Positions 1-64,000 of a stretch of 64,000 bases of DNA are shown one piece after another. The notes under the pieces were generated by a model. The model did no database searches. It saw nothing but the letters and a program-made list of their open reading frames with translations, and had not been told where the DNA came from. Position 1 is the first letter of the stretch; every line of letters begins with the position of its first letter. The translations under genes and the position numbers were made by a program. Source of the stretch: Candidatus Sulfurimonas marisnigri. Its GTDB lineage: Bacteria > Campylobacterota > Campylobacteria > Campylobacterales > Sulfurimonadaceae. Location of the stretch: NCBI RefSeq assembly GCF_015265475.1, contig NZ_CP054493.1, positions 1,054,001 through 1,118,000 of the forward strand, read 5' to 3'.

Positions 1-1
1 T

Positions 2-2419
2 GGGACCGGAAAAAGTACACTTGTTCCAATCTCTTTACTTAGCGAGTCTTGGCTTGGCGAGAAGATGATAATTATGCTTGAGCCAAGAAGAGTTGCGGCT
101 AGGATGGTAGCAACTCAAATGGCGAAACTCTTGGGTGAAGATGTCGGAGATAGCGTTGGTTATCAGGTTAAAATGGATAGTTGTTACAGTAAAAAAACAA
201 AAATCCTTGTAGTAACTGAAGCTATCTTGGTTCGTATGCTTCAAGCAGACCAAACACTTTCAAAAGTGGCTTTAGTTATTTTTGATGAGTTTCATGAGAG
301 AAGTATTAACAGCGACCTCTCTTTGGCTCTGTCTTTGCAAGTTCAAGAGCTACTGCGAGATGATTTAAAAATTTTAATAATGTCAGCAACGCTTAACTCA
401 CAAGAGATTTCAAAACTGCTAGAGAGTGCTCCTGTGATCACTTCACAAGGTAAGGCCTATGAGGTGGAAGTTAATTATTTAAATATAAATACAAAGCAGC
501 CCGACAGCAGGTCCATAAACACGCTTGTATTGAGTGCAATTCTTAACTCTATTAAAGATGACGAGGGGGATATTTTAGTTTTTTTACCTGGAGTCAAAGA
601 GATAAAAAACTTGCAAAACTCACTACATGTAGCTTTAAAAAACAAAGATATTTCAGTTTTGCCTCTATACTCAGCACTAGGTAAAAAAGAGCAGGATAGA
701 GCCTTACAAAACTCTACCTGTAGAAAAATTATTCTCTCAACTAACATAGCCCAGACATCTTTAACCATTGAGGGTGTAAGAGTTGTTATTGATACCGGTT
801 TAGAAAAACTATCAAGATATAACCACTCAAACGCCATGGACCATCTGGAGATGTCGTTTATATCTAAAGAATCAGCAATTCAAAGGTCAGGAAGGGCTGG
901 ACGTGTCTCAAACGGAAAGTGCTACAGACTTTGGCATGAGGGGAAAGTCGTGCTTGAGTCAACAAAGCCTGAGATACTAAGGTCAGATTTAAGTTCACTG
1001 CTTTTAGACCTTGCTCTGTGGGGAGTTGATGATTTTAATGAACTTAAATGGCTTGATATTCCAAATGAGAAGCTTATACAAGAGAGCAGGGTTGTTCTAA
1101 AAGAGTTGCAAATGTTAGATGACTCCTATAAAATCACTCTCTTTGGGAGACAAGCTTTGAGTCTTGGAGTGCATCCCCGCTTCTCTTATATGATTTTAAA
1201 AGCCAATGATATGGGGTATGCATATGAGGCCTCTCTTTTGGCAGCACTTTTAAGTGAAAAAGATATTTTTAAAGATTCACGAACAGACAGTAGTATACTA
1301 TCTAGGTTTATCCATCTTTATGAAAAAGATTTTGATGAAAACTACATACATGTACACAGAGCGAGAGAGGTTTTAAAACAGACGGATTTTTTTTACTCTA
1401 AACTTAAAAAGATTAAAAAAGTGGATAAAAAAAGTTCTGTTTTAAATAAAGATATATTAGCAGTATTACTTCTTTTGGCTTATCCAGATAGACTTGCGAT
1501 GCAAAGAGCAAAGAATGAAAATAGATATAAACTCAGTAATGGCAAAGGGGCAATCCTACATCTAGAAGACTCTATGTTTAACGAAGAGTTTTTAGTTGTG
1601 CCAAATCTAAATGCAAACGAAAGCGACTCTTTTATAAATTTGAGTATGAGTATATCGATGCAACAGATAGAGAAGTATTTTAGCGATTTTATAAAGCAGG
1701 AAGAGTCTATAAACTACAACAAACAAAATAAAAAATTTGACATAAGAGATAACAGCTATTTCTTGCAGTTACAGCTTTACTCATCTGTAAGTAACCAAAG
1801 CTCAAAACACAACTACAAAAAACTGATTTTAGAGTTAATTAAAAAAGAGGGCTTGGGACTTCTTACATGGAGTAGAAAAGCAACTAGCTTAATGGCAAGG
1901 GTAAACTTTGTAAACAGACATTTGGAGTTGATGTTTGAAGATTTAAGCGATGAGAGACTACTTGAGAGTTTAGAGAGTTGGCTGGAGCCGTATCTTGATG
2001 GTGTCACTACGGTTAAAGAGCTTGAGAGCTTGGACATGTATGCAATTCTCTTGGCTTTAATATCATGGGAGAATCAACAGCGTTTAGAGGCTCTCGCTCC
2101 TCTACATGTAAGAGTTCCAAGCGGTTCAAATATTTATATAGATTACTCAGACCCGAATAAGCCATCGGTAAGTGTTAAAATTCAAGAAGTTTTTGGACTG
2201 CTTGAGGTGCCAAAGATACTAAACAGCACTATAGCTTTGCAAATCCATCTTTTGTCGCCGGGTATGCGACCTATTCAAATAACATACGATTTAAAAAGCT
2301 TTTGGCAAAACTCATATGTTGAGGTGGCAAAAGAGCTTAGAGGTAAGTATAAAAGACATTACTGGCCTGAAAATCCATATGAAGCAGTTGCCACGACTAA
2401 GACAAAAAAATATATGTAA
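2..2419 (+). CDS. hrpB: ATP-dependent helicase HrpB, 5' end missing
   Basis: Superfamily 2 DEAH-type ATP-dependent helicase of the HrpB family; the cellular substrate is not firmly known. The frame is already open at base 2, where it reads GTGKST (the end of Walker A), so the true start lies upstream of the window and the first Met visible (base 65) is internal. Downstream come the DEFHERS box (about base 290), MSATLNS (motif III), and QRSGRAGR (motif VI, about base 880). The long C-terminal part with the HrpB-specific region ends near the usual family length (about 800 residues). It is convergent with the histidine kinase gene, 8 bp apart. Family assignment is firm; only the first few dozen residues are missing. 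Confidence 0.93.
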   Translation, partial: GTGKSTLVPISLLSESWLGEKMIIMLEPRRVAARMVATQMAKLLGEDVGDSVGYQVKMDSCYSKKTKILVVTEAILVRMLQADQTLSKVALVIFDEFHERSINSDLSLALSLQVQELLRDDLKILIMSATLNSQEISKLLESAPVITSQGKAYEVEVNYLNINTKQPDSRSINTLVLSAILNSIKDDEGDILVFLPGVKEIKNLQNSLHVALKNKDISVLPLYSALGKKEQDRALQNSTCRKIILSTNIAQTSLTIEGVRVVIDTGLEKLSRYNHSNAMDHLEMSFISKESAIQRSGRAGRVSNGKCYRLWHEGKVVLESTKPEILRSDLSSLLLDLALWGVDDFNELKWLDIPNEKLIQESRVVLKELQMLDDSYKITLFGRQALSLGVHPRFSYMILKANDMGYAYEASLLAALLSEKDIFKDSRTDSSILSRFIHLYEKDFDENYIHVHRAREVLKQTDFFYSKLKKIKKVDKKSSVLNKDILAVLLLLAYPDRLAMQRAKNENRYKLSNGKGAILHLEDSMFNEEFLVVPNLNANESDSFINLSMSISMQQIEKYFSDFIKQEESINYNKQNKKFDIRDNSYFLQLQLYSSVSNQSSKHNYKKLILELIKKEGLGLLTWSRKATSLMARVNFVNRHLELMFEDLSDERLLESLESWLEPYLDGVTTVKELESLDMYAILLALISWENQQRLEALAPLHVRVPSGSNIYIDYSDPNKPSVSVKIQEVFGLLEVPKILNSTIALQIHLLSPGMRPIQITYDLKSFWQNSYVEVAKELRGKYKRHYWPENPYEAVATTKTKKYM

Positions 2420-2427
2420 GTTAAATA

Positions 2428-4401
2428 CTAACTTTTAGATTTTTTAAGGCGTATTCTAAAACATGTTCCAATATCTTTATTGATAACCTCAATAGTACCA
2501 TGAAGGTGATTTTCAATAATCATCTTACTCATATAAAGACCTAAACCTGTTCCATTTTTTTCATCTTTTGTGCTGAAATATGGATTGAATATTTTAGATA
2601 AAATTGCCTTATCGATGCCAATCCCGTTGTCGCAAATTTCAGTATTTACATACTCTTTATCTTCATAGATCTTTACTTCTATTATTGGACTTCTGATGTG
2701 CTTTACTTCTAATGCATCTTTGGCATTATTGAGAATATTAACAAATACCTGCATCAATTCCCTTTGATACACCTCTACTTCAGAATCGGAATTATAAGAT
2801 GTAATTAGTTCAATGTTATTATTAGCGAGGCTATCTTTAATAATTACATATGTTTTTTCAAGAATGTTTTTTACTTTTACTTTAGAGATAGATTTATCAG
2901 GTTTAAAAAAGTTTCTAAAATCATCTATTGTATCTGATAAATATTTAGTATGTTTAATAACATTTTTAGAATACTCTTCTGCTTTACTTTCATTGAAATC
3001 ATCCAGTGCAATATCAATAAGCATATTGTTGGCATTCATGGCAATCACACTCAGAGGCTGTCTCCACTGGTGAGCTATCATCCCAATCATCTCTCCCATA
3101 GCAGCATGGCGAGATTGAACAATCATCAGTTCATCTTTTCTTTTTAGCTCCGTGATATCCATGGCAGAAGATATTACAGTGCGTTTACCACCTATTATAT
3201 TTAAAGGAGCTGAACTAAATTGCCAAGTAATAATATTTCCATTACTTGTGCGAAGATTATATTCGCCATGGTCAGATGGTTCATCCATGGTATAGAGCTT
3301 ATCAATATACTTTTTAGCAACTAACGATTTTTTGCCATAAGCTTTTTCAACCCATTTTTCTATTGTATTTATCTCTTCATAGTTATATCCGGTTAGTCTC
3401 TCCCAGACTTTGTTTATCATCATAACTTCCCCGTCTTCATTATGTATCATAATAGGGTTAGGTGCTTCTTGAATTATTGTTTTCAAATCTTGTGATTCTT
3501 TTTGTAGTTCAAAAGAGGCTTTTTCAATAGCAGATTTGAGATAAACTTGTCTATTAGCTACAATATAAACAATAGAACTTAACATAATAGCAATAATTAA
3601 TACGATTGAGTTAATTATCCAAGGAAAATAATCATAATAGAAGTTTTTAGCAGGATATGCTATTAAATCTACATATTTGTCAAAAATTATAACTCTATGT
3701 TTAACTTGAACTGCTGGCTTCTCTTTAATTGAACCTGCAATAATTTTGTTATCCATACTGCGCACAGCAATATCAAAACCAGATTTTGATGATAACATAC
3801 CTGTTTCTAAAAAAATATTTGGCAAATCAATAGCGATAGCAATAATCCCCCAAAAATTTTCATCTTTGAAGAGAGCTAAACGTAAAACAACTCCAAGTCC
3901 CCCTTGACGCAGCTCGTAAGGTCCATCAAGTATTGGCTCTTTTGTCTCTATAGCTTTTTTAATATTTTCAACAACGGAGATTCGTGTGTCGCTTAAAAGA
4001 TTGTGTCCTAGAACTTCTTTGTTATCTTCAGCCGGATAGACGAAGCTTTGTATTGCGTTTGGCGCAATAGTGATGTTTCTAATTGCTGATGAATATTCGT
4101 GCATAGATTTTGCAAAGTTAAAGATTTCAGAATTATTTAAATCCAGATTTCCTTGAGTTGCATTAAGTTGAACCTCTATATATGTTTTGAGTCCATAAAG
4201 TAGAGCAAAACGTTTATCAAGTGCCTCATCTAAGGTGTTTCCATGAGCAGTCAATTCGGTTAAAATATTTTTATTGTGATGTTCAATGATGTTAGAAACA
4301 TACCAAGAACCAAGCTGTTTAAGAGAGATGAAAATTATAATAAAAAGAAGAAAAGACCATAAAAAAACAGATCTTTTTACAAATTGCAAATATTTACCCA
4401 T
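2428..4401 (-). CDS. Membrane sensor histidine kinase (CHASE-like sensor, PAS, HisKA, HATPase)
   Basis: A 657-residue inner-membrane sensor kinase. An N-terminal membrane segment (about residues 12-30) and a second one (about 265-288) enclose a periplasmic domain of roughly 230 residues that resembles a CHASE-type sensor. A PAS domain follows (about 310-420), then the phospho-acceptor region with H444 in AHQWRQPL, a form of the H-box common in Campylobacterota kinases. The ATPase domain carries NILNNAKDAL (N box), CDNGIGID (G1) and GTGLGLYMS (G2). No response regulator lies beside it, so it is an orphan in this window and its partner and ligand cannot be named. Transcribed toward hrpB; the gene to its 5' side is divergent. 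Confidence 0.9.
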   Translation of the reverse strand: MGKYLQFVKRSVFLWSFLLFIIIFISLKQLGSWYVSNIIEHHNKNILTELTAHGNTLDEALDKRFALLYGLKTYIEVQLNATQGNLDLNNSEIFNFAKSMHEYSSAIRNITIAPNAIQSFVYPAEDNKEVLGHNLLSDTRISVVENIKKAIETKEPILDGPYELRQGGLGVVLRLALFKDENFWGIIAIAIDLPNIFLETGMLSSKSGFDIAVRSMDNKIIAGSIKEKPAVQVKHRVIIFDKYVDLIAYPAKNFYYDYFPWIINSIVLIIAIMLSSIVYIVANRQVYLKSAIEKASFELQKESQDLKTIIQEAPNPIMIHNEDGEVMMINKVWERLTGYNYEEINTIEKWVEKAYGKKSLVAKKYIDKLYTMDEPSDHGEYNLRTSNGNIITWQFSSAPLNIIGGKRTVISSAMDITELKRKDELMIVQSRHAAMGEMIGMIAHQWRQPLSVIAMNANNMLIDIALDDFNESKAEEYSKNVIKHTKYLSDTIDDFRNFFKPDKSISKVKVKNILEKTYVIIKDSLANNNIELITSYNSDSEVEVYQRELMQVFVNILNNAKDALEVKHIRSPIIEVKIYEDKEYVNTEICDNGIGIDKAILSKIFNPYFSTKDEKNGTGLGLYMSKMIIENHLHGTIEVINKDIGTCFRIRLKKSKS

Positions 4402-4594
4402 ATGTTCAATACCTCTATAAAATTTATAATTGCAACTTAATTCTTATGTATTATAGCTTTTAAATATGTAAAAAAAGATAGTTTTTTAAACTGAGTAAAT
4501 ATTATAAAGAAAAGTTTAGTCTAAATTTTCTAATATGCTAAATAAATTCCATTGTGATATAATTCACATTACATGAAATTACATAAGGTTACAG

Positions 4595-4963
4595 ATGCTT
4601 GATATGAGTGAGAAGATAAAAATTTTTAAAGCCCTTGGAAACGAGACAAGATTTAAGATTTTTAAAAATATTTTCAGCGGAGGGTATGCTTGTTCAATTG
4701 ATGGGACAAAACCAAAAGATGACATAATTGCTCAGGCCACATGCGTAACGAGTATCGCAAACGAGTTTGATTTTGCACTTCCTACAATATCACGTCATTT
4801 AAAAGAGCTAAGAGATGCAAAAATAATAACTATGAAAAAAAGTAAGAATAAGATTTACATTGAACCTAATGTTGAGACAATGAAAGAGATATCTGAATCT
4901 CTTAGTGCATTAATAAATGATTATGAAAAAGGGGTTGTATATCAATTTGACAACACTAAGTAG
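4595..4963 (+). CDS. ArsR-family winged-helix transcriptional regulator
   Basis: A 122-residue ArsR/SmtB-like DNA-binding protein. The winged helix is visible in LGNETRFKIFKNI (about residues 14-26) and in the recognition helix ALPTISRHLKELRDAKII (about 67-84), followed by the wing MKKSKNKIYIEP. The usual metal-binding ELCVCDL motif is absent. Two cysteines (in GGYACSID and QATCVTS) lie in a longer than usual segment between helices, so a thiol or metal signal is possible but unproven. The upstream segment holds AAGG as a ribosome binding site. The next gene is dsbD in the same direction, 89 bp on, so control of that gene is a reasonable inference. Confidence 0.85.
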   Translation: MLDMSEKIKIFKALGNETRFKIFKNIFSGGYACSIDGTKPKDDIIAQATCVTSIANEFDFALPTISRHLKELRDAKIITMKKSKNKIYIEPNVETMKEISESLSALINDYEKGVVYQFDNTK

Positions 4964-5052
4964 AATTTTATACTGAAGTTGTGTTGATTTTTTATATTTT
5001 ACTGTAACTTTTGCTATAATATTATCACATTTATACCATATGAAAGATTCTA

Positions 5053-6810
5053 ATGAAAAAAATTATACTTTTTGTGTTCTCATCTATTTTACTATTTGGG
5101 GCACAACCTAAATTTTTAATGCCCGAAGAGGCTTTTAAACCAACCGCTCAAGTTAATAATAATACACAGATTGAAGCTAAAATAGAGATAGCTAAAGATA
5201 TATATTTATATAGAGATGCTGTAAAGTTAAAGATTAAAGAGGGAAGTGGTATAAGCATTAAGGATATCAAGTCACCTAAAAGCGTTGAGCACGATGGAGA
5301 TATGGTTTATCTTGATTCTCCGACTTTTGTTGTTGATTTAAAAAAAGAGAGTGGTGTTAGCGGCATTAAAACTGTAGAGTTTGAGCTTACATATCAGGGT
5401 TGCTCAGAGCAGGGTCTATGTTATGAGCCGTATACAAACTCTTTTAAACTTGACGTAGACAGTTCAAAACTTGGTTCTAGTGATGAAAAAAGCACACAAA
5501 AAGTAGAAGTAAAACAAGAGATAATTGAAGAAGTATCTGAGAGCGATTCTATAGCTAATACAATAAAGTCAGGTAATATCATTGTAATTCTTTTAACTTT
5601 CTTGGGGTTTGGTCTTTTGTTAGCTTTGACTCCTTGTGTGTTTCCAATGATACCGATTATTTCTGGAGTAATTATAAGTCAAGGTGAAGGAATTACAACG
5701 AGAAAGGCATTTGCACTATCTATTGTATATGTCCTTTCTATGGCTGTTGCTTACACGATTGCTGGTGTTTTAGCTGGTCTATTTGGCTCAAACCTGCAAG
5801 CAGCACTTCAAACTCCTTGGGTTATATACTCTTTCTCGGGAGTTTTTGTAGTACTTGCCATGAGCATGTTCGGATTTTTCGAACTTAAAGTTCCAAGCTT
5901 TTTAGTCGAAAAAGTAAGTTCAAACAGCAACCCTAGTGGTTATATTGGTGTAGCTATTATGGGATTTTTATCGGCTCTTATAGTTGGTCCATGTGTTGCA
6001 GCACCACTTGCTGGTGCTTTAGTTTACATTGGTCAAACAGGTGATGCTGTTCTTGGGGGAATGGCTCTTTTTTCTATGAGTATCGGTATGGGTCTTCCTC
6101 TTATTGTTGTCGGTGTAAGTGCTGGTAAGTTTATGCCAAAACCTGGAGCATGGATGACTATGGTTAGTGCAGTATTTGGTGTTATGATGCTTGGCGTTGC
6201 TGTTTGGATGCTGGAGCGTATTGTAGATTCTCAAATTATTACACTTTTATACTCTGTTCTTGGTATAGGTTTTGCAATCTATTTAGGTGCTCTTGAGCGT
6301 GATGGGCATATCTTTAAAAGAACTACAGCTGTAATCATCTTTATTTACTCTATATCTCTTTTTATTGGAGTTATGGCTGGTTCAAGCAGTATGACAAAAC
6401 CATTGGGATTTTTAAACTCTTCACCCTCTACAGTTGACAACCAGATACTTTCTTCACATGTAAAGTTTGAAAAGGTAACTTCAGTTAAAGAGCTAGATAC
6501 GCTTTTAGCTAAGAATAGTGGCAAAAAAATAATGCTTGACTTTAGTGCTGATTGGTGTGCATCTTGCAAAGAATTGGACGAGATTACGTTTGCAGATGAA
6601 AGAGTAAAGGTTAAACTTGGGGAGTTTGTTCTTATTAGAGCAGATTTGACAGATAATGAGCAGGCTCAAAAAGAGCTAAGTAAAAAATATGGTGTTTTTG
6701 GACCACCGGTAATGATATTTTTTGATGAAAATTTAAAAGTATTAAGCGCTAAAACTATTGTAGGTTTTATAGAGCCAGATGAGTTTTTGGCTCATCTTGG
6801 TAAGATTTAA
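5053..6810 (+). CDS. dsbD: Thiol:disulfide interchange protein DsbD
   Basis: Carries reducing equivalents from cytoplasmic thioredoxin across the inner membrane to periplasmic partners, for example in cytochrome c maturation. The 585-residue protein has a signal peptide (MKKIILFVFSSILLFGA), an N-terminal DsbD-alpha domain with the cysteine pair in YQGCSEQGLCYEP, a central multi-span domain with the expected cysteines in LTPCVFPMIP and VGPCVAAPL, and a C-terminal thioredoxin-like domain with DWCASC (C502 and C505). All three redox-active cysteine pairs are present and the length fits the full-length family. The 3' end overlaps the convergent aminotransferase gene by 4 bp. Consistent with the many c-type cytochromes in this window. 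Confidence 0.95.
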   Translation: MKKIILFVFSSILLFGAQPKFLMPEEAFKPTAQVNNNTQIEAKIEIAKDIYLYRDAVKLKIKEGSGISIKDIKSPKSVEHDGDMVYLDSPTFVVDLKKESGVSGIKTVEFELTYQGCSEQGLCYEPYTNSFKLDVDSSKLGSSDEKSTQKVEVKQEIIEEVSESDSIANTIKSGNIIVILLTFLGFGLLLALTPCVFPMIPIISGVIISQGEGITTRKAFALSIVYVLSMAVAYTIAGVLAGLFGSNLQAALQTPWVIYSFSGVFVVLAMSMFGFFELKVPSFLVEKVSSNSNPSGYIGVAIMGFLSALIVGPCVAAPLAGALVYIGQTGDAVLGGMALFSMSIGMGLPLIVVGVSAGKFMPKPGAWMTMVSAVFGVMMLGVAVWMLERIVDSQIITLLYSVLGIGFAIYLGALERDGHIFKRTTAVIIFIYSISLFIGVMAGSSSMTKPLGFLNSSPSTVDNQILSSHVKFEKVTSVKELDTLLAKNSGKKIMLDFSADWCASCKELDEITFADERVKVKLGEFVLIRADLTDNEQAQKELSKKYGVFGPPVMIFFDENLKVLSAKTIVGFIEPDEFLAHLGKI

Positions 6811-7865
6811 CTTTTTATTGTATGAACTATAAAGTCTTGCTCTTCTTCTGTTAGAAAAGCACTCATCGGTAGTGACATGATTTGTGAGGATACTTTCTCA
6901 CTAACAGGGTAGTTACCCTCATTGTAGCCTAGCTTTTTGAATGCTTCTTGAAGATGAAGAGGAATAGAATAATAAATAATAGTTGGAATCTCTTCATCTC
7001 TTAACTTCTCCATCATAGCCTCTCTATCTTCAACTCTTATGGAATAGTGAGAAAAAACACATATATTTGATTCTGAAATTTTTGGAGTTATAACATTAGC
7101 ATCTTCAAGCAGGTCATTGTACCTTGTCCCTATCTCATCACGAAGTTTTATCTCATTATCAAAATATTTTAGTTTTACACCCAGAACCGCCGCTTGAACC
7201 TCGTCAAGATAGCCATATATTTTATTTTCCAATAGAGCTCTGATTTTAGCTGCCAGCTCCTCATCGTTTGTAAAAACTGCTCCACCGTTGCCATAAGCAC
7301 CCAGTGGTTTTGATGGGTAAAAACTTGTATAACCTATAGTTGAGAGGTTGCAGGATTTTTTGCCATTGTAAGTTGCGCCAAAGCTCTGAGAAGCATCTTC
7401 TATTACAGGTAAATCATACTCTTTTGCTATAGAGTTAATGCTGTCCATATCTGCACACTGTCCAAAAAGTGAGACCGGTATAATTACTTTTGTTTTTTCA
7501 GTTATTGCACTTCTGATTTTTACAGGGTCGATATTGTAATTTTCCTCGTCTATATCTACGAAAATAATATGTGCACCCAAAAGTGAGATAACTTCTGCAG
7601 TTGAGCTTGATGCAAATGGAGTGGTAATGACCTCATCTCCATGACCAATATTTAAAGCAACCAAAGAGAGCATAAGGGCATCAGTACCACTTCCGCAGCA
7701 AATAGCATGATCAGCTTCAGTGAAAGAAACTAAGTTTTTTTCCAGAGATGTTAACTTTTCTCCGCGGATAAACTCCGCTGAACTAAATACCTCTAAAACT
7801 TCACTATCTATCTCTGACTTATACTCTCTATATTGTGCTTTTAAATCTACAAAATCAATATTCAT
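6807..7865 (-). CDS. DegT/DnrJ/EryC1/StrS family sugar aminotransferase
   Basis: A PLP-dependent aminotransferase of the sugar nucleotide family, 352 residues. The internal aldimine lysine is K186 in YPSKPLGAYGNGG; the cofactor-binding GSGTDALMLSL (about residues 58-68) and IEDASQSFGA (about 150-160) are intact. These enzymes aminate keto-sugar nucleotides used for LPS, capsule or flagellin glycans. The start codon overlaps the stop codon of lpxB as TAATG, so the two genes are translationally coupled, and a role in lipid A or surface sugar synthesis is likely. The exact substrate cannot be read from the sequence. Confidence 0.9.
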   Translation of the reverse strand: MNIDFVDLKAQYREYKSEIDSEVLEVFSSAEFIRGEKLTSLEKNLVSFTEADHAICCGSGTDALMLSLVALNIGHGDEVITTPFASSSTAEVISLLGAHIIFVDIDEENYNIDPVKIRSAITEKTKVIIPVSLFGQCADMDSINSIAKEYDLPVIEDASQSFGATYNGKKSCNLSTIGYTSFYPSKPLGAYGNGGAVFTNDEELAAKIRALLENKIYGYLDEVQAAVLGVKLKYFDNEIKLRDEIGTRYNDLLEDANVITPKISESNICVFSHYSIRVEDREAMMEKLRDEEIPTIIYYSIPLHLQEAFKKLGYNEGNYPVSEKVSSQIMSLPMSAFLTEEEQDFIVHTIKS

Positions 7866-8911
7866 TATTTTTCCTCTATTATTAATGCAACATTTTTTGA
7901 ACTTCCATGTTGCAAGTATTCTCTTAATGCTTTTGAGTCATTTAAAAATTCAGTTTTGTTATACTCGCCAAAAGCTTTAATCAAGTTATCTACCGTTACA
8001 TCATCTTGGATAAACTCAGGGTGCATAGCTCTTTCATTAAACTTGGTAAACATTATATTACTAAGTCCTAAATGATTTAATTTTACAAGCCTGCTCGCTA
8101 TAAAGTAGTCAAGTGGTTTTGCTATATAGGTTAGAATAAAAGGAGTTCCAATAAGTGCTGCTTCTAGTGTAGCAGTACCGCTGCAAATAAATGCAAAATC
8201 AGACTGCAGAAGTGTTTTATGTGCGTTATGAGCTATTTTAAAACCGCTTAAATCACCATAAAGTTCTTTTACTTCCTGCTTGCTGAAATGTTCTGGTATT
8301 ACAATAGTAGCTTCTACATGTAGAGATTTTTGAAGTTCTTTATAAACAGGCATAAGCTTGTTTATTTCGCCTTTTCTGCTCCCTGGCATAAAAGCAATTT
8401 TTTCTACATGTAGGTTTAGTTCCTCTTTATACTCTTTTATAATATCAAGAAGAGGGTGACCTACATAGGTGATTGGAGCACTCTTTGAATAATACCCTTT
8501 TTCAAACGGAAGTATAGAGGCTAAATGGTCTATTGTTTTTTCCAGCACTGGAATACGCTTTGGTTTCCAAGCCCATGCTTGAGGTAATATATAGTAAATT
8601 ATCTCTTTATCGGGGTATTTCTTTTTAATTTTTTTAGCCAGTGGCAGGTTGAATCCTGATGAGTCTATAAGCAGTACTTTATCTACATCTTTAGCCAAAT
8701 TTGCCATCTGAGTATTTAGTTTAAAGAAAAATCTCAGTTTTTTAATAGCATCAACAAAACCCATAATAGCAAGGCTTCTTAAATCAATAATACTATCACC
8801 AAGTTCACTGTCAAATATACCAACAAACTCTACATCATCACTTAACTCTTTTTTCAAAGATTTTAGGTGTATGTTTGCTGAGTGTTCTAAAGCACTAACT
8901 AAAATTTTCAT
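7865..8911 (-). CDS. lpxB: Lipid-A-disaccharide synthase LpxB
   Basis: Glycosyltransferase family 19 enzyme that condenses UDP-2,3-diacylglucosamine with lipid X to make the lipid A disaccharide at the inner membrane. The 348-residue sequence starts MKILVSALEHSANIHLKSL and contains family landmarks such as YYILPQAWAWKPKR, FMPGSRKGEI and CSGTATLEAALIGTPFI. Length is slightly shorter than enterobacterial LpxB (about 380), as usual in Campylobacterota. Its start overlaps the cytochrome gene upstream (ATGA) and its stop overlaps the aminotransferase start, giving a tight three-gene leftward operon. Confidence 0.95.
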   Translation of the reverse strand: MKILVSALEHSANIHLKSLKKELSDDVEFVGIFDSELGDSIIDLRSLAIMGFVDAIKKLRFFFKLNTQMANLAKDVDKVLLIDSSGFNLPLAKKIKKKYPDKEIIYYILPQAWAWKPKRIPVLEKTIDHLASILPFEKGYYSKSAPITYVGHPLLDIIKEYKEELNLHVEKIAFMPGSRKGEINKLMPVYKELQKSLHVEATIVIPEHFSKQEVKELYGDLSGFKIAHNAHKTLLQSDFAFICSGTATLEAALIGTPFILTYIAKPLDYFIASRLVKLNHLGLSNIMFTKFNERAMHPEFIQDDVTVDNLIKAFGEYNKTEFLNDSKALREYLQHGSSKNVALIIEEK

Positions 8912-9234
8912 GATCCACCATCTCCAGATGTTTGAAAGCTGTCATCATATCTTTCAGCATTCTCTTCCTCTACAAACTCATACATGTAGGTTGTTAAATT
9001 ATCTATATCTGCATCACTTAAGCCAGAGGCATAAGCTATCATCATCTCTTGTTGCTGGGTGTCTGCTTTGTTAGAGCGAAAGTATTTAAGTTTATAACTC
9101 ATATAACCCTTGGCTCTATTTGCCAGATGTGGATATTCATGTAAACCTTCTAGTTTGTTACCATGACAACTATAGCACCCTTTTTGCAAATATATCTTTT
9201 TCCCTAATTCATAAGGTGTTTGAGCTTGCAACAA
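8908..9234 (-). CDS. Small monohaem cytochrome c, signal peptide apparently out of frame
   Basis: The body is a class I-like cytochrome c with CYSCH haem site (C20, C23, H24 when counted from the TTG at 9234) and a methionine-rich C-terminal half. Read from that TTG it has no full signal peptide, which would leave the haem protein in the cytoplasm. The frame is open upstream and encodes a run of Leu and Phe that looks like a signal peptide, but it has no ATG, GTG or TTG. A TTG at 9271 with AAGG ahead of it lies one base out of frame; the join would be a run of 8 T (9259-9266 on this strand). Removing one T gives MRFFLSLFLLLLSLLQA, a good signal peptide. First gene of the operon leading to lpxB; the coupling to lipid A genes has no obvious functional meaning. 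Confidence 0.8.
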   Translation of the reverse strand: MLQAQTPYELGKKIYLQKGCYSCHGNKLEGLHEYPHLANRAKGYMSYKLKYFRSNKADTQQQEMMIAYASGLSDADIDNLTTYMYEFVEEENAERYDDSFQTSGDGGS

Positions 9235-9322
9235 AGAGAGTAATAAAAATAGTGAAAGAAAAAAAACGCAATCTAAGCCTTAATAGAATATAATTTTATC
9301 ATTATAGCGAAGGTGGTCTGAA

Positions 9323-10540
9323 ATGGTTATACAAAATGCAGTAATTTGTGATGCTAATGGGCAAAGAGAAGCCGATATCCGTATAGAAGATGGAATTATT
9401 ACACAAATGGATACAAATCTGTCTGATGCTAATATTATCGATGGTAAGGGTTCATACTTTATGCCGCTTTTGGTAGACACGAACGTAAGACTGCAAGACT
9501 CGATTTTAAACTCTAAAAATATTAAATCTATTTCTGAACAGGCACTTAGCGGTGGAGTCGGACATGTTATATTAAATGCTGACAGCACTCCTGCAATAGA
9601 TAGTGAAATAGTTTTTGAATTTGCTCAAAATGGTCTTCACGACTTAAGTGGTGCAAAAGTTGACTTGATGATTAACACACTAAAAGAAGATGCAACTCTG
9701 AGTAATATTGCAATTCTTTTAAAAAGGGGTGCGATAGCTCCATATATGAGTACGATTGCTAAAAATGATGTGGCGATTAAAATAGCTCAGTACTGTCAAA
9801 TGTATGATGTAACTCTATTTTGTAAAGCAGAAGATAACTCACTTATAAACAGTGGTGTGATGCTCGATGGAGATGTCAGCTCAAAACTAGGTCTAGCAGG
9901 GATACCGGACCTTAGTGAAGTTCTACATGTATCTCGTATGATAGAGATAGCAAGACACTTTAAAATAAAAATTCTTTTTAAATCAATTGCTTCACCTCAC
10001 TCTGTCTCTTTAATAACTCAGGCTAAAAAAGATGGTGTAGATGTTAAGTGTGAAGTCTCTATTCATCATCTTATAAACTCAGATGAAGCTTGTGAAAACT
10101 TCAATACTACTGCAAAGCTTGACCCGCCGCTTGCTTGTAAAAGTGATGTAAAACTTCTTCAAGAGGCACTCAAAAATAATCAAATAGATATACTTACAAC
10201 ACTGCACCAACCAAGTTCTCCTGTAAATAAAGAGGTTGCGTTTTTTGATGCAGCTTATGGTTGTGAAGCACTAGGTGATACAATTGCTCTTTACTATACA
10301 AAACTTGTAGAATCAAAGATGATAAGCATGAGTGATTTAGTAAAATTTACAGCTCAAAATAGTGCAAAAAGTATAAAAAAAGAGTATGGAACTATAGAAG
10401 TAGGGCAAAGAGTAAGTGCAATGCTGTTTAACCCACATATAAAAGCGACTGTAAAAAATGAACAGTCACTTTATAATGGTGGAGAGCTTAGCGGAAAAGT
10501 TACTGCCATATTTGACAATAAGAGAGTAACAGAGTTTTAA
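9323..10540 (+). CDS. Dihydroorotase homologue lacking the zinc-binding motif
   Basis: An amidohydrolase-fold protein of 405 residues related to the multifunctional-type dihydroorotase (PyrC/PyrX). The family's metal motif DxHxH near residue 55 reads [11 protein letters not shown] here, so both histidines are gone, and the late catalytic aspartate region reads [13 protein letters not shown] in place of TDHAPH. Other fold landmarks (KLDPPL, GAYGCE-like segment, C-terminal [14 protein letters not shown]) are kept. Inactive homologues of this kind are known as structural partners of aspartate transcarbamoylase (pyrC' or pyrX), and that is the likeliest role. Divergent from the cytochrome-lpxB operon and overlapping tgt by 4 bp at the 3' end. 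Confidence 0.85.
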
Positions 10541-11658
10541 GAGCGTTTTTTATAAAACTCTGTCTTAAACTCAGCGAACCTGTCTTCGAGTATAGCTTCT
10601 CTTACTTCTCTCATTAGGTTTAGGTAGTAGTGAAGATTATGAATAGTTGCAAGCCTAAAGTATGAGAGCTCTTTAGCTCTAATTAGATGGTTCATATATG
10701 AGCGAGTATATCTTTTACATGTAAGACATGTACACTCCGGATCTATAGGTAATTCATCCTCTTTAAACTTAGCACCTTTTATATTTATTTTACCAAATGA
10801 TGTAAAAAGAGTTCCGTTTCTAGCATTTCTAGTAGGCATAACACAGTCAAACATGTCTATACCGCGTTCAACATTTTCAATGAGGTCTTCAGGAGTTCCA
10901 ACACCCATTAGGTAGCGAGGTTTGTCTTTTGGCATATATTGGACAGTATGCTCAACTGTATCGTACATGTCCTGATTTGCCTCTCCAACACTTAGCCCGC
11001 CGATAGCAAAACCGTCATAGTCTGTTAAAGCGCAAAGTTCAGTTGCACTCTTTGTTCTAAAAGCTTTGTCCGTTCCACCTTGAATAATTGCAAAGATGTT
11101 TTGCTCTGTGCCAATCCCTTTTGCCTGATTTTCTTTATGGTACCCTATTGACTCTTGCGCCCATTTTGTTGTTCTGTCAATAGAGAGAGCAATTCTCTCC
11201 TGAGTAGCAGGAAGTGCAACTAAATCATCTAGTATCATCATAATATCTGAGCCAAGATTGTTTTGAATATCTATAACTTTACTAGGAGTAAAAAGGTGTT
11301 TTGAGCCATCTATGTGAGAGCGAAATTCAATGCCGTTTTCTTTATGTTTGGTCATGCTGCTAAGGCTAAATGCTTGAAACCCTCCGCTGTCTGTTAAAAA
11401 ACTTTTAGGGAAGGTCGTAAACTTGTGCAGTTTACCCATTTTAGCAACGGTCTTATCGCCAGGTCTTAAGTACATGTGATAAGTGTTTGCAAGAATTATC
11501 TCAGCTCCAAGTATATCAACAACATCCTCCATGTCAAGTGACTTAACACTCCCAACAGTCCCAACTGGCATAAAAACCGGTGTTTTAATAGTTGAATGAG
11601 CTGTTTTAATTGTACAAGCACGAGCATTATTTGAAGTGGCGTCTAAAGTAAATTCCAT
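10537..11658 (-). CDS. tgt: Queuine tRNA-ribosyltransferase Tgt
   Basis: Exchanges guanine 34 of GUN-anticodon tRNAs for preQ1, a step in queuosine synthesis. The 373-residue protein shows the catalytic and substrate loops [29 protein letters not shown], and [26 protein letters not shown], and the zinc site CTCLTC with a distal histidine in MNHLIRAKE. Length and motifs are fully normal. The first 26 codons and upstream region have a degraded second copy about 1.09 kb to the right (12672-12750). Confidence 0.97.
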
Positions 11659-11660
11659 AA
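11582..11660 (-). repeat. tgt 5'-end direct repeat, functional copy
   Basis: These 79 bp (tgt codons 1-26 plus the start region) recur at 12672-12750 in the same orientation with only a handful of mismatches and one inserted base. A further stretch upstream, 11721-11740 (TTTTTTGACATTATAGCATT), recurs at 12754-12773. The pair therefore brackets the segment with the small repeat-protein gene. Confidence 0.9.
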
Positions 11661-12167
11661 TTGATTAAGTCCTATATTGTTTGTTATCCTTAATTTATAC
11701 CCAAGGGCATTTAGGATTTATTTTTTGACATTATAGCATTAACTATAATCAAATGATTTCTTAGGTGTATTGATGCAACTTCAATTGATAAATAATCAAA
11801 ATTATTTTATAAATAAATTAGTTTATAAAATAAGAATTATTTAAAGACATTAGAGATGTTGCGAGATAAAAAGTATATCAAAGAGCTGATATTTATCCCT
11901 TGAAACAGTAACAATGAAAAAATTAGCAAAATTTTAATTAAAACTTATATTTATTTATTTTTGGCATTAATTCTAAAATAATTAAACATAAAGACAAAAT
12001 AATTGTTAATAAAAGAACTATTTATGTGATAAAGTAAATACAAAAATAAATAAAGATCATTAATAAGTACAGCTTATAGATACTTAACCAATCCTACTAT
12101 ACCATTTCCAACGCAACAAGATGTTAATAAATATCTAAAATACATTGCAATAAATGAGGTAAAGAAA
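11661..12167. other. AT-rich non-coding segment upstream of the repeat-protein gene
   Basis: About 500 bp with no convincing gene. It begins with the tgt promoter region, including the 20-bp block 11721-11740 shared with the efp upstream region. The rest is very AT-rich with many short stop-broken frames and no tRNA-like or strong hairpin structure that I could see. GAGGTAAAGAAA just before 12168 is the ribosome binding site of the next gene. Confidence 0.5.
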
Positions 12168-12524
12168 ATGAAAAGATTAGTATTGGCAAGTGCTTTAATA
12201 ATTAGTGTAGTTAACGCAGATGTACTTAAAACGGCCCTAAATACTCCATCTAGTGATGAAGATTTTTCAACAAGCGTAACTGTAGAAAATGCTAATAAAT
12301 ATGGTGTGTTTACAGCCGCATATATAAAAAGCAAATCAGATATAGTGTTGGAAAAAGCTTTAAATACTCCATCTAGTGATGAAGATTTTTCAACAATCGC
12401 AACTGTAGAAAATGCTAATAAAGATGGTGTGTTTACAGCTGAATATGTAAAAAGCAAATCAGATTTAGTGTTAGAAAAAGCTCTAAATACTCCATCTAGT
12501 GATGAAGATTTTTCACAAGCGTAA
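12168..12524 (+). CDS. Small secreted protein made of 41-residue tandem repeats
   Basis: A 118-residue protein of unknown function. MKRLVLASALIISVVNA is a good signal peptide. The remainder is two full copies and one partial copy of a 41-residue unit beginning ALNTPSSDEDFST and ending YxKSKSDxVLEK (copies at DNA positions about 12237, 12360 and 12483, period 123 bp). The third unit is cut short by a stop after DFSQA. The copies are nearly identical at DNA level, which suggests recent expansion or contraction by slippage or recombination. GAGG precedes the start at a good distance and an intrinsic terminator follows, so it looks expressed alone. It sits inside the segment flanked by the duplicated tgt 5' end. 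I do not recognise the family. Confidence 0.7.
   Translation: MKRLVLASALIISVVNADVLKTALNTPSSDEDFSTSVTVENANKYGVFTAAYIKSKSDIVLEKALNTPSSDEDFSTIATVENANKDGVFTAEYVKSKSDLVLEKALNTPSSDEDFSQA
12234..12516 (+). repeat. 123-bp coding tandem repeat (2.3 copies)
   Basis: The block starting CTAAATACTCCATCTAGTGA occurs at about 12238, 12361 and 12484, an exact 123-bp spacing (41 codons). Differences between units are few and scattered. A copy-number change would keep the frame. Confidence 0.9.
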
Positions 12525-12555
12525 CTCTTTATAGTGAATAGCATAAAGCTATTAT

Positions 12556-12590
12556 AAGATGTAGCTTAAATTAGGCTACATCTTTATCTT
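12556..12590 (+). terminator. Intrinsic terminator after the repeat-protein gene
   Basis: Perfect 10-bp stem AAGATGTAGC (12556-12565) with GCTACATCTT (12575-12584), a 9-base loop, and a T-rich tail. It lies 32 bp past the stop codon of the repeat-protein gene. Confidence 0.75.
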
Positions 12591-12671
12591 TCATCTGAAA
12601 TATAGACAGTAACTATACTTTCAGATTGAAAAAATTTATACTCACATTTATCTATTTAGATTCTCTTTTAA

Positions 12672-12750
12672 GTTTTAATAGTTTAATGATTGGTTTTAAT
12701 TGTACAAGCACGAGCATTTTTTGAAGTGGCGTCTTAAAGTAAATTACATA
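12672..12750 (-). pseudogene. Degraded duplicate of the tgt 5' end
   Basis: About 90 percent identical by eye to 11582-11660. The leftward reading begins ATG TAA, and an extra base shifts the frame, so it cannot encode Tgt. It is followed at 12754-12773 by the same 20-bp sequence that lies upstream of the real tgt. The 60 bp between the two blocks in the functional copy are missing here. This is a relic of a duplication or of an insertion that replaced the gene's 5' end; it now forms part of the region upstream of efp. Confidence 0.85.
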
Positions 12751-12825
12751 AATTTTTTTGACATTATAGCATTCTAAGCACCTTTAGTGTAGAATTCAAA
12801 AAAATTATTTAACCAAGGTGTTTTA

Positions 12826-13392
12826 ATGGCAACTATCGGAATGGGTGATATCAAAAAAAATGTTCGCATGATTGTAGGCGAAGTGCCATATAAAGTGGTG
12901 GAGTTTCAGCATGTAAAACCAGGTAAAGGTGCAGCATTCGTTCGTATGAAAATAAAAAGTTTTTTAAATGGCAAAGTTGTTGACAAGACTGTACACGCAG
13001 GTGATAAATTTGAAGTTCCTATAATAGACTTTAAAACTATGCAGTATCTATACGATGATGGTGAAATGTACCAATTTATGGATAATGAAACTTATGACCA
13101 ACTTGGTCTACCTTACGAGCAGTGTGATGATGCAGCAAAATGGTTAAAAGATGGGACAAATGTGGAAATGATTTTCTTTAAAGGAAACGCTATATCTGTT
13201 TTGGCACCCGAAACAATGGAACTTATTATTACAGATACTCCACCAAACTTTAAAGGTGATACTTCAAGTGGAAGTAAAAAACCTGCAACTCTTGAGACTG
13301 GTGCTGTTGTCCAAGTTCCTTATCATGTATTACAAGGTGACTTAATAAAAGTAAATACTGTTGATTGTGAATTTTTAGGAAAAGTAAAATAG
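12826..13392 (+). CDS. efp: Translation elongation factor P
   Basis: EF-P relieves ribosomes stalled at polyproline stretches by entering between the P and E sites. The 188-residue sequence starts MATIGMGDIKKNVRM and has the tip loop KPGKGAAFVRMK with K34 at the position that is post-translationally modified in many bacteria. The end (VQVPYHVLQGDLIKVNT) is shifted from the usual EF-P C-terminal signature but the three-domain length fits. AACCAAGGTG is its ribosome binding region. A strong terminator follows at 13405. Confidence 0.95.
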   Translation: MATIGMGDIKKNVRMIVGEVPYKVVEFQHVKPGKGAAFVRMKIKSFLNGKVVDKTVHAGDKFEVPIIDFKTMQYLYDDGEMYQFMDNETYDQLGLPYEQCDDAAKWLKDGTNVEMIFFKGNAISVLAPETMELIITDTPPNFKGDTSSGSKKPATLETGAVVQVPYHVLQGDLIKVNTVDCEFLGKVK

Positions 13393-13404
13393 TAATTTTT
13401 AATA

Positions 13405-13435
13405 ATCAAACCTATTTAACATAGGTTTGATATTT
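13405..13435 (+). terminator. Intrinsic terminator of efp
   Basis: Perfect 11-bp stem ATCAAACCTAT (13405-13415) and ATAGGTTTGAT (13421-13431) with loop TTAAC and a short T-rich tail, 13 bp after the efp stop. It may serve both directions, as the P460-like gene ends at 13450 on the other strand. Confidence 0.8.
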
Positions 13436-13449
13436 CTACATGTAGATAA

Positions 13450-13923
13450 TTATTGAGTATTGATTTTATTAATTACACTCTCACTAAATAGATAATCTGT
13501 ACTCCACATGTGTTCATGGCAATTAATACATGAGTCTATTTTTCCTTCAAACCATCCATTGGTACCAGTTTTGTCGTAAACTCCATACCACCAATTTTCA
13601 TTTTCACTGTCATATCCATCTTTCATCTTCATCATAATTACTAAACGAGCTAAATTTTCTCTTTTTCTTTCAGGGTATAGAGGTTTTAAGATTATAGAAC
13701 CTTCAGGGAGCTTATTGTTTTTATTTATGTAAGCACTTTTCGCAATATCATTTACATAAATATCAACAAATGAATTATGGTCAATAGAATTTAGCAACTC
13801 TTTATTTAGAAGATTCATACTTTTCCATTTTGGAAATACAAACTTTTCTGCTGATGCACCATCCTCATGTTTAGAATATAAGAGTGTAAAAAGTAGCGAT
13901 ATTAACAGTAGTTTACTATTCAT
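13450..13923 (-). CDS. Cytochrome P460-like periplasmic haem protein
   Basis: A 157-residue exported protein with signal peptide [17 protein letters not shown]. The body matches the P460 pattern: FPKWKSMN near the start, [13 protein letters not shown], a central [23 protein letters not shown], and the C-terminal haem site SCINCHEH (C132, C135, H136) followed by STDYLFS. P460-family proteins bind a modified c-type haem and act on hydroxylamine or NO in some bacteria, or serve as cytochrome c'-beta; the function here is not decidable. Its start overlaps the end of the rubredoxin gene by 8 bp, so the two are coupled. Confidence 0.8.
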
Positions 13924-14083
13924 CTCCTAGCGGCTCAAAATTCTCTTTTATTTCTCCACAATAAGGACAAACCCAATCCTGTGGGAGGTCTTCAAAAGAG
14001 GTTCCAAGAGCAACTCCATTCTCTTCATCACCAACTTTGGGATCATAAATATAATCACATGTTAAACATCTGTATCTTTGCAT
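13916..14083 (-). CDS. Rubredoxin
   Basis: A 55-residue one-iron electron carrier with [19 protein letters not shown] and [14 protein letters not shown]: the two CxxC knuckles (C6, C9, C39, C42) bind a single Fe. AGGATTCATT before the ATG supplies the ribosome binding site. The reading frame ends at 13916, inside the first codons of the P460-like gene, giving a two-gene leftward operon. Rubredoxins usually deliver electrons to NO or superoxide/peroxide detoxifying enzymes; pairing with a P460-like protein fits nitrosative or oxidative stress but is an inference. Easily missed because of its small size. Confidence 0.95.
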
Positions 14084-14247
14084 AATGAATCCTTTTTTAT
14101 TCTAATTAATTGTAAGAGATAAAAACTGTAATTAAAATTACTTTATAGACTAATTATAAATATTAAGCTATTGTATAAAATAGTATTAAACAATAAATTA
14201 GAAAAATTTATGTAGTATTTGGCATTAAATTTAAATATGGCTATCTA

Positions 14248-15165
14248 ATGAAAAAACAAACTTATTTACAGATTTTATTTTTTATAACAGCTGTTGGCAT
14301 AGTCTTTTTTTATAATTCCAAATATCAAATAACATTAAATGAGAATGCTTTTCCCATAAGTATAGAGAGACAGATTGATGAAACAACTATGCAGGCAAAA
14401 CAGATTGTTACAAAAGAAGTGTCTGTCAAAGTTGAAAATGATTCTAATCTCTCTATTAGTGAAGAGAAAAATACAACTGTTGTAAAAAAAGAAATCGTGA
14501 GAAGTGAAAAAACATTAGATAAGAAAATAGAAAAACCAGTTCAAAAACCAATCCAAAAACATAAACCTAAGCTTGTGAACAAAAATAGAAAGTTTTTAGA
14601 TGCATCAATTGTAAAAGAGATACCTATGGATGTTTATAGTAAATATGATGCAAGAAATACAAAAAAATCAAAAATATATAAAAAAGAAATTATTGTTATC
14701 GATAATACTGATTTTGATATTGTTGCTTCACCGATGCCTGATGAAGTTTTAAGAAGTCCTAAAAAATCTTATAAACAAAAGCAGTATAAACGCGAAAAAG
14801 TGCCAAAGAAATTAGAAGATATTAAAAGAGTTGCAGTTTTGTCTGACTATAAAAGAGTTAAAATAAAAAAAATAGATAAATCGGTAGAAAATGTAAAGGC
14901 TAATAGAAAAGTTGTCTCCACACCACCCGGTGGAGAAAATATATATTCAAACCGATGTAGGCTATGCCATGGTAAAAGTGAAAGTTTTATAGTAAAATAT
15001 ACTGCTCAGAGATGGAGAGAACTGCTCGCAGATGATGGCAAAATTATTAATTCAGTGCATGAAAAAACAAGGGTGTCAAAATTAACTCAGAGGTTCTATA
15101 AAAGCAAAAATTATTCAACGCAGTTTGCTTCTCTAAAAGACTTTATTTTTACTTCTGTAAAGTAA
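14248..15165 (+). CDS. Membrane-anchored cytochrome with K-rich linker and C-terminal CxxCH
   Basis: A 305-residue protein with one N-terminal membrane segment (about residues 6-22) that probably anchors it, a long Lys/Val/Glu-rich and likely disordered linker (about 40-220), and a C-terminal domain of some 75 residues with one haem site, NRCRLCHGK (C237, C240, H241). The linker could let the haem head span the periplasm. I do not recognise a named family; it is best described as a tethered monohaem cytochrome c. It is a single gene between the rubredoxin cluster and dnaE. Confidence 0.7.
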   Translation: MKKQTYLQILFFITAVGIVFFYNSKYQITLNENAFPISIERQIDETTMQAKQIVTKEVSVKVENDSNLSISEEKNTTVVKKEIVRSEKTLDKKIEKPVQKPIQKHKPKLVNKNRKFLDASIVKEIPMDVYSKYDARNTKKSKIYKKEIIVIDNTDFDIVASPMPDEVLRSPKKSYKQKQYKREKVPKKLEDIKRVAVLSDYKRVKIKKIDKSVENVKANRKVVSTPPGGENIYSNRCRLCHGKSESFIVKYTAQRWRELLADDGKIINSVHEKTRVSKLTQRFYKSKNYSTQFASLKDFIFTSVK

Positions 15166-15256
15166 GAGTGTTATAAAATATCAAAAAAATAAATTACTAA
15201 AGATTAAGACAATTTCACTATAATCAAAAAATAATTTATAAAAGATAGGTAATAAT

Positions 15257-18200
15257 ATGAGTGCACAACCTTTCACACATTTACATCTTCATACAGAGTA
15301 TTCACTACTAGATGGTGCAAACAAATTAAGCAACTTGGTCTCACGTGTTAAAGAGCTTGGTATGACTTCTGTTGCTATGACTGACCATGGAAATATGTTT
15401 GGTGCAATCGATTTTTATCAACAGATGCAGGGTGCCGGAATTAAGCCCATCATTGGGATGGAAGGATATATCCATAACGGTGACACATTGGATGATAAGA
15501 GTACTAAACAGCGTTTTCATATTTGCCTTTTTGCCAAAAATCAAAAAGGTTATGAGAACCTTATGTATCTCTCTTCTAAAGCTTTTATAGACGGCTTTTA
15601 TTACTTTCCTCGTATAAATAAAAAAGAACTTCGTGAACATAGCGAAGGTCTTATATGTACCTCTGCATGTCTTCAAGGAGAAGTTAACTGGCACCTTAAT
15701 TTACAAAATGAGAGAAATGTAAGAAATGGTGCTTTGGGGTATGATGGAGCACTTGCTGTTGCACAAGAGTATAAGGATATTTTCGGTGATGACTTTTACC
15801 TTGAGCTTATGCGTCATGGTATTGGTGATCAACTTTTCATAGATGATCAGGTGCTTAGGATATCAAATGAGTTAGATATAAAAGTAGTGGCCACAAATGA
15901 TACTCACTATACCTATCCAGGTGATGCTCAGTACCATGAAGCGTTTATGTGTATAGGGATGAATAAACTCTATGATGACCCTAACCGTATGCGCCACTCA
16001 GTACATGAGTTTTATCTGAAATCTCCAGAGCAGATGGCAAAAATATTTGCAGATATTCCAGAAGCGCTTGCTCATACTCAAGAGATAGCAGATAAGTGTA
16101 ATTTAGAGCTTAAGCTGGGTGACCCGATTCCGCCAAACTTTAAATTTACCCCAGAGTACTCAAAAGGTGATGGTTTAGATATAAACCACGAAGATGATGC
16201 TCCACTCCCATCAGCTGCCTCACTAGAAGATAAAAAAAAGTGGTTTAGCGGGATTGACAAAAATGACGCAGAGTACTTTATATATCGTTGTGAAGTTGGT
16301 CTTGTAGAGAGACTTAAACATGTCCCTCAAGAGAAGCATGAAGAGTATAGAGATAGACTTAAGTTTGAGATGGATGTCATAAACTCAATGAAATTCCCAG
16401 GCTACATGTTGATTGTTTGGGATTTTGTAAAAGTTGCTAAAGAGAGAGGTATAGCAGTTGGACCAGGTCGTGGTTCTGCCGCTGGTAGTTTGGTTGCATA
16501 TTCTCTAGATATTACAGATATTGATCCTATGAAGTATGACTTACTCTTTGAGAGATTCCTAAATCCAGAACGTGTGTCAATGCCCGATATAGATATGGAC
16601 TTTATGCAAGCTAGACGTGGAGAGGTTATAGACTATGTTGTTGAGAAGTATGGACGTAATCAGGTAGCTCAGATTATTACCTTTGGTTCGCTTTTGGCTA
16701 AAGGGGTTATAAGAGATGTAGCACGTGTACTTGATATGCCACTATCTCAGGCTGACAAGATGGCAAAACTTATCCCTGATGAGCTTGGTATTACTTTAAA
16801 CGGCAAAACAAAAAATGGTGATTTTATTGCAGGAGCTTTTCAAAAAGAGCCAAAACTCCAAGAGCTAATAGAGAGTGATGTAAATTCTAAAAGAGTTTGG
16901 GAGTTTGCCAAGAAGCTAGAGGGTCTTAAACGCAACTCAGGTATACATGCCGCTGGTGTTGTTATATCTAATGAAGAACTTTGGAAAAAAACACCTATAT
17001 ATAAACCTTCAGGTGAGACAACCTTTGTAACTCAGTACTCACTTAACTACCTTGAAGATGTTGATTTAATTAAGTTTGACTTCCTTGGGCTTAAAACTCT
17101 TGATGTTATTGATAATGCCATTAAGCTAATAAAGAGAAGATACGACAAAGATGTAGTTTGGCATAAGATAGATGAAAATGATTCTAAAGTATATGATGTA
17201 ATTCGTGGTGGTGATACAGTAGGAATGTTTCAAATAGAGTCTTCTGGTATGCAGGATTTGAATAAACGACTTAAGCCAGACAACTTTGAGGACTTGATTG
17301 CGGTCTTGGCACTTTATCGTCCAGGACCAATGGAGTCTGGAATGCTTGACAGTTTTATTGAGAGAAAGCATGGACGTGAAGCTATTGAATATACATTTGA
17401 CACAATGGAGCAGATTCTTGGAAAGACTTATGGGGTCATCGTCTATCAAGAACAGGTAATGCAGATTGTTCAGACTATCGGTGGTTTTTCTCTTGGGTAT
17501 TCTGACATTATCCGTCGTGCTATGGGTAAGAAAAAAGATATGAGTGTTTTTAATCATGAGTTTAGTGATGGTGCACAAAAGCAGGGTTATGATTATGATA
17601 AGGCCTCAAAACTATTTGATTTGATTGAGAAGTTTGCAGGATACGGTTTTAACAAGTCTCACTCGGCAGCCTATGCGATGATTACCTTTCAGACTTCATG
17701 GCTGAAGACATACTATCCAAATGAGTTTATGGCGGCACTTTTAACCTCGGACAAGGACAATACAGATAAAGTTGTTCGTTATATCGATGAGGTAAAGAGA
17801 ATGGGAATTGAGCTCTCTCCTCCTGATGTAAATGACTCATACATGGAGTTTTCCGCAATAACTAAAGATGACAAAGAGATAATTCTTTTTGGTTTAGGTG
17901 CCATTAAGGGAGTAGGTGGGGCTGCTGTTGAGTCGATTATACAAACAAGGGAGCAAGATGGTGAGTTTACCTCAATTGAGAATTTTGTAAACCGTATAGA
18001 CCCGTCAAAAGTAAATAAACGATTTGTTGAGTCAAGTATAAAGTCAGGTGGTTTTGACAGGTTTGGTTACTCGAGAAAAGCTCTTTTAGACCAGATAGAA
18101 CTAATAGTTGAAACTGCTAAAGATGCTGCAACTGCCAGAAAAAATGCTGTAGGTAGCCTCTTTGGCGATGACGAAGAGATAACAACTGTAAAATTATCTC

Positions 18201-18862
18201 TTAAAAATTCAGATGAGTATGAGCTAAAAGAGATTTTGGAGTTTGAAAAAGACACCTTGGGCTTTTACGTATCAGGGCATCCCCTTGATGAGTATAGAGA
18301 AAAGCTCTCTGAACTAAACTACACTATGTCATCAGAGATTGAGAGTGTAAAAGACGGCTCCAGTGCTATTTTTATTGGAAAAGTAGAAGAGATACAAAAA
18401 AAAGTATCCAAAAAAGGAAACCAGTTTGGTATAGTAAACCTTATGGATTTTCATGGAAATGTCGAGATTATGCTTTTCTCGGATAAGCTAGAGCAATTAA
18501 GCGAAATGAATTTAGAAGAGCCTGTAGCATTTAAAACAAAAATCACTCACACAGAAATGTTTACTCGCATAGGTGTAAGTAAGATAATGACACTAAAAGA
18601 GGCAATTAAAGAGACTAAAAAGACTAAAAAAGAGGTGAGAGAAGCACCACTTGAGCCTATACATTTGGCAATTAGACTAGATAGTGAAACAACAATTTTA
18701 GATGAGCTTTATACACTTGTCCGCCAAAATCCAGGTAACAGAGAACTAAAACTTACGATAATTTCTAAGCTTCAAAACGTTGTGATTGACTCTGCCATAA
18801 GAGTTGACAGTAAGATATTGACTGCTTTAGACGGCAATCTACATGTAGATATATTAAGTTAA
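15257..18862 (+). CDS. dnaE: DNA polymerase III alpha subunit DnaE
   Basis: Replicative polymerase catalytic subunit, 1201 residues. The N-terminal PHP domain starts HLHLHTEYSLLDGA; the polymerase core has VGPGRGSAAGSLVAY and MPDIDMDFMQARR carrying the catalytic aspartates; YGFNKSHSAAYAMI marks the fingers/helix-hairpin-helix region; an OB fold lies near residue 1000. No proofreading exonuclease domain is fused, as normal for DnaE. AGGTAATA precedes the start. It is followed by apeB after 9 bp. Confidence 0.97.
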   Translation: MSAQPFTHLHLHTEYSLLDGANKLSNLVSRVKELGMTSVAMTDHGNMFGAIDFYQQMQGAGIKPIIGMEGYIHNGDTLDDKSTKQRFHICLFAKNQKGYENLMYLSSKAFIDGFYYFPRINKKELREHSEGLICTSACLQGEVNWHLNLQNERNVRNGALGYDGALAVAQEYKDIFGDDFYLELMRHGIGDQLFIDDQVLRISNELDIKVVATNDTHYTYPGDAQYHEAFMCIGMNKLYDDPNRMRHSVHEFYLKSPEQMAKIFADIPEALAHTQEIADKCNLELKLGDPIPPNFKFTPEYSKGDGLDINHEDDAPLPSAASLEDKKKWFSGIDKNDAEYFIYRCEVGLVERLKHVPQEKHEEYRDRLKFEMDVINSMKFPGYMLIVWDFVKVAKERGIAVGPGRGSAAGSLVAYSLDITDIDPMKYDLLFERFLNPERVSMPDIDMDFMQARRGEVIDYVVEKYGRNQVAQIITFGSLLAKGVIRDVARVLDMPLSQADKMAKLIPDELGITLNGKTKNGDFIAGAFQKEPKLQELIESDVNSKRVWEFAKKLEGLKRNSGIHAAGVVISNEELWKKTPIYKPSGETTFVTQYSLNYLEDVDLIKFDFLGLKTLDVIDNAIKLIKRRYDKDVVWHKIDENDSKVYDVIRGGDTVGMFQIESSGMQDLNKRLKPDNFEDLIAVLALYRPGPMESGMLDSFIERKHGREAIEYTFDTMEQILGKTYGVIVYQEQVMQIVQTIGGFSLGYSDIIRRAMGKKKDMSVFNHEFSDGAQKQGYDYDKASKLFDLIEKFAGYGFNKSHSAAYAMITFQTSWLKTYYPNEFMAALLTSDKDNTDKVVRYIDEVKRMGIELSPPDVNDSYMEFSAITKDDKEIILFGLGAIKGVGGAAVESIIQTREQDGEFTSIENFVNRIDPSKVNKRFVESSIKSGGFDRFGYSRKALLDQIELIVETAKDAATARKNAVGSLFGDDEEITTVKLSLKNSDEYELKEILEFEKDTLGFYVSGHPLDEYREKLSELNYTMSSEIESVKDGSSAIFIGKVEEIQKKVSKKGNQFGIVNLMDFHGNVEIMLFSDKLEQLSEMNLEEPVAFKTKITHTEMFTRIGVSKIMTLKEAIKETKKTKKEVREAPLEPIHLAIRLDSETTILDELYTLVRQNPGNRELKLTIISKLQNVVIDSAIRVDSKILTALDGNLHVDILS

Positions 18863-18871
18863 GGAAAACAG

Positions 18872-20152
18872 ATGAATAAACAAGATTTTAATGAAGGGTT
18901 GTTAGGCTTTTTAGATGCTTCGCCGACACCTTTTCATGCTACGAAAAATATGGCAATGATGTTTTCTAATGCCGGATTTACAAAGCTTGATGAAGCCGGT
19001 AAATGGGAGCTGCAAAAGGGAGAGAAGTACTACCTTACTAGAAACGACTCTTCAATTATAGCTTTTACATACTCTGATAGTAAAAATTACACGATGGTAG
19101 GGACGCACACAGACTCTCCAAATCTGAAGGTAAAACCAAATCCTGTTATTAAAGAACATGGAGTTGTAAAGTTTGGTGTTGAACCTTATGGTGGGCTACT
19201 TTTAAACCCTTGGTTTGATAGAGATTTGTCTTTGGCTGGAAGAGTGACATACCTAAGTTCACAAAACATTATAAAAGATGCCCTGATAGATGTTAAAAAA
19301 GCAATTGCTGTTATCCCCTCACTCGCTATTCACTTAGACAGAGAAGTTAACAACACTAAAAGCATAAATGCCCAAACAGATATTACCCCTATTGTTACAT
19401 GTAACGAAAATTTTACTAAAGAAACCGGAGGTTTTGACTTTGATGATTTTATAAAAGAACAGCTTCTACATGCAGGGATTGACGATGTAAAAGAACTATA
19501 TGCGAATGAGCTTAGTTTTTATGACACTCAAAACGCCTCTTTTGTCGGACTAAATGATGACTTTATAGCAAGTGCAAGAGTTGATAATCTTCTTAGTTGT
19601 TATGTTGGGATGCTTAGTATTTGCAGTGTTGATGCGCAGACACCTATGCTTTTTATTGCAAGCGACCATGAAGAGGTGGGAAGTGCTTCAACCTCGGGTG
19701 CAGCAGGGTCATTCTTGGAAAACACTCTTAGAAGACTCTTTAGTGATTATGAAGAGTATATGCAGTTAATTAGAACATCACTCTTTATCTCTGCGGACAA
19801 TGCACATGCAGTCCACCCAAATTACCCATCTAAGCATGACAAAGAGCACTCTCCATACATAAACAGAGGAAGTGTTGTAAAAATAAATGCAAATCAGCGA
19901 TATGCTTCAAACTCTAAAACAATATCAAAGTTTTTAAATGTAGCATCTTCACTCGGTGAACCAACTCAAAACTATGTTACAAGAAGTGATATGGGGTGTG
20001 GTTCCACAGTAGGTCCAATAACAGCTACAAGACTTGGTATCGACACTTTAGATGTTGGACTTCCTACTTATGCTATGCACTCTATAAGAGAACTTTGCGG
20101 AGCTGATGATGCATACTCGCTATATAAAATTATCTTAGGGTTTAACGATTAA
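18872..20152 (+). CDS. apeB: M18 family aminopeptidase
   Basis: A cytoplasmic di-zinc metallopeptidase of the aspartyl aminopeptidase type, 426 residues. Family landmarks are SPTPFHATKNMA, the metal ligands in VGTHTDSPNLKVKP, DREVN, SDHEEVGSAS, and SADNAHAVHPNYPSKHD, and the C-terminal YAMHSIRE. It releases N-terminal acidic or other residues from peptides. The gene lies between dnaE (9 bp) and flgS (TAATG overlap), so the three are probably cotranscribed. Confidence 0.93.
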   Translation: MNKQDFNEGLLGFLDASPTPFHATKNMAMMFSNAGFTKLDEAGKWELQKGEKYYLTRNDSSIIAFTYSDSKNYTMVGTHTDSPNLKVKPNPVIKEHGVVKFGVEPYGGLLLNPWFDRDLSLAGRVTYLSSQNIIKDALIDVKKAIAVIPSLAIHLDREVNNTKSINAQTDITPIVTCNENFTKETGGFDFDDFIKEQLLHAGIDDVKELYANELSFYDTQNASFVGLNDDFIASARVDNLLSCYVGMLSICSVDAQTPMLFIASDHEEVGSASTSGAAGSFLENTLRRLFSDYEEYMQLIRTSLFISADNAHAVHPNYPSKHDKEHSPYINRGSVVKINANQRYASNSKTISKFLNVASSLGEPTQNYVTRSDMGCGSTVGPITATRLGIDTLDVGLPTYAMHSIRELCGADDAYSLYKIILGFND

Positions 20153-21135
20153 TGTCTAGTATTACGCCCCAAGAGCTAAACCTATTAATAGAACAGACTT
20201 ACAAGGTTGAAAATGAGTTTAATGATCTTAAAAGCTCTTATGCTCATCTGCAAGATACAGTTGAAAAAGTTGTAGAGTTTTTGCCAAATGCAATCTGGAT
20301 ACTCAATGATGATGGAACTGTATTTTTACAAAATTCACAAGCTAAATCTTTATCTGAACTATTAGAACTTCTTGAGCCTAAAAATAACGACTATGAGGTC
20401 TCATTTAACAAAAAATCTTATTTGATAAAAAGTTCATCTCATAAAGATAAAGTGATGCTGAGTGCTACAGATATTACAGAACAAAAAAGAAAAGAGAATC
20501 TTGCAACAATGGGGCAAATGGCTGCTCATCTCTCACACGAGATAAGGAATCCAATCGGTTCTATATCCCTTCTAAACTCAACTCTGAAAAATAGAGTTCT
20601 TCCTGAAAACTTACCAATAGTTGAAGAGATACAAAAATCAGTCTCTAGAATAGAGCGGATTATCAAGGCAACGCTAATGTTTAGTAAAGGAGTCGAAGCA
20701 AACATAGCTCCATTTATGTGGAGTGATTTGCAAGAAGAACTTAACATGTTAGTTGGGTATTATGGCTATACTAAAGAGATAACTTTTATTTTCCCTACGC
20801 AAAAATTTATACTAAATGCAGATAAAGGTCTTTTGGAGATGCTTTTTTCTAATTTCTTGGCAAATGCTATTGATGCTATAGAGTTAGATGAAAACGATGA
20901 TGGGATTGTTGAAATTGTTTTTAAAAAAGAGAATAAATTTCATATTTTTTATATATATGACAGTGGCATTGAAATTGAAAATACTACAGAGTTGTTCGAA
21001 GCATTTAAAAGCACAAAAGTTAAAGGAAATGGACTTGGGCTCGTCTTATCAAGACAGATTGCTGAAGCTCATGGTGGTAGTGTAGAGCTTTTAAACGGAG
21101 AGAGAAAAGGGTTTGAGATAAAAATAGCTGTATAG
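20152..21135 (+). CDS. flgS: Cytoplasmic histidine kinase, probably FlgS
   Basis: A 327-residue kinase with no membrane segment. The N-terminus resembles Campylobacterota FlgS (LIEQTYKVENEF and VVEFLPNAIWILNDDGTVFLQN, a PAS-like module at about 45-110). The phospho-acceptor is H129 in AAHLSHEIRNPIGSISLLNS, followed by the ATPase domain with FLANAIDAIE, DSGIEIE and GNGLGLVLSRQIAEAHGG. FlgS phosphorylates the sigma-54 activator FlgR to turn on middle flagellar genes. The start overlaps the apeB stop. flgR is not in this window. The name rests on domain layout and N-terminal resemblance, so a paralogue remains possible. Confidence 0.8.
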   Translation: MSSITPQELNLLIEQTYKVENEFNDLKSSYAHLQDTVEKVVEFLPNAIWILNDDGTVFLQNSQAKSLSELLELLEPKNNDYEVSFNKKSYLIKSSSHKDKVMLSATDITEQKRKENLATMGQMAAHLSHEIRNPIGSISLLNSTLKNRVLPENLPIVEEIQKSVSRIERIIKATLMFSKGVEANIAPFMWSDLQEELNMLVGYYGYTKEITFIFPTQKFILNADKGLLEMLFSNFLANAIDAIELDENDDGIVEIVFKKENKFHIFYIYDSGIEIENTTELFEAFKSTKVKGNGLGLVLSRQIAEAHGGSVELLNGERKGFEIKIAV

Positions 21136-21191
21136 AAAATGGAATGTGAATTGCTTAATTTATGGAATATAATATACTTTGAGGAATAAGC

Positions 21192-21512
21192 ATGCTGAAA
21201 AACAGTGAAACAATAGTCTCATTACTGGATTATGTAAAAATAGATAGGTTTTATGTGGTTTGTCATTTTAAGTGTAAAACAAAAAACAAAACTATTGTTT
21301 CAAGTGTCCCATTTGAGCCATATGATGGTAAAATAGAGATAACTTGGCAAGATATGCTACTCCATCCAATAAAATCATATAATAGGTACTACCATACTCC
21401 TATAATAATCTATGGGAATGATTGTCATGAAACCATAGTTATAAAAGCTTTCGAGAAAGTTTCCAGTTATTTTGACTGGAATCAAGAAGAGAAGAAGTAT
21501 ATATTTCATTAA
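21192..21512 (+). CDS. Conserved hypothetical protein, 106 residues
   Basis: GAGGAATAAGC before the ATG is a good ribosome binding site. The protein is soluble with no signal peptide, four cysteines (including VCHFKCKTK and NDCHE), and many aromatic residues. It forms a small cluster with the next gene (12 bp apart) downstream of flgS. I do not recognise the family; a beta-rich small domain is likely from the alternating pattern. Confidence 0.6.
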   Translation: MLKNSETIVSLLDYVKIDRFYVVCHFKCKTKNKTIVSSVPFEPYDGKIEITWQDMLLHPIKSYNRYYHTPIIIYGNDCHETIVIKAFEKVSSYFDWNQEEKKYIFH

Positions 21513-21524
21513 AAAGAGACAAGT

Positions 21525-21809
21525 ATGAAAAAAGAGTTAATTGAACTAAAAAGAGCAACACTTGATATTTATAAGTATGAAAAAGATGGATTGACTTTTT
21601 ATGAGTTCGATGCAACTGAATGTGAACCGCCAGAACCTATGGTTAATACAGTTGTCGCAATAAGTTTATTAAAAACTAAAGAAGATAGATTGGTTGGTGT
21701 CTATTTCCATGAACCATATCCGCTTTATGATAGGCTTCCAAAAAATGTATCTCATGAAGCTAAAGAACTCCCAAGTGGAGACTTTAGAGTAACTTTCAAA
21801 ATAGACTAA
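21525..21809 (+). CDS. Conserved hypothetical protein, 94 residues
   Basis: A small soluble protein beginning MKKELIELKRATLDIYKYE, with an acidic patch FDATECEPPEPMVN and a final beta-rich stretch (SGDFRVTFKID). No signal peptide or membrane segment. It is 12 bp after the preceding hypothetical and 15 bp before cobB, so it probably belongs to the same transcript. Function not recognisable. Confidence 0.65.
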   Translation: MKKELIELKRATLDIYKYEKDGLTFYEFDATECEPPEPMVNTVVAISLLKTKEDRLVGVYFHEPYPLYDRLPKNVSHEAKELPSGDFRVTFKID

Positions 21810-21824
21810 ACTAAAGGTTTTCTT

Positions 21825-22526
21825 ATGGCAAAAGTTTTAATACTTACGGGTGCTGGGATAAGTGCAGAATCCGGTATATCTACATTTAGAGATAGTGATG
21901 GTTTATGGGAAAAACACCGCATTGAAGATGTTTGTAGTGCTGGATGCTTAGATACAAATGAAGAAGTGACTAAAAATTTTTATGATGCCAGACGTGCAGA
22001 TATAAAAGATAAAAAACCAAACTATGCACACAAAATTATTGTAGAACTCAAACATAATTATCCTGATTATATATCTTTACTAACTCAAAATGTAGATGAT
22101 TTATTTGAAAAAGCTGGTGTTAAAAAAGATGAGATTGTACATCTGCACGGTTTTTTACCAGAACTTAGATGCGTAGAATGTGATAAGATTTTTGAGATTT
22201 CATATATAAAACAGGATGATTTTGCCAAAGAGTGTTCCACATGTGGTTCAAAACTTAGACCAAATATAGTTTTTTTTGGAGAAGCTGCTCCAAAGTATGA
22301 GATACTTGCTGATGAATTAGATGAGTGTGAGCTAATAATTGTTATCGGAACAAGTGGAAACGTTTTGGATGTAACATATTTTGCACAGTTGACACAAAAA
22401 TCTATTTTAAACAATTTAGAGCCAAGCAGTGCGATAGATGATAGCTACTTCACTAAGGTATATTATGCAAAAGCTACTGAAGCAATTTCTGATATTGCAG
22501 AGTATATTGAAGATTTTTTGAATTAA
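21825..22526 (+). CDS. cobB: NAD-dependent protein deacylase (class III sirtuin)
   Basis: Sir2 enzyme of 233 residues that removes acyl groups from lysines using NAD. Motifs: GAGISAESGISTFRD (NAD site, residues 9-23), LTQNVDDLFEKAG, VHLHG with the catalytic His, a four-cysteine zinc site (CVEC and CSTC), and FFGEAAP. The pair Y53/R56 in FYDARR matches the YxxR signature of class III sirtuins, which bind the carboxylate of succinyl or malonyl lysine, so desuccinylase activity is expected beside deacetylation. Confidence 0.93.
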   Translation: MAKVLILTGAGISAESGISTFRDSDGLWEKHRIEDVCSAGCLDTNEEVTKNFYDARRADIKDKKPNYAHKIIVELKHNYPDYISLLTQNVDDLFEKAGVKKDEIVHLHGFLPELRCVECDKIFEISYIKQDDFAKECSTCGSKLRPNIVFFGEAAPKYEILADELDECELIIVIGTSGNVLDVTYFAQLTQKSILNNLEPSSAIDDSYFTKVYYAKATEAISDIAEYIEDFLN

Positions 22527-22591
22527 AGAGATTAGTTTAATCATCTATTAGTTAATTTTAACTAGAATGTCCTTTTTATTAAAGGATATAT

Positions 22592-25500
22592 ATGAAACAA
22601 CTTCTCTCTGTTTTTAGTTCCATGAAAACAATGGTAATAATGATGCTTATTTTTGCATTTTCTGTTGGTTATGCAACATTTGTTGAAAATGATTACGGGA
22701 CTATTACTGCAAAGGCAGATATTTACAATGCAAGATGGTTTGAGGTGCTTTTAACACTTCTAGCTGTGAACCTTATGTTAAATATGTATAAATTCAACAT
22801 GTTTAGTATAAAAAAAGCCCCTATATTTATTTTCCATCTATCGTTTTTAATTATAATCATCGGTGCTGCAATAACTCGTTTTTATGGTTTTGAAGGAACT
22901 ATGCATATTCGTGAAGGTTCAACTGCCTCAACAATGGAGAGTAAAGATACTTATTTTAATATCACTGCAACAGCAGGCAAAGACAAAGCTACCAGTTCAG
23001 ATTCTGTCTATTTATCAAAAAAATCTACAAACTCCTTATCATCAACTTTAAGTGTTGGTGGCAAAAATGTACATGTAGAGCTTATTGACTATATACCAGA
23101 TGCAATTGAAACCTTAGAAGAGGGTACTGATGGTGGTTTTGAAGTAGCTGAAATTATGATAACAGGTAATGGTTCTAGCGAATCAATCAAGCTTAAAAAA
23201 GGTACATACTATGAAAATAACTTTGTAGCTTTGGATTTTGCTTCTGGTAAAATGCTATTAAAACCAACTATATCAGTTTTTGAAGAGGGTGGAAAGCTTT
23301 ATATGAAGCATGACATGCCTCTTAGCTGGATGAAAATGGATGGTGGTGCAAAAGGAGAGATGCCTCAAAGTGATAGAGATGAATTTGCTAGAAGAACACT
23401 CTTTGGTGTAGATGGTAGTAATTTTGTTTTGCGTAAGTTTTATAAACATGCGAGTGAGAAAATTGTCTCTAATCCAGAAGCTAAAGCTTCAAGACCTGGA
23501 CAAGATGCACTAAAATTTAAAATTAGTGTAGATGATACATCAAAAGAAGTTGTGATTTTTGGACAAGCTGGAAGAATGGCACGTGAGTCTCACAATGAGT
23601 TTAATGGAGTAGATGTACATGTATCTTACGGTTCTAAAATAATAACACTTCCGTTTGGAATTAAACTAATAGATTTTCAGCTTGATAGATACCCAGGTTC
23701 AATGAGTCCGGCATCTTATGCAAGTGAAGTTGAACTGATAGATAAAGAGCAGGATGTTAATATGCCATATAGAATTTTTATGAATAATATTTTAGAACAT
23801 CGCGGATATAGATTTTTTCAATCTTCATACGATCAAGATGAAAAAGGGACAGTTTTGTCCGTAAACAATGACCCTGGAACACTTCCAACATATATAGGTT
23901 ATTTTCTTTTAGGTTTAGGTATGTTTTGGTCACTTTTTTCAAGAGGCAATAGATTTTCAAAACTCTCTGAAAAAGCAAAAAAAGCAAGTGAAGCAAAAAC
24001 TTTAGGCTTATTGCTCTCTATTGGACTACTGTTTAGTGTAACGCCATCTTATGCTGAAGATATAAGCCCAGCTATTAAAACTATACTATCATTGGATAAA
24101 GAGCATTCAAAAAAGTTTAGTCAGTTAATTGTTCAAGACAGTGCTGGAAGAATGAAGCCAATGGATACTCTTACAACTGAAATATTGGCAAAAATTCATA
24201 GAGGTTCATTTGTGAAAGTTGGAAATCAAAAATTGGATTCTAATCAAGTTGTACTTGGAATGATGATAAGACCTGATATCTATAGAGACGTAAAAATTAT
24301 TAGAACAAAAAATGAAGTAATAAATAAAATGATTGGTTCAAAAGCAGATTCAAAATATGCTTCATTTTCTCAGTTTTTTGGAGATCCTGATAATTTACGT
24401 GATTATAAATTGGCCAATGCTGTTGATACAGCAGTTAGAAAAGAGCCAAAGCATAGAGACTTGTTTGATAAAGCAGTTTTAAAAGTTGATGAACGTGTTA
24501 ATATATCTTATTCAATATATTCTGGTAATCTTCTACAAATTTGGCCTAAACCAAATGATGTTAATGATAAGTGGTTCTCAACAATAGATGCACTACAAAC
24601 ATTTACTCCAGATAATGTAGAACGTGTTAAAACTATTATCTACAGCTATTTTTCAACACTTGACAAAGCAATGGTGAGTGGAGATTGGAGTGAGGCAAAT
24701 ATTGAAATAGGGAAGATAGTTGAGTATCAAAAATTTTATGGTGCTTCAATACTCCCATCTAAAAGTAGAATTAAAGCGGAAGTTTTCTACAATGAAGCAG
24801 ATATATTTGAAACTATTTATCCTATATACCTTTTGATGGGTTTTATACTTCTTATTTTGAGTTTTACTAAAATTTTAAAACCAAGTTTTAATTTGGCTAT
24901 TTATTCGAAAATCTCTTTACTAATTCTTGTTGCTCTTTTTGCATCTCATACAGTTGGACTTGGTTTAAGATGGTATATATCAGAGCATGCACCATGGTCA
25001 AATGGGTATGAGTCTATGGTTTATATAGCTTGGGCAACTGTTTTAGCCGGATTTATCTTCTCTAAACGCTCAACTATGACTATGGCTTCAACTGCAATAT
25101 TAACTGGGCTTATACTGTTTGTTGCACATCTAAATTGGATGGATCCTCAGGTTACAAACTTAGTTCCAGTGCTAAACTCATACTGGTTAAGTATTCATGT
25201 ATCAATAATTACAGCAAGTTATGGTTTTTTAGGTCTAGGTGCACTTCTTGGATTTATTACAATACTACTCTTTGTTCTTAAAAATGAAAAAAACGAGAAA
25301 CATATTTCTCTATCAATTAAAGAATTAAATGCTATTAATGAGATGAGTTTAATGGTAGGTTTAGTGCTTCTAACTTTTGGAAATTTCCTAGGCGGTGTTT
25401 GGGCAAATGAGTCTTGGGGTAGATACTGGGGTTGGGATCCAAAAGAGACTTGGGCTTTAGTGACTATTCTTGTATATGCAGTTGTAATTCATCTTAGATT

Positions 25501-25717
25501 TATTAAGTCTATATATAGTGACTTTAACTATAGTGTAATCTCTTTACTATCTTTTTCAACAGTTATAATGACATACTTCGGAGTAAATTATTACCTTGCA
25601 GGAATGCACTCTTATGCTAAAGGTGACCCAGTGCCTATTCCTGATTTTGTCCCTATTACTTATGCAATTATATTTGTGGTAATTGCTTTGGCGTTTAGAA
25701 ACAGAAAACTCTCTTAA
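22592..25717 (+). CDS. Fused cytochrome c synthase CcsBA (ResB-CcsA)
   Basis: A 1041-residue integral membrane protein that exports haem and attaches it to CxxCH apocytochromes (System II). The N-terminal half (to about 440) is ResB-like, with membrane spans near 15-35 and 65-90, a large periplasmic region, and a span near 435. A hydrophobic segment near 475-490 is followed by a second periplasmic region; the C-terminal part (about 750-1041) is CcsA with six or more spans and the haem-handling WWD motif in WGRYWGWDPKETWAL plus conserved histidines. Single-chain fusion is typical of Campylobacterota. It fits the small cytochromes in this window. Confidence 0.95.
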   Translation: MKQLLSVFSSMKTMVIMMLIFAFSVGYATFVENDYGTITAKADIYNARWFEVLLTLLAVNLMLNMYKFNMFSIKKAPIFIFHLSFLIIIIGAAITRFYGFEGTMHIREGSTASTMESKDTYFNITATAGKDKATSSDSVYLSKKSTNSLSSTLSVGGKNVHVELIDYIPDAIETLEEGTDGGFEVAEIMITGNGSSESIKLKKGTYYENNFVALDFASGKMLLKPTISVFEEGGKLYMKHDMPLSWMKMDGGAKGEMPQSDRDEFARRTLFGVDGSNFVLRKFYKHASEKIVSNPEAKASRPGQDALKFKISVDDTSKEVVIFGQAGRMARESHNEFNGVDVHVSYGSKIITLPFGIKLIDFQLDRYPGSMSPASYASEVELIDKEQDVNMPYRIFMNNILEHRGYRFFQSSYDQDEKGTVLSVNNDPGTLPTYIGYFLLGLGMFWSLFSRGNRFSKLSEKAKKASEAKTLGLLLSIGLLFSVTPSYAEDISPAIKTILSLDKEHSKKFSQLIVQDSAGRMKPMDTLTTEILAKIHRGSFVKVGNQKLDSNQVVLGMMIRPDIYRDVKIIRTKNEVINKMIGSKADSKYASFSQFFGDPDNLRDYKLANAVDTAVRKEPKHRDLFDKAVLKVDERVNISYSIYSGNLLQIWPKPNDVNDKWFSTIDALQTFTPDNVERVKTIIYSYFSTLDKAMVSGDWSEANIEIGKIVEYQKFYGASILPSKSRIKAEVFYNEADIFETIYPIYLLMGFILLILSFTKILKPSFNLAIYSKISLLILVALFASHTVGLGLRWYISEHAPWSNGYESMVYIAWATVLAGFIFSKRSTMTMASTAILTGLILFVAHLNWMDPQVTNLVPVLNSYWLSIHVSIITASYGFLGLGALLGFITILLFVLKNEKNEKHISLSIKELNAINEMSLMVGLVLLTFGNFLGGVWANESWGRYWGWDPKETWALVTILVYAVVIHLRFIKSIYSDFNYSVISLLSFSTVIMTYFGVNYYLAGMHSYAKGDPVPIPDFVPITYAIIFVVIALAFRNRKLS

Positions 25718-25727
25718 AAGGATAGGT

Positions 25728-26432
25728 GTGGACTTTAAAGGCTTCTCAAATAAAACACTCCCTTTTTTGAGAGCTATCCGCAGCAATAATAATAAAGAGT
25801 GGTTTGAAGCTCATAGAACAGAATATGACAATTATATTCTAACTCCATCACGCTCATTTGTAGAGGAGTTTGGCGAGCATCTTATGGCTCTTGAACCAAC
25901 TATAAACTTTTCTCCTAAAATCAATAAATCACTTTTTAGAATTTATAGAGACACTCGTAGAATGGGGGCAAATAAAGAACCATTGAAGCATCGTATAGGT
26001 ATTATCTTTTGGCAAGGTAATGGCAGCAGAATGCAGACATCATCTTTTTACATGCACTTTTCACCAGATGAACTTTTTGTTTCTGTTGGTGTTAGATGGT
26101 TTGAGAAGCCTATGTTAGATGCATACCGTGAATATATAAAAGACTCACGCAAGCGAGAGACATTAAATAGACTGCTTCACTCTTTGATGGATAAAGGTTA
26201 TAGTGTGATTGAAAAGGGGTATAAAAGATACCCATCAGGTATAAATAAAGAGATGATGTATTCGCATCTATTTTTATATAAAGGGATGGCGACTTATAAA
26301 ATTATAGAGCCAAATTTAATAGAAAATGGTGAGAAATTGATAGAAACACTTTATAAGATATATGAAGATATGTTACCATTACAACAAATTGTTTATGAAA
26401 TAAGTTTGAGAGTTAAGGAGGAAGGCAAGTGA
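25728..26432 (+). CDS. DUF2461 family protein
   Basis: About 234 residues from a GTG at 25728 with AAAGGATAG ahead of it; the ATG at 25683 lies inside ccsBA, has no ribosome binding site, and adds 15 unrelated residues. The family pattern is clear: FLRAIRSNNNKEWFEAHRTEYD at the start, then RIYRDTRRMGANKEPLKHRIGI, and a mid-region with ARM-like GSRMQTSSFYMHFSPDELFVSVG. DUF2461 proteins are widespread and of unknown function. The stop overlaps the hemH start (GTGA). Confidence 0.85.
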   Translation: MDFKGFSNKTLPFLRAIRSNNNKEWFEAHRTEYDNYILTPSRSFVEEFGEHLMALEPTINFSPKINKSLFRIYRDTRRMGANKEPLKHRIGIIFWQGNGSRMQTSSFYMHFSPDELFVSVGVRWFEKPMLDAYREYIKDSRKRETLNRLLHSLMDKGYSVIEKGYKRYPSGINKEMMYSHLFLYKGMATYKIIEPNLIENGEKLIETLYKIYEDMLPLQQIVYEISLRVKEEGK

Positions 26433-27379
26433 AAAAAGAAGCAGTAATTTTACTAAATATGGGCGGACCTAATAACCTTGAAGAGGTTGAAATATTTCTA
26501 AAAAATATGTTTGCAGATAAAAACATATTGACTATGAAAAGCAATCTATTGAGAAAGTTTATTGGGGGATTGATAGTCTTTAATAGAACAGAGAGTTCAC
26601 AAGAGATATACAGACAGCTTGGTGGTAAATCACCAATAGTAGGACATACAAAATCTTTAGTAAAAAAACTTCAAGAGAGACTCGGAGGAAATGTAATAGT
26701 TGACTTTGCTATGCGTTATACACCCCCTTTTGTACCTGAAGTTATAGATAGAATTAACAAAGAAAAAGTTGAAAAGATATACTTGATTCCTCTGTACCCT
26801 CAACAATCAACTACAACTACAAAATCATCACTAGAAGACTTTGAAGAGAATTACCACAACAGTGAAGGTAGTGCTGTTTTAGTGGAAATAAAACATTTTT
26901 TTGAAAACAAAACATATAACAAAGCCGTAATTGAGAGAATAAAAGAGAAGATGGGCGGCGATAACTATAATGATTTTGATATTATATTTTCTGCACATGG
27001 ACTTCCTAAAAAAATAGTAGACGCTGGTGATGTTTATGAGCGACATGTCAAAAAGCACGTAGAAATTTTAAAAGATATGTTAAAAGAAGAAAAAATGAAT
27101 TTTCATGCTACTCATTTAGCGTACCAATCAAAGGTCGGACCATTAGAGTGGTTAAAACCGTCTTTGCAAGATAAACTTGAAACTGTAAGAAATAGGGGAA
27201 TAATTATATTTCCAATAGCTTTTACTATCGACAACTCTGAAACAGATTTTGAGCTGGAGATAGAGTACAGAGAGATAGCAGAAGAGCTAGGTTTTAAAGA
27301 GTATAGAGTTTGTAGATGTCCAAATGATAGCGATCTTTTTGTTGATGCTCTTGAAGAGATATATACTAAGATGAAGTAG
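26429..27379 (+). CDS. hemH: Ferrochelatase HemH
   Basis: Inserts Fe(II) into protoporphyrin IX (or coproporphyrin) in the last step of haem synthesis. The 316-residue protein begins at a GTG overlapping the previous stop, with GGAGGAAG ahead. Motifs: LLNMGGPNNLEEVE, the catalytic histidine in IIFSAHGLPKK, and YQSKVGPLEWLKP, then the acidic metal-binding DNSETDFELEIEY. The placement close to the cytochrome c synthase gene is sensible for haem supply. Confidence 0.96.
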   Translation: MKKEAVILLNMGGPNNLEEVEIFLKNMFADKNILTMKSNLLRKFIGGLIVFNRTESSQEIYRQLGGKSPIVGHTKSLVKKLQERLGGNVIVDFAMRYTPPFVPEVIDRINKEKVEKIYLIPLYPQQSTTTTKSSLEDFEENYHNSEGSAVLVEIKHFFENKTYNKAVIERIKEKMGGDNYNDFDIIFSAHGLPKKIVDAGDVYERHVKKHVEILKDMLKEEKMNFHATHLAYQSKVGPLEWLKPSLQDKLETVRNRGIIIFPIAFTIDNSETDFELEIEYREIAEELGFKEYRVCRCPNDSDLFVDALEEIYTKMK

Positions 27380-27387
27380 GATAGTTT

Positions 27388-28017
27388 ATGAAAGTTGTTA
27401 TTTTTGATATGGATGGTACTCTCTTAGATTCAAAAAAAGATATAACTATTTCTGTAAATAAAATAAGAGAGATACATTATAATATGCCTCCTCTTAGTGA
27501 AGAGTTTATAGTTGAAGCCATAAATATGGAGGTTAGAAATTTACCTAAACTTTTTTATGGTACTGAAGTTTATCACGAAAGAGATAGAAATGCTTTTGAA
27601 ATTCATTATGCTATTCAGTGTATACAAAATCCATATCTTTATGATGGTATAAAAGAGACGCTTCTTGAGTTGGTTAATAAGGGGATAAAAATTTCTGTAG
27701 CTACTAATGCCCCCACTCCATTTGCTCTAAGAATGTTAAAACATTTAGGAGTATACGAACTTTTTGATGTGATTATAGGAGCAGATAAGGTGGCTATTTC
27801 TAAACCAAATCCTGAAATGCTTGAAAATATTTTAAATTTTTATAAGTTTAACAAGAGTGCTCATAAAGCCTGGATGGTTGGTGATAATTCAAAAGATATG
27901 CTAAGTGCAAGAAATGCTGGCATTGACTCAATATTTGCAACTTGGGGATTTAGCCCAATAAGTAATCATAGTTTAGTTGTAAGTAATCCAAAAGAGATAT
28001 TAGATATTGTTTTATAA
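27388..28017 (+). CDS. HAD-superfamily phosphatase (phosphoglycolate phosphatase-like)
   Basis: A 209-residue HAD hydrolase with motif I FDMDGTLLDS (nucleophile Asp), motif II ATNAPTP, motif III lysine in SKPNPEML, and motif IV VGDNSKDMLSARNAG. An all-alpha cap lies after motif I. The layout fits the phosphoglycolate phosphatase or pyrophosphatase subgroup; the substrate is not decidable. It lies 8 bp after hemH. Confidence 0.85.
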   Translation: MKVVIFDMDGTLLDSKKDITISVNKIREIHYNMPPLSEEFIVEAINMEVRNLPKLFYGTEVYHERDRNAFEIHYAIQCIQNPYLYDGIKETLLELVNKGIKISVATNAPTPFALRMLKHLGVYELFDVIIGADKVAISKPNPEMLENILNFYKFNKSAHKAWMVGDNSKDMLSARNAGIDSIFATWGFSPISNHSLVVSNPKEILDIVL

Positions 28018-28060
28018 ATTTTTATGATAGAATATATGCAGATTATAACAAGGAATTAAT

Positions 28061-29308
28061 GTGCTTGATGCTGATTTAATAGTTGCTCTTGCGTTTATGG
28101 CAGTACTTTTTTTTAGACAGATTTATATACTAAAGCAGCCAAATAAAATAGATTATGCACCACTTATGATAGGGATAGGAGCTATTAGCAGTCTCGTTCA
28201 TTTTATAATACATCCTGAAGTTATTGATACGCTTCTGGTATTAAGAGAGAGTCTTTTCCCTTTATTAATATCTATGTTACTTTATATTGTTATGAATGTA
28301 TTTCACCAGACAAAGCAATCTCAGCTTGAAAAAACCCAATTTGAATTTACAAAAGCTTTGATAGAACAGATAACACAGCTAAAAGAGTTTGCTTCTGAAT
28401 TAGAAAAGAAAATGATTTTAAATAAAAATGAAGATAGAGAGTCTCAACAAGAAATAAGAGAAAAATTTAAGCAAGATATAAAAGCACTAGATGCGATACA
28501 AATAAATCAAGGTAAGTTTTTAGATAAATTTTTAGAGATGGATGAGTGGCACAAGGATGTTTCAATAGCATTTGAAAATTTTACAGAAGTTCAACTACCA
28601 TCTTTGGACGATGTAGTACATAAACATATAGATATACTTAGAATTGCTGAGCAAGACCACTTTAATAAAGTTAAAAACACCCTTGAAAAAGCTGTAGATA
28701 GTAGATATGATATGACAAAAGATATCGAAGAAATGAAGTATAACTTAGAGAGTATTGGTAATATTTCGCAAACAATAGCAAATAATATTACAAATCAAAC
28801 GATTGAACAACTCTCACATGTAACGAAACCGTTCGAAAAGCAAATTTTATCACTTAAATCACATACCGAAGGTGTTGCTACATCTTTATATGAGGGTGAA
28901 AGTAAGCTTAGTGGCATTAAAGAGCAGAGTGAGATGATCATGAAGCAGATGATTTTATCATCAAAAAAGATGAGTGTATTAGAGGGACAAAATAGTTCTT
29001 TACATGATCTCTATGGCAGTATAAAAGAGCTTGTGAGTGATATAGAGATTGTAAAGGCTGAGTATGTAAAATCACAATCACAATTAAGCGTAATTGTAAA
29101 TGATCTTAAGGTAGCTCAACTTAACGAGATGAATAGTGTGAAAGAACAGATGGAATCTTTGACATTGGAACTTACAGTAAAGATAGACAACTCCCTGGAA
29201 AAATTACACAAGCACTACAATATTGCAAATGAAGATATATCAAAAAGTGTTCAGTTTTTAGCTAAACAGGCTCAAGTTAAAAAAAGTTATTCTGACCTAG
29301 ATAGATAA
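28061..29308 (+). CDS. Membrane-anchored coiled-coil protein
   Basis: A 415-residue protein starting with GTG at 28061 after AAGGAATTAAT. Three hydrophobic segments lie in the first 85 residues (about 2-18, 33-50, 60-85), followed by about 320 residues of heptad-rich, charged sequence that predicts long coiled coils facing the cytoplasm. The layout is reminiscent of RmuC, MCP or structural scaffolds, but there is no methyl-accepting hairpin or nuclease motif that I can see. Function unknown. It overlaps the convergent membrane protein gene by 12 bp. Confidence 0.7.
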   Translation: MLDADLIVALAFMAVLFFRQIYILKQPNKIDYAPLMIGIGAISSLVHFIIHPEVIDTLLVLRESLFPLLISMLLYIVMNVFHQTKQSQLEKTQFEFTKALIEQITQLKEFASELEKKMILNKNEDRESQQEIREKFKQDIKALDAIQINQGKFLDKFLEMDEWHKDVSIAFENFTEVQLPSLDDVVHKHIDILRIAEQDHFNKVKNTLEKAVDSRYDMTKDIEEMKYNLESIGNISQTIANNITNQTIEQLSHVTKPFEKQILSLKSHTEGVATSLYEGESKLSGIKEQSEMIMKQMILSSKKMSVLEGQNSSLHDLYGSIKELVSDIEIVKAEYVKSQSQLSVIVNDLKVAQLNEMNSVKEQMESLTLELTVKIDNSLEKLHKHYNIANEDISKSVQFLAKQAQVKKSYSDLDR

Positions 29309-29686
29309 TATTATTAAGACTGGGTATATAAAAAGTCCAATATATGGTAAAAAATTATTTATTGGTGCTAGCAATATCAAGCTCATTTCATGAGATAGTT
29401 CCCTTTTTATATATACCTGCTCTATAAGAATTATTTTAGTAGCTATATCTGCACTCTTAATAAAAAGTAAAATCATTGCAAAAGTGTTGTAATTGCTTAG
29501 TATTGCAAAACATATCGCAAATATAAATGTTGGCTGCATTATTAAAAATATAAAGACACTTTTAGAGTAATATTTATGCATGCGGATTATCATACCCATA
29601 ATGCTAGGTGCTTTTTGCCAGCTTATTTCATAAACTTCAAGAAAAACAAAAAGAAGTATGTAGTTTAAAACTAAATCATTTATCAT
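29297..29686 (-). CDS. Small hydrophobic membrane protein, unknown function
   Basis: A 129-residue protein with about four hydrophobic segments (roughly residues 3-20, 43-62, 66-85, 103-128). It has no recognised motif. It overlaps the preceding convergent gene and is divergent from the adhesin gene. The coding potential is plausible (AT-rich codon use like its neighbours) but support is modest. Confidence 0.55.
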   Translation of the reverse strand: MINDLVLNYILLFVFLEVYEISWQKAPSIMGMIIRMHKYYSKSVFIFLIMQPTFIFAICFAILSNYNTFAMILLFIKSADIATKIILIEQVYIKRELSHEMSLILLAPINNFLPYIGLFIYPVLIILSI

Positions 29687-29867
29687 CTTGAAATTCTACA
29701 ATAATTTTTGCATAATATAGTAAAAATTCAGAGAGCATAATCATACTCTTTAATTAAAACAATAATATAAAATAATATAAGAAAATATTTTAATACTAAA
29801 GTACTATATACATATAAATTAACTTATGATAACATCTAAAAATAATTATATTTTATGGAGGTGTGAG

Positions 29868-32800
29868 ATGTCTACTGGTAAAGTTATAGGACAAATACAA
29901 GTATCGCTTGGTAATGTAAAAATTGTTGGTGTTGATGGTGTGATTCGCAACACTACGTATGACGGTTTAATGTATGAAGGTGAGCAGATAGTTAGTGGTG
30001 ATCCTACGGCACTATTTCAGATTAAGTATGCAGCACTTCCAGAAGCAACTGCTTATGATGGTATATTTAGAGTCTTAGCTGATGGCTCAGTTATAGCCGG
30101 CATTGATGCTATGGATAGTATTGCTAGTGATGAGAACCTTATGGATTTATTAGAAACAGCAGCCGGAGAAGAAGGAATTGATCCAAGCTCTGCATTTATT
30201 CCAATTGATGTTGTTGCCGACTCTAGTGTGCAAGGTTTTACAAGAGGTTCAAATTCTGAAGTTTTGGGTGCGGATGGAATTGGTTCTGGAGCAGAGTTCT
30301 CAGATGATTTAAATGACTTCGCCCCAACTGCTTTGGATGCTGCTAATGTTGCTACAGAGGATGACTTAACTAATGTTACAGGACAACTAGTTGGTGCAGA
30401 CGCTGATGGAAATGCTTTTACTTTTGTTTTAGTTGATGGACCTACAGAGGGAACCATTATATTAAACCCTGATGGAAGTTACATTTATAATGTTGCAGGT
30501 GATTTTCAAGATTTAGGAGTCGGTGAAACTAGAGATGTTACTTTTACATATAAAACTGTAGAGACTAATACTCCGGAAGGTTATGAAAGTGAATTAGCTA
30601 CGGTAACTATTACAGTAACTGGTACAAATGATCAGCCTGAAATAACAAATATATATGCGAATGGAGAAGAAACATGGTTAATTGGAGCTTCTACAATTCA
30701 AAGTGATAATGACTCAGGAGAAGCTGGTGGGTATTACGATATAGATGGTGCATCAGTAGAAGCCATAAATACTCTATTTTATGTCGGAGAAGGTTCTGTA
30801 GAACTAAGTGATATTCCAAACCCAGTTGGTGATGAATATGACCCGACTGATGGTGCGGCTATGAAGTTTACAATGAATGTGGATGCAGGTGAAACTGTAA
30901 CATTTAACTGGACTTTTAATGATGCAGAAGGATATGATAGTAATTATGAAGATGATGAGGGCTATAGAGATTTTTCTTTTGTTGTAATTGATGGTCAATC
31001 TATAGAACTATTAGCAGATACTTATTTTGATGGTAACACAAATAGTGGTGTGTTTACATATACATTTGAAAATGCTGGTCAACATGAGATTACATTTGGA
31101 GTTATGAATGATGATGATGAACAGGCTGATTCTAGTCTTCTGATTTCATATATATCAGGTGGAACAATAGTAAGCACTGATAGCGTTGGTTATGTTGAGA
31201 GTATGGATAATACACTATATGAGACACATGATAATATAGATATATCTGGTGTAGATGATACTCAAGATGAAGTACATAATATCTTTACGGGTGTATTAAG
31301 TGTATCGGATGTTGATGTTACTGATACTCATACTTTTGAAGTAGTTACAGGAACTGTATCTATAGATGGAGTTATTCAACCAGATGCATTAGCAATAATT
31401 TACTTTAATGATGAATCAGGAAACTGGGAATACAAAATTGAAGGAGACTTTAATTATTTAAGCGCAAATGAGAATGCTGTAGTAACATTTGACTATGTTG
31501 CTATAGATGACAGTGGTGTTGGACTCGGAGATGAGTTTAATGAACCTGAACGCTCAGAACCGGCAACTGTCACATTGACAATTACAGGGACTAATGACCA
31601 GCCGATAGTATCAGAAGTAGCCGTTGAAGCAGTAAATGAAGCTTTAGACGGCATGAATGTAAATGTGTTTGTAAATCAGTTGTCGGTAACAGATGATGAC
31701 GTTAATGATACACACACTTTTCATATTGTAGACCCAGATGCCAATGAAGGAAATTTTTATGGAGGAGGGGGTACTCAAGGTGCTCATGATCCTCACATCC
31801 CAACTACTGTAACTGATGATTCAGGTGTCCCACTTGGGATTACCGCTACAGTAGAGATGACAGATATAGACAATGGTACATTCGAGATAGTTGGTGACTT
31901 TAATGCACTTGCAGTAGGGGAGAGTGCTACAGTTACATTCTCTTATGTAGCCATAGACAATAGTGATGGTGTAGGCGAAGCATCAGTTTCAGAACCAAAA
32001 TTAGTTACAGTTACAATTTTGGGTACGAATGATCAACCGGTAGTTACAGACATAAATGCAAATACTATCGTTGTTGGGGAAGAACTTACTGATGTCCATG
32101 ATATAGTCGAAAATGGTGAGGGGACAGTTGCATATACATATTTTACTGTTTATGAAACAACAACAGTTTCAATCGCAGCAAACTCAACTGGAAGTAGTTT
32201 TGTTGATCCTTATCTTTACGTATTTTCTAATGATGGTGATTTGACTGAGGATGATTATATAACACACAATGATGATTCTGGACCTGGTTATAATTCATTT
32301 CTTAGTGTAACACTTCAGCCTGGAGAATATATTGCTGCGGTGGGTGACTTTCCTCTAAACATTTCAGAAGCTGTGAACGGAATAAATAATGGTAATAACA
32401 GTGCAGGTGAGATAACCATAATATTTACTGCAGATTACGGTATATCTATACATGATTCTAATACGAATAATTCTCTCTTTTATGAATCTCACGACACTAC
32501 TGATATTATAGGATTAGACGACACACAAGAGGATGTATATACAACATTCGTTGGTACTTTAGCAGTACAAGATGATGATGTTACTGATACTCATACTTTT
32601 GAAGTAGTTACAGGAACGATAGCAATTAATGGAGAGACTATTTCTGATGCATTAGCAACAATCTATTTCAATGAAGAATTAGGAAACTGGGAGTACGAAA
32701 TAAGAGGAGACTTTAATTACTTAAGCGCAAATGAGAATGCTGTAGTTACTTTTGATTATGTAGCTATAGATGATAGTGGTGTTGGACTAGGAGATGAGTT

Positions 32801-35800
32801 CAATGAGCCGGAACGTTCTGAACCAGCAACTGTTACACTCACAATTACTGGATCAAATGATCAACCGATTGTAAGTAATGTTGTTCTTGGTATAGATGAA
32901 ATAATCTACGAAACTCACGACACAAATCCTGCAGACAACTATAATGGAGAAGGGTATAATCCAGATTGGGATGGTGGTATTGGTCTAAATGACGAATACA
33001 GCAATGCCTTAAGAGGTACCCTGGTCGCGAGTGATGATGATATTAATGATACTCATATGTTTGATATTATTAATACAAACGGGGGCAACTTTACATCAAC
33101 ACTAGACACCCAAGCTGAAGGTTATAATACACATGTAGAGTATCCTGTATGGGATATTGACCTTCAAGATGGCGAATTAGATTTTCCAGTATCAGTTATG
33201 ATTGAATCAACAGATATTGATGCTTCAGAGATTGATCTTTCATATATTAGACTATATAACAATGATGGTGCCGATAGCAGTACAGACTTTAAACTAGTTG
33301 GTAACTTCAATGCATTAGCCGCAGGTGAGACAGCAACTGTAACATTTACATACAATGCAACTGACAGCTCAAGCGGAAGTGAAGAGCCAAACCTATCAGA
33401 ACCAAAAACAGTAACTATTACTGTGACTGGTACTAATGATCAACCGGTTGTGGAGAATGTTGTTCTTGGTATAGATGAAATAATCTACGAAACTCACGAC
33501 ACAAATCCTGCAGACAACTATAATGGAGAAGGGTATAATCCAGATTGGGATGGTGGTATTGGTCTAAATGACGAATACAGCAATGCCTTAAGAGGTACCC
33601 TGGTCGCGAGTGATGATGATATTAATGATACTCATATGTTTGATATTATTAATACAAACGGGGGCAACTTTACATCAACACTAGACACCCAAGCTGAAGG
33701 TTATAATACACATGTAGAGTATCCTGTATGGGATATTGACCTTCAAGATGGCGAATTAGATTTTCCAGTATCAGTTATGATTGAATCAACAGATATTGAT
33801 GCTTCAGAGATTGATCTTTCATATATTAGACTATATAACAATGATGGTGCCGATAGCAGTACAGACTTTAAACTAGTTGGTAACTTCAATGCATTAGCCG
33901 CAGGTGAGACAGCAACTGTAACATTTACATACAATGCAACTGACAGCTCAAGCGGAAGTGAAGAGCCAAACCTATCAGAACCAAAAACAGTAACTATTAC
34001 TGTGACTGGTACTAATGATCAACCGGTTATAGAGAATGTTAATTTAAATGATACTCAAGGTACCATTTATGAAACACGCGATAATACGACTTATTTTAAC
34101 AATAGTGATGATACACAAAATGATACATATAGCTATATTGATGGAACATTAGCCACAGCAGATGATGATGTTAACGATGGGCATACCTTTATCTTAGCGG
34201 ATATTACAGCAAGAGAGTTTTATGGTGTTCCTAGACAAGGGGCTGATACTCAAGATGTTAAATTTCAAGTTGTTTCTGAATATGCTGACGCTAGTGACCG
34301 TGTTGTTGATGGTTACGTTAAAATGGTTGTCGAATCAACTGATATTAATGTTGGACATATTGATGTTAAAGGAATCGTATTATTTGATAATGATCCTACT
34401 GATGCTACTCCAAATTCAACAGATTTCAAAGTATTTGGAGACTTCAATGCTCTTGGAGTAGATGAAACAGCAACAATTACTTTTAAATATTATGCACAAG
34501 ATGATAGTGGTGTAAATGAGAATGGGGATGTAAATAACGAACCATCACTCTCAGAACCAAAAACAGTAACTTTTACTGTAACTGGTACAAATGATCAGCC
34601 TATTATTGATCATATTGAGACTAGGGATGTACTTGAGACTAACTTAGATTCAGTTACTTATTATGGAGAAGTTGCACCTGTTGATTTGACAGATGTAGCA
34701 TCAGATCCAAAAGAAGGATCAGCACTAAAACTTGTTTTTGATACTGCTGATGGTGATACAGTGTCATTTGACTGGAATTTCATATCTGCTGATATGTTCC
34801 TAGATGCTGTTTCAGTTATGGTAGATGGTGTTATTGTTGGAACCGTTGACACACAAAGAAGCCTGACTTCTGGAACATATGAAACAGACCCTCTTAGTTC
34901 AGGTGAACATACAATTACATTTGTAGTTGTAAATGACAGACTTGATGATGGTAATACTGCCTATAATGCACAATTTGTTATCTCTAATGTTGTAACTGAT
35001 GGTGTAATGCTTCCAGGAGAAGTATTTGGTGCTGTTGATAGAGTTGGTGGTACTTACACTTTATCTGCTAATTCAAATCTTCCAGTAGCTGATCTTGATG
35101 CGTTTATAGACCTTGAAGGTGTTACGTATGAAAATGCACACTTAAGTGGATCAATCGAAGAGTATTTGAATGGTGAGGATAGAGTAGATGGTATACATGT
35201 AAGTGATGATGATGACAATGATGGCTACTCTTACGTGGCATTTGCTGACAGAATTGTTGAATTTACAGAGACTCATGACGACCCAGGGACAGATGTGGAC
35301 CTTATAACAACCCCTATCCGCGTAAGTCTTGATGCAGATGGTAACTACGATGTGATTAGTTCAAGTTTTGACAAGCTTGGAGATGGTGATAGTGTAACAA
35401 TCACTTTTGATATTCGAGTAAGAGATGATAGTGGTGCTAGTGATAGAGGAACTGATCCTGATGAGGCAGCAGTATCAGAAGCAAAAACAGTAACTATCGT
35501 GATTAACGGAACTAATGATAGTCCGGTACTTGGAGCTATTAGCGCTGTGGAAATGATGGAGACTGATTTACAAGGTCTTCCATTTACTCAAGACCAAGCT
35601 TATCCAGAAAACTCTTATATTATTGGTACTTTACCTCCTGTTACAGAGTTGGTATCTGATGAAGATCTAAATGATACACATACATATGTAGAGTTTGGAC
35701 AGTTTAGCGGACCTCCAATGTTTGTAAATGTTCTGGACGCTAATGGAGCGATTATGGGTAATGCTCAAATCAGACTAGATTCTGCAGGAGAGTATAGAGT

Positions 35801-37886
35801 TTTTAATCCATCATTTAATAATCTTGCCGCGGGTGAGACAGCAACAATTAACTTTGAAGTTAAAGTTACAGATGGAACTTCACTCGGTGAGAATCCAGAA
35901 TCAAATGCTCAAGTCGTGACACTTACGGTAACTGGAACAAACGATCAACCAGTTGTTCAAGATGTACATATTGGTATAGCTGAGACATCTTTAGCTAATG
36001 TAGGTATCTATGAAGAAGCAAGATATGAAGGAACATTAACTTCAGCAGATGAAGATACTGCTAATACTAACCCTCACTATCAATTAGTAGGAGATGTAGA
36101 AGTTTCAGGCAACTCAGCTGGAATATTGGCTTCTCATGTAGTTGTTGCCTTATCAGGTGCAAGTTCAAATGGATGGAATACTACTGGAGACTATACTGTT
36201 ACAAGCACGATGTTTAACGGTTTAGCAGCAGGTGAGACAGTTACAGTTAGTTTTGATTATAAAGCATCTGACTGGGAAGGTTTTTCAACAACAGGAGATG
36301 GAGTAAATGAAGCTTCTCACAGTGATGTTAAAACAGTAACTCTTACCATAACAGGCACAAATGATGCAGCAGTTCTCTCTGGAGATGTCGCTGGCGGAAT
36401 TAATGAAGATTCTGTATTGACAATCGACGGGCAGTTATTAATTACAGATGAAGATGTAGGTGAAGCACATTATCAAACTGGATTTGATTTTGATTCTTCT
36501 TCAGACAATTCTGAATCATATGGTACCTTTACGATTGATACAAATGGCAGATGGACGTATTCACTAGATAATGCAAATCATGGCTCAGAGATTCAAGCAC
36601 TGCATGCTGGAGAAACAATTACTGAAGTGTTTAATGTTTATTCTCAAGATGATACTACTCATAGTAATCCGCAGTTAGTTACAATTACAATAGAAGGTGC
36701 AGAAGATGGACCGGTTGCGGTTTCTGAGACTATTACTAAAGTAGCTGATCATGTTGACATGACTAGTATACCTAGTTACGAGGATGGTGATATTACAGCA
36801 ATGACATTCAACTCTTTATTCCCATATTGGACGAATGAAAATGCTGAAGTTGTAGTACGTGGTAATGGCACATATGCAGTTGATGATCAAAATGAGGTAA
36901 GAATTTTTTGGTGGTCTGTTGCTGATGCTGATAAAGAAAATTTTATTGATAGCAAAGGCTTATGGAATGAAGGAATTATTTTTAATTTTAATCATATAGT
37001 AAGTGAAGCTACAATAGTTCTACATAATATTGATAATCATGATAATGTGGCAATTGCACTTTATAATGGAGATGATTTTATTAAATTTGTAGATGCTTCC
37101 AATGTAGCTCCAAATAACCAAGTACTTACAATTGATGAGGGTTTAACATTTACTGGGGTTAGAATCTATGCACTTGATACTATTAATGGAATAACGGATT
37201 TTACAGTTGATTCTGTTGTTGGTTATTATGAATATGAAACAATTAATCCTTTCATAATAGAAGAGGAGACATTATTAGCAAACGACACTGATGCTGAAAA
37301 CGATGATTTAGATATAATTTTTGTTGATAGTCTGTTGATTCCAGTTGGAGGAGGTGCAGCTATTGGCACGGTGACTCTTGTGGATGGAGATGTTCTAATA
37401 ACTCCAAATTCAGGAGTAGAATTTACAGACCCTGTTAACGAGTATGCCACATTTAATTATACTATATCTGATGGTAATGGTGGAATTGATACAGCAACTG
37501 CTACTATCAATATAAGACTAGGTACTTTAGAAGAAGGTGAAGCATATTCTGATATTGAAAATGTTCTAGTAATTGATGATAATGGCTTACTCGATTTAAC
37601 AAATGTTACAAATATAGATGTAATTCAGTTAGGTGAAGATGCTACGCTAGTTGGAAGTGGTGCTCTTGATGCTATTAATGCTAATGATGTATTTACAGCA
37701 ACAGGGGATGATAATACACTAGTTATCACTGCATTAGATAATAACGCAGCAGATCAGGTCAATGTAGATACAAGCTCATTAACACCTCAAGGAGATACTA
37801 ATATTGGTGGCGTAGACTATGCTCAGTACGGCGATGGAACATCAACATTGTTAATTGAGATTGATCCTCCAATAGATATGCCATAA
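29868..37886 (+). CDS. Giant LapA-like type I-secreted adhesin with VCBS repeats
   Basis: A 2672-residue acidic protein. I place the start at the ATG at 29868, preceded by GGAGG, in preference to 29826. Residues 1-110 form a retention module (MSTGKVIGQIQVSLGNVKI) ending in T97-A-A-G, the site type cut by LapG periplasmic proteases. The body holds ten GTND/GSND-type domain ends (VCBS/cadherin-like), many introduced by YETHD. A last Ig-like domain (LLANDTDAENDDLDI) and an acidic C-terminus rich in Asp, Asn and Val form the likely secretion end. I saw no long run of RTX nonapeptides. The secretion operon lies opposite. Role: cell-surface adhesion and biofilm (inference from family). Confidence 0.9.
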   Translation: MSTGKVIGQIQVSLGNVKIVGVDGVIRNTTYDGLMYEGEQIVSGDPTALFQIKYAALPEATAYDGIFRVLADGSVIAGIDAMDSIASDENLMDLLETAAGEEGIDPSSAFIPIDVVADSSVQGFTRGSNSEVLGADGIGSGAEFSDDLNDFAPTALDAANVATEDDLTNVTGQLVGADADGNAFTFVLVDGPTEGTIILNPDGSYIYNVAGDFQDLGVGETRDVTFTYKTVETNTPEGYESELATVTITVTGTNDQPEITNIYANGEETWLIGASTIQSDNDSGEAGGYYDIDGASVEAINTLFYVGEGSVELSDIPNPVGDEYDPTDGAAMKFTMNVDAGETVTFNWTFNDAEGYDSNYEDDEGYRDFSFVVIDGQSIELLADTYFDGNTNSGVFTYTFENAGQHEITFGVMNDDDEQADSSLLISYISGGTIVSTDSVGYVESMDNTLYETHDNIDISGVDDTQDEVHNIFTGVLSVSDVDVTDTHTFEVVTGTVSIDGVIQPDALAIIYFNDESGNWEYKIEGDFNYLSANENAVVTFDYVAIDDSGVGLGDEFNEPERSEPATVTLTITGTNDQPIVSEVAVEAVNEALDGMNVNVFVNQLSVTDDDVNDTHTFHIVDPDANEGNFYGGGGTQGAHDPHIPTTVTDDSGVPLGITATVEMTDIDNGTFEIVGDFNALAVGESATVTFSYVAIDNSDGVGEASVSEPKLVTVTILGTNDQPVVTDINANTIVVGEELTDVHDIVENGEGTVAYTYFTVYETTTVSIAANSTGSSFVDPYLYVFSNDGDLTEDDYITHNDDSGPGYNSFLSVTLQPGEYIAAVGDFPLNISEAVNGINNGNNSAGEITIIFTADYGISIHDSNTNNSLFYESHDTTDIIGLDDTQEDVYTTFVGTLAVQDDDVTDTHTFEVVTGTIAINGETISDALATIYFNEELGNWEYEIRGDFNYLSANENAVVTFDYVAIDDSGVGLGDEFNEPERSEPATVTLTITGSNDQPIVSNVVLGIDEIIYETHDTNPADNYNGEGYNPDWDGGIGLNDEYSNALRGTLVASDDDINDTHMFDIINTNGGNFTSTLDTQAEGYNTHVEYPVWDIDLQDGELDFPVSVMIESTDIDASEIDLSYIRLYNNDGADSSTDFKLVGNFNALAAGETATVTFTYNATDSSSGSEEPNLSEPKTVTITVTGTNDQPVVENVVLGIDEIIYETHDTNPADNYNGEGYNPDWDGGIGLNDEYSNALRGTLVASDDDINDTHMFDIINTNGGNFTSTLDTQAEGYNTHVEYPVWDIDLQDGELDFPVSVMIESTDIDASEIDLSYIRLYNNDGADSSTDFKLVGNFNALAAGETATVTFTYNATDSSSGSEEPNLSEPKTVTITVTGTNDQPVIENVNLNDTQGTIYETRDNTTYFNNSDDTQNDTYSYIDGTLATADDDVNDGHTFILADITAREFYGVPRQGADTQDVKFQVVSEYADASDRVVDGYVKMVVESTDINVGHIDVKGIVLFDNDPTDATPNSTDFKVFGDFNALGVDETATITFKYYAQDDSGVNENGDVNNEPSLSEPKTVTFTVTGTNDQPIIDHIETRDVLETNLDSVTYYGEVAPVDLTDVASDPKEGSALKLVFDTADGDTVSFDWNFISADMFLDAVSVMVDGVIVGTVDTQRSLTSGTYETDPLSSGEHTITFVVVNDRLDDGNTAYNAQFVISNVVTDGVMLPGEVFGAVDRVGGTYTLSANSNLPVADLDAFIDLEGVTYENAHLSGSIEEYLNGEDRVDGIHVSDDDDNDGYSYVAFADRIVEFTETHDDPGTDVDLITTPIRVSLDADGNYDVISSSFDKLGDGDSVTITFDIRVRDDSGASDRGTDPDEAAVSEAKTVTIVINGTNDSPVLGAISAVEMMETDLQGLPFTQDQAYPENSYIIGTLPPVTELVSDEDLNDTHTYVEFGQFSGPPMFVNVLDANGAIMGNAQIRLDSAGEYRVFNPSFNNLAAGETATINFEVKVTDGTSLGENPESNAQVVTLTVTGTNDQPVVQDVHIGIAETSLANVGIYEEARYEGTLTSADEDTANTNPHYQLVGDVEVSGNSAGILASHVVVALSGASSNGWNTTGDYTVTSTMFNGLAAGETVTVSFDYKASDWEGFSTTGDGVNEASHSDVKTVTLTITGTNDAAVLSGDVAGGINEDSVLTIDGQLLITDEDVGEAHYQTGFDFDSSSDNSESYGTFTIDTNGRWTYSLDNANHGSEIQALHAGETITEVFNVYSQDDTTHSNPQLVTITIEGAEDGPVAVSETITKVADHVDMTSIPSYEDGDITAMTFNSLFPYWTNENAEVVVRGNGTYAVDDQNEVRIFWWSVADADKENFIDSKGLWNEGIIFNFNHIVSEATIVLHNIDNHDNVAIALYNGDDFIKFVDASNVAPNNQVLTIDEGLTFTGVRIYALDTINGITDFTVDSVVGYYEYETINPFIIEEETLLANDTDAENDDLDIIFVDSLLIPVGGGAAIGTVTLVDGDVLITPNSGVEFTDPVNEYATFNYTISDGNGGIDTATATINIRLGTLEEGEAYSDIENVLVIDDNGLLDLTNVTNIDVIQLGEDATLVGSGALDAINANDVFTATGDDNTLVITALDNNAADQVNVDTSSLTPQGDTNIGGVDYAQYGDGTSTLLIEIDPPIDMP
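32877..34027 (+). repeat. 579-bp tandem duplication inside the adhesin gene
   Basis: Unit 1 runs 32877-33448 and unit 2 runs 33456-34027; the offset is exactly 579 bp (193 codons, one whole VCBS domain starting NVVLGIDEIIYETHD). I found no difference between the units by eye, including silent sites. This implies a very recent duplication or ongoing gene conversion, and allows in-frame loss or gain of a domain. Confidence 0.93.
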
Positions 37887-37897
37887 TGTACAAATAT

Positions 37898-37930
37898 GTT
37901 AACATGTAACAATATTTGTTGCATGTTAAC
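37898..37930. terminator. Bidirectional hairpin between the adhesin gene and its secretion operon
   Basis: Inverted repeat GTTAACATG (37898-37906) and CATGTTAAC (37922-37930), with inner pairing AACA/TGTT. T-rich sequence follows on the plus strand and A-rich sequence precedes it, so it can end transcription from both sides of these convergent genes. Confidence 0.75.
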
Positions 37931-37960
37931 TACTATTTAATTTTCTTTATTTTAGAATGA

Positions 37961-38572
37961 TTACTTAAATTTTAAGGCGAGGGAGACTCTGTCGGTTACT
38001 CCGGCTTTTTCAAAAATGTGACTAATATGACCTTTAACGGTTGAGAGGGCGATCTTTTGTTTTTGTGCAATCTCTTTATTTGATAACCCATCAGCAATCA
38101 TTAGTGTAATGTCTCTTTCTCTTTCTGTTAAGAGCGAAAAGAAAGAAGGTTCATTTTTATTATGACTTTGGACATATTTATTAATAATATAACGTGTCAA
38201 ATTAGAAAAAAGCCAATTATTACCACTCTCTACACTACTTATCATTTTGAGTAAATTATCTTTATCTATGTATGAATTTTCATACCCTTTAATACCATTT
38301 CCCAATAAAGTTGAAGCATGATGTACTTCAGGTACAGCATTAAAGAGTAGAATATTTGCAAACTTGTAAGATTTTAGTTTTAATAATGCATCTTGAATAT
38401 TGGAAACACTCATCTCATCTAACATGACAATTGAAGAGTCACTATTTTTATCTAAATAATCTGTTAATTCATAAAAATCTTCTATATTTAATAATTGATA
38501 TGAATTTACGAGAGCTTTCTCCCAATGTTTTCTAATTGAAGACATATTTGTAAATAGTATTATTTTTTTCAT
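37961..38572 (-). CDS. LuxR/NarL-type regulator with degenerate receiver
   Basis: A 203-residue protein. The C-terminal 65 residues form a clear LuxR-type helix-turn-helix (LTERERDITLMIADGLSNKEIAQ and STVKGHISHIFEKAGVTDR). The N-terminal part has the size and pattern of a response-regulator receiver, but its start reads KIILFTNMSS with no acidic pair, and the candidate phospho-acceptor sits in VMLDEMSV. Phosphorylation may be lost or altered. Last gene of the secretion operon, 5 bp after the adaptor gene. It may control the adhesin or the operon. Confidence 0.85.
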   Translation of the reverse strand: MKKIILFTNMSSIRKHWEKALVNSYQLLNIEDFYELTDYLDKNSDSSIVMLDEMSVSNIQDALLKLKSYKFANILLFNAVPEVHHASTLLGNGIKGYENSYIDKDNLLKMISSVESGNNWLFSNLTRYIINKYVQSHNKNEPSFFSLLTERERDITLMIADGLSNKEIAQKQKIALSTVKGHISHIFEKAGVTDRVSLALKFK

Positions 38573-38577
38573 ACAAC

Positions 38578-39960
38578 CTACCTCTCACTCAATACATTTT
38601 CTCTGGCGCGCAATAACGGTTTTAAAATATAGTCTAATACAGTTTTCTTTCCGGTGATAATATCTACATCTGCTGTCATACCGACAATAACATTAAGTTT
38701 TTTATCTTCATTGCCTAGGAAGTTTTTATCAGTCCTAATACGTACAAGATAATAACTTTGCTTGTCTATTTCATCAATGATTGTATCAGCACTGATATGT
38801 GTTAAAGTACCCTCTAGTGAACCATATATAGCAAAATCGTAGGCAGAAAATTTTACAATTGCACGTTGCCCTGGATATAAAAAGGCAATATCTGCAGGTC
38901 TTATTTTAGCCTCAACCAATAAATTGTCTTGGGTTGGTACAATTTCAATAATGTTCATACCTGGTCTTACAACACCACCTACAGTGTTTACTAATAATTG
39001 TTTAATTGTTCCATTTACTGGAGAACGGACAAATGTGCGCTGTACTTTATCTTCTCTAGCAATATTAGCTCTTTCAATTCTTGACATTTCTGCTTTTGCT
39101 TCATTAAATGCCTCTTTGGCAGCGTTGCGAAACTTTAATTCAACCTCTTTTATATTATCCTTTTGCTCTTCAAGAACAGAGATAAGGCGTGGTATAGAGA
39201 GGTTTATTGCCTTCATTTCACCACCAATTGTGCTAGCTTGTCTTTGAAGTTGTAAATATTCAACTTCAGATACAATGCCTTTGTCAACTAAAGGCTTATT
39301 TAGTTCGAGTTCTCTTCTAATTAGTGAATAGTTATTTGTTAATTGAACTAATTTAGCTTGTGCCTCTTTTAGCTCATTTCGTTTTTGTAGTAAGCGGCGG
39401 TTATATATGATTATATTATTATTTAGCTGTTCTAGGTTTGTACGATACAAAGACTCTTCATGTTTAATAAGATTTGGTGAGTTTTTTCTTATTTGTTTAG
39501 TAGCTCTAAATGGACGCCCAGATGACTCTGCTAAAAGTCTAATAGTCTTCGCTTGTAGTTCATTGTAACGAAGTTGGCTCTCTATATAATTACTGACAAA
39601 ACTTGTATCATCTATTTTTACAAGAATATCTCCTTTTTTTACTTCTTCACCCTCTGCAACAAGAATTTCACTAACAATACCACCTTCAAGATTTTGTATT
39701 ACCTGTAATTGGTGAAATGGAATAATTTTACCTTGCCCTCGAGTTAGAGCATCAATCTCAGCATTATAAGCCCAATATATTAGCCATAATATTACAAATG
39801 CACCTATCCACAACATGAGCCTAGTGCTTAAAGTGGTATTCATTAACATAGCTGAGCTAACAGAATTCATATATTCTAAATCTTCCTCGTCTTTTACGCG
39901 AAGTTTTTTGATATCTTTTTTTCTATAGGAGTAATCAACAAATTTATCTTTAAGACTCAT
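38578..39960 (-). CDS. HlyD-family type I secretion adaptor (LapC-like)
   Basis: A 460-residue periplasmic adaptor that links the ABC transporter to TolC. One membrane segment (about residues 47-68), then the lipoyl half-motif VIQNLEGGIVSEILVAEGEEVKKGDILVKID split here at family position about 88-118, a long coiled-coil hairpin (about 130-290), and a C-terminal barrel domain (GTIKQLLVNTVGGVVRPG onward). It overlaps the ABC transporter gene by 11 bp, and is followed by the LuxR-type gene. Confidence 0.93.
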   Translation of the reverse strand: MSLKDKFVDYSYRKKDIKKLRVKDEEDLEYMNSVSSAMLMNTTLSTRLMLWIGAFVILWLIYWAYNAEIDALTRGQGKIIPFHQLQVIQNLEGGIVSEILVAEGEEVKKGDILVKIDDTSFVSNYIESQLRYNELQAKTIRLLAESSGRPFRATKQIRKNSPNLIKHEESLYRTNLEQLNNNIIIYNRRLLQKRNELKEAQAKLVQLTNNYSLIRRELELNKPLVDKGIVSEVEYLQLQRQASTIGGEMKAINLSIPRLISVLEEQKDNIKEVELKFRNAAKEAFNEAKAEMSRIERANIAREDKVQRTFVRSPVNGTIKQLLVNTVGGVVRPGMNIIEIVPTQDNLLVEAKIRPADIAFLYPGQRAIVKFSAYDFAIYGSLEGTLTHISADTIIDEIDKQSYYLVRIRTDKNFLGNEDKKLNVIVGMTADVDIITGKKTVLDYILKPLLRARENVLSER

Positions 39961-42127
39961 GTTTTACCCCTTTTTTTGGTTTATGCAACTGTTCAATAAC
40001 TTCATTGCGTATGCCATCTAAAACAATTCTTCCTTTGTCCATTAAGATTAATCTTTGTGTAAGCGCCAATAAGTTGTTTTTATGTGATATTAAAATCATT
40101 GTACGATTTTTTTGATGTACATTTATTGTTCTGATGAAATTTAATTCATGGGCGCTATCCATTGAATTTGTTGGCTCATCAAGTAACACAATTGGTGCAG
40201 GGTGTATAAAGGCTCTTGCTACACAAATAGATTGTTTTTGACCCCCTGATAAACCGTCACCTCTCTCACCAACTGGCATATCATAACCCATTGGATGAAT
40301 GTCAGCAAAGTCACTTACCCCACTAAGTTTTGAAACATATAAAATATCTTCATCACTAGCATCCGGAGAGCGTAAAATAATATTATCTTTTAATGTCCCT
40401 TGAAACAATATGACATCTTGTGGCACATAGGATATACTTCGTCTCAAATCGGCAGGGTCAATCTGTTTTATATCAATTCCATCAATTAATATTGAACCGT
40501 CTGTTGGTTCATAAAGTCCTAGAATTAGCTTTTCAAGAGTTGTTTTTCCTGAACCATTGGTACCTATTATACCGACAGACTCTCCAGGGTTAATTACAAA
40601 ACTAATGTCATCTAAGACTTTTTTATCAGTATCTGGATATGTAAAATTCACATGTTGAAACTCAATCTTTCCACTAAAAGAAGGGCGCTCAACAAACTTT
40701 TTAGCATCTTCTCTTTCAACAGATAGTTTCATTATTGCGTTTATAGCATCATACGCTGTTTTTGTTTGTTGAAAGTTTGCGATTAAGGATGCTACTTGAC
40801 CTAAGGGTGCTAGCATTCTTGAACCAAGCATAACTACGGCTATAAGTCCACCCATGCTTAAAGATTTTTCACCTATAGCATAAACACCACCGATAACAAG
40901 TGCTACTGTATTTATCTGGACTACAAAATTTACAAATGTTGAAATAGAATTTGATAAAATTTTAGAGCTTAGACCTTTTTGTGCAACATCACCAGTTGCT
41001 TCTTCCCATTTCCATTGATAGTGACCACTTATTCCTAGTGCTTTAATAGTTTCTAATGCTGATAATGATTCAATTAAGACAGAGTTTTTTCGTGCAGATG
41101 CTTCATATGTACTTTGAACGCTGTGTCTCATTGGTTTTTCAAGAATAGCACTGTAGATTATAATAATCAAACCACTAATCATAGGAATAGCAACTAACCA
41201 ATCCCCTATTATATATATAATAAATAAAAAGATAATTGTAAATGGTAAATCTATCATAGTAGCAATTGAAGATGCAGTAAAAAAACCTCTTATAGAATCA
41301 AAGTCTTTTAAGTTACTGGCAAAAGATCCAACAGAACGAGGTTTAGAAGCTATTTTTAAATTTAATACATGTTCATAAATCATTGATGACATAATGACAT
41401 CACTTTTCTTTGCTGCATTTTCAAGAAAATAGGAGCGTAAAAATTTTAAAATAATATCGAATATATATATTACAACAATACCAGTAGCAAATACCCACAT
41501 AGTATCTATAGCATTATTTGGAACAACTCGATCGTATACATTTAGAGTGAAAATCGGACTTGCCATAACAAAAAGGTTTATTAAGAAGGATGCTACAATA
41601 ACATCCATATAAACACCTCTTGAATATGCTAGAGTACCCCAAAACCAGTGATGTTCTTCATGTTTCAACAAACGTTTATGAGCATCTTTATAGTTATGTG
41701 AAGGTTTTAGTAAAAATGCAAAATTTATATACTCAGCTTCTAGAATATTTGATTCTACCCAATTCTCTCCTTCACCAACTTCTGGCAAAATAATTCTTGC
41801 ATATTTTCTATCTGGGCTAATTTCAGTTAAAATACACGCCTTTTCATTTTCCTTATCACCTTTTAATATTAAGATAACAGGTAGAAGTAGTGGGGATATA
41901 TCTTTAAATGAGTAATTTACTAACTTAGAGCTAAATCCTGCACGCTGTGCAGCACGATGAAAAGCAGATTTTGAACCTTTTGTTTCCAATGAAAACAGTT
42001 TAGGTGTTACCCTTCCCGGTGGTATTGGAAGGTCGGCAACAAGTGCATCAGCACTAAAAGGACGATTATAGAGCTTGGTGAAAATCACCAAGCATTCTAA
42101 TATAGGGTCTTTGGGCATGTTATTCAA
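39950..42127 (-). CDS. Type I secretion ABC transporter with C39-like domain (LapB-like)
   Basis: A 725-residue half-transporter. Residues 1 to about 135 form a C39 peptidase-like domain without the catalytic cysteine motif, used for substrate docking in HlyB/LapB proteins. Membrane spans follow (about 165-430). The ATPase domain has Walker A GTNGSGKTT, the signature LSGGQKQ, and Walker B IVLLDEPTNSMD. It overlaps the TolC-like gene (8 bp) and the adaptor gene (11 bp). The obvious cargo is the giant adhesin encoded opposite. Confidence 0.95.
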   Translation of the reverse strand: MNNMPKDPILECLVIFTKLYNRPFSADALVADLPIPPGRVTPKLFSLETKGSKSAFHRAAQRAGFSSKLVNYSFKDISPLLLPVILILKGDKENEKACILTEISPDRKYARIILPEVGEGENWVESNILEAEYINFAFLLKPSHNYKDAHKRLLKHEEHHWFWGTLAYSRGVYMDVIVASFLINLFVMASPIFTLNVYDRVVPNNAIDTMWVFATGIVVIYIFDIILKFLRSYFLENAAKKSDVIMSSMIYEHVLNLKIASKPRSVGSFASNLKDFDSIRGFFTASSIATMIDLPFTIIFLFIIYIIGDWLVAIPMISGLIIIIYSAILEKPMRHSVQSTYEASARKNSVLIESLSALETIKALGISGHYQWKWEEATGDVAQKGLSSKILSNSISTFVNFVVQINTVALVIGGVYAIGEKSLSMGGLIAVVMLGSRMLAPLGQVASLIANFQQTKTAYDAINAIMKLSVEREDAKKFVERPSFSGKIEFQHVNFTYPDTDKKVLDDISFVINPGESVGIIGTNGSGKTTLEKLILGLYEPTDGSILIDGIDIKQIDPADLRRSISYVPQDVILFQGTLKDNIILRSPDASDEDILYVSKLSGVSDFADIHPMGYDMPVGERGDGLSGGQKQSICVARAFIHPAPIVLLDEPTNSMDSAHELNFIRTINVHQKNRTMILISHKNNLLALTQRLILMDKGRIVLDGIRNEVIEQLHKPKKGVKHES

Positions 42128-43430
42128 CCACTACATTCATTTCTTCCAGTATTTTACCGGTGTATGATAAAATTTGATAGTAAGAGAGTAGACGGTCAAA
42201 CTCTGCTGTAGCTTTACGATTTCTAGCGTTGTTGCGTTCAACTTCAATATTCAAAAGGTCAATAATACTTCTTCGTCCAAGCTCATTCTCTTTAATATAA
42301 TCAGCTACTGTTTCTACAGTTGATTTTATATTATTGTCTATATGAACTAATTGTACCTTTGTTGAGTTAAATGTTTGTAAGGCGATTTGAGTGTTAGCTT
42401 TTATGTATCGCTTTGCATCCGCAAGAGTACTGTTTTTATTAAGTAATCTGTGTTGATTTGCTTGTTTGTTAGCTTGATCTGCCAAACCGTTGAAGATATT
42501 ATAGTTTAGAACTAATAAAGCGTTATAACCAGAGTCATTTTCGTGTAGACTTGGGTTTGGATTGCTTAGGTCAGTAGAAACACCATGCACGTTTGCATTC
42601 CAATAACTTTGCAATCTAATATCTGCTCTTGGGTAATAAGGTGCTTCTGAACGTTTTAGAGCAGAACTTGCCACCTTAATATCATCTTGTGAAACATGGA
42701 TTGTAGGATTGTTTTTCATAGCAATATCAACTAAAGCGTCTAAAGTATCTGCAGGTATTGCACCTATCATTGGCTTTTCTAAATCTGTAGCAGATACTTC
42801 GCCTGGTAATATACGCTGAAAGCTTGAAATAGAGTTAACATAATTTTGTTCTGACAAATACTGAACACTCAAAGCACTCTCATAACGTGATAATGTCTGT
42901 TTATAATCAGAATTACGTCCAACTCCTGCATCTACTTTTTGCTTTATTTGCGAAAGGTATTTTTTGTGTACTTCTACATTCTCTTTAGAAATTTTATATA
43001 ACTCATAATTTCTAAGTACATCAATATAGTAAGTAACAGCTTCTAATGCTAAATCATTTGCACTCTCTTTAACTGAATCATTAGCGGATAAAATAAGTGC
43101 TTTTTGTTGTTTAACACCATACTTTGTGTCAAAACCCATAAACAAGTTTTGAGATAGTGTAGCAGAAGCATCTTGTCTAACTAAACTCTCACTCTCCCTT
43201 GCATTTGCTATTGTTCTTGTTACCTCAGGACCAACTGAGTACGACAAGTCAATTGTCGGCAAATAATCAGCTTTTACACGTGTAAGCAACTCTTTTTGCG
43301 TGAAGTGATCCTCTTTCTTCATCTGCATCTGAGGATGTGTTTCAATTGTTTTTTGTACAACTTCTGTGACTGACATAGCACTTACAAGTGCAGGCGTTAG
43401 GACAATAGAGAGTAATGTTAATCGTTTCAT
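42120..43430 (-). CDS. TolC-family outer membrane channel for type I secretion
   Basis: A 436-residue outer membrane efflux protein with signal peptide MKRLTLLSIVLTPALVSA and the two internal TolC repeats of long helices (about 60-215 and 245-420). It contains VEVERNNARNRKATAEFDRLL near the end, a conserved TolC-type helix. First gene of the four-gene operon; AAAGGAAACAG precedes the ATG. It is the outer membrane duct for the adhesin. Confidence 0.93.
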   Translation of the reverse strand: MKRLTLLSIVLTPALVSAMSVTEVVQKTIETHPQMQMKKEDHFTQKELLTRVKADYLPTIDLSYSVGPEVTRTIANARESESLVRQDASATLSQNLFMGFDTKYGVKQQKALILSANDSVKESANDLALEAVTYYIDVLRNYELYKISKENVEVHKKYLSQIKQKVDAGVGRNSDYKQTLSRYESALSVQYLSEQNYVNSISSFQRILPGEVSATDLEKPMIGAIPADTLDALVDIAMKNNPTIHVSQDDIKVASSALKRSEAPYYPRADIRLQSYWNANVHGVSTDLSNPNPSLHENDSGYNALLVLNYNIFNGLADQANKQANQHRLLNKNSTLADAKRYIKANTQIALQTFNSTKVQLVHIDNNIKSTVETVADYIKENELGRRSIIDLLNIEVERNNARNRKATAEFDRLLSYYQILSYTGKILEEMNVVVE

Positions 43431-43605
43431 TCTGTTTCCTTTTATTATAATATTGGGTAAGTATACTATTAGAAACGTTAAGCTAATCTTAATATTATTT
43501 GTTATTTTTTAATGTATTTGAATATATATATTTTATTATTATCATTGTTTATGTTTGTCTAATGTGAATTATTACATACAAAAAAGAATTTAAAAGGTTG
43601 ATAAA

Positions 43606-43742
43606 GTGCAAATAAGAGTCTATTGCGATTACCCATATTTTCCTGTAACTTCCGGAAACTGTAGGAAATAAAGACTTTTATTTTTAGAAATTTCCTATTT
43701 TTTAGTGAATTCAGTGAGATTTAGTGACCGTTTTTGGGGATG
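43606..43742 (+). repeat. att-like site A: relic ybgC start plus arm repeats
   Basis: GTG at 43606 opens a relic frame reading (M)QIRVYCDY, close to the YbgC start (M)KVRVYYED at 48940, and stops soon after. From 43646 follows TAACTTCCGGAAACTGTAGG, then AAATAAAG, matching 46669 onward. A pair of arm-like direct repeats (TTAGTGACCGTTTTTGGGG) closes it at 43721-43740. The same order of parts occurs in site B. I interpret it as the left junction of an integrated segment. Confidence 0.6.
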
Positions 43743-43796
43743 TTTTAGTCTTTTGAAAATGACATCTATATATTTCTTTATCATCTTATAAATACC

Positions 43797-43889
43797 TTAA
43801 AGTATAAAAGGGTGACAATTTCTTAGTTTTCTTCCACTGCCACATAAACAAATACTTTGTCTATCGAAACTCCGCATTTGCGTTTTCAT
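43797..43889 (-). CDS. 30-residue SEC-C zinc-binding peptide coupled to selO
   Basis: The frame starts at the ATG that overlaps the selO stop as TAATG and reads [20 protein letters not shown] followed by KLRNCHPFIL. The part CLCGSGRKLRNCH is a full SEC-C motif (CxCGSGxKxxxCH), the zinc-binding tail found on SecA and many small or fused proteins, where it contacts ribosomes, SecB or other partners. Translation depends on reinitiation after selO. It could be a stand-alone micropeptide or the remnant of a SEC-C tail. SelO itself is complete (its CSS end is intact), which favours a separate peptide. Confidence 0.65.
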   Translation of the reverse strand: MKTQMRSFDRQSICLCGSGRKLRNCHPFIL

Positions 43890-45622
43890 TATGACGAGCA
43901 GCTAATATGAGATATGCCAGCAATTTCAAAGAATTCAGAAGGCTTTTTTCTATAGTATTTCTCTTCTATCTCACAAGATTGCTCAGTATATGGGTTTGTC
44001 ATGACTTCTTGTAACTCTTTTATAAGTGTATAGTCTCCTTTTTGAGCCTCTTTGTAGGCAGGAACAAGAAACCACTCTCGTAGCGTATATTTTGGGTTGA
44101 CTTGTTTCATCTCTTTAGAAAGCCTTTCGCAAGATTTTGGGCTAGTGGCGTTGATATCTATAGGGTTTGTGTCTTTGATGAGTGATTTCCATTTATCTAG
44201 CCACTCAGACCAGCTTTTTAAAATCTTATCATCATATATGGAATCATCGTAAAAGCTTTTAGTGAGCACAGAGATATCATCAGGTACGCTAGAGAGTTCG
44301 CGAAAAAAGATAGTGTAATCGACAGAAGTTTCTATCATTAGCTTTACAAGTTCATTGAATAGAGTTGCATTAAAGGTTTGTAGACCTAGCTTAGAAGCCC
44401 ACATCTGTATCATTTTGGCTTGTATGACCTTGGAGAAGCCATCTCTTATCTCATGGAGTTGCTGGGTTTCGTTCTCATGTGACTGCAGTAAAGGTTGCAG
44501 TGCTTTGCAAAACATTTGAAAGTTACGCTCGGCAGCTTGAGGTTGATTAAGAAATGAAAAGTGAACTCCGCCACCCGTCCACGGCTGATATTTAGGGTCA
44601 AACATATCTATAAATCCAAACGGACCGTAATCGAGTGTAAAGCCGCCTGCTGCACAGTTGTCGCCATTAAAGTTCCCTTGAGTGTAGCCTACACGAATCC
44701 AGTTTGCTACAAGTGAGGTGAGTCGAGAGCGAAATTCACGAGCTAGTAACACCACTTTTCCTTCGGTAGTTAAATTTGTATCAATGACATCACTATATTC
44801 ACGATCAATTAAGTGTAACACAATCATCTCGAGCTCTTCCATCGCTTTTGGATGCTCGTTTTTGCGGGCACGACGACCGAAAAGTTCAAGTTGACCTACC
44901 CGAAGAAAAGAGGGTGCAACCCGTGTTGTAATAGCAACAGCTTCTTCTATCATAACTTCAGGATCCTTGGAATATGAACCGTTTAGAAACCATGGTCGTT
45001 TGACTTTTTCTGTTTGTGATGCGTATAAACTCAAAGAGCGTGATGTTGGAACTCCAAGGGCATGCATATGTTCCTGTGCCAAAAACTCTCTAATACTTGA
45101 ACGGAGTACTGCACGACCGTCAGCTCCACGACAGTAAGGTGTTCTACCACCGCCTTTAAGCTGCATTTCCCAGCGCTTGCCATTTATTACAGCTTCAAGT
45201 ATAGATATGGCTCGACCATCACCGTATCCATTTCCCGTTTTAAAAGGACACTGTTCGTAGTATTCTCTGCCGTAGATAGAAAGTGCATATCCTGTTGCCC
45301 AACCTATCTTTCGTAATGGCTTGGGTAATTGAGAAGTATCACCGGAAAACAGTCGAATAAAATCTTCTGATGTTGCCAAACTATCACAAAAGCCAAGCTC
45401 GTCAAAAAAGTTCTTGCTATGCGCAATGTAAACGGGAGCTTTGATTGGTGTAGGGTTTACTGGGACATAATGCCCGCTTAATACTTGTCGGGGCAAGTGG
45501 TCTATACCGTTTTCTTTAGCATCTGGATCAGAGTTGAGTGTGTCCATTAGGGAGTAGTTTGTTAACTGTGCTAGATCATTGAGTGTATTTATAGTCTGAC
45601 AGGTTTGTTTAACTTCTTGCAT
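43889..45622 (-). CDS. selO: Protein adenylyltransferase SelO (YdiU)
   Basis: Pseudokinase-fold enzyme that AMPylates Ser, Thr or Tyr of target proteins and is tied to redox homeostasis. The 577-residue protein has the nucleotide-binding [40 protein letters not shown] with the metal ligands, and [13 protein letters not shown]. It ends in SCSS: the C-terminal cysteine holds the position of selenocysteine in vertebrate SelO. AAGGAAG lies before the ATG. A SEC-C micro-gene is coupled to its stop. It occupies the first segment between att-like sites A and B. Confidence 0.95.
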
Positions 45623-45735
45623 ATATCTTCCTTATTTTAGAAACATAACATCTTATATCTCAACTACCTTTATAATAAATAAATTGCTTAAATTATATAG
45701 TTGTTTTTAACATTCTAAAATTTGATGGAATTTCA

Positions 45736-45759
45736 GTCTAGTTTATAGGGGACATTCCA
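45736..45759 (+). mobile_element. Solo right end of the IS3-type element
   Basis: GTCTAGTTTATAGGGGACAT followed by TCCA matches the right terminal repeat of the complete element at 48767-48790. No transposase is present here. It is either a relic of an earlier copy lost by deletion or one end of a one-sided event. A looser match (AGGGTGGATTCCAATTA, 46267-46283) lies beyond the rhodanese gene. Confidence 0.8.
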
Positions 45760-45886
45760 ATTATTTGCACAGAGTTTATTCTTATGATACTCTTTAGTTT
45801 ATATATTATATTAACAAAGAGTAGAAATATTTTGTATTAGTCACATAAAATCCGTTTAGTAATTAAACAATTAATAAAGGATATTT

Positions 45887-46252
45887 ATGTTAGATTTTGG
45901 ACCTTTTATATCTCTATCTGCAGATGATTTTAATGAGAAAGTGGAACAAGGATATGAAATAATTGACATCAGAAGAGCTGATGAGTGGGAATGCTATGGA
46001 GTTATTGAGGGAAGTCATAAGATCACATTTTTTGATGAGAAAGGTGCATATGATATTGATGGTTTTTTAGAGGTATTCACGCAGATTGTCACAGATAAAG
46101 AACAACCTTTTATCTTAGTCTGTGCTCATGCAAGAAGAACAAAAGCAGTTGGTGAATTACTTGCTTTACAACTTAAGTATACAAATGTTTATGAATTAGA
46201 TGGCGGTATTAACTGGGGTTGGATCGATAAAGGTTATAAAACTATTAGATGA
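45887..46252 (+). CDS. Rhodanese-domain protein
   Basis: A single rhodanese domain of 121 residues. YEIIDIRRADEWECYGVIEGS is the usual N-terminal signature and the active loop reads VCAHARRT with C79 as the persulfide-forming cysteine. No signal peptide, so cytoplasmic sulfur transfer is expected. AAAGGATATTT precedes the ATG. It stands alone between a solo IS end and att-like site B, and may be cargo of the integrated segment. Useful in a sulfur-oxidising host, but its partner is unknown. Confidence 0.92.
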   Translation: MLDFGPFISLSADDFNEKVEQGYEIIDIRRADEWECYGVIEGSHKITFFDEKGAYDIDGFLEVFTQIVTDKEQPFILVCAHARRTKAVGELLALQLKYTNVYELDGGINWGWIDKGYKTIR

Positions 46253-46584
46253 CTATATTTTAGTGTTAGGGTGGATTCCAATTAGATGATTTATCTATAA
46301 GTGCAAATTACGAAGTATGAGTGGCTACTTACAAATACAAAAGAAGAAAATAATGATAATTATCTAGTAGAAGAAAAATTACTAGTGTTCGAAGAGTTCC
46401 TGGGAAAGATAGGAGAATATTTAAAGAAATAGAATTTAAGACTTGAAGATATATTAATACATAATACTGATGTACAGATAGAAAATAAAAAAATTAAAAA
46501 GCTCTTAACAGATGTTTGACCTTACCATTAAATACAGTACAATACAAAAAATATAACTAAATATCAGCTTTAAGTTTCAAATAA
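46253..46584. other. Gene-poor segment with one doubtful small ORF
   Basis: About 330 bp before att-like site B. The only candidate is a 43-codon frame from GTG 46301 to 46432 on the plus strand (starting MQITKYEWLLTNTKEENN, Glu/Lys-rich, ending LGKIGEYLKK). It lacks a clear ribosome binding site and I do not recognise it; it may be a fragment of a lost gene. Nothing else is visible. Confidence 0.35.
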
Positions 46585-46766
46585 TTTGTGGATGTTTTTG
46601 GTAATGGTTTATTTTAGAGGGCTCTTAAATACCCTGTGCAAAGGGGTTTAACATGAAGATACGGGTCTATAACTTCCGGAAATTGTAGGAAATAAAGGCT
46701 TGCTTTTGAATAATTTTCCTGTATATTAGGAAATTAAGTGAAGTTTAGTGACCATTTTTGGTGCCG
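46585..46766 (+). repeat. att-like site B: left arm, ybgC-start relic, right arm
   Basis: The left part (46585-46652) aligns almost without gaps to 48871-48939, sharing AAGGGGTTTA-like sequence just before the start codon. The core ATGAAGATACGGGTCTAT (46653-46670) encodes MKIRVY, the YbgC start. The right part (46670-46766) matches site A: AACTTCCGGAAATTGTAGGA and a TTTAGTGACC arm followed by GGTGCC. It therefore looks like a junction between two inserted segments. Confidence 0.6.
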
Positions 46767-46831
46767 TTTTGTATTCTTAAAAGCTAACTATACTGAGGAG
46801 AGAAACAACTCTCCCTATTGTAGATATATTT

Positions 46832-47185
46832 TTATTCTATAACACACTCAACATCTCCGGATTTTCTATCCTCCATTGATATTTCAGGGCGTGAGACTTG
46901 GTTGTTAGCTGCATCATCTCCCAATACATAAACGTCGTTATCTTCAAAATGAGACTTATTTGCTTCATCATATGGAAGATCCCATACAATACAGCCATCT
47001 GTTGGACATGCAGCTTGACATGCTGGAGTATCATGGTCTCCAATACATTCAGTACAGGTTGCTGGATTAACATAGTACATATCCTCTCCTGTTGGGTTGT
47101 CATCTGATTCAACAATAGATCCTGTTGGACACTCTGCTAAACAAGCATCACACTCTATACATAAATCTGTAATACGAACTGACAT
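46832..47185 (-). CDS. 2[4Fe-4S] ferredoxin, Alvin/YfhL type
   Basis: A 117-residue ferredoxin with two cluster motifs: CIECDACLAECPTG (CxxCxxCxxxCP) and CTECIGDHDTPACQAACP, where the eight-residue insertion between CxxC and CxxxC is the mark of the Alvin (Allochromatium) type with very low-potential clusters. The C-terminal extension is acidic. The gene is alone on the minus strand and lies between att-like sites B and C, so it may be carried cargo. The electron donor and acceptor are unknown. Confidence 0.92.
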   Translation of the reverse strand: MSVRITDLCIECDACLAECPTGSIVESDDNPTGEDMYYVNPATCTECIGDHDTPACQAACPTDGCIVWDLPYDEANKSHFEDNDVYVLGDDAANNQVSRPEISMEDRKSGDVECVIE

Positions 47186-47307
47186 TTTATATCCTTTTTT
47201 AGTTAAATTTAATAGCTATGATACCTATAACATTTTAAAGCATTATTAAGCTTCTGAAAATAACTGCTAATTATATCGCCAATTCAAATAGTAAGTGCAA
47301 CACCTAG

Positions 47308-47498
47308 TTAAACTGCTGCATAAGATTTCGTAATTGTATCGAAAAACACTTCTGCTGGAATTTTGTAATTTAGTACCTTTCTTGGTCTAGCATTTAACCT
47401 ATTCTGAACTTCAACAATTTGCTCATCTGTGATATTTTTAAACTCAGTCTTTTTTGGAAAATATTCTCTAATCAAACTATTAGTGTGTTCGTTTAAAC
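47308..47498 (-). pseudogene. IS30-family transposase, C-terminal fragment
   Basis: The minus-strand frame reads LNEHTNSLIREYFPKKTEF, then ITDEQIVEVQNRLNARPRKV and LNYKIPAEVFFD, a typical IS30 transposase C-terminus with the catalytic-end region. It runs up to the left end of the IS3-type element, which has cut it. The rest of the IS30 copy is not seen on the other side, so a deletion accompanied or followed the insertion. Confidence 0.85.
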
Positions 47499-47588
47499 TG
47501 GAATGTCCCCTATAAACTAGACAATATTTAATTCAGTAATTTAGATAAAATAATACGAATGTATTATGAGATTTAATAGGATTAAAAA

Positions 47589-47873
47589 ATGGCAAGAGTA
47601 GTTTATAGTGAAGAGTTCAGAATAGAAGCGGTGAAGCAAGTTACAAAAAATGGGTATAGCATTACAGATACTGCTGATAGACTAGGAGTTCATCCTGACT
47701 CACTAAGAAACTGGATAAAAAGATTAGAATCTCCCCAAGCAATACAAAAGCATCAAATATTAGATGAATCTCAAATAGAGATAAAGAAACTCCAAAAAGA
47801 GCTCAAAAGAGTTACAGAAGAGAGGGACATACTAAAAAAGGCCGCGGTGTACTTTGCAAGCCACACAAACTAA
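47589..47873 (+). CDS. IS3-family transposase OrfA
   Basis: A 94-residue protein with an N-terminal helix-turn-helix (YSEEFRIEAVKQVTKNGYSI and DRLGVHPDSLRNWIKR) followed by a leucine-zipper-like helix (about 60-85). OrfA binds the element ends. Its last codons contain the slippery heptamer A AAA AAG at 47834-47840, in the phase needed for -1 frameshifting into orfB. Confidence 0.95.
   Translation: MARVVYSEEFRIEAVKQVTKNGYSITDTADRLGVHPDSLRNWIKRLESPQAIQKHQILDESQIEIKKLQKELKRVTEERDILKKAAVYFASHTN
47834..47840 (+). promoter_or_regulatory. Programmed -1 frameshift site of the IS3 element
   Basis: The heptamer A AAA AAG is in the zero frame of orfA (codons CTA AAA AAG). After a -1 slip, the frame from 47840 stays open through orfB (GGC CGC GGT GTA CTT TGC), giving the OrfAB transposase as known for IS3-family elements. 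Confidence 0.85.
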
Positions 47874-47932
47874 AATATGCTTTTATAAAAGTATATAGTG
47901 AAGTTTATTCAGTTCATAGACTTTGCAAAGTT

Positions 47933-48745
47933 ATGCAAGTACACCGTAGCGGATATTATCAGTGGCTAAATCAGCCGATCTCAGATAGAGAACTTGAAAA
48001 TAAAGAATTGCTAATACAGATTAAAGATGCATTCAAAGCATCAAATGGTGTTTATGGTCACAGGAATATTCATAAAGACCTCAAAGAGTTAGGTATTCAT
48101 GTAAATAAAAAGCGAGTAGCTAGACTCATGAGTGAAGCTAAACTGTATGGGGTAGGCACTTATAAACGTAAGCCATATAGTAAGGCTGGTCCAGCTCACA
48201 AAGCTTATCCAAACCATCTTCATCAGTGTTTCATTTCAGGGAAGCCAAATGACACATGGGTGAGTGATATAACTTACATTAGAACTAAAGAAGGATGGAT
48301 ATTTTTAGCCACTGTTATTGATTTATATAGTAGAAAAATTATTGGCTGGGCAACTGGCCATCGCCAAACTACACCGTTAATTGTTGAAGCATTAAAAATG
48401 GCCACAACAAGACTAAGTAAGGATGACAAGGTCATACTTCACTCAGATCAAGGGAGTCAATATGCTTCTTACGACTATAAAAAGTTTGCAACTTCACATA
48501 ATATTACTCTGAGTATGAGTCGAAGAGGAAACTGTTATGACAATGCAGTTGCCGAGAGCTTTTTTAAGACTCTAAAAAAGGAGCTTGTTAGAAAACAGAT
48601 ATTTTTAACGAGAGAAATTGCAGCTTCTAAAATATTTGAATATATAGAAATGTTCTACAACTCAAAAAGAAGACATAGTTATTTAGATTATATTTCACCG
48701 AATGAGTTTGAAAAAAGGTATAATCAAAAGTCTTTAAAAAGTTAG
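47933..48745 (+). CDS. IS3-family transposase OrfB (DDE integrase)
   Basis: From the ATG at 47933 it has 270 residues, but the open frame continues back to the slippery site at 47840 (LKYAFIKVYSEVYSVHRLCK), so the active product is the OrfAB fusion. The DDE catalytic residues are in WVSDITYIRT, LHSDQGSQYAS and NAVAESFFKTLKKE. The sequence is intact, so the element may be active. Confidence 0.95.
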   Translation: MQVHRSGYYQWLNQPISDRELENKELLIQIKDAFKASNGVYGHRNIHKDLKELGIHVNKKRVARLMSEAKLYGVGTYKRKPYSKAGPAHKAYPNHLHQCFISGKPNDTWVSDITYIRTKEGWIFLATVIDLYSRKIIGWATGHRQTTPLIVEALKMATTRLSKDDKVILHSDQGSQYASYDYKKFATSHNITLSMSRRGNCYDNAVAESFFKTLKKELVRKQIFLTREIAASKIFEYIEMFYNSKRRHSYLDYISPNEFEKRYNQKSLKS

Positions 48746-48870
48746 GTTTTTACTAGTTTAGTAATTGTCTAGTTTATAGGGGACATTCCATTATTCTAAT
48801 AATAGTTAGTGTTGTTTTTCTGTACAATACTAAAAAATATATTTTCAAAATCGCTTTCAGTTTTAAACAT

Positions 48871-48957
48871 TTTAGTGTCCGGTTTTGTGTCCGGTAAATT
48901 AAAAAAGTACTGATAGTAACGGGTATAGAGGGGTTTAGAGTGAAAGTACGGGTTTAT
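48871..48957 (+). repeat. att-like site C: arm repeats and functional ybgC start
   Basis: TTTAGTGTCCGGTTTTGTGT is a pair of GTGTCCGG direct repeats that resemble integrase arm sites. The segment then aligns base for base with the left part of site B up to the start codon of ybgC. I interpret this as the right junction of the integrated segments, which supplied a new 5' end and ribosome binding site to ybgC. Confidence 0.6.
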
Positions 48958-49320
48958 TACGAAGACACAGATACAGGCGGGGTAGTTTACCATTCAAATT
49001 ATTTAAATTTTTGTGAGCGCGCTAGGAGTGATGCATTTTTTAATATAGGTTCTACACCGGTTCTTGAAAATGGTCATTTTGTAGCTAGAAGAGTTGAAGC
49101 TGAGTATCTTTTAAGTGCTAAATTAGGTGATGAGTTAAAAGTAACAACACAGCTTTCAGTTATGAAAGCAGCTTCATTTAAACTTTTGCAAACAATTTAT
49201 AAGGATGAAAAAAAGATATTTGAATTGTCGATTACTTTAGCATATATAACGTTTGAAGGGAAACCTCAAAAAATCACTACAGATGTGAAAGAGCTTCTAT
49301 TGTCACTCTTCAGTAGTTGA
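48940..49320 (+). CDS. ybgC: Acyl-CoA thioesterase YbgC
   Basis: A hot-dog fold thioesterase of 126 residues with the 4-hydroxybenzoyl-CoA-type signature YYEDTDTGGVVYHSNYLNF; the Asp in DTDTGG is the catalytic residue. It begins at GTG with AGAGGGG at a proper distance. In Proteobacteria ybgC often accompanies tol-pal genes; here it does not. Its first codons occur as relics at 43606 and 46653. The 3' end overlaps the next gene on the other strand by 18 bp. Confidence 0.93.
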   Translation: MKVRVYYEDTDTGGVVYHSNYLNFCERARSDAFFNIGSTPVLENGHFVARRVEAEYLLSAKLGDELKVTTQLSVMKAASFKLLQTIYKDEKKIFELSITLAYITFEGKPQKITTDVKELLLSLFSS

Positions 49321-50526
49321 TTCATAGTGTATAAATCTATATATAGATGGCTGTAGTAGTTTGATAGGGTAAATCATCTGATTATCAACTACTTCAATCT
49401 CATATTCTCTCTCTTCACCATTTAACTGGTTAAAAAAGTAGTCAACTCCAACTGTAGTTGTGTAGTTTATCCAATCATATACTATGTCATTTCCTAAAAG
49501 TAAGTTTGTTTCTATAAGTACATCTTTATTTTGAGTTATAGAGTTTGCTATTATCATATTTTTTCTATCTTGATATTGAGTCATAGAGAGCAGTAGCGGA
49601 TTATAATTTGTTTGAGTTGACAATACATTTGTGCTGTTTGTATCATAGAGTGTCAGTTGAGACATAATCATTCCGCTTTTAATAATAGGAGTATTTACAA
49701 AAACTGATCCTTGGTTTATTTCTATATTTTCTTTTAACTGTTTTTCTAAGTTCGTTATTTGCTTAGGAATTGAAAATTTTACAACAGTTAGATTTTCATC
49801 AGAATTTATATTCTCACTCCTAAACTGTTCTTCTTGATAGTCAGATAGCCTTTTACCAATAATTGATTTATCATGGAAAATTACCAATGGAGATATCGCT
49901 TCTTTAATAAGTAAATTGCTTTGTGCACGATAATCAATGCCACCATAGTAAAGGTATTTTGATGTTGTAGTTGTGTCTTTTTTGTTTATTGTTGGAAAGT
50001 ATATATTTAATTCAGGATTGATTTTTGAAATAATATTTTCACCTATTTGAGTTAGTGGAGCAATAACATAGTCAAACTCATCTTCTTTAATTTTTATTAG
50101 TGCATCAGAAATATCTTTATGAGTTTCATTCTCTATTTTGTAGCTTTTTAACTCAAAAGGGCGATTTTTGGCCATAAGATAAGCAAATGAAGCATTTGTG
50201 GTTGATGAAGCGTATCTTCCTATTTTTTTATATGGTAATAAGAGAGCAATGCGAAGTTTACGGCTTAGTATTTTTGCTTTTAGATTAAATAGTGATATAT
50301 ATTTTCTTCTTATATCCTCTTGTTTATTGTTCTCTAATGGCAAATTTGCATGAGCTAAAAATGAAAAAATAAAACCATTATCAAGATACTTTTGTAAACA
50401 CTCTTCGTTGCATGAATAAGGATCTAAATTTTGAACATCTATTTTTGGAAGTTGAATATTAGATATAAGAAAGCTTTGTGCATATAATAAAAATGGAAAT
50501 AGTAAAATAAGGCATAGCTTTTTCAT
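49303..50526 (-). CDS. Periplasmic protein with a substrate-binding-like fold
   Basis: About 407 residues from the ATG at 50526, which has AAAGAG at a better distance than the TTG six bases upstream. MKKLCLILLFPFLLYAQ is a signal peptide. The segment KLRIALLLPYKKIGRYASSTTNASFAYLMAKN, and later DFDYVIAPLT-like and ISPLVIFHDKSIIGKRL, resemble the two-lobed periplasmic-binding fold of LpoA-like proteins. No lipobox is seen. The function, perhaps cell-envelope related, is uncertain. Confidence 0.65.
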   Translation of the reverse strand: MKKLCLILLFPFLLYAQSFLISNIQLPKIDVQNLDPYSCNEECLQKYLDNGFIFSFLAHANLPLENNKQEDIRRKYISLFNLKAKILSRKLRIALLLPYKKIGRYASSTTNASFAYLMAKNRPFELKSYKIENETHKDISDALIKIKEDEFDYVIAPLTQIGENIISKINPELNIYFPTINKKDTTTTSKYLYYGGIDYRAQSNLLIKEAISPLVIFHDKSIIGKRLSDYQEEQFRSENINSDENLTVVKFSIPKQITNLEKQLKENIEINQGSVFVNTPIIKSGMIMSQLTLYDTNSTNVLSTQTNYNPLLLSMTQYQDRKNMIIANSITQNKDVLIETNLLLGNDIVYDWINYTTTVGVDYFFNQLNGEEREYEIEVVDNQMIYPIKLLQPSIYRFIHYESTTEE

Positions 50527-50809
50527 ATACAACTCTTTATAGTTTTTTGTAAATATACGATAAATGCCTATAATTAGTGCTTTTGAAGTATATTTAATCC
50601 CTACTTTTTTATAATTATTTAGTTTAGAGTAGGGATTTATTTAGTATGCTTATTATATCGGATTGAATTTAAATAAAAGTATAAACGAATGAGAGTATTA
50701 AAATATTATTTAAGTAAATGAAAATATCGCTTAAATGATACGATTATAAGTTATAATAGACTCAGAAAATGATACTATTAGATTAGATATTCGATTCAAA
50801 AGGCAAAGT

Positions 50810-51949
50810 ATGGATAGTGAAATTATAAAGTGGATATGGCAACATAGAGATTATCCTCATTTCAAGTATGATAAAACAAAACTTTCAATACTTATCAGCG
50901 AAATCGATTATCAAAGGGGTATCCTCGATGGTATGTCTAAACTTTTTAATCAAGAAGACATTAGAAATATAGAAATAGATACCTTAACAGATGAAGCAAT
51001 AAATACATCCTTAATAGAGGGTGAAGTATTCAAAAGGGAAAGTGTACGCTCCTCATTTAGGAAAAAACTGGATAAAGACTTTGATGGAAGAAGTGATAAA
51101 TACTCAACAGCTGCAACAGATTCTCTTGTAGAGATACTTTTAGACTGTAGTTTAAATAAAGACCCTCTAACGCTTGATAGGCTTCACGGTTGGCATAACT
51201 GCCTCTTTGAAAATAGATATAGTAGGTTAGATCGAATTAATATTGCCAAATTTAGAACTCATGATGATATGGAAGTAGTCTCTGGTGCAATAGGACATGA
51301 AAAAGTACATTACAAAGCTGTACCATTATCAAGCATGGATGAAGATATTGAAAACTTTTTAGAATACTGTAACAGTAGTGATGAAAACATTTATATTAAG
51401 TCTGCAATAGCTCATCTTTGGTTTGTATCTATCCACCCTTATGATGATGGAAATGGAAGGATATCAAGAGCAATTACTGATTCCATTTTATCTAAACAGA
51501 CACTTCATACAGAGTTTAAACTCTATTCTGTTTCAACAGCTATTAATAGTGATAGAAAAGCTTATTATGATGTATTAGATAAGACAACAAACCTCTTTAA
51601 AAATAGAAATTTTGACATAACTTTATGGTTAGACTGGCATTTGAATACTTTAAAAAGTGCAATGATAGACGCATTGAAAAATATTGAATATCTTGTAGAA
51701 AAAACAAAGTTTTGGGATATTCATAGGAAGCAATCTCTAAATGAAAGGCAGATAAAGGTTTTAAATAAAATACTTGATAAGGGTGCAGAAAACTTTGAAG
51801 GTGGTATCAATACAAAAAAATATATATCACTTACTAAAGTCAGTAAGGCTACAGCGGTAAGGGATATTAATGAGCTTTTAGAGTTTGGGTGCATCAAGCA
51901 AGTTCAAGGAACACAAGGGAGAAATGTAAGGTATAGAGTCCTGGTTTAG
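50810..51949 (+). CDS. Fic-family AMP transferase, class II, with C-terminal wHTH
   Basis: A 379-residue protein. An N-terminal DUF4172-like helical region is followed by the inhibitory motif TSLIEG (T/SxxxEG, about residues 64-69), the mark of class II Fic proteins. The catalytic loop is HPYDDGNGRISR with H209. The last 60 residues form a winged helix (LTKVSKATAVRDINELLEFG), so it may bind DNA. Fic enzymes transfer AMP to target proteins. It is a single gene with AAAGG ahead of the ATG, at the edge of the accessory region. Confidence 0.9.
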   Translation: MDSEIIKWIWQHRDYPHFKYDKTKLSILISEIDYQRGILDGMSKLFNQEDIRNIEIDTLTDEAINTSLIEGEVFKRESVRSSFRKKLDKDFDGRSDKYSTAATDSLVEILLDCSLNKDPLTLDRLHGWHNCLFENRYSRLDRINIAKFRTHDDMEVVSGAIGHEKVHYKAVPLSSMDEDIENFLEYCNSSDENIYIKSAIAHLWFVSIHPYDDGNGRISRAITDSILSKQTLHTEFKLYSVSTAINSDRKAYYDVLDKTTNLFKNRNFDITLWLDWHLNTLKSAMIDALKNIEYLVEKTKFWDIHRKQSLNERQIKVLNKILDKGAENFEGGINTKKYISLTKVSKATAVRDINELLEFGCIKQVQGTQGRNVRYRVLV

Positions 51950-52194
51950 GAATAAAAGATATCAGTAAACTATGAGTGAAAAAGAGAGGATGGCTTATAA
52001 AAAAATTTAAAAAGAAACATATTTTTTTGGATGAACATGATGTACTGTTTAGACCATAGAAAGAGTATACTCAACTACTTCAAAAAACAAGCAACGAGAG
52101 GAGTTGAGACATTATAAGCCAAAGAATGATGATGTTGCTAACAATAAGTTAGAAGTTCTTTAAAGAATGGAGTGTAAAAGACCAGTTGATATAG

Positions 52195-52527
52195 TTATTT
52201 AGTTTTTTTACGACTAATATAAAATAAATTGTCCATATTTGGACTTTTATTCAGATCGTATGCTTTAGCTAACCTTCTTGGCTTCTTATATTTTGCATTA
52301 TAGATATTAGGTAGTTGCATTGTCTTACTTCTTACCCCTAGGTGTGAATAATAATATCTTCCAATTTTAGTATTACTATCTTTAAACTGTAGTGTACAAG
52401 CCTTATATATTGCTATAGCGAGTTGAGAAGTTAATATATTGTGAGACAGTAAAATATGAATTTCTTCATCAATTTCTTTTTCCCACATCTGTATGTTTAA
52501 ATTTTGTTTGCTTCCCAAAAGATTCAT
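52195..52527 (-). CDS. Unrecognised protein, probably truncated or decayed at its 5' end
   Basis: From the first ATG (52527) it encodes 110 basic residues with no recognised motif (IYKACTLQFKDSNTKIGRYY and KYKKPRRLAKAY). The same frame stays open upstream to about 52810 (reading for example YYRLNQNDLKEIINLNYINF and RNPLEYIQQQYTTINSIITF, protein-like in composition) but has no ATG, GTG or TTG. This suggests that the true start was lost or lies in a replaced segment. The upstream part overlaps the small HTH frame on the other strand, so at least one of the two is a remnant. Confidence 0.4.
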   Translation of the reverse strand: MNLLGSKQNLNIQMWEKEIDEEIHILLSHNILTSQLAIAIYKACTLQFKDSNTKIGRYYYSHLGVRSKTMQLPNIYNAKYKKPRRLAKAYDLNKSPNMDNLFYISRKKTK

Positions 52528-52788
52528 TCCATAAAAAGTTATTATAGAATTTATTGTAGTATATTGCTGCTGGATATATTCAAGTGGATTTCTTTGCTCT
52601 ATATAGTATTTATCCCTACTAAATTTATCAATATTAAAACTGATTGAATATTCAAAATTAATATAATTTAGATTAATAATCTCTTTTAAATCATTTTGAT
52701 TAAGCCTATAGTATAGTACTGTTTTATGGCAACCTCTAATTTTATTGGTAGAAAAAGAATGATTACTGAATATTTGAAGGCTCTTACC

Positions 52789-52935
52789 ATGGATAATAAA
52801 ACAGATAAACTAGCGATAAGATTTTTATACATAATCACGCAGCTAAATTTAGGTAAAAAACTTACTCCAAAAGAGTTAGCCTTAAAGTTTGATGTAACAG
52901 AGAGAATCATCCAAAAAGACATAATTACAAATTAA
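52789..52935 (+). pseudogene. Truncated WYL-type regulator, HTH part only
   Basis: From ATG 52789 (AAGG ahead) it reads MDNKTDKLAIRFLYIITQLN, then LTPKELALKFDVTERIIQKD, a helix-turn-helix like the N-terminus of WYL/DeoR-type regulators such as the one at 54828-55757, and stops after 48 residues. The rest of the domain structure is missing. A longer frame from 52726 is open but lacks a ribosome binding site. Could be a free HTH protein; a fragment is more likely. Confidence 0.55.
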
Positions 52936-52950
52936 TGCCACTTGTGGCAT
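52935..52950. promoter_or_regulatory. Palindromic operator ahead of the HTH-Fic/Doc pair
   Basis: ATGCCACTTGTGGCAT is a perfect inverted repeat (7-bp arms, 2-bp spacer). It overlaps the likely -10 element CATAAT (52948-52953) and lies 22 bp before the start of the HTH gene, as expected for autorepression of an antitoxin-toxin operon. Confidence 0.75.
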
Positions 52951-52971
52951 AATACCTCAAAAGGAGATGTT

Positions 52972-53352
52972 ATGAAACGCATAGACTTAATTAATCAAAT
53001 CATTAACAGAAAAGAGCAACTTGGTATTACTGTAGAAAACCTTGCTAAGCTTAGTGGTGTTGGTGTAAGAACTATAAACAGGCTTTTAAAGAATGAAGAT
53101 GTTAAGTTAAGTACGATTGAGCATGTAACAAACTTCCTAGGTTTAGATTTTGCTGGTAATGAGCAAATACCTGTTAATGAACTAAAGAAACAAAGAGCAC
53201 ACGAGAAAGCTCTCTTTTTAGCTTCTATAGTTCAAGGCACATCAGCGCTTGAGATGCAAGGCTTAGAGGATGATAGTTTGAATCGTATTATTGCCACATA
53301 CGAAAAAGAGTTTTTAGATGGAGAGTATAAAAATACTCTTTGGGTAGCTTAA
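52972..53352 (+). CDS. XRE-family HTH protein, putative antitoxin of the Fic/Doc gene
   Basis: A 126-residue protein starting at ATG 52972 with AAGGAG at the ideal distance (an in-frame ATG at 52942 lies inside the operator region and has no ribosome binding site). The Cro/CI-like helix-turn-helix is in LGITVENLAKLSGVGVRTINRLLKNEDVKLST (about residues 17-48, shown in parts). The C-terminal half is helical (LASIVQGTSALEMQGLEDDS). It is followed one base later by the Fic/Doc gene. The pair resembles the 'mobile mystery protein' A/B arrangement. Confidence 0.8.
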   Translation: MKRIDLINQIINRKEQLGITVENLAKLSGVGVRTINRLLKNEDVKLSTIEHVTNFLGLDFAGNEQIPVNELKKQRAHEKALFLASIVQGTSALEMQGLEDDSLNRIIATYEKEFLDGEYKNTLWVA

Positions 53353-53353
53353 G

Positions 53354-53956
53354 ATGATACACTCTACAAAGCCAATAGATGATGCTACACCGCTTGATGA
53401 TATATCAGGACTAAAACTGCCAAGTTATAAAGTTTACACCCTCAAAGAGATATATATTGCAGAAGCTAACAACATTGCAATCGCAACACTAAAGTACTTA
53501 TCTGCCCCACCATCTAAAAAGGTAGCCCCGTTTTCTTATGAATGGCTATCTTCACTTCACGAAGAGATGTTTGGCAATGTATGGGATTGGGCAGGTAAAT
53601 TTAGACAAGTAGAACTCTCTATCGGCATAAAAGCTTATCAAGTTCCAACTGCACTCAAAGAGCTATCAGATGATATCGCTTACTGGGACAAGAATAAAAC
53701 CTTTGATATCTACGAAATAGCTACTCGTATACACCATAGAGCTGTTCAAATACATCCATATAAAAATGGTAATGGTCGTTGGTCTAGAATGTTGGCGAAC
53801 ATATATCTTAGGCAGAATGGTTCTCTCCCTGTAAAGTGGCAAGAGGACTTACTCTCAAAAGAGAATCCTAATAGAGACGAGTATATACAAGCGCTTAAAG
53901 AAGCTGATAGTGGGAACTACACCAGTTTAATTGCTATGCATCGTAGTACTTATTGA
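53354..53956 (+). CDS. Fic/Doc family protein, mobile mystery protein B-like
   Basis: A 200-residue Fic/Doc protein with an intact catalytic loop HPYKNGNGRWSRML (H134). The segment LHEEMFGNVWDWAGKFR and later RIHHRAVQIHPY match the family called mobile mystery protein B, which is often on mobile DNA next to an HTH partner. It could AMPylate or phosphorylate a host target. It has no visible inhibitory T/SxxxEG motif in its own N-terminus, so restraint may come from the HTH neighbour. Confidence 0.88.
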   Translation: MIHSTKPIDDATPLDDISGLKLPSYKVYTLKEIYIAEANNIAIATLKYLSAPPSKKVAPFSYEWLSSLHEEMFGNVWDWAGKFRQVELSIGIKAYQVPTALKELSDDIAYWDKNKTFDIYEIATRIHHRAVQIHPYKNGNGRWSRMLANIYLRQNGSLPVKWQEDLLSKENPNRDEYIQALKEADSGNYTSLIAMHRSTY

Positions 53957-53967
53957 GGAAAGTATCA

Positions 53968-54177
53968 ATGATAAAGTTTGATAAAAAGGCTATGGAAAAG
54001 TTTAATCAGATTCCAGATGATATGAAGGCAAAGATACTTTCTAATGTTTATTGTTCCAGCTGTAAAGATACAGTGAAGATTATTGATTTTACAGCAACAA
54101 TAAGTCGAGAAGACTTGCTTTTAAAAGGTAAATGTGAGAAGTGTGGAACTGAAGTAGCTAGACTAGTTGAGATATAG
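53968..54177 (+). CDS. Small zinc-ribbon protein
   Basis: A 69-residue protein from ATG 53968 with GAGGAAAG ahead; the TTG at 53953 inside the preceding gene is a poorer choice. Two CxxC knuckles (YCSSCKD and KCEKCGTE) separated by about 30 residues form a zinc ribbon. It follows the Fic/Doc gene closely and overlaps the HIRAN gene tail by 15 bp. Partner and role are unknown. Confidence 0.7.
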   Translation: MIKFDKKAMEKFNQIPDDMKAKILSNVYCSSCKDTVKIIDFTATISREDLLLKGKCEKCGTEVARLVEI

Positions 54178-54765
54178 CATTATCTTTATAGAAAATCTCT
54201 CTTTATCCCACTCTAACTTTTTAATAAATCCAAAAAGCTCATTACCATTACCAAGGATATACGATGGTGTATAGTTCATCTTTTTTGGAAGATAGCCTAA
54301 TTTAATATTGTCAGTTGTAAGTACTTTAACAGCTCTGTTATCATATGGATTATTCTTTTCGCTAACTACCACTACTTTATCGTTGATTTGCAGACTTTGT
54401 ATAAGTTCACTCATGTTGTCGATGAACTGAGTTCCTGCAAGATAAAATTCACCAAGACATACACCAAAAGAACTGTCAGGCAGTTTTATCTCTTTTAGAT
54501 AGTGCAAAAACAGTTTAGCTGTGATTTTTGAAAGCTTTTTTTGTTCTATAAGTAAACTTTTGGTTGGTAGCCTGTAAAGCTCCATAAAACTATGGATATC
54601 ATCGGTATTGATATCGCCGTCTTTTATCTTTTTTAGAAAGTATTTTCGTATGGATTTATACTCTTTATGAGATTGACCTTGTTTAGTTAGTTTATACAAC
54701 AGCTTATTGTCTGTCTGTTCATACATTGATTTAAATGTGCTCTCTAGTGATAGATTTATTATCAT
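54163..54765 (-). CDS. HIRAN-domain protein
   Basis: A 200-residue protein. The C-terminal half (about 100-200) is a HIRAN domain: FYLAGTQF at the start, VVVVSEKNNPYDNRAVKVLT in the centre, and IKLGYLPKKMNY. HIRAN domains bind DNA ends or damaged DNA and occur on replication-fork remodelers and in phage-related contexts. The N-terminal half is helical and unrecognised. AGGAG is well placed before the ATG. The upstream gap to the WYL gene contains one operator-like site (54806-54825), so it is probably under the same control. Confidence 0.85.
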   Translation of the reverse strand: MIINLSLESTFKSMYEQTDNKLLYKLTKQGQSHKEYKSIRKYFLKKIKDGDINTDDIHSFMELYRLPTKSLLIEQKKLSKITAKLFLHYLKEIKLPDSSFGVCLGEFYLAGTQFIDNMSELIQSLQINDKVVVVSEKNNPYDNRAVKVLTTDNIKLGYLPKKMNYTPSYILGNGNELFGFIKKLEWDKERFSIKIMLYLN

Positions 54766-54805
54766 GATAGACTCCTTCTATATCTAACAGTATAGAAAAA
54801 GTATT

Positions 54806-54825
54806 GGACTACATTATGTCCGTTT
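54806..54825 (+). promoter_or_regulatory. Operator-like site 1 (HIRAN gene side)
   Basis: GGACTACATTATGTCCGTTT. The near-palindrome ACATTATGT is nested in GGAC-N8-GTCC. The same 20 bp (17 identical) recurs in opposite orientation at 55768-55787, on the other side of the WYL regulator gene. It lies just upstream of the HIRAN gene. Confidence 0.75.
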
Positions 54826-54827
54826 TA

Positions 54828-55757
54828 TTATTTAATCAGATGTTCTATCTGCCTTGATAAAAATTTATCAGCATTGTCTTTTGCTTTAAGTGCAAGATCT
54901 TTTGGAGAAACAACAATGAGATCTGGCATCCATTTTTTCACTTCATGAAGTATTTCTCTATCAGATGTAGCAAGTAGTGCAATGTCCATGCTTCCATCAC
55001 TATATATTTTAACTATACGCTGTGTAGTAGCTATCGGTCTTCGCTCAAAATACTTAGCAATATCAGAAGACGCATTTAGTATAACTTCAAAGTACTCGTT
55101 GTTAGGTTCAAACCAAGCGTTTATAGAACGTTCTAGTATATTATGGGCTCTTGATTCAGGTTTAAATACTTCATCCGTAACTTCTAAATGAGTGATATCT
55201 TTAAAATAAAATGTTTTTAAACTACTTGTTAAGATCTCTTCTCCGTACAGATACCAATAACCTTCAAAAGAAACTATCTTATATGGCTTTACATGACGGA
55301 CTTTATCGTTGTAGTTAAAGATTACTATTAGATTCTCTGCGATGGCCTTTTCTATCTTGTTAAATAGCTCTAAACTCTCTGAAATATCTTCTATTATGGT
55401 TTTGGAATAAATAGGGTTATTGGAATGATTTTGAAGTTTAGAAAAAAGATGTTTTGCTTTTGAACCAAAACCTGCACCGATACTTTGTGCTATATTTTCA
55501 AGCATCTCTATTACCAACATCTCTTCAGGTGTACGCTCTTTAGTAATGTTGTAGCCTTTTTGCATTCGCCATTTACGTCCATCTTTCTCTATTGGAAATC
55601 TTATAAGCCTTTCGTTAAAATCTCTCTGTATAGTTTTAGAAGATACATTGAATTCTTCTGATAAATCACTAACCGATAAACTCTCCCCCTCATATAGTCT
55701 TTGTAAAATGATCGTTAATCTAGTAAGTATTTTGTCATAATCGTGAAGTGCTGCCAT
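54828..55757 (-). CDS. WYL-domain transcriptional regulator (BrxR/CapW-like)
   Basis: A 309-residue regulator: N-terminal helix-turn-helix (SVSDLSEEFNVSSKTIQRDFN, about residues 27-47), a WYL domain (about 135-215) with VSFEGYWYLYGEEI, and a C-terminal extension. Proteins of this layout (BrxR, CapW) repress phage-defence operons and are released by a signal bound in the WYL domain. AGGAG precedes the ATG. Operator-like sites flank the gene on both sides, one toward the HIRAN gene and one toward the methyltransferase operon. That placement suggests autoregulation plus control of both arms. Confidence 0.92.
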   Translation of the reverse strand: MAALHDYDKILTRLTIILQRLYEGESLSVSDLSEEFNVSSKTIQRDFNERLIRFPIEKDGRKWRMQKGYNITKERTPEEMLVIEMLENIAQSIGAGFGSKAKHLFSKLQNHSNNPIYSKTIIEDISESLELFNKIEKAIAENLIVIFNYNDKVRHVKPYKIVSFEGYWYLYGEEILTSSLKTFYFKDITHLEVTDEVFKPESRAHNILERSINAWFEPNNEYFEVILNASSDIAKYFERRPIATTQRIVKIYSDGSMDIALLATSDREILHEVKKWMPDLIVVSPKDLALKAKDNADKFLSRQIEHLIK

Positions 55758-55767
55758 ATTTTCTCCT

Positions 55768-55787
55768 AAACGGACATTATGTTGTCT
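55768..55787 (-). promoter_or_regulatory. Operator-like site 2 (regulator and methyltransferase operon side)
   Basis: Read on the minus strand it is AGACAACATAATGTCCGTTT, 17 of 20 identical to site 1. It lies 10 bp before the WYL gene start and ahead of the rightward operon, a suitable place for repression of both. Confidence 0.75.
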
Positions 55788-55823
55788 AAGAAGTATTATA
55801 GAATAATTTCAAAGGATTTGAAA

Positions 55824-55970
55824 ATGGAACTACCTGGTTTTATAATTATCGGTATTTTAGTTTGGTCAGTATTTACCATTGGAAGTGTAGCACTTCGTAA
55901 TCCATTTACATTTATATTTGCGATGATTGGGCTAGGGTTTCTATTTGGGGATGATGATTGTGATATATAA
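55824..55970 (+). CDS. Small membrane protein, 48 residues
   Basis: From ATG 55824 (AAGGA ahead) it encodes two hydrophobic stretches, FIIIGILVWSVFTIGSVAL and FTFIFAMIGLGFLFG, and an acidic end DDDCDI. The ATG at 55779 lies in the operator-like site and has no ribosome binding site. It is the first gene to the right of the WYL regulator and may be part of the defence locus, or a chance frame. Confidence 0.5.
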   Translation: MELPGFIIIGILVWSVFTIGSVALRNPFTFIFAMIGLGFLFGDDDCDI

Positions 55971-56012
55971 AATTTGATAAGTACTTTACAGTATGTTTTA
56001 AATAAGAAACTG

Positions 56013-56018
56013 TATAAT
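56013..56018 (+). promoter_or_regulatory. Candidate -10 element of the methyltransferase operon
   Basis: TATAAT, 25 bp before the methyltransferase start. No convincing -35 box at standard spacing, which is common in Campylobacterota promoters. Confidence 0.45.
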
Positions 56019-56042
56019 ATTTTAAATTATTAGGAAATGTGA

Positions 56043-58682
56043 ATGACAATAACTCAGATAGAACAAAATATAAAGAATATAATAGGTAATTTTTCACAAG
56101 ATGACTTTATATTTGACTTACTATTAGCATATGGTGAACCTAAAGCTACTATCAGCAGATTGAGAAAGGGAGATCTGAATCAGCTTGAAAGTAAGGGCGA
56201 ACTTACACACAGAAAAAAGCTGTTTTTCAAAGTTGCCACTGATCATTTACATTCAACTGTTGATAAACTAAGAAATGATAGTGCAACTCTAAAGCAGAAA
56301 CCTAGATTTATCATTGTTACTGACTATAAAACACTACTTGCATATGACACAAAAACTACAGATACCTTAGATATAGAGCTAACAGACCTTACAAAACACT
56401 ACGACTTCTTTTTACCTTGGGCTGGTATGGAGAAGTCCACTCATCAAGCAGAAAACCCCGCTGATGTTAAAGCATCTGAGAAGATGGCAAAACTATATGA
56501 TGAAATTTTAAAAGACAATCATATAGAGTCGGAAGAAGATGTGCATGCATTAAATGTATTTTTAACAAGATTACTCTTTTGTTATTTCGCAGAAGATTCT
56601 GATATATTTACAGATAATATCTTTACTCACTCAATCTCTTCTCATACACAAGCCAATGGTAGTGATGTAGGTACTTACTTAGATAGGCTTTTTGATGTGT
56701 TTAATACCGATGAAAAAGATAGAGATGCTTCACTTCCTGAGTATCTTAAAGCTTTTCCATATGTAAATGGTGGATTGTTTAGAGATAAGTTTACTATACC
56801 TACCTTTACGATGAAATCACGAAACATTTTATTAGAGATTGGTAGTTTAAATTGGTCAGAAATCAATCCAGATATTTTTGGTTCGATGATACAAGCAGTC
56901 GTAAAAGATGAGTATCGTGGTGATATGGGTATGCACTATACTTCAGTTCCAAACATTATGAAAGTGATGCAACCACTATTTTTAGATGAGCTTTATGAAG
57001 AGTTTGAAAAAGCAAAAGGCAATACTAAAAAGTTAAACTTACTGCATTTAAGACTTCAAAACCTTAAAATATTTGATCCAGCTTGTGGGTCTGGTAACTT
57101 TTTGATTATTGCATATAAAGAGCTTAGAACATTAGAAATGTTGATTTTTAAAGAGGGTGGACTGTTAATCTCTCCAAGTATTAAATTAACACAATTTTAT
57201 GGAATAGAGTTAGATGATTTTGCTCATGAGGTCGCGATACTTTCTCTTTGGTTGGCTGAACACCAAATGAATATGTTGTTTAAAAAAGAGTTTGGGACTG
57301 TTCCTCCTGCATTACCGCTTCAAGATGGTGGTAATATAGTTCAGGGTAATGCCACAAGACTTGACTGGGAAGAAGTTTGTCCTAAAGTGGATGGGGATGA
57401 GATTTATATACTTGGTAATCCTCCATATCTTGGGTCTAGCATGCAGAATAAAGAACAAAAAGCAGATAAAGAGTTTGTCTTTGATGGTTTGAATAACTTT
57501 AAGAATCTTGATTACATTGCTTGCTGGTTCTTAAAAGGTGCTAAATATATTCAGAAATCAAATGCTCAGCTTGCCTTTGTTTCAACCAACTCAGTTAGTC
57601 AAGGTGAACAAGTTTCGATGCTATGGCCAAATATCTTCAAGAAGAATATTGAAATATTTTTTGCTTATCAGTCTTTCAAATGGACTAATAATGCAAAAGG
57701 TAATGCAGGAGTTAGTGTTGTTGTTATTGGTCTTAGAAATATATCTAAAGAATTGAAATTTCTCTTTATTAATACTATTAAGCATGAAGTGAAAAATATT
57801 AATGCATATTTAGTAAACAGTAACAATATAATCATTGAAAAAAAACAATCCTCAATTTCTTTTTTACCATCAATGGTTTCTGGAAATAAGCCTGTTGATG
57901 GTGGTAACTTGATTTTAAGTGAAGAGGATAAAAATAAATTATTGGAAAAAGAACCTAACGCCAATAAGTTTTTGAAGAAATTATTAGGTGCTAGTGAACT
58001 GATGAGTGGACAAAATAGGTACTGTTTATGGATAAATGATTCTGACTTAGAAGAAGCTCAACAGTTCAAGTTTATTAGAGATCGTATTGAGAGTAATAGA
58101 CAGTTTCGGTTGGCTAGTAGAGACTCTGGCGCAAACAATCTTGCTAATTCTGCTCATCAGTTCAGAGACTTTTTTTCAACTAGGCGCACAAGTATAGTAA
58201 TCCCACAAACAGGCTCTGAACGACGAAAATATTTACCTATAGGGTTTATTAACTCGGATACTATTGTTTCAAATGCTGTTAGAATCATATATGATGCAGA
58301 AATTTGGATAATGGGATTACTTTCATCTAATTTGCATATCCTTTGGGTGAGAGCTGTTGCTGGAAGAATGAAAATGGATATGCAATATTCTAATACATTA
58401 TGCTACAACACTTTTCCATTCCCAAATATTAACAAAAAACAAAAAGAAGAAATAACAGAACTTGTACTTAATATACGAGATGAAAGAGAGCAACACACAG
58501 AAAAAACATTGGCTCAAATGTACGATCCAGATAAAATGCCACAAGGCTTAAAAGAAGCTCATCATCAATTAGATTTAGCCATAGAAAAATGCTACAGAAA
58601 TAAACCTTTTGAAAATGATGAAGAAAGACTTGAATATCTGTTTAAACTTTATGAAGAGATGACTGTAAGTGAGAATAAATAA
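56043..58682 (+). CDS. Adenine-specific DNA methyltransferase, MmeI-like
   Basis: An 879-residue class I SAM-dependent methyltransferase. Motif I is DPACGSGNFLIIAY (residue 345 on), and motif IV is GNPPYLGSS (NPPY from 459), which marks N6-adenine methylation. A helical spacer (about 130-320) and a C-terminal target-recognition region (about 620-830) follow the MmeI layout. The N-terminal region lacks a visible PD-ExK endonuclease motif, so it seems to be a modification-only enzyme. AGGAAATGTGA precedes the ATG. The stop is directly followed by the DUF2971 start. The methylation presumably marks self for the helicase-nuclease genes downstream. Confidence 0.9.
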   Translation: MTITQIEQNIKNIIGNFSQDDFIFDLLLAYGEPKATISRLRKGDLNQLESKGELTHRKKLFFKVATDHLHSTVDKLRNDSATLKQKPRFIIVTDYKTLLAYDTKTTDTLDIELTDLTKHYDFFLPWAGMEKSTHQAENPADVKASEKMAKLYDEILKDNHIESEEDVHALNVFLTRLLFCYFAEDSDIFTDNIFTHSISSHTQANGSDVGTYLDRLFDVFNTDEKDRDASLPEYLKAFPYVNGGLFRDKFTIPTFTMKSRNILLEIGSLNWSEINPDIFGSMIQAVVKDEYRGDMGMHYTSVPNIMKVMQPLFLDELYEEFEKAKGNTKKLNLLHLRLQNLKIFDPACGSGNFLIIAYKELRTLEMLIFKEGGLLISPSIKLTQFYGIELDDFAHEVAILSLWLAEHQMNMLFKKEFGTVPPALPLQDGGNIVQGNATRLDWEEVCPKVDGDEIYILGNPPYLGSSMQNKEQKADKEFVFDGLNNFKNLDYIACWFLKGAKYIQKSNAQLAFVSTNSVSQGEQVSMLWPNIFKKNIEIFFAYQSFKWTNNAKGNAGVSVVVIGLRNISKELKFLFINTIKHEVKNINAYLVNSNNIIIEKKQSSISFLPSMVSGNKPVDGGNLILSEEDKNKLLEKEPNANKFLKKLLGASELMSGQNRYCLWINDSDLEEAQQFKFIRDRIESNRQFRLASRDSGANNLANSAHQFRDFFSTRRTSIVIPQTGSERRKYLPIGFINSDTIVSNAVRIIYDAEIWIMGLLSSNLHILWVRAVAGRMKMDMQYSNTLCYNTFPFPNINKKQKEEITELVLNIRDEREQHTEKTLAQMYDPDKMPQGLKEAHHQLDLAIEKCYRNKPFENDEERLEYLFKLYEEMTVSENK

Positions 58683-59843
58683 TTGAAAGATAACATACCT
58701 GAAATAAATAGTTACTTTGGTTTCAACAAATGCAAAGAACATAAAAATATTTATATCAGTGATCAACTACCTTGTCCTCATCCAAATTGTAAGCATGGAT
58801 TACAGTCAGAAACTTTTATTGATAATGGAATCCCATACTCTAATAAAATAATATATATAAGGAAAAGTTGGAAAGGCTTCAATGGAGAGAATAAATATAT
58901 TTGGATTAGAGAAGATGAGTTAATAATATATATCAGTAATATTATATATGATGAAGTATTTCAAATAATCAAGGGTAAATCATCAGATAGTATTTATCAT
59001 TATACAACATTGGATACTTTGAATAAAATACTAGAATCAAATGAATTGTGGCTGACTGAATGGAAATGTACTAATGATAAAGTTGAAATAAAGCATGGTT
59101 TAAAAATTACTGATGAATTTAATCGTGATAGATTAAAGATAGAAGATAACCTGAAAACAAATAATTATTTTATCTCCTCATTCTCTTATGAAATTAATAA
59201 TGTAACACTCTTTGATAGATATGCAGACAAAGCACAAGGTGTCGCAATAGAGTTTGATACTAAATTTGATTGCATTCCTAGAGAAAATTTTTGGTATAGA
59301 AATGCTGAATTTATGAAACTAATGCCCGTGATATATGAAGAAGATATTCAACGAAAAATAATACAGTATGCCTTTTCAATATATGAAAATACAAAAGAAT
59401 GGTTAGCTGAATCAAAGGAGCATTATAACTTTGATGGAAAAGTGGTTTCAAAGAAAGAAAGAAAAAAAATGTTAGAAAAGTTTTTTATAACAACAATTGA
59501 AGAAATTATTTCATTTTTTAAACATCCATCATTTAAAGATGAACGTGAAATTCGATGGTTATATAGATTTGACAGTGATTTTATAAAAGAACATAAATTT
59601 AATTTAAAAATGAAAAAACTTAATGATAAAAGCTATTATACTTCAACTGATGCACATGATATGTCATATCAAAATTATTACAATCTAGATGAAAAATCAA
59701 AGATAAACTTACCAATAAAAAGTATTATACTAGGGAGTAAAGTTGAAAATCAAAAAAAAGTTATTAGTGAGCTAAATGAACGGTGCAAGATGTTTGGGTT
59801 TCAAAATATTGAAATTAGAGTGTCAGAAATACCATACAGATAA
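58683..59843 (+). CDS. DUF2971-domain protein with N-terminal zinc-finger-like segment
   Basis: A 386-residue protein with a TTG start directly after the methyltransferase stop; no other start fits before the conserved part, so translational coupling is likely. The first 40 residues hold CKEHKN and LPCPHPNCKHG, a possible zinc finger. The DUF2971 domain (about residues 100-370) begins IYHYTTLDTLNKILESNELWLT with FISSFSYEINNVTLFDRYA and GVAIEFDT, and continues with FKDEREIRW. DUF2971 proteins are frequent in phage-defence and toxin contexts; their activity is unproven. Its position inside the methyltransferase-helicase operon is unusual. Confidence 0.75.
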   Translation: MKDNIPEINSYFGFNKCKEHKNIYISDQLPCPHPNCKHGLQSETFIDNGIPYSNKIIYIRKSWKGFNGENKYIWIREDELIIYISNIIYDEVFQIIKGKSSDSIYHYTTLDTLNKILESNELWLTEWKCTNDKVEIKHGLKITDEFNRDRLKIEDNLKTNNYFISSFSYEINNVTLFDRYADKAQGVAIEFDTKFDCIPRENFWYRNAEFMKLMPVIYEEDIQRKIIQYAFSIYENTKEWLAESKEHYNFDGKVVSKKERKKMLEKFFITTIEEIISFFKHPSFKDEREIRWLYRFDSDFIKEHKFNLKMKKLNDKSYYTSTDAHDMSYQNYYNLDEKSKINLPIKSIILGSKVENQKKVISELNERCKMFGFQNIEIRVSEIPYR

Positions 59844-59859
59844 ATTAAAGAGAGAGCAT

Positions 59860-61779
59860 ATGCAAAACATAGTAGAAGTAAGTTACGAACAAACTGGAAA
59901 AAGTAAATCAACAAACGAATTTGGTATGCGAGATATGCAAGAGAAAGCTTATGAGCAAAGAGATGCAAGGTTCTTACTATTAAAAGCACCACCAGCTTCT
60001 GGTAAATCAAGAGCATTGATGTTTATAGCACTTGATAAGCTTATAAACCAAGGACTAAAAAAAGTTATAGTTGCAGTTCCTGAAAGATCAATCGGTGGTT
60101 CCTTTGGAGCTACCGATTTAAAGTCTTTTGGCTTTTATGCCAATTGGGAAGTTAATGAAAAATACAACCTTTGTACTTCCGAAGAGTCTACAAGCAAAGT
60201 GGAAGCATTTAAAGAGTTTCTCTCTGGTGATGAGAAAATTTTAATCTGTACGCATGCCACACTAAGATTTGCATTTGATCATCTTGATGACTCAAAATTT
60301 AACAACACACTTTTAGCAATAGATGAGTTTCACCATGTATCAGCTGATGGACAAAATATACTTGGTGAACTTATTCGCTCAGTTATGGAAAAATCTTCTG
60401 TTCATATAGTAGCTATGACTGGTTCATATTTTAGAGGGGACAGTGTACCTGTTCTTATGCCAGAAGATGAAGCTAGATTTACTAAAGTAACTTATAACTA
60501 CTACGAGCAATTAAATGGATATGAGTTTCTAAAATCCCTCGGTATAGGGTATCACTTTTATCAAGGTAGATATACGAGTGCTATTAAAGAGATACTAGAT
60601 ACTGACAAAAAAACCATACTGCACATTCCCAATGTAAATGCCGGTGAATCCACTAAAGATAAGTATAAAGAAGTTGGAACTATTTTAGATATTATTGGTA
60701 CTGTTGAAGAGACTACTGAAGATGGTGTAATGATAGTTAAAAGACATGGAGATGGAAAGCTTTTAAAAGTCGCAGACCTTGTAAATGATGATAAAAAAGA
60801 AAGAGATAAGTTAGCAACATATTTACGTAACATGACGAGTGTAGATGATATGGATTTGATTATCGCATTAGGAATGGCAAAAGAGGGTTTTGATTGGCCA
60901 TATTGTGAACATGCACTGACTGTTGGATATAGAAGCTCACTGACTGAAATCATACAGATTATAGGACGAGCTACAAGAGATAGCAATAATAAAAATCATG
61001 CACAATTTACAAATCTTATAGCTCAACCAGATGCACAAAATGATGAAGTAAAAGTATCTGTAAATAACATGCTTAAAGCCATAACGGCATCATTACTCAT
61101 GGAACAAGTATTAGCCCCTAGTTTTAAGTTTAAAGCTAAATTTGATAGTGGTTTAGATCTAAAAACAAGAGGTGAGATAGCTAGTCGTATGGGTATAAAA
61201 GAACCAAGTAGAAAAAGAATTGGTGATATTATAGAAAGTGACCTAAACGATATAAAAGCAGCGATACTTCAAGATGAAAAGATGCCACAAATAGTAACAG
61301 GAGGTGTCGATCCTGAAGTGGTAAATACAGTGATAATACCTAAGATAATAATGAACAAATACCCTGATATAACAGAGGATGAGGCAAAAGAGATAGCTCA
61401 AAGAGTAGCAGTAGATTTTGTGACACCTGAGTTAGAGATCACTGCGGATAAGAAGTTTGTAAAAATGGCAGATAAGTTTATTAATATAGAAGACTTGAAT
61501 ATTGACTTAATAAATAAGATAAATCCTTTCCAAAAAGCCTATGAGATACTTTCAAAGTCGGTAACTACAGGCGTTCTAAAACTTATACAGGAGTCTATAG
61601 AATCAACTAGAATCAAAATGGATATAGATGAAGCAAAGATACTATGGCCTAAAATTCAAACTTTTATAAAAAAGCATGGTAAAGAGCCAGAGTTAAAATC
61701 TAATGATCCACTGGAAAAAAGAATGGCTGAGTGTATCATATATCTAAAAGAAGAGAAGAGAAAACGAGCTAATGGATAA
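59860..61779 (+). CDS. SF2 DEAD/DEAH-box helicase of the defence operon
   Basis: A 639-residue superfamily 2 ATPase from ATG 59860 (AGAGAGAG ahead; the in-frame ATG at 59776 lies within the previous gene). Motifs: Walker A APPASGKS (about residue 43), LAIDEFHHVS (motif II, about 152), VAMTGSYF (motif III), and IIQIIGRATRD (motif VI, about 365). The C-terminal 200 residues are helical and unrecognised. There is no nuclease domain, which may be supplied by the next gene, overlapping by 8 bp. It resembles the translocating subunit of ATP-dependent restriction systems. Confidence 0.85.
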   Translation: MQNIVEVSYEQTGKSKSTNEFGMRDMQEKAYEQRDARFLLLKAPPASGKSRALMFIALDKLINQGLKKVIVAVPERSIGGSFGATDLKSFGFYANWEVNEKYNLCTSEESTSKVEAFKEFLSGDEKILICTHATLRFAFDHLDDSKFNNTLLAIDEFHHVSADGQNILGELIRSVMEKSSVHIVAMTGSYFRGDSVPVLMPEDEARFTKVTYNYYEQLNGYEFLKSLGIGYHFYQGRYTSAIKEILDTDKKTILHIPNVNAGESTKDKYKEVGTILDIIGTVEETTEDGVMIVKRHGDGKLLKVADLVNDDKKERDKLATYLRNMTSVDDMDLIIALGMAKEGFDWPYCEHALTVGYRSSLTEIIQIIGRATRDSNNKNHAQFTNLIAQPDAQNDEVKVSVNNMLKAITASLLMEQVLAPSFKFKAKFDSGLDLKTRGEIASRMGIKEPSRKRIGDIIESDLNDIKAAILQDEKMPQIVTGGVDPEVVNTVIIPKIIMNKYPDITEDEAKEIAQRVAVDFVTPELEITADKKFVKMADKFINIEDLNIDLINKINPFQKAYEILSKSVTTGVLKLIQESIESTRIKMDIDEAKILWPKIQTFIKKHGKEPELKSNDPLEKRMAECIIYLKEEKRKRANG

Positions 61780-62941
61780 AGATACAATACTTGATGATAT
61801 TTTTGCTAGTGATATTTCAGGCATCTTAGATATAAAAGTAAAGAATCCAGTTGTTACAGCTGATGACAGGTTAATAGCATCTTTTGAAGAGATAAACACT
61901 TTTTACGAAACAAATAACCGTGAGCCAGATAAATCTGCAGATATGAACGAGAGAGGACTGTTTTCTAGATTAAAAGGAATACGTGAAAATCCTGATAAAA
62001 AAGCTTCACTACAAAAATATGACAGATTTGATTTGCTTTCATCTAGTGAATCAGAAGTTGAGATAAACACTATCGATGATATTTTTGCTAATGACGAACT
62101 AGGTATATTTGATAATGATGATGAAGATATTTTCACTTTAAAAAATGTACCTAAGTTTGATAAAGATAGAGCAGAAGCTGACATGGTAGCTAGGCGAGAA
62201 AGATGCGAAGATTTTGATAAGTATGAGCATCTATTTATAGCATGTCAAGAGGATTTGAAGTCTGGGAAAAGACGTATAGTAGATTCAATCGAGAGTAAGC
62301 TAGATATTGGAGTGTTTTGTGTACTGGATGGAATACTACTCTATATAGCTGATATAGAAGCACCTAAGCGAGGAAATAGTGGTAAGATCAACAGAAGAAC
62401 CACTCTTATCTTTGAAAATGGCACACAATCTAACATGCTACTTCGATCTCTTGGAAAAAGACTTAGAGATAGTGGAAAAATGGTTACAGAACTTGAAGAA
62501 AGAGTGATGGATAGACTAAAAGGGATTACTCATGATGATATCTCAAGAGGACATATATATGTTTTAAAGTCCCTAAGTACTGATGATAGAATTAGTACAA
62601 AAAAAGATTTATATAAAATTGGTTTTTCAACAGTACCTGTAAATGAAAGAATTAAAAATTCTGTTAATGAACCTACATATTTAATGGCTCCAGTACATGT
62701 ACTCCGAGATATTGAAGTGTTTAATTATGATGCACAACATTTAGAAGGTTTGATGCATAAGTTCTTTGGTAATAGTTGTTTAGATGTGACTATCGCAGAT
62801 GAAAATGGAGAAATACATAGACCCAGAGAATGGTTTTTTGCTCCATTGGCTATTATAGATGAAGCTATAAAGCTTATCATCAGTCGTGATATTGTGAACT
62901 ATCGATATGATTCTATTAATGAAGATATTGTGAGTAGGTAG
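61772..62941 (+). CDS. GIY-YIG nuclease-like protein (T5orf172/MUG113 type)
   Basis: A 389-residue protein. The C-terminal part (about 258-370) is a GIY-YIG fold of the T5orf172/MUG113 type: GHIYVLKSL, DLYKIGFS, arginine in VNERIKN, catalytic glutamate in LEGLMHKFF, and REWFFAPLAIIDEAI. The N-terminal region is acidic and contains a duplicated short motif, DDIFASDISGILD (about residue 6) and DDIFANDELGIFD (about 95), which may dock a partner. Its start overlaps the helicase gene, so both are expressed together; the likely role is the DNA-cutting subunit. Confidence 0.85.
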   Translation: MDKDTILDDIFASDISGILDIKVKNPVVTADDRLIASFEEINTFYETNNREPDKSADMNERGLFSRLKGIRENPDKKASLQKYDRFDLLSSSESEVEINTIDDIFANDELGIFDNDDEDIFTLKNVPKFDKDRAEADMVARRERCEDFDKYEHLFIACQEDLKSGKRRIVDSIESKLDIGVFCVLDGILLYIADIEAPKRGNSGKINRRTTLIFENGTQSNMLLRSLGKRLRDSGKMVTELEERVMDRLKGITHDDISRGHIYVLKSLSTDDRISTKKDLYKIGFSTVPVNERIKNSVNEPTYLMAPVHVLRDIEVFNYDAQHLEGLMHKFFGNSCLDVTIADENGEIHRPREWFFAPLAIIDEAIKLIISRDIVNYRYDSINEDIVSR

Positions 62942-62944
62942 TTG

Positions 62945-64000
62945 ATGAAAATATTACATACATCTGATTGGCACTTAGGACAAAGCTTTATGGGGAAAAG
63001 TAGGGAAGAAGAACATCAGGCTTTTTTAACTTGGCTGCTAAAGACTATAGAAGAAGAGAATATAAATGTTCTAATTGTTGCCGGAGATATTTTTGATACA
63101 GGTACACCACCTAATTATGCACTAGAGCTTTACTACAATTTTCTTACAAAACTTTCTTTGTCTTCATGTGAAAATATTATTATTACCGCTGGCAATCATG
63201 ATTCTATCGCTACTTTAAAAGCTCCTAAGCAACTCTTAAAAGCACTTAACATTCATGTCATTACAAGTGGTGATGAAAATGAAAATGAAGTTGTTGAAGT
63301 TTACAAGAAAGGTAAACTGGAGGGAATTGTTTGTGCGGTTCCATTTTTACGTGATTATGTAGTCCGTCAATCAGTAAGTGCCCAAACTATGAATGATAAA
63401 GAGTCATCACTCACTCATGGGATTAAAGAACATTATAATAATGTTTATAAAGAAGCTTTAATAGTTGCGGATAAGAAAAATATACCTATTATCGCTACTG
63501 GACATTTAACAACAGTTGGCAGTAAAACAAGTGAATCAGAACGTGAAATATATATTGGTGGTACCTTAGATATAGATAGTGATTTTCTAAGTAAAAATTT
63601 TGACTATGTAGCCTTAGGACATCTTCATATTAACCAAAAAGTTGGATGTGAACATGTACGTTACTGTGGCTCTCCAATACCTCTTAGTTTTAGTGAGTCA
63701 ACATCACAGAAAAAAGTAAATATCGTAGAGTTTGAGAATAAAACTATAAAAGTTACTGAGTTAGATATACCACTTCATAGACCTTTGTTAGTTTTGCGTG
63801 GAGATGTTACATCTATTTTAAAAGACTTTGAGTCTGTCGAAGATAAGAATACATGGATAGAAGTCCATCTCAATGATGAAAATCCTTTCCATGCTAACCA
63901 AGTCATAAGAGACAAAGCAGAAGAATTAGAACTTATACTTTTAGCAGTTAAGATAGATAAAACAGAAAAAGCACTTCATAAAGAAGATTTTGATGTAATA
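62945..64000 (+). CDS. sbcD: Exonuclease subunit SbcD, 3' end outside the window
   Basis: The frame is open from ATG 62945 to the window end (352 codons). Mre11-type phosphoesterase motifs are present: HTSDWHLGQS (D8, H10), AGDIFDTG, TAGNHDSI, and ALGHLHINQ. SbcCD cleaves DNA hairpins and double-strand ends. It is 3 bp after the GIY-YIG gene, and its usual partner SbcC should follow beyond the window. Only the last few dozen residues are missing. Its fusion to the defence operon, away from housekeeping genes, suggests a dedicated SbcCD. Confidence 0.93.
   Translation, partial: MKILHTSDWHLGQSFMGKSREEEHQAFLTWLLKTIEEENINVLIVAGDIFDTGTPPNYALELYYNFLTKLSLSSCENIIITAGNHDSIATLKAPKQLLKALNIHVITSGDENENEVVEVYKKGKLEGIVCAVPFLRDYVVRQSVSAQTMNDKESSLTHGIKEHYNNVYKEALIVADKKNIPIIATGHLTTVGSKTSESEREIYIGGTLDIDSDFLSKNFDYVALGHLHINQKVGCEHVRYCGSPIPLSFSESTSQKKVNIVEFENKTIKVTELDIPLHRPLLVLRGDVTSILKDFESVEDKNTWIEVHLNDENPFHANQVIRDKAEELELILLAVKIDKTEKALHKEDFDVI

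Follow-up and report, generated by a model that had tools for sequence, protein, structure and literature searches.

Arrangement of the WYL locus and its two sites

Analysis of the window, a 64,000-nucleotide stretch of the genome of Candidatus Sulfurimonas marisnigri, demonstrated a gene for a WYL-domain regulator flanked by two short inverted sites, with a HIRAN-domain gene on one side and a rightward operon on the other. The features of the locus, in window coordinates, are as follows.

54163..54765, minus strand: HIRAN-domain protein, 200 aa (Pfam HIRAN, 1.8e-12)
54789..54794, minus strand: predicted -10 hexamer of the HIRAN gene, TATACT, at a spacing of exactly 12 nt from the site 1 core
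54806-54825, plus strand: site 1, 20-mer GGACTACATTATGTCCGTTT
54807..54820, minus strand: site 1 core GACATAATGTAGTC, facing the HIRAN gene
54828..55757, minus strand: WYL regulator, 309 aa, with a DeoR-like HTH, a WYL domain and a C-terminal WCX-like region (Pfam)
55768-55787, minus strand: site 2, 20-mer AGACAACATAATGTCCGTTT
55773..55786, plus strand: site 2 core GACATTATGTTGTC, a perfect GACA-N6-TGTC, facing the small ORF
55795..55800, minus strand: predicted -10 hexamer of the WYL gene, TATAAT, with the alternative TATTCT a few bases upstream
55799..55804, plus strand: predicted rightward -10 hexamer, TAGAAT, 12 nt after the site 2 core
55824..55970, plus strand: predicted small membrane protein of 48 aa, MELPGFIIIGILVWSVFTIGSVALRNPFTFIFAMIGLGFLFGDDDCDI, first gene after site 2
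56043..58682, plus strand: MmeI-like methyltransferase, first large gene of the rightward operon
58683..62941, plus strand: rest of the rightward operon, comprising a DUF2971 protein, a DEAD helicase and a T5orf172 protein
From 62942: SbcD, after the T5orf172 gene in the rightward operon

The rightward operon continues past the window end with SbcC and more genes, and a DUF2779 protein is encoded downstream of it (window coordinate 69738-71222, past the window end). Two Fic-domain genes, one of them paired with an XRE-type gene, adjoin the HIRAN gene (50810-51949, 52942-53352, and 53354-53956), and an XRE-Fic pair also adjoins the WYL gene in the sister genome (locus L118). An IS3-like two-ORF transposase lies upstream of the island (47589-48745). 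The 48-aa ORF had previously been uncalled; its product ends in GDDDCDI, is predicted to be a membrane protein and gave no Pfam match. Counterparts next to the WYL element are conserved in L118 and in the related locus L127, and more weakly in L120. As judged from its conservation in L118 and L127, this ORF encodes a real protein.

The sequence-only reading of this DNA had described two near-identical inverted 20-bp sites around the regulator gene, and both their coordinates and their agreement at 17 of 20 positions were borne out. The interval from the WYL stop (54828) to the HIRAN start (54765) contains site 1, and the core of site 2 ends 15 bp ahead of the WYL start (55757). In one respect the sequence-only reading needs correction: the first rightward gene is the 48-codon ORF and not the MmeI-like gene. 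Both sites point outward from the WYL gene, each ahead of a gene: read toward the adjoining genes, site 1 is AAACGGACATAATGTAGTCC (leftward) and site 2 is AAACGGACATTATGTTGTCT (rightward). The element that they have in common is a pseudo-palindrome, GACA-N6-TGTC, followed by a -10 hexamer exactly 12 nt on; site 1 deviates by one mismatch, with AGTC in place of TGTC in the -10-proximal half-site. The spacing to the -10 had gone unnoticed in the sequence-only reading. The site 2 core also sits between the WYL promoter, with its -10, and the WYL ribosome-binding site, and the predicted WYL -10 overlaps the rightward one.

With up to three mismatches allowed, sites 1 and 2 were the sole copies of the 20-mer both in the 64-kb window and in the 2,488,728-base genome, and zero matches were obtained in 100 dinucleotide shuffles of the window. 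The 14-mer core followed by 12 nt and TAnnnT occurs without mismatch exactly twice in the genome, at sites 1 and 2; when one mismatch was allowed, nine genome matches were found versus five in the reversed control. Two further genomic matches to the 14-mer (1188143 and 2201711) lie inside ORFs and were discarded. A genome-wide count for scatter of the motif over unrelated genes thus did not refute the reading of the two sites as a shared operator.

Conservation of the element and its association with the WYL clade

Named relatives of the WYL protein at 52-94% identity were found mostly in Sulfuricurvum, and also in Sulfurospirillum and other Campylobacterales. When the regions upstream of WYL in the window and in ten orthologues were aligned, GACA and TGTC were kept within divergent surrounding sequence, and this upstream copy of the element persists among orthologues sharing about 70% identity. 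Like the window, L127 (71%) has a copy on either side of the WYL gene, but the HIRAN gene (6480-7079) and the small ORF have swapped sides, and a copy still precedes each of them. In L118 (94%), the HIRAN gene is absent; site 1 is kept in register as GACATAATACTGTT-N12-TATACT, and its half-site next to the -10 has decayed. On these comparisons, both the swap in L127 and the decay in L118 are as expected if each site serves its own gene.

WYL relatives with the same element near their genes range from 41 to 94% in WYL identity. A protein search of 60 same-genus genomes returned many relatives at 41-45% identity, and the element ccaGACATAAAGCTGTC precedes several genes around them. Exact copies were present in 8 of the 11 genomes of this set that have the WYL clade versus 3 of the 48 that lack it (Fisher p 1e-5). 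The loci of more distant same-genus WYL proteins (L048-L052, approximately 30-37% identity) contained zero copies, which indicates that the element belongs to a WYL sub-clade.

The spacing to the -10 was determined on 69 distinct sites from genomes other than that of the window. In 45 of them TAnnnT stood at offset 12, against 2.8 expected, and across 2000 shuffles the maximum over all offsets was 13; no TAnnnT peak was found on the other side of the core. The distance from the element to the gene start is narrow, typically 40-48 nt. Some Sulfuricurvum copies upstream of WYL carry no clear TAnnnT at offset 12. At this spacing, the -10-proximal half-site TGTC would span -28 to -25 and the whole element approximately -38 to -25, and the core contains no recognisable -35 hexamer.

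A class-wide search covered 397 genomes and used a strict signature, GACAYNANGNTGTC-N12-TANACT. The search yielded 20 sites in 13 genomes of seven genera, with 0 in the reversed control. Of the 13 signature genomes, 11 encode a close WYL protein (E 1e-95 or better), whereas none of 58 sampled genomes that lack the signature does (p 3e-11). Among the 13, G002, G005 and G021 had contributed to the consensus, as probably had G437, the contig of which corresponds to a Sulfuricurvum locus of the consensus set; with these contributors left out, a close WYL protein was present in 7 of 9 signature genomes versus 0 of 58 (p 4e-8). Seventeen of the 20 strict sites lie 0.3-12 kb from the WYL gene. A WYL protein of the clade was not detected in G383 and G040, which carry the signature as an orphan site. 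The orphan site of G040 (L194) precedes an AAA ATPase gene, and the surroundings of that of G383 (L193) closely resemble the AAA ATPase promoter of G068.

Genes directly after the element in other genomes encode Cas12a (L039), a PDDEXK_4 nuclease, IetA-related AAA ATPases, SIR2, a cyclic-phosphate receiver domain, FtsZ-like proteins, LRR proteins, DUF2779, a histone-deacetylase-family protein, and a 5'-nucleotidase; this list relies on automatic start calls, of which single ones may be wrong. The Cas12a gene of L039 (6179-9133) translates into 985 aa, possibly incomplete, and a WYL gene of the same clade lies nearby. In L124, a Cas1f gene follows the element at a somewhat longer distance, and Cas1 is probably among the downstream genes. 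DUF2779 proteins recur beside the WYL clade (L042, L186, L188, and L192). A gene for a protein of approximately 700 aa also recurs after the element (L038, L045, L100, L115, L186, and L192); it contains two AAA-domain stretches where scanned (L038, L186, and L192), and PADLOC calls it IetA-like in L038.

Predicted regulon and sign of regulation

It had been proposed from the letters of the window that a shared operator would place the HIRAN gene, the regulator and the defence operon in one regulon. For the first two members, the conserved element, the swap in L127 and the decay in L118 support well that the WYL regulator and the HIRAN gene share the predicted operator, and the small membrane ORF is supported as a member of the predicted regulon. 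Membership of the defence operon was not supported. The MmeI-like gene is second after site 2; 72 bp separate it from the small ORF, and a candidate -10 of its own, TATAAT, lies at 56013-56018. A terminator scan between the small ORF and the MmeI-like gene flagged none, so read-through from site 2 into the MmeI operon is possible. In G010, G055, and G039, relatives of the helicase lack both a nearby core and an adjoining WYL gene of the clade, and the defence operon was accordingly rejected as an obligate partner.

According to Pfam analysis, the regulator has the make-up of a WYL-domain transcription factor, with HTH_DeoR/HTH_11 and WYL above cut-off and WCX just below it, and W168-Y169-L170 is invariant in 14 relatives. 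A single-sequence search of the PDB gave weak matches only, and a profile of the clade was therefore used; it found DriD and PafBC among PDB sequences and did not find BrxR or CapW at E 0.01. When the predicted WYL model (mean pLDDT 75, with weak parts) was compared with known structures, DriD came first (Z 12-16, best 15.8), and BrxR, PafBC, and CapW followed at Z 12-13. These scores are close, so the fold alone does not decide between the known types.

The comparative data indicate that sites 1 and 2 are real and conserved and form a predicted operator embedded in promoters. By analogy with known WYL systems, the regulator probably activates the outward genes and represses its own gene. The WYL protein encoded between the two sites would bind both, as copies of one element that forms part of an outward-facing promoter in each case; the element would occupy approximately -38 to -25, and a TAnnnT -10 follows at 12 nt. 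In the manner of DriD and PafBC, this protein, which is probably homodimeric, would bring in or adapt the housekeeping RNA polymerase. PafBC binds only in the presence of RNA polymerase, and DriD contacts sigma region 4. Site 1 would drive activation of the HIRAN gene, and site 2 that of the gene for the 48-aa membrane protein, possibly with read-through into the MmeI operon. Since site 2 lies between the WYL -10 and the ribosome-binding site, a dimer bound there would damp WYL transcription. The trigger is likely single-stranded DNA or DNA damage, an expectation drawn solely from DriD and PafBC.

The spacing to the -10, the position at -38 to -25 and the lack of a -35-like sequence point to a WYL regulator of the activating type. 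Sigma-70 promoters of Campylobacterota normally have no -35 box (C. jejuni, PMC3656092); the missing -35 therefore does not prove dependence on an activator, and only the fixed spacing argues for it. A PafBC-like spacing together with a DriD-like placement at a bidirectional promoter favours an activator over a repressor of the BrxR/CapW type.

Repression of that type is nevertheless the strongest alternative, although we consider it unlikely. A WYL dimer would keep the HIRAN gene, the small ORF and its own gene off until a phage-derived ligand releases it. The WYL regulators beside defence genes that have so far been proven to bind inverted repeats there, BrxR and CapW, are repressors (PMC9122601, PMC9122588); site 2 is placed to repress WYL itself, as is the BrxR box after its own -10, and the alignment scores of the BrxR and CapW structures come close to those of DriD. 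Occlusion needs no fixed spacing, yet the outward promoters show a single 12-nt spacing. The element also covers approximately -38 to -25, whereas CapW boxes overlap the -10 and the BrxR box lies downstream of it (PMC9122601, PMC9122588), and the profile search of the PDB favours DriD and PafBC.

There is only a slight chance that another regulator, or an alternative sigma factor, travels with the islands and acts on the element while WYL is a mere neighbour. The association is statistical, and G383 and G040 carry the signature with no WYL of the clade detected. Against this stand the very strong co-occurrence and proximity across several genera and families, the copy directly upstream of WYL in the orthologues and a geometry typical of WYL activators. 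It is highly improbable that site 1 is a weak intrinsic terminator with an incidental likeness to site 2: the scan flagged 54805-54822 on the plus strand, but the stem has only five pairs, no plus-strand gene ends there, 17 of 20 positions are shared with a site in another context, the HIRAN promoter is in register, and the relative of site 1 in L127 also precedes HIRAN. The least probable reading, that the sites mark the ends or scars of a mobile element by which the WYL gene was brought in, draws on their inverted orientation around one gene and on the nearby mobile DNA of the IS3-like genes, but it is largely refuted by the comparative data, where single copies and pairs with promoter spacing occur at many other genes elsewhere, and there is no transposase between the sites.

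The reading of the regulator as an activator that represses its own gene may extend to the clade, which we propose more tentatively. Activators of the WYL clade, in the class of the window genome, could run a horizontally assembled defence regulon through a portable cassette, GACA-N6-TGTC-N12-TAnnnT, with a switch responding to single-stranded DNA or DNA damage; the regulon would include Cas12a and probably Cas1 in some genomes, and its sign would be opposite to that of BrxR and CapW. The promoter rule is simple enough for regulon prediction from sequence alone, and it flags unannotated candidate defence or stress genes such as the 48-aa membrane protein, DUF2779 and the LRR proteins. It would also link the promoters of CRISPR genes in some relatives to a probable DNA-damage sensor.

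Comparison with known WYL regulators

DriD is a WYL homodimeric activator of the non-SOS DNA damage response in Caulobacter crescentus; its sites overlap the -35 at a fixed distance from the -10, and transcription runs both ways from the driD promoter, the divergent operon being activated (PMC12340889). The regulator described here resembles DriD in its domain plan, in inverted GAC...GTC half-sites, in a site over the -35 at a fixed distance from the -10 and in a bidirectional promoter of its own, which is predicted here. The core is GAC-N8-GTC versus GAC-N7-GTC in DriD, identity is approximately 17% over the structural alignment, and the targets here are often defence-type genes beside the regulator.

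The mycobacterial PafBC motif, TGTCGG-N10-TAnnnT, is equivalent to TGTC-N12-TAnnnT (PMC8151990, PMC5656591). PafBC is a heterodimer that acts by sigma adaptation, and TGTC followed by TAnnnT 12 nt later is a promoter rule common to this distant system and the WYL clade. Unlike PafBC, the element here has an inverted half-site, GACA, and there is one WYL gene with no second fused or adjacent WYL; the protein is therefore probably a homodimer. The DriD/PafBC-type arrangement, an element at a fixed distance from the -10 over the -35/-26 region, was found at both window sites. SiwR of Mycobacterium smegmatis is a WYL homodimer that activates an adjacent operon via a palindrome including -26 (PMC10693628); its target genes and palindrome differ from those described here, and it comes from Actinobacteria.

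BrxR (BREX) and CapW (CBASS) are like the present regulator in lying at defence genes with a box near their own promoter. An inverted repeat on or after the -10, which is characteristic of these repressors, is present at the WYL gene's own promoter and absent at the outward promoters. The defence-island WYL regulators studied so far, BrxR and CapW, keep defence genes off, and the sequence evidence for this clade suggests the opposite logic. A literature search on WYL regulation in these bacteria returned no relevant paper, which does not by itself prove that none exists. Activator sites of WYL proteins are known; new here would be the inverted element with PafBC spacing, the predicted defence-type regulon and the class to which the window genome belongs.
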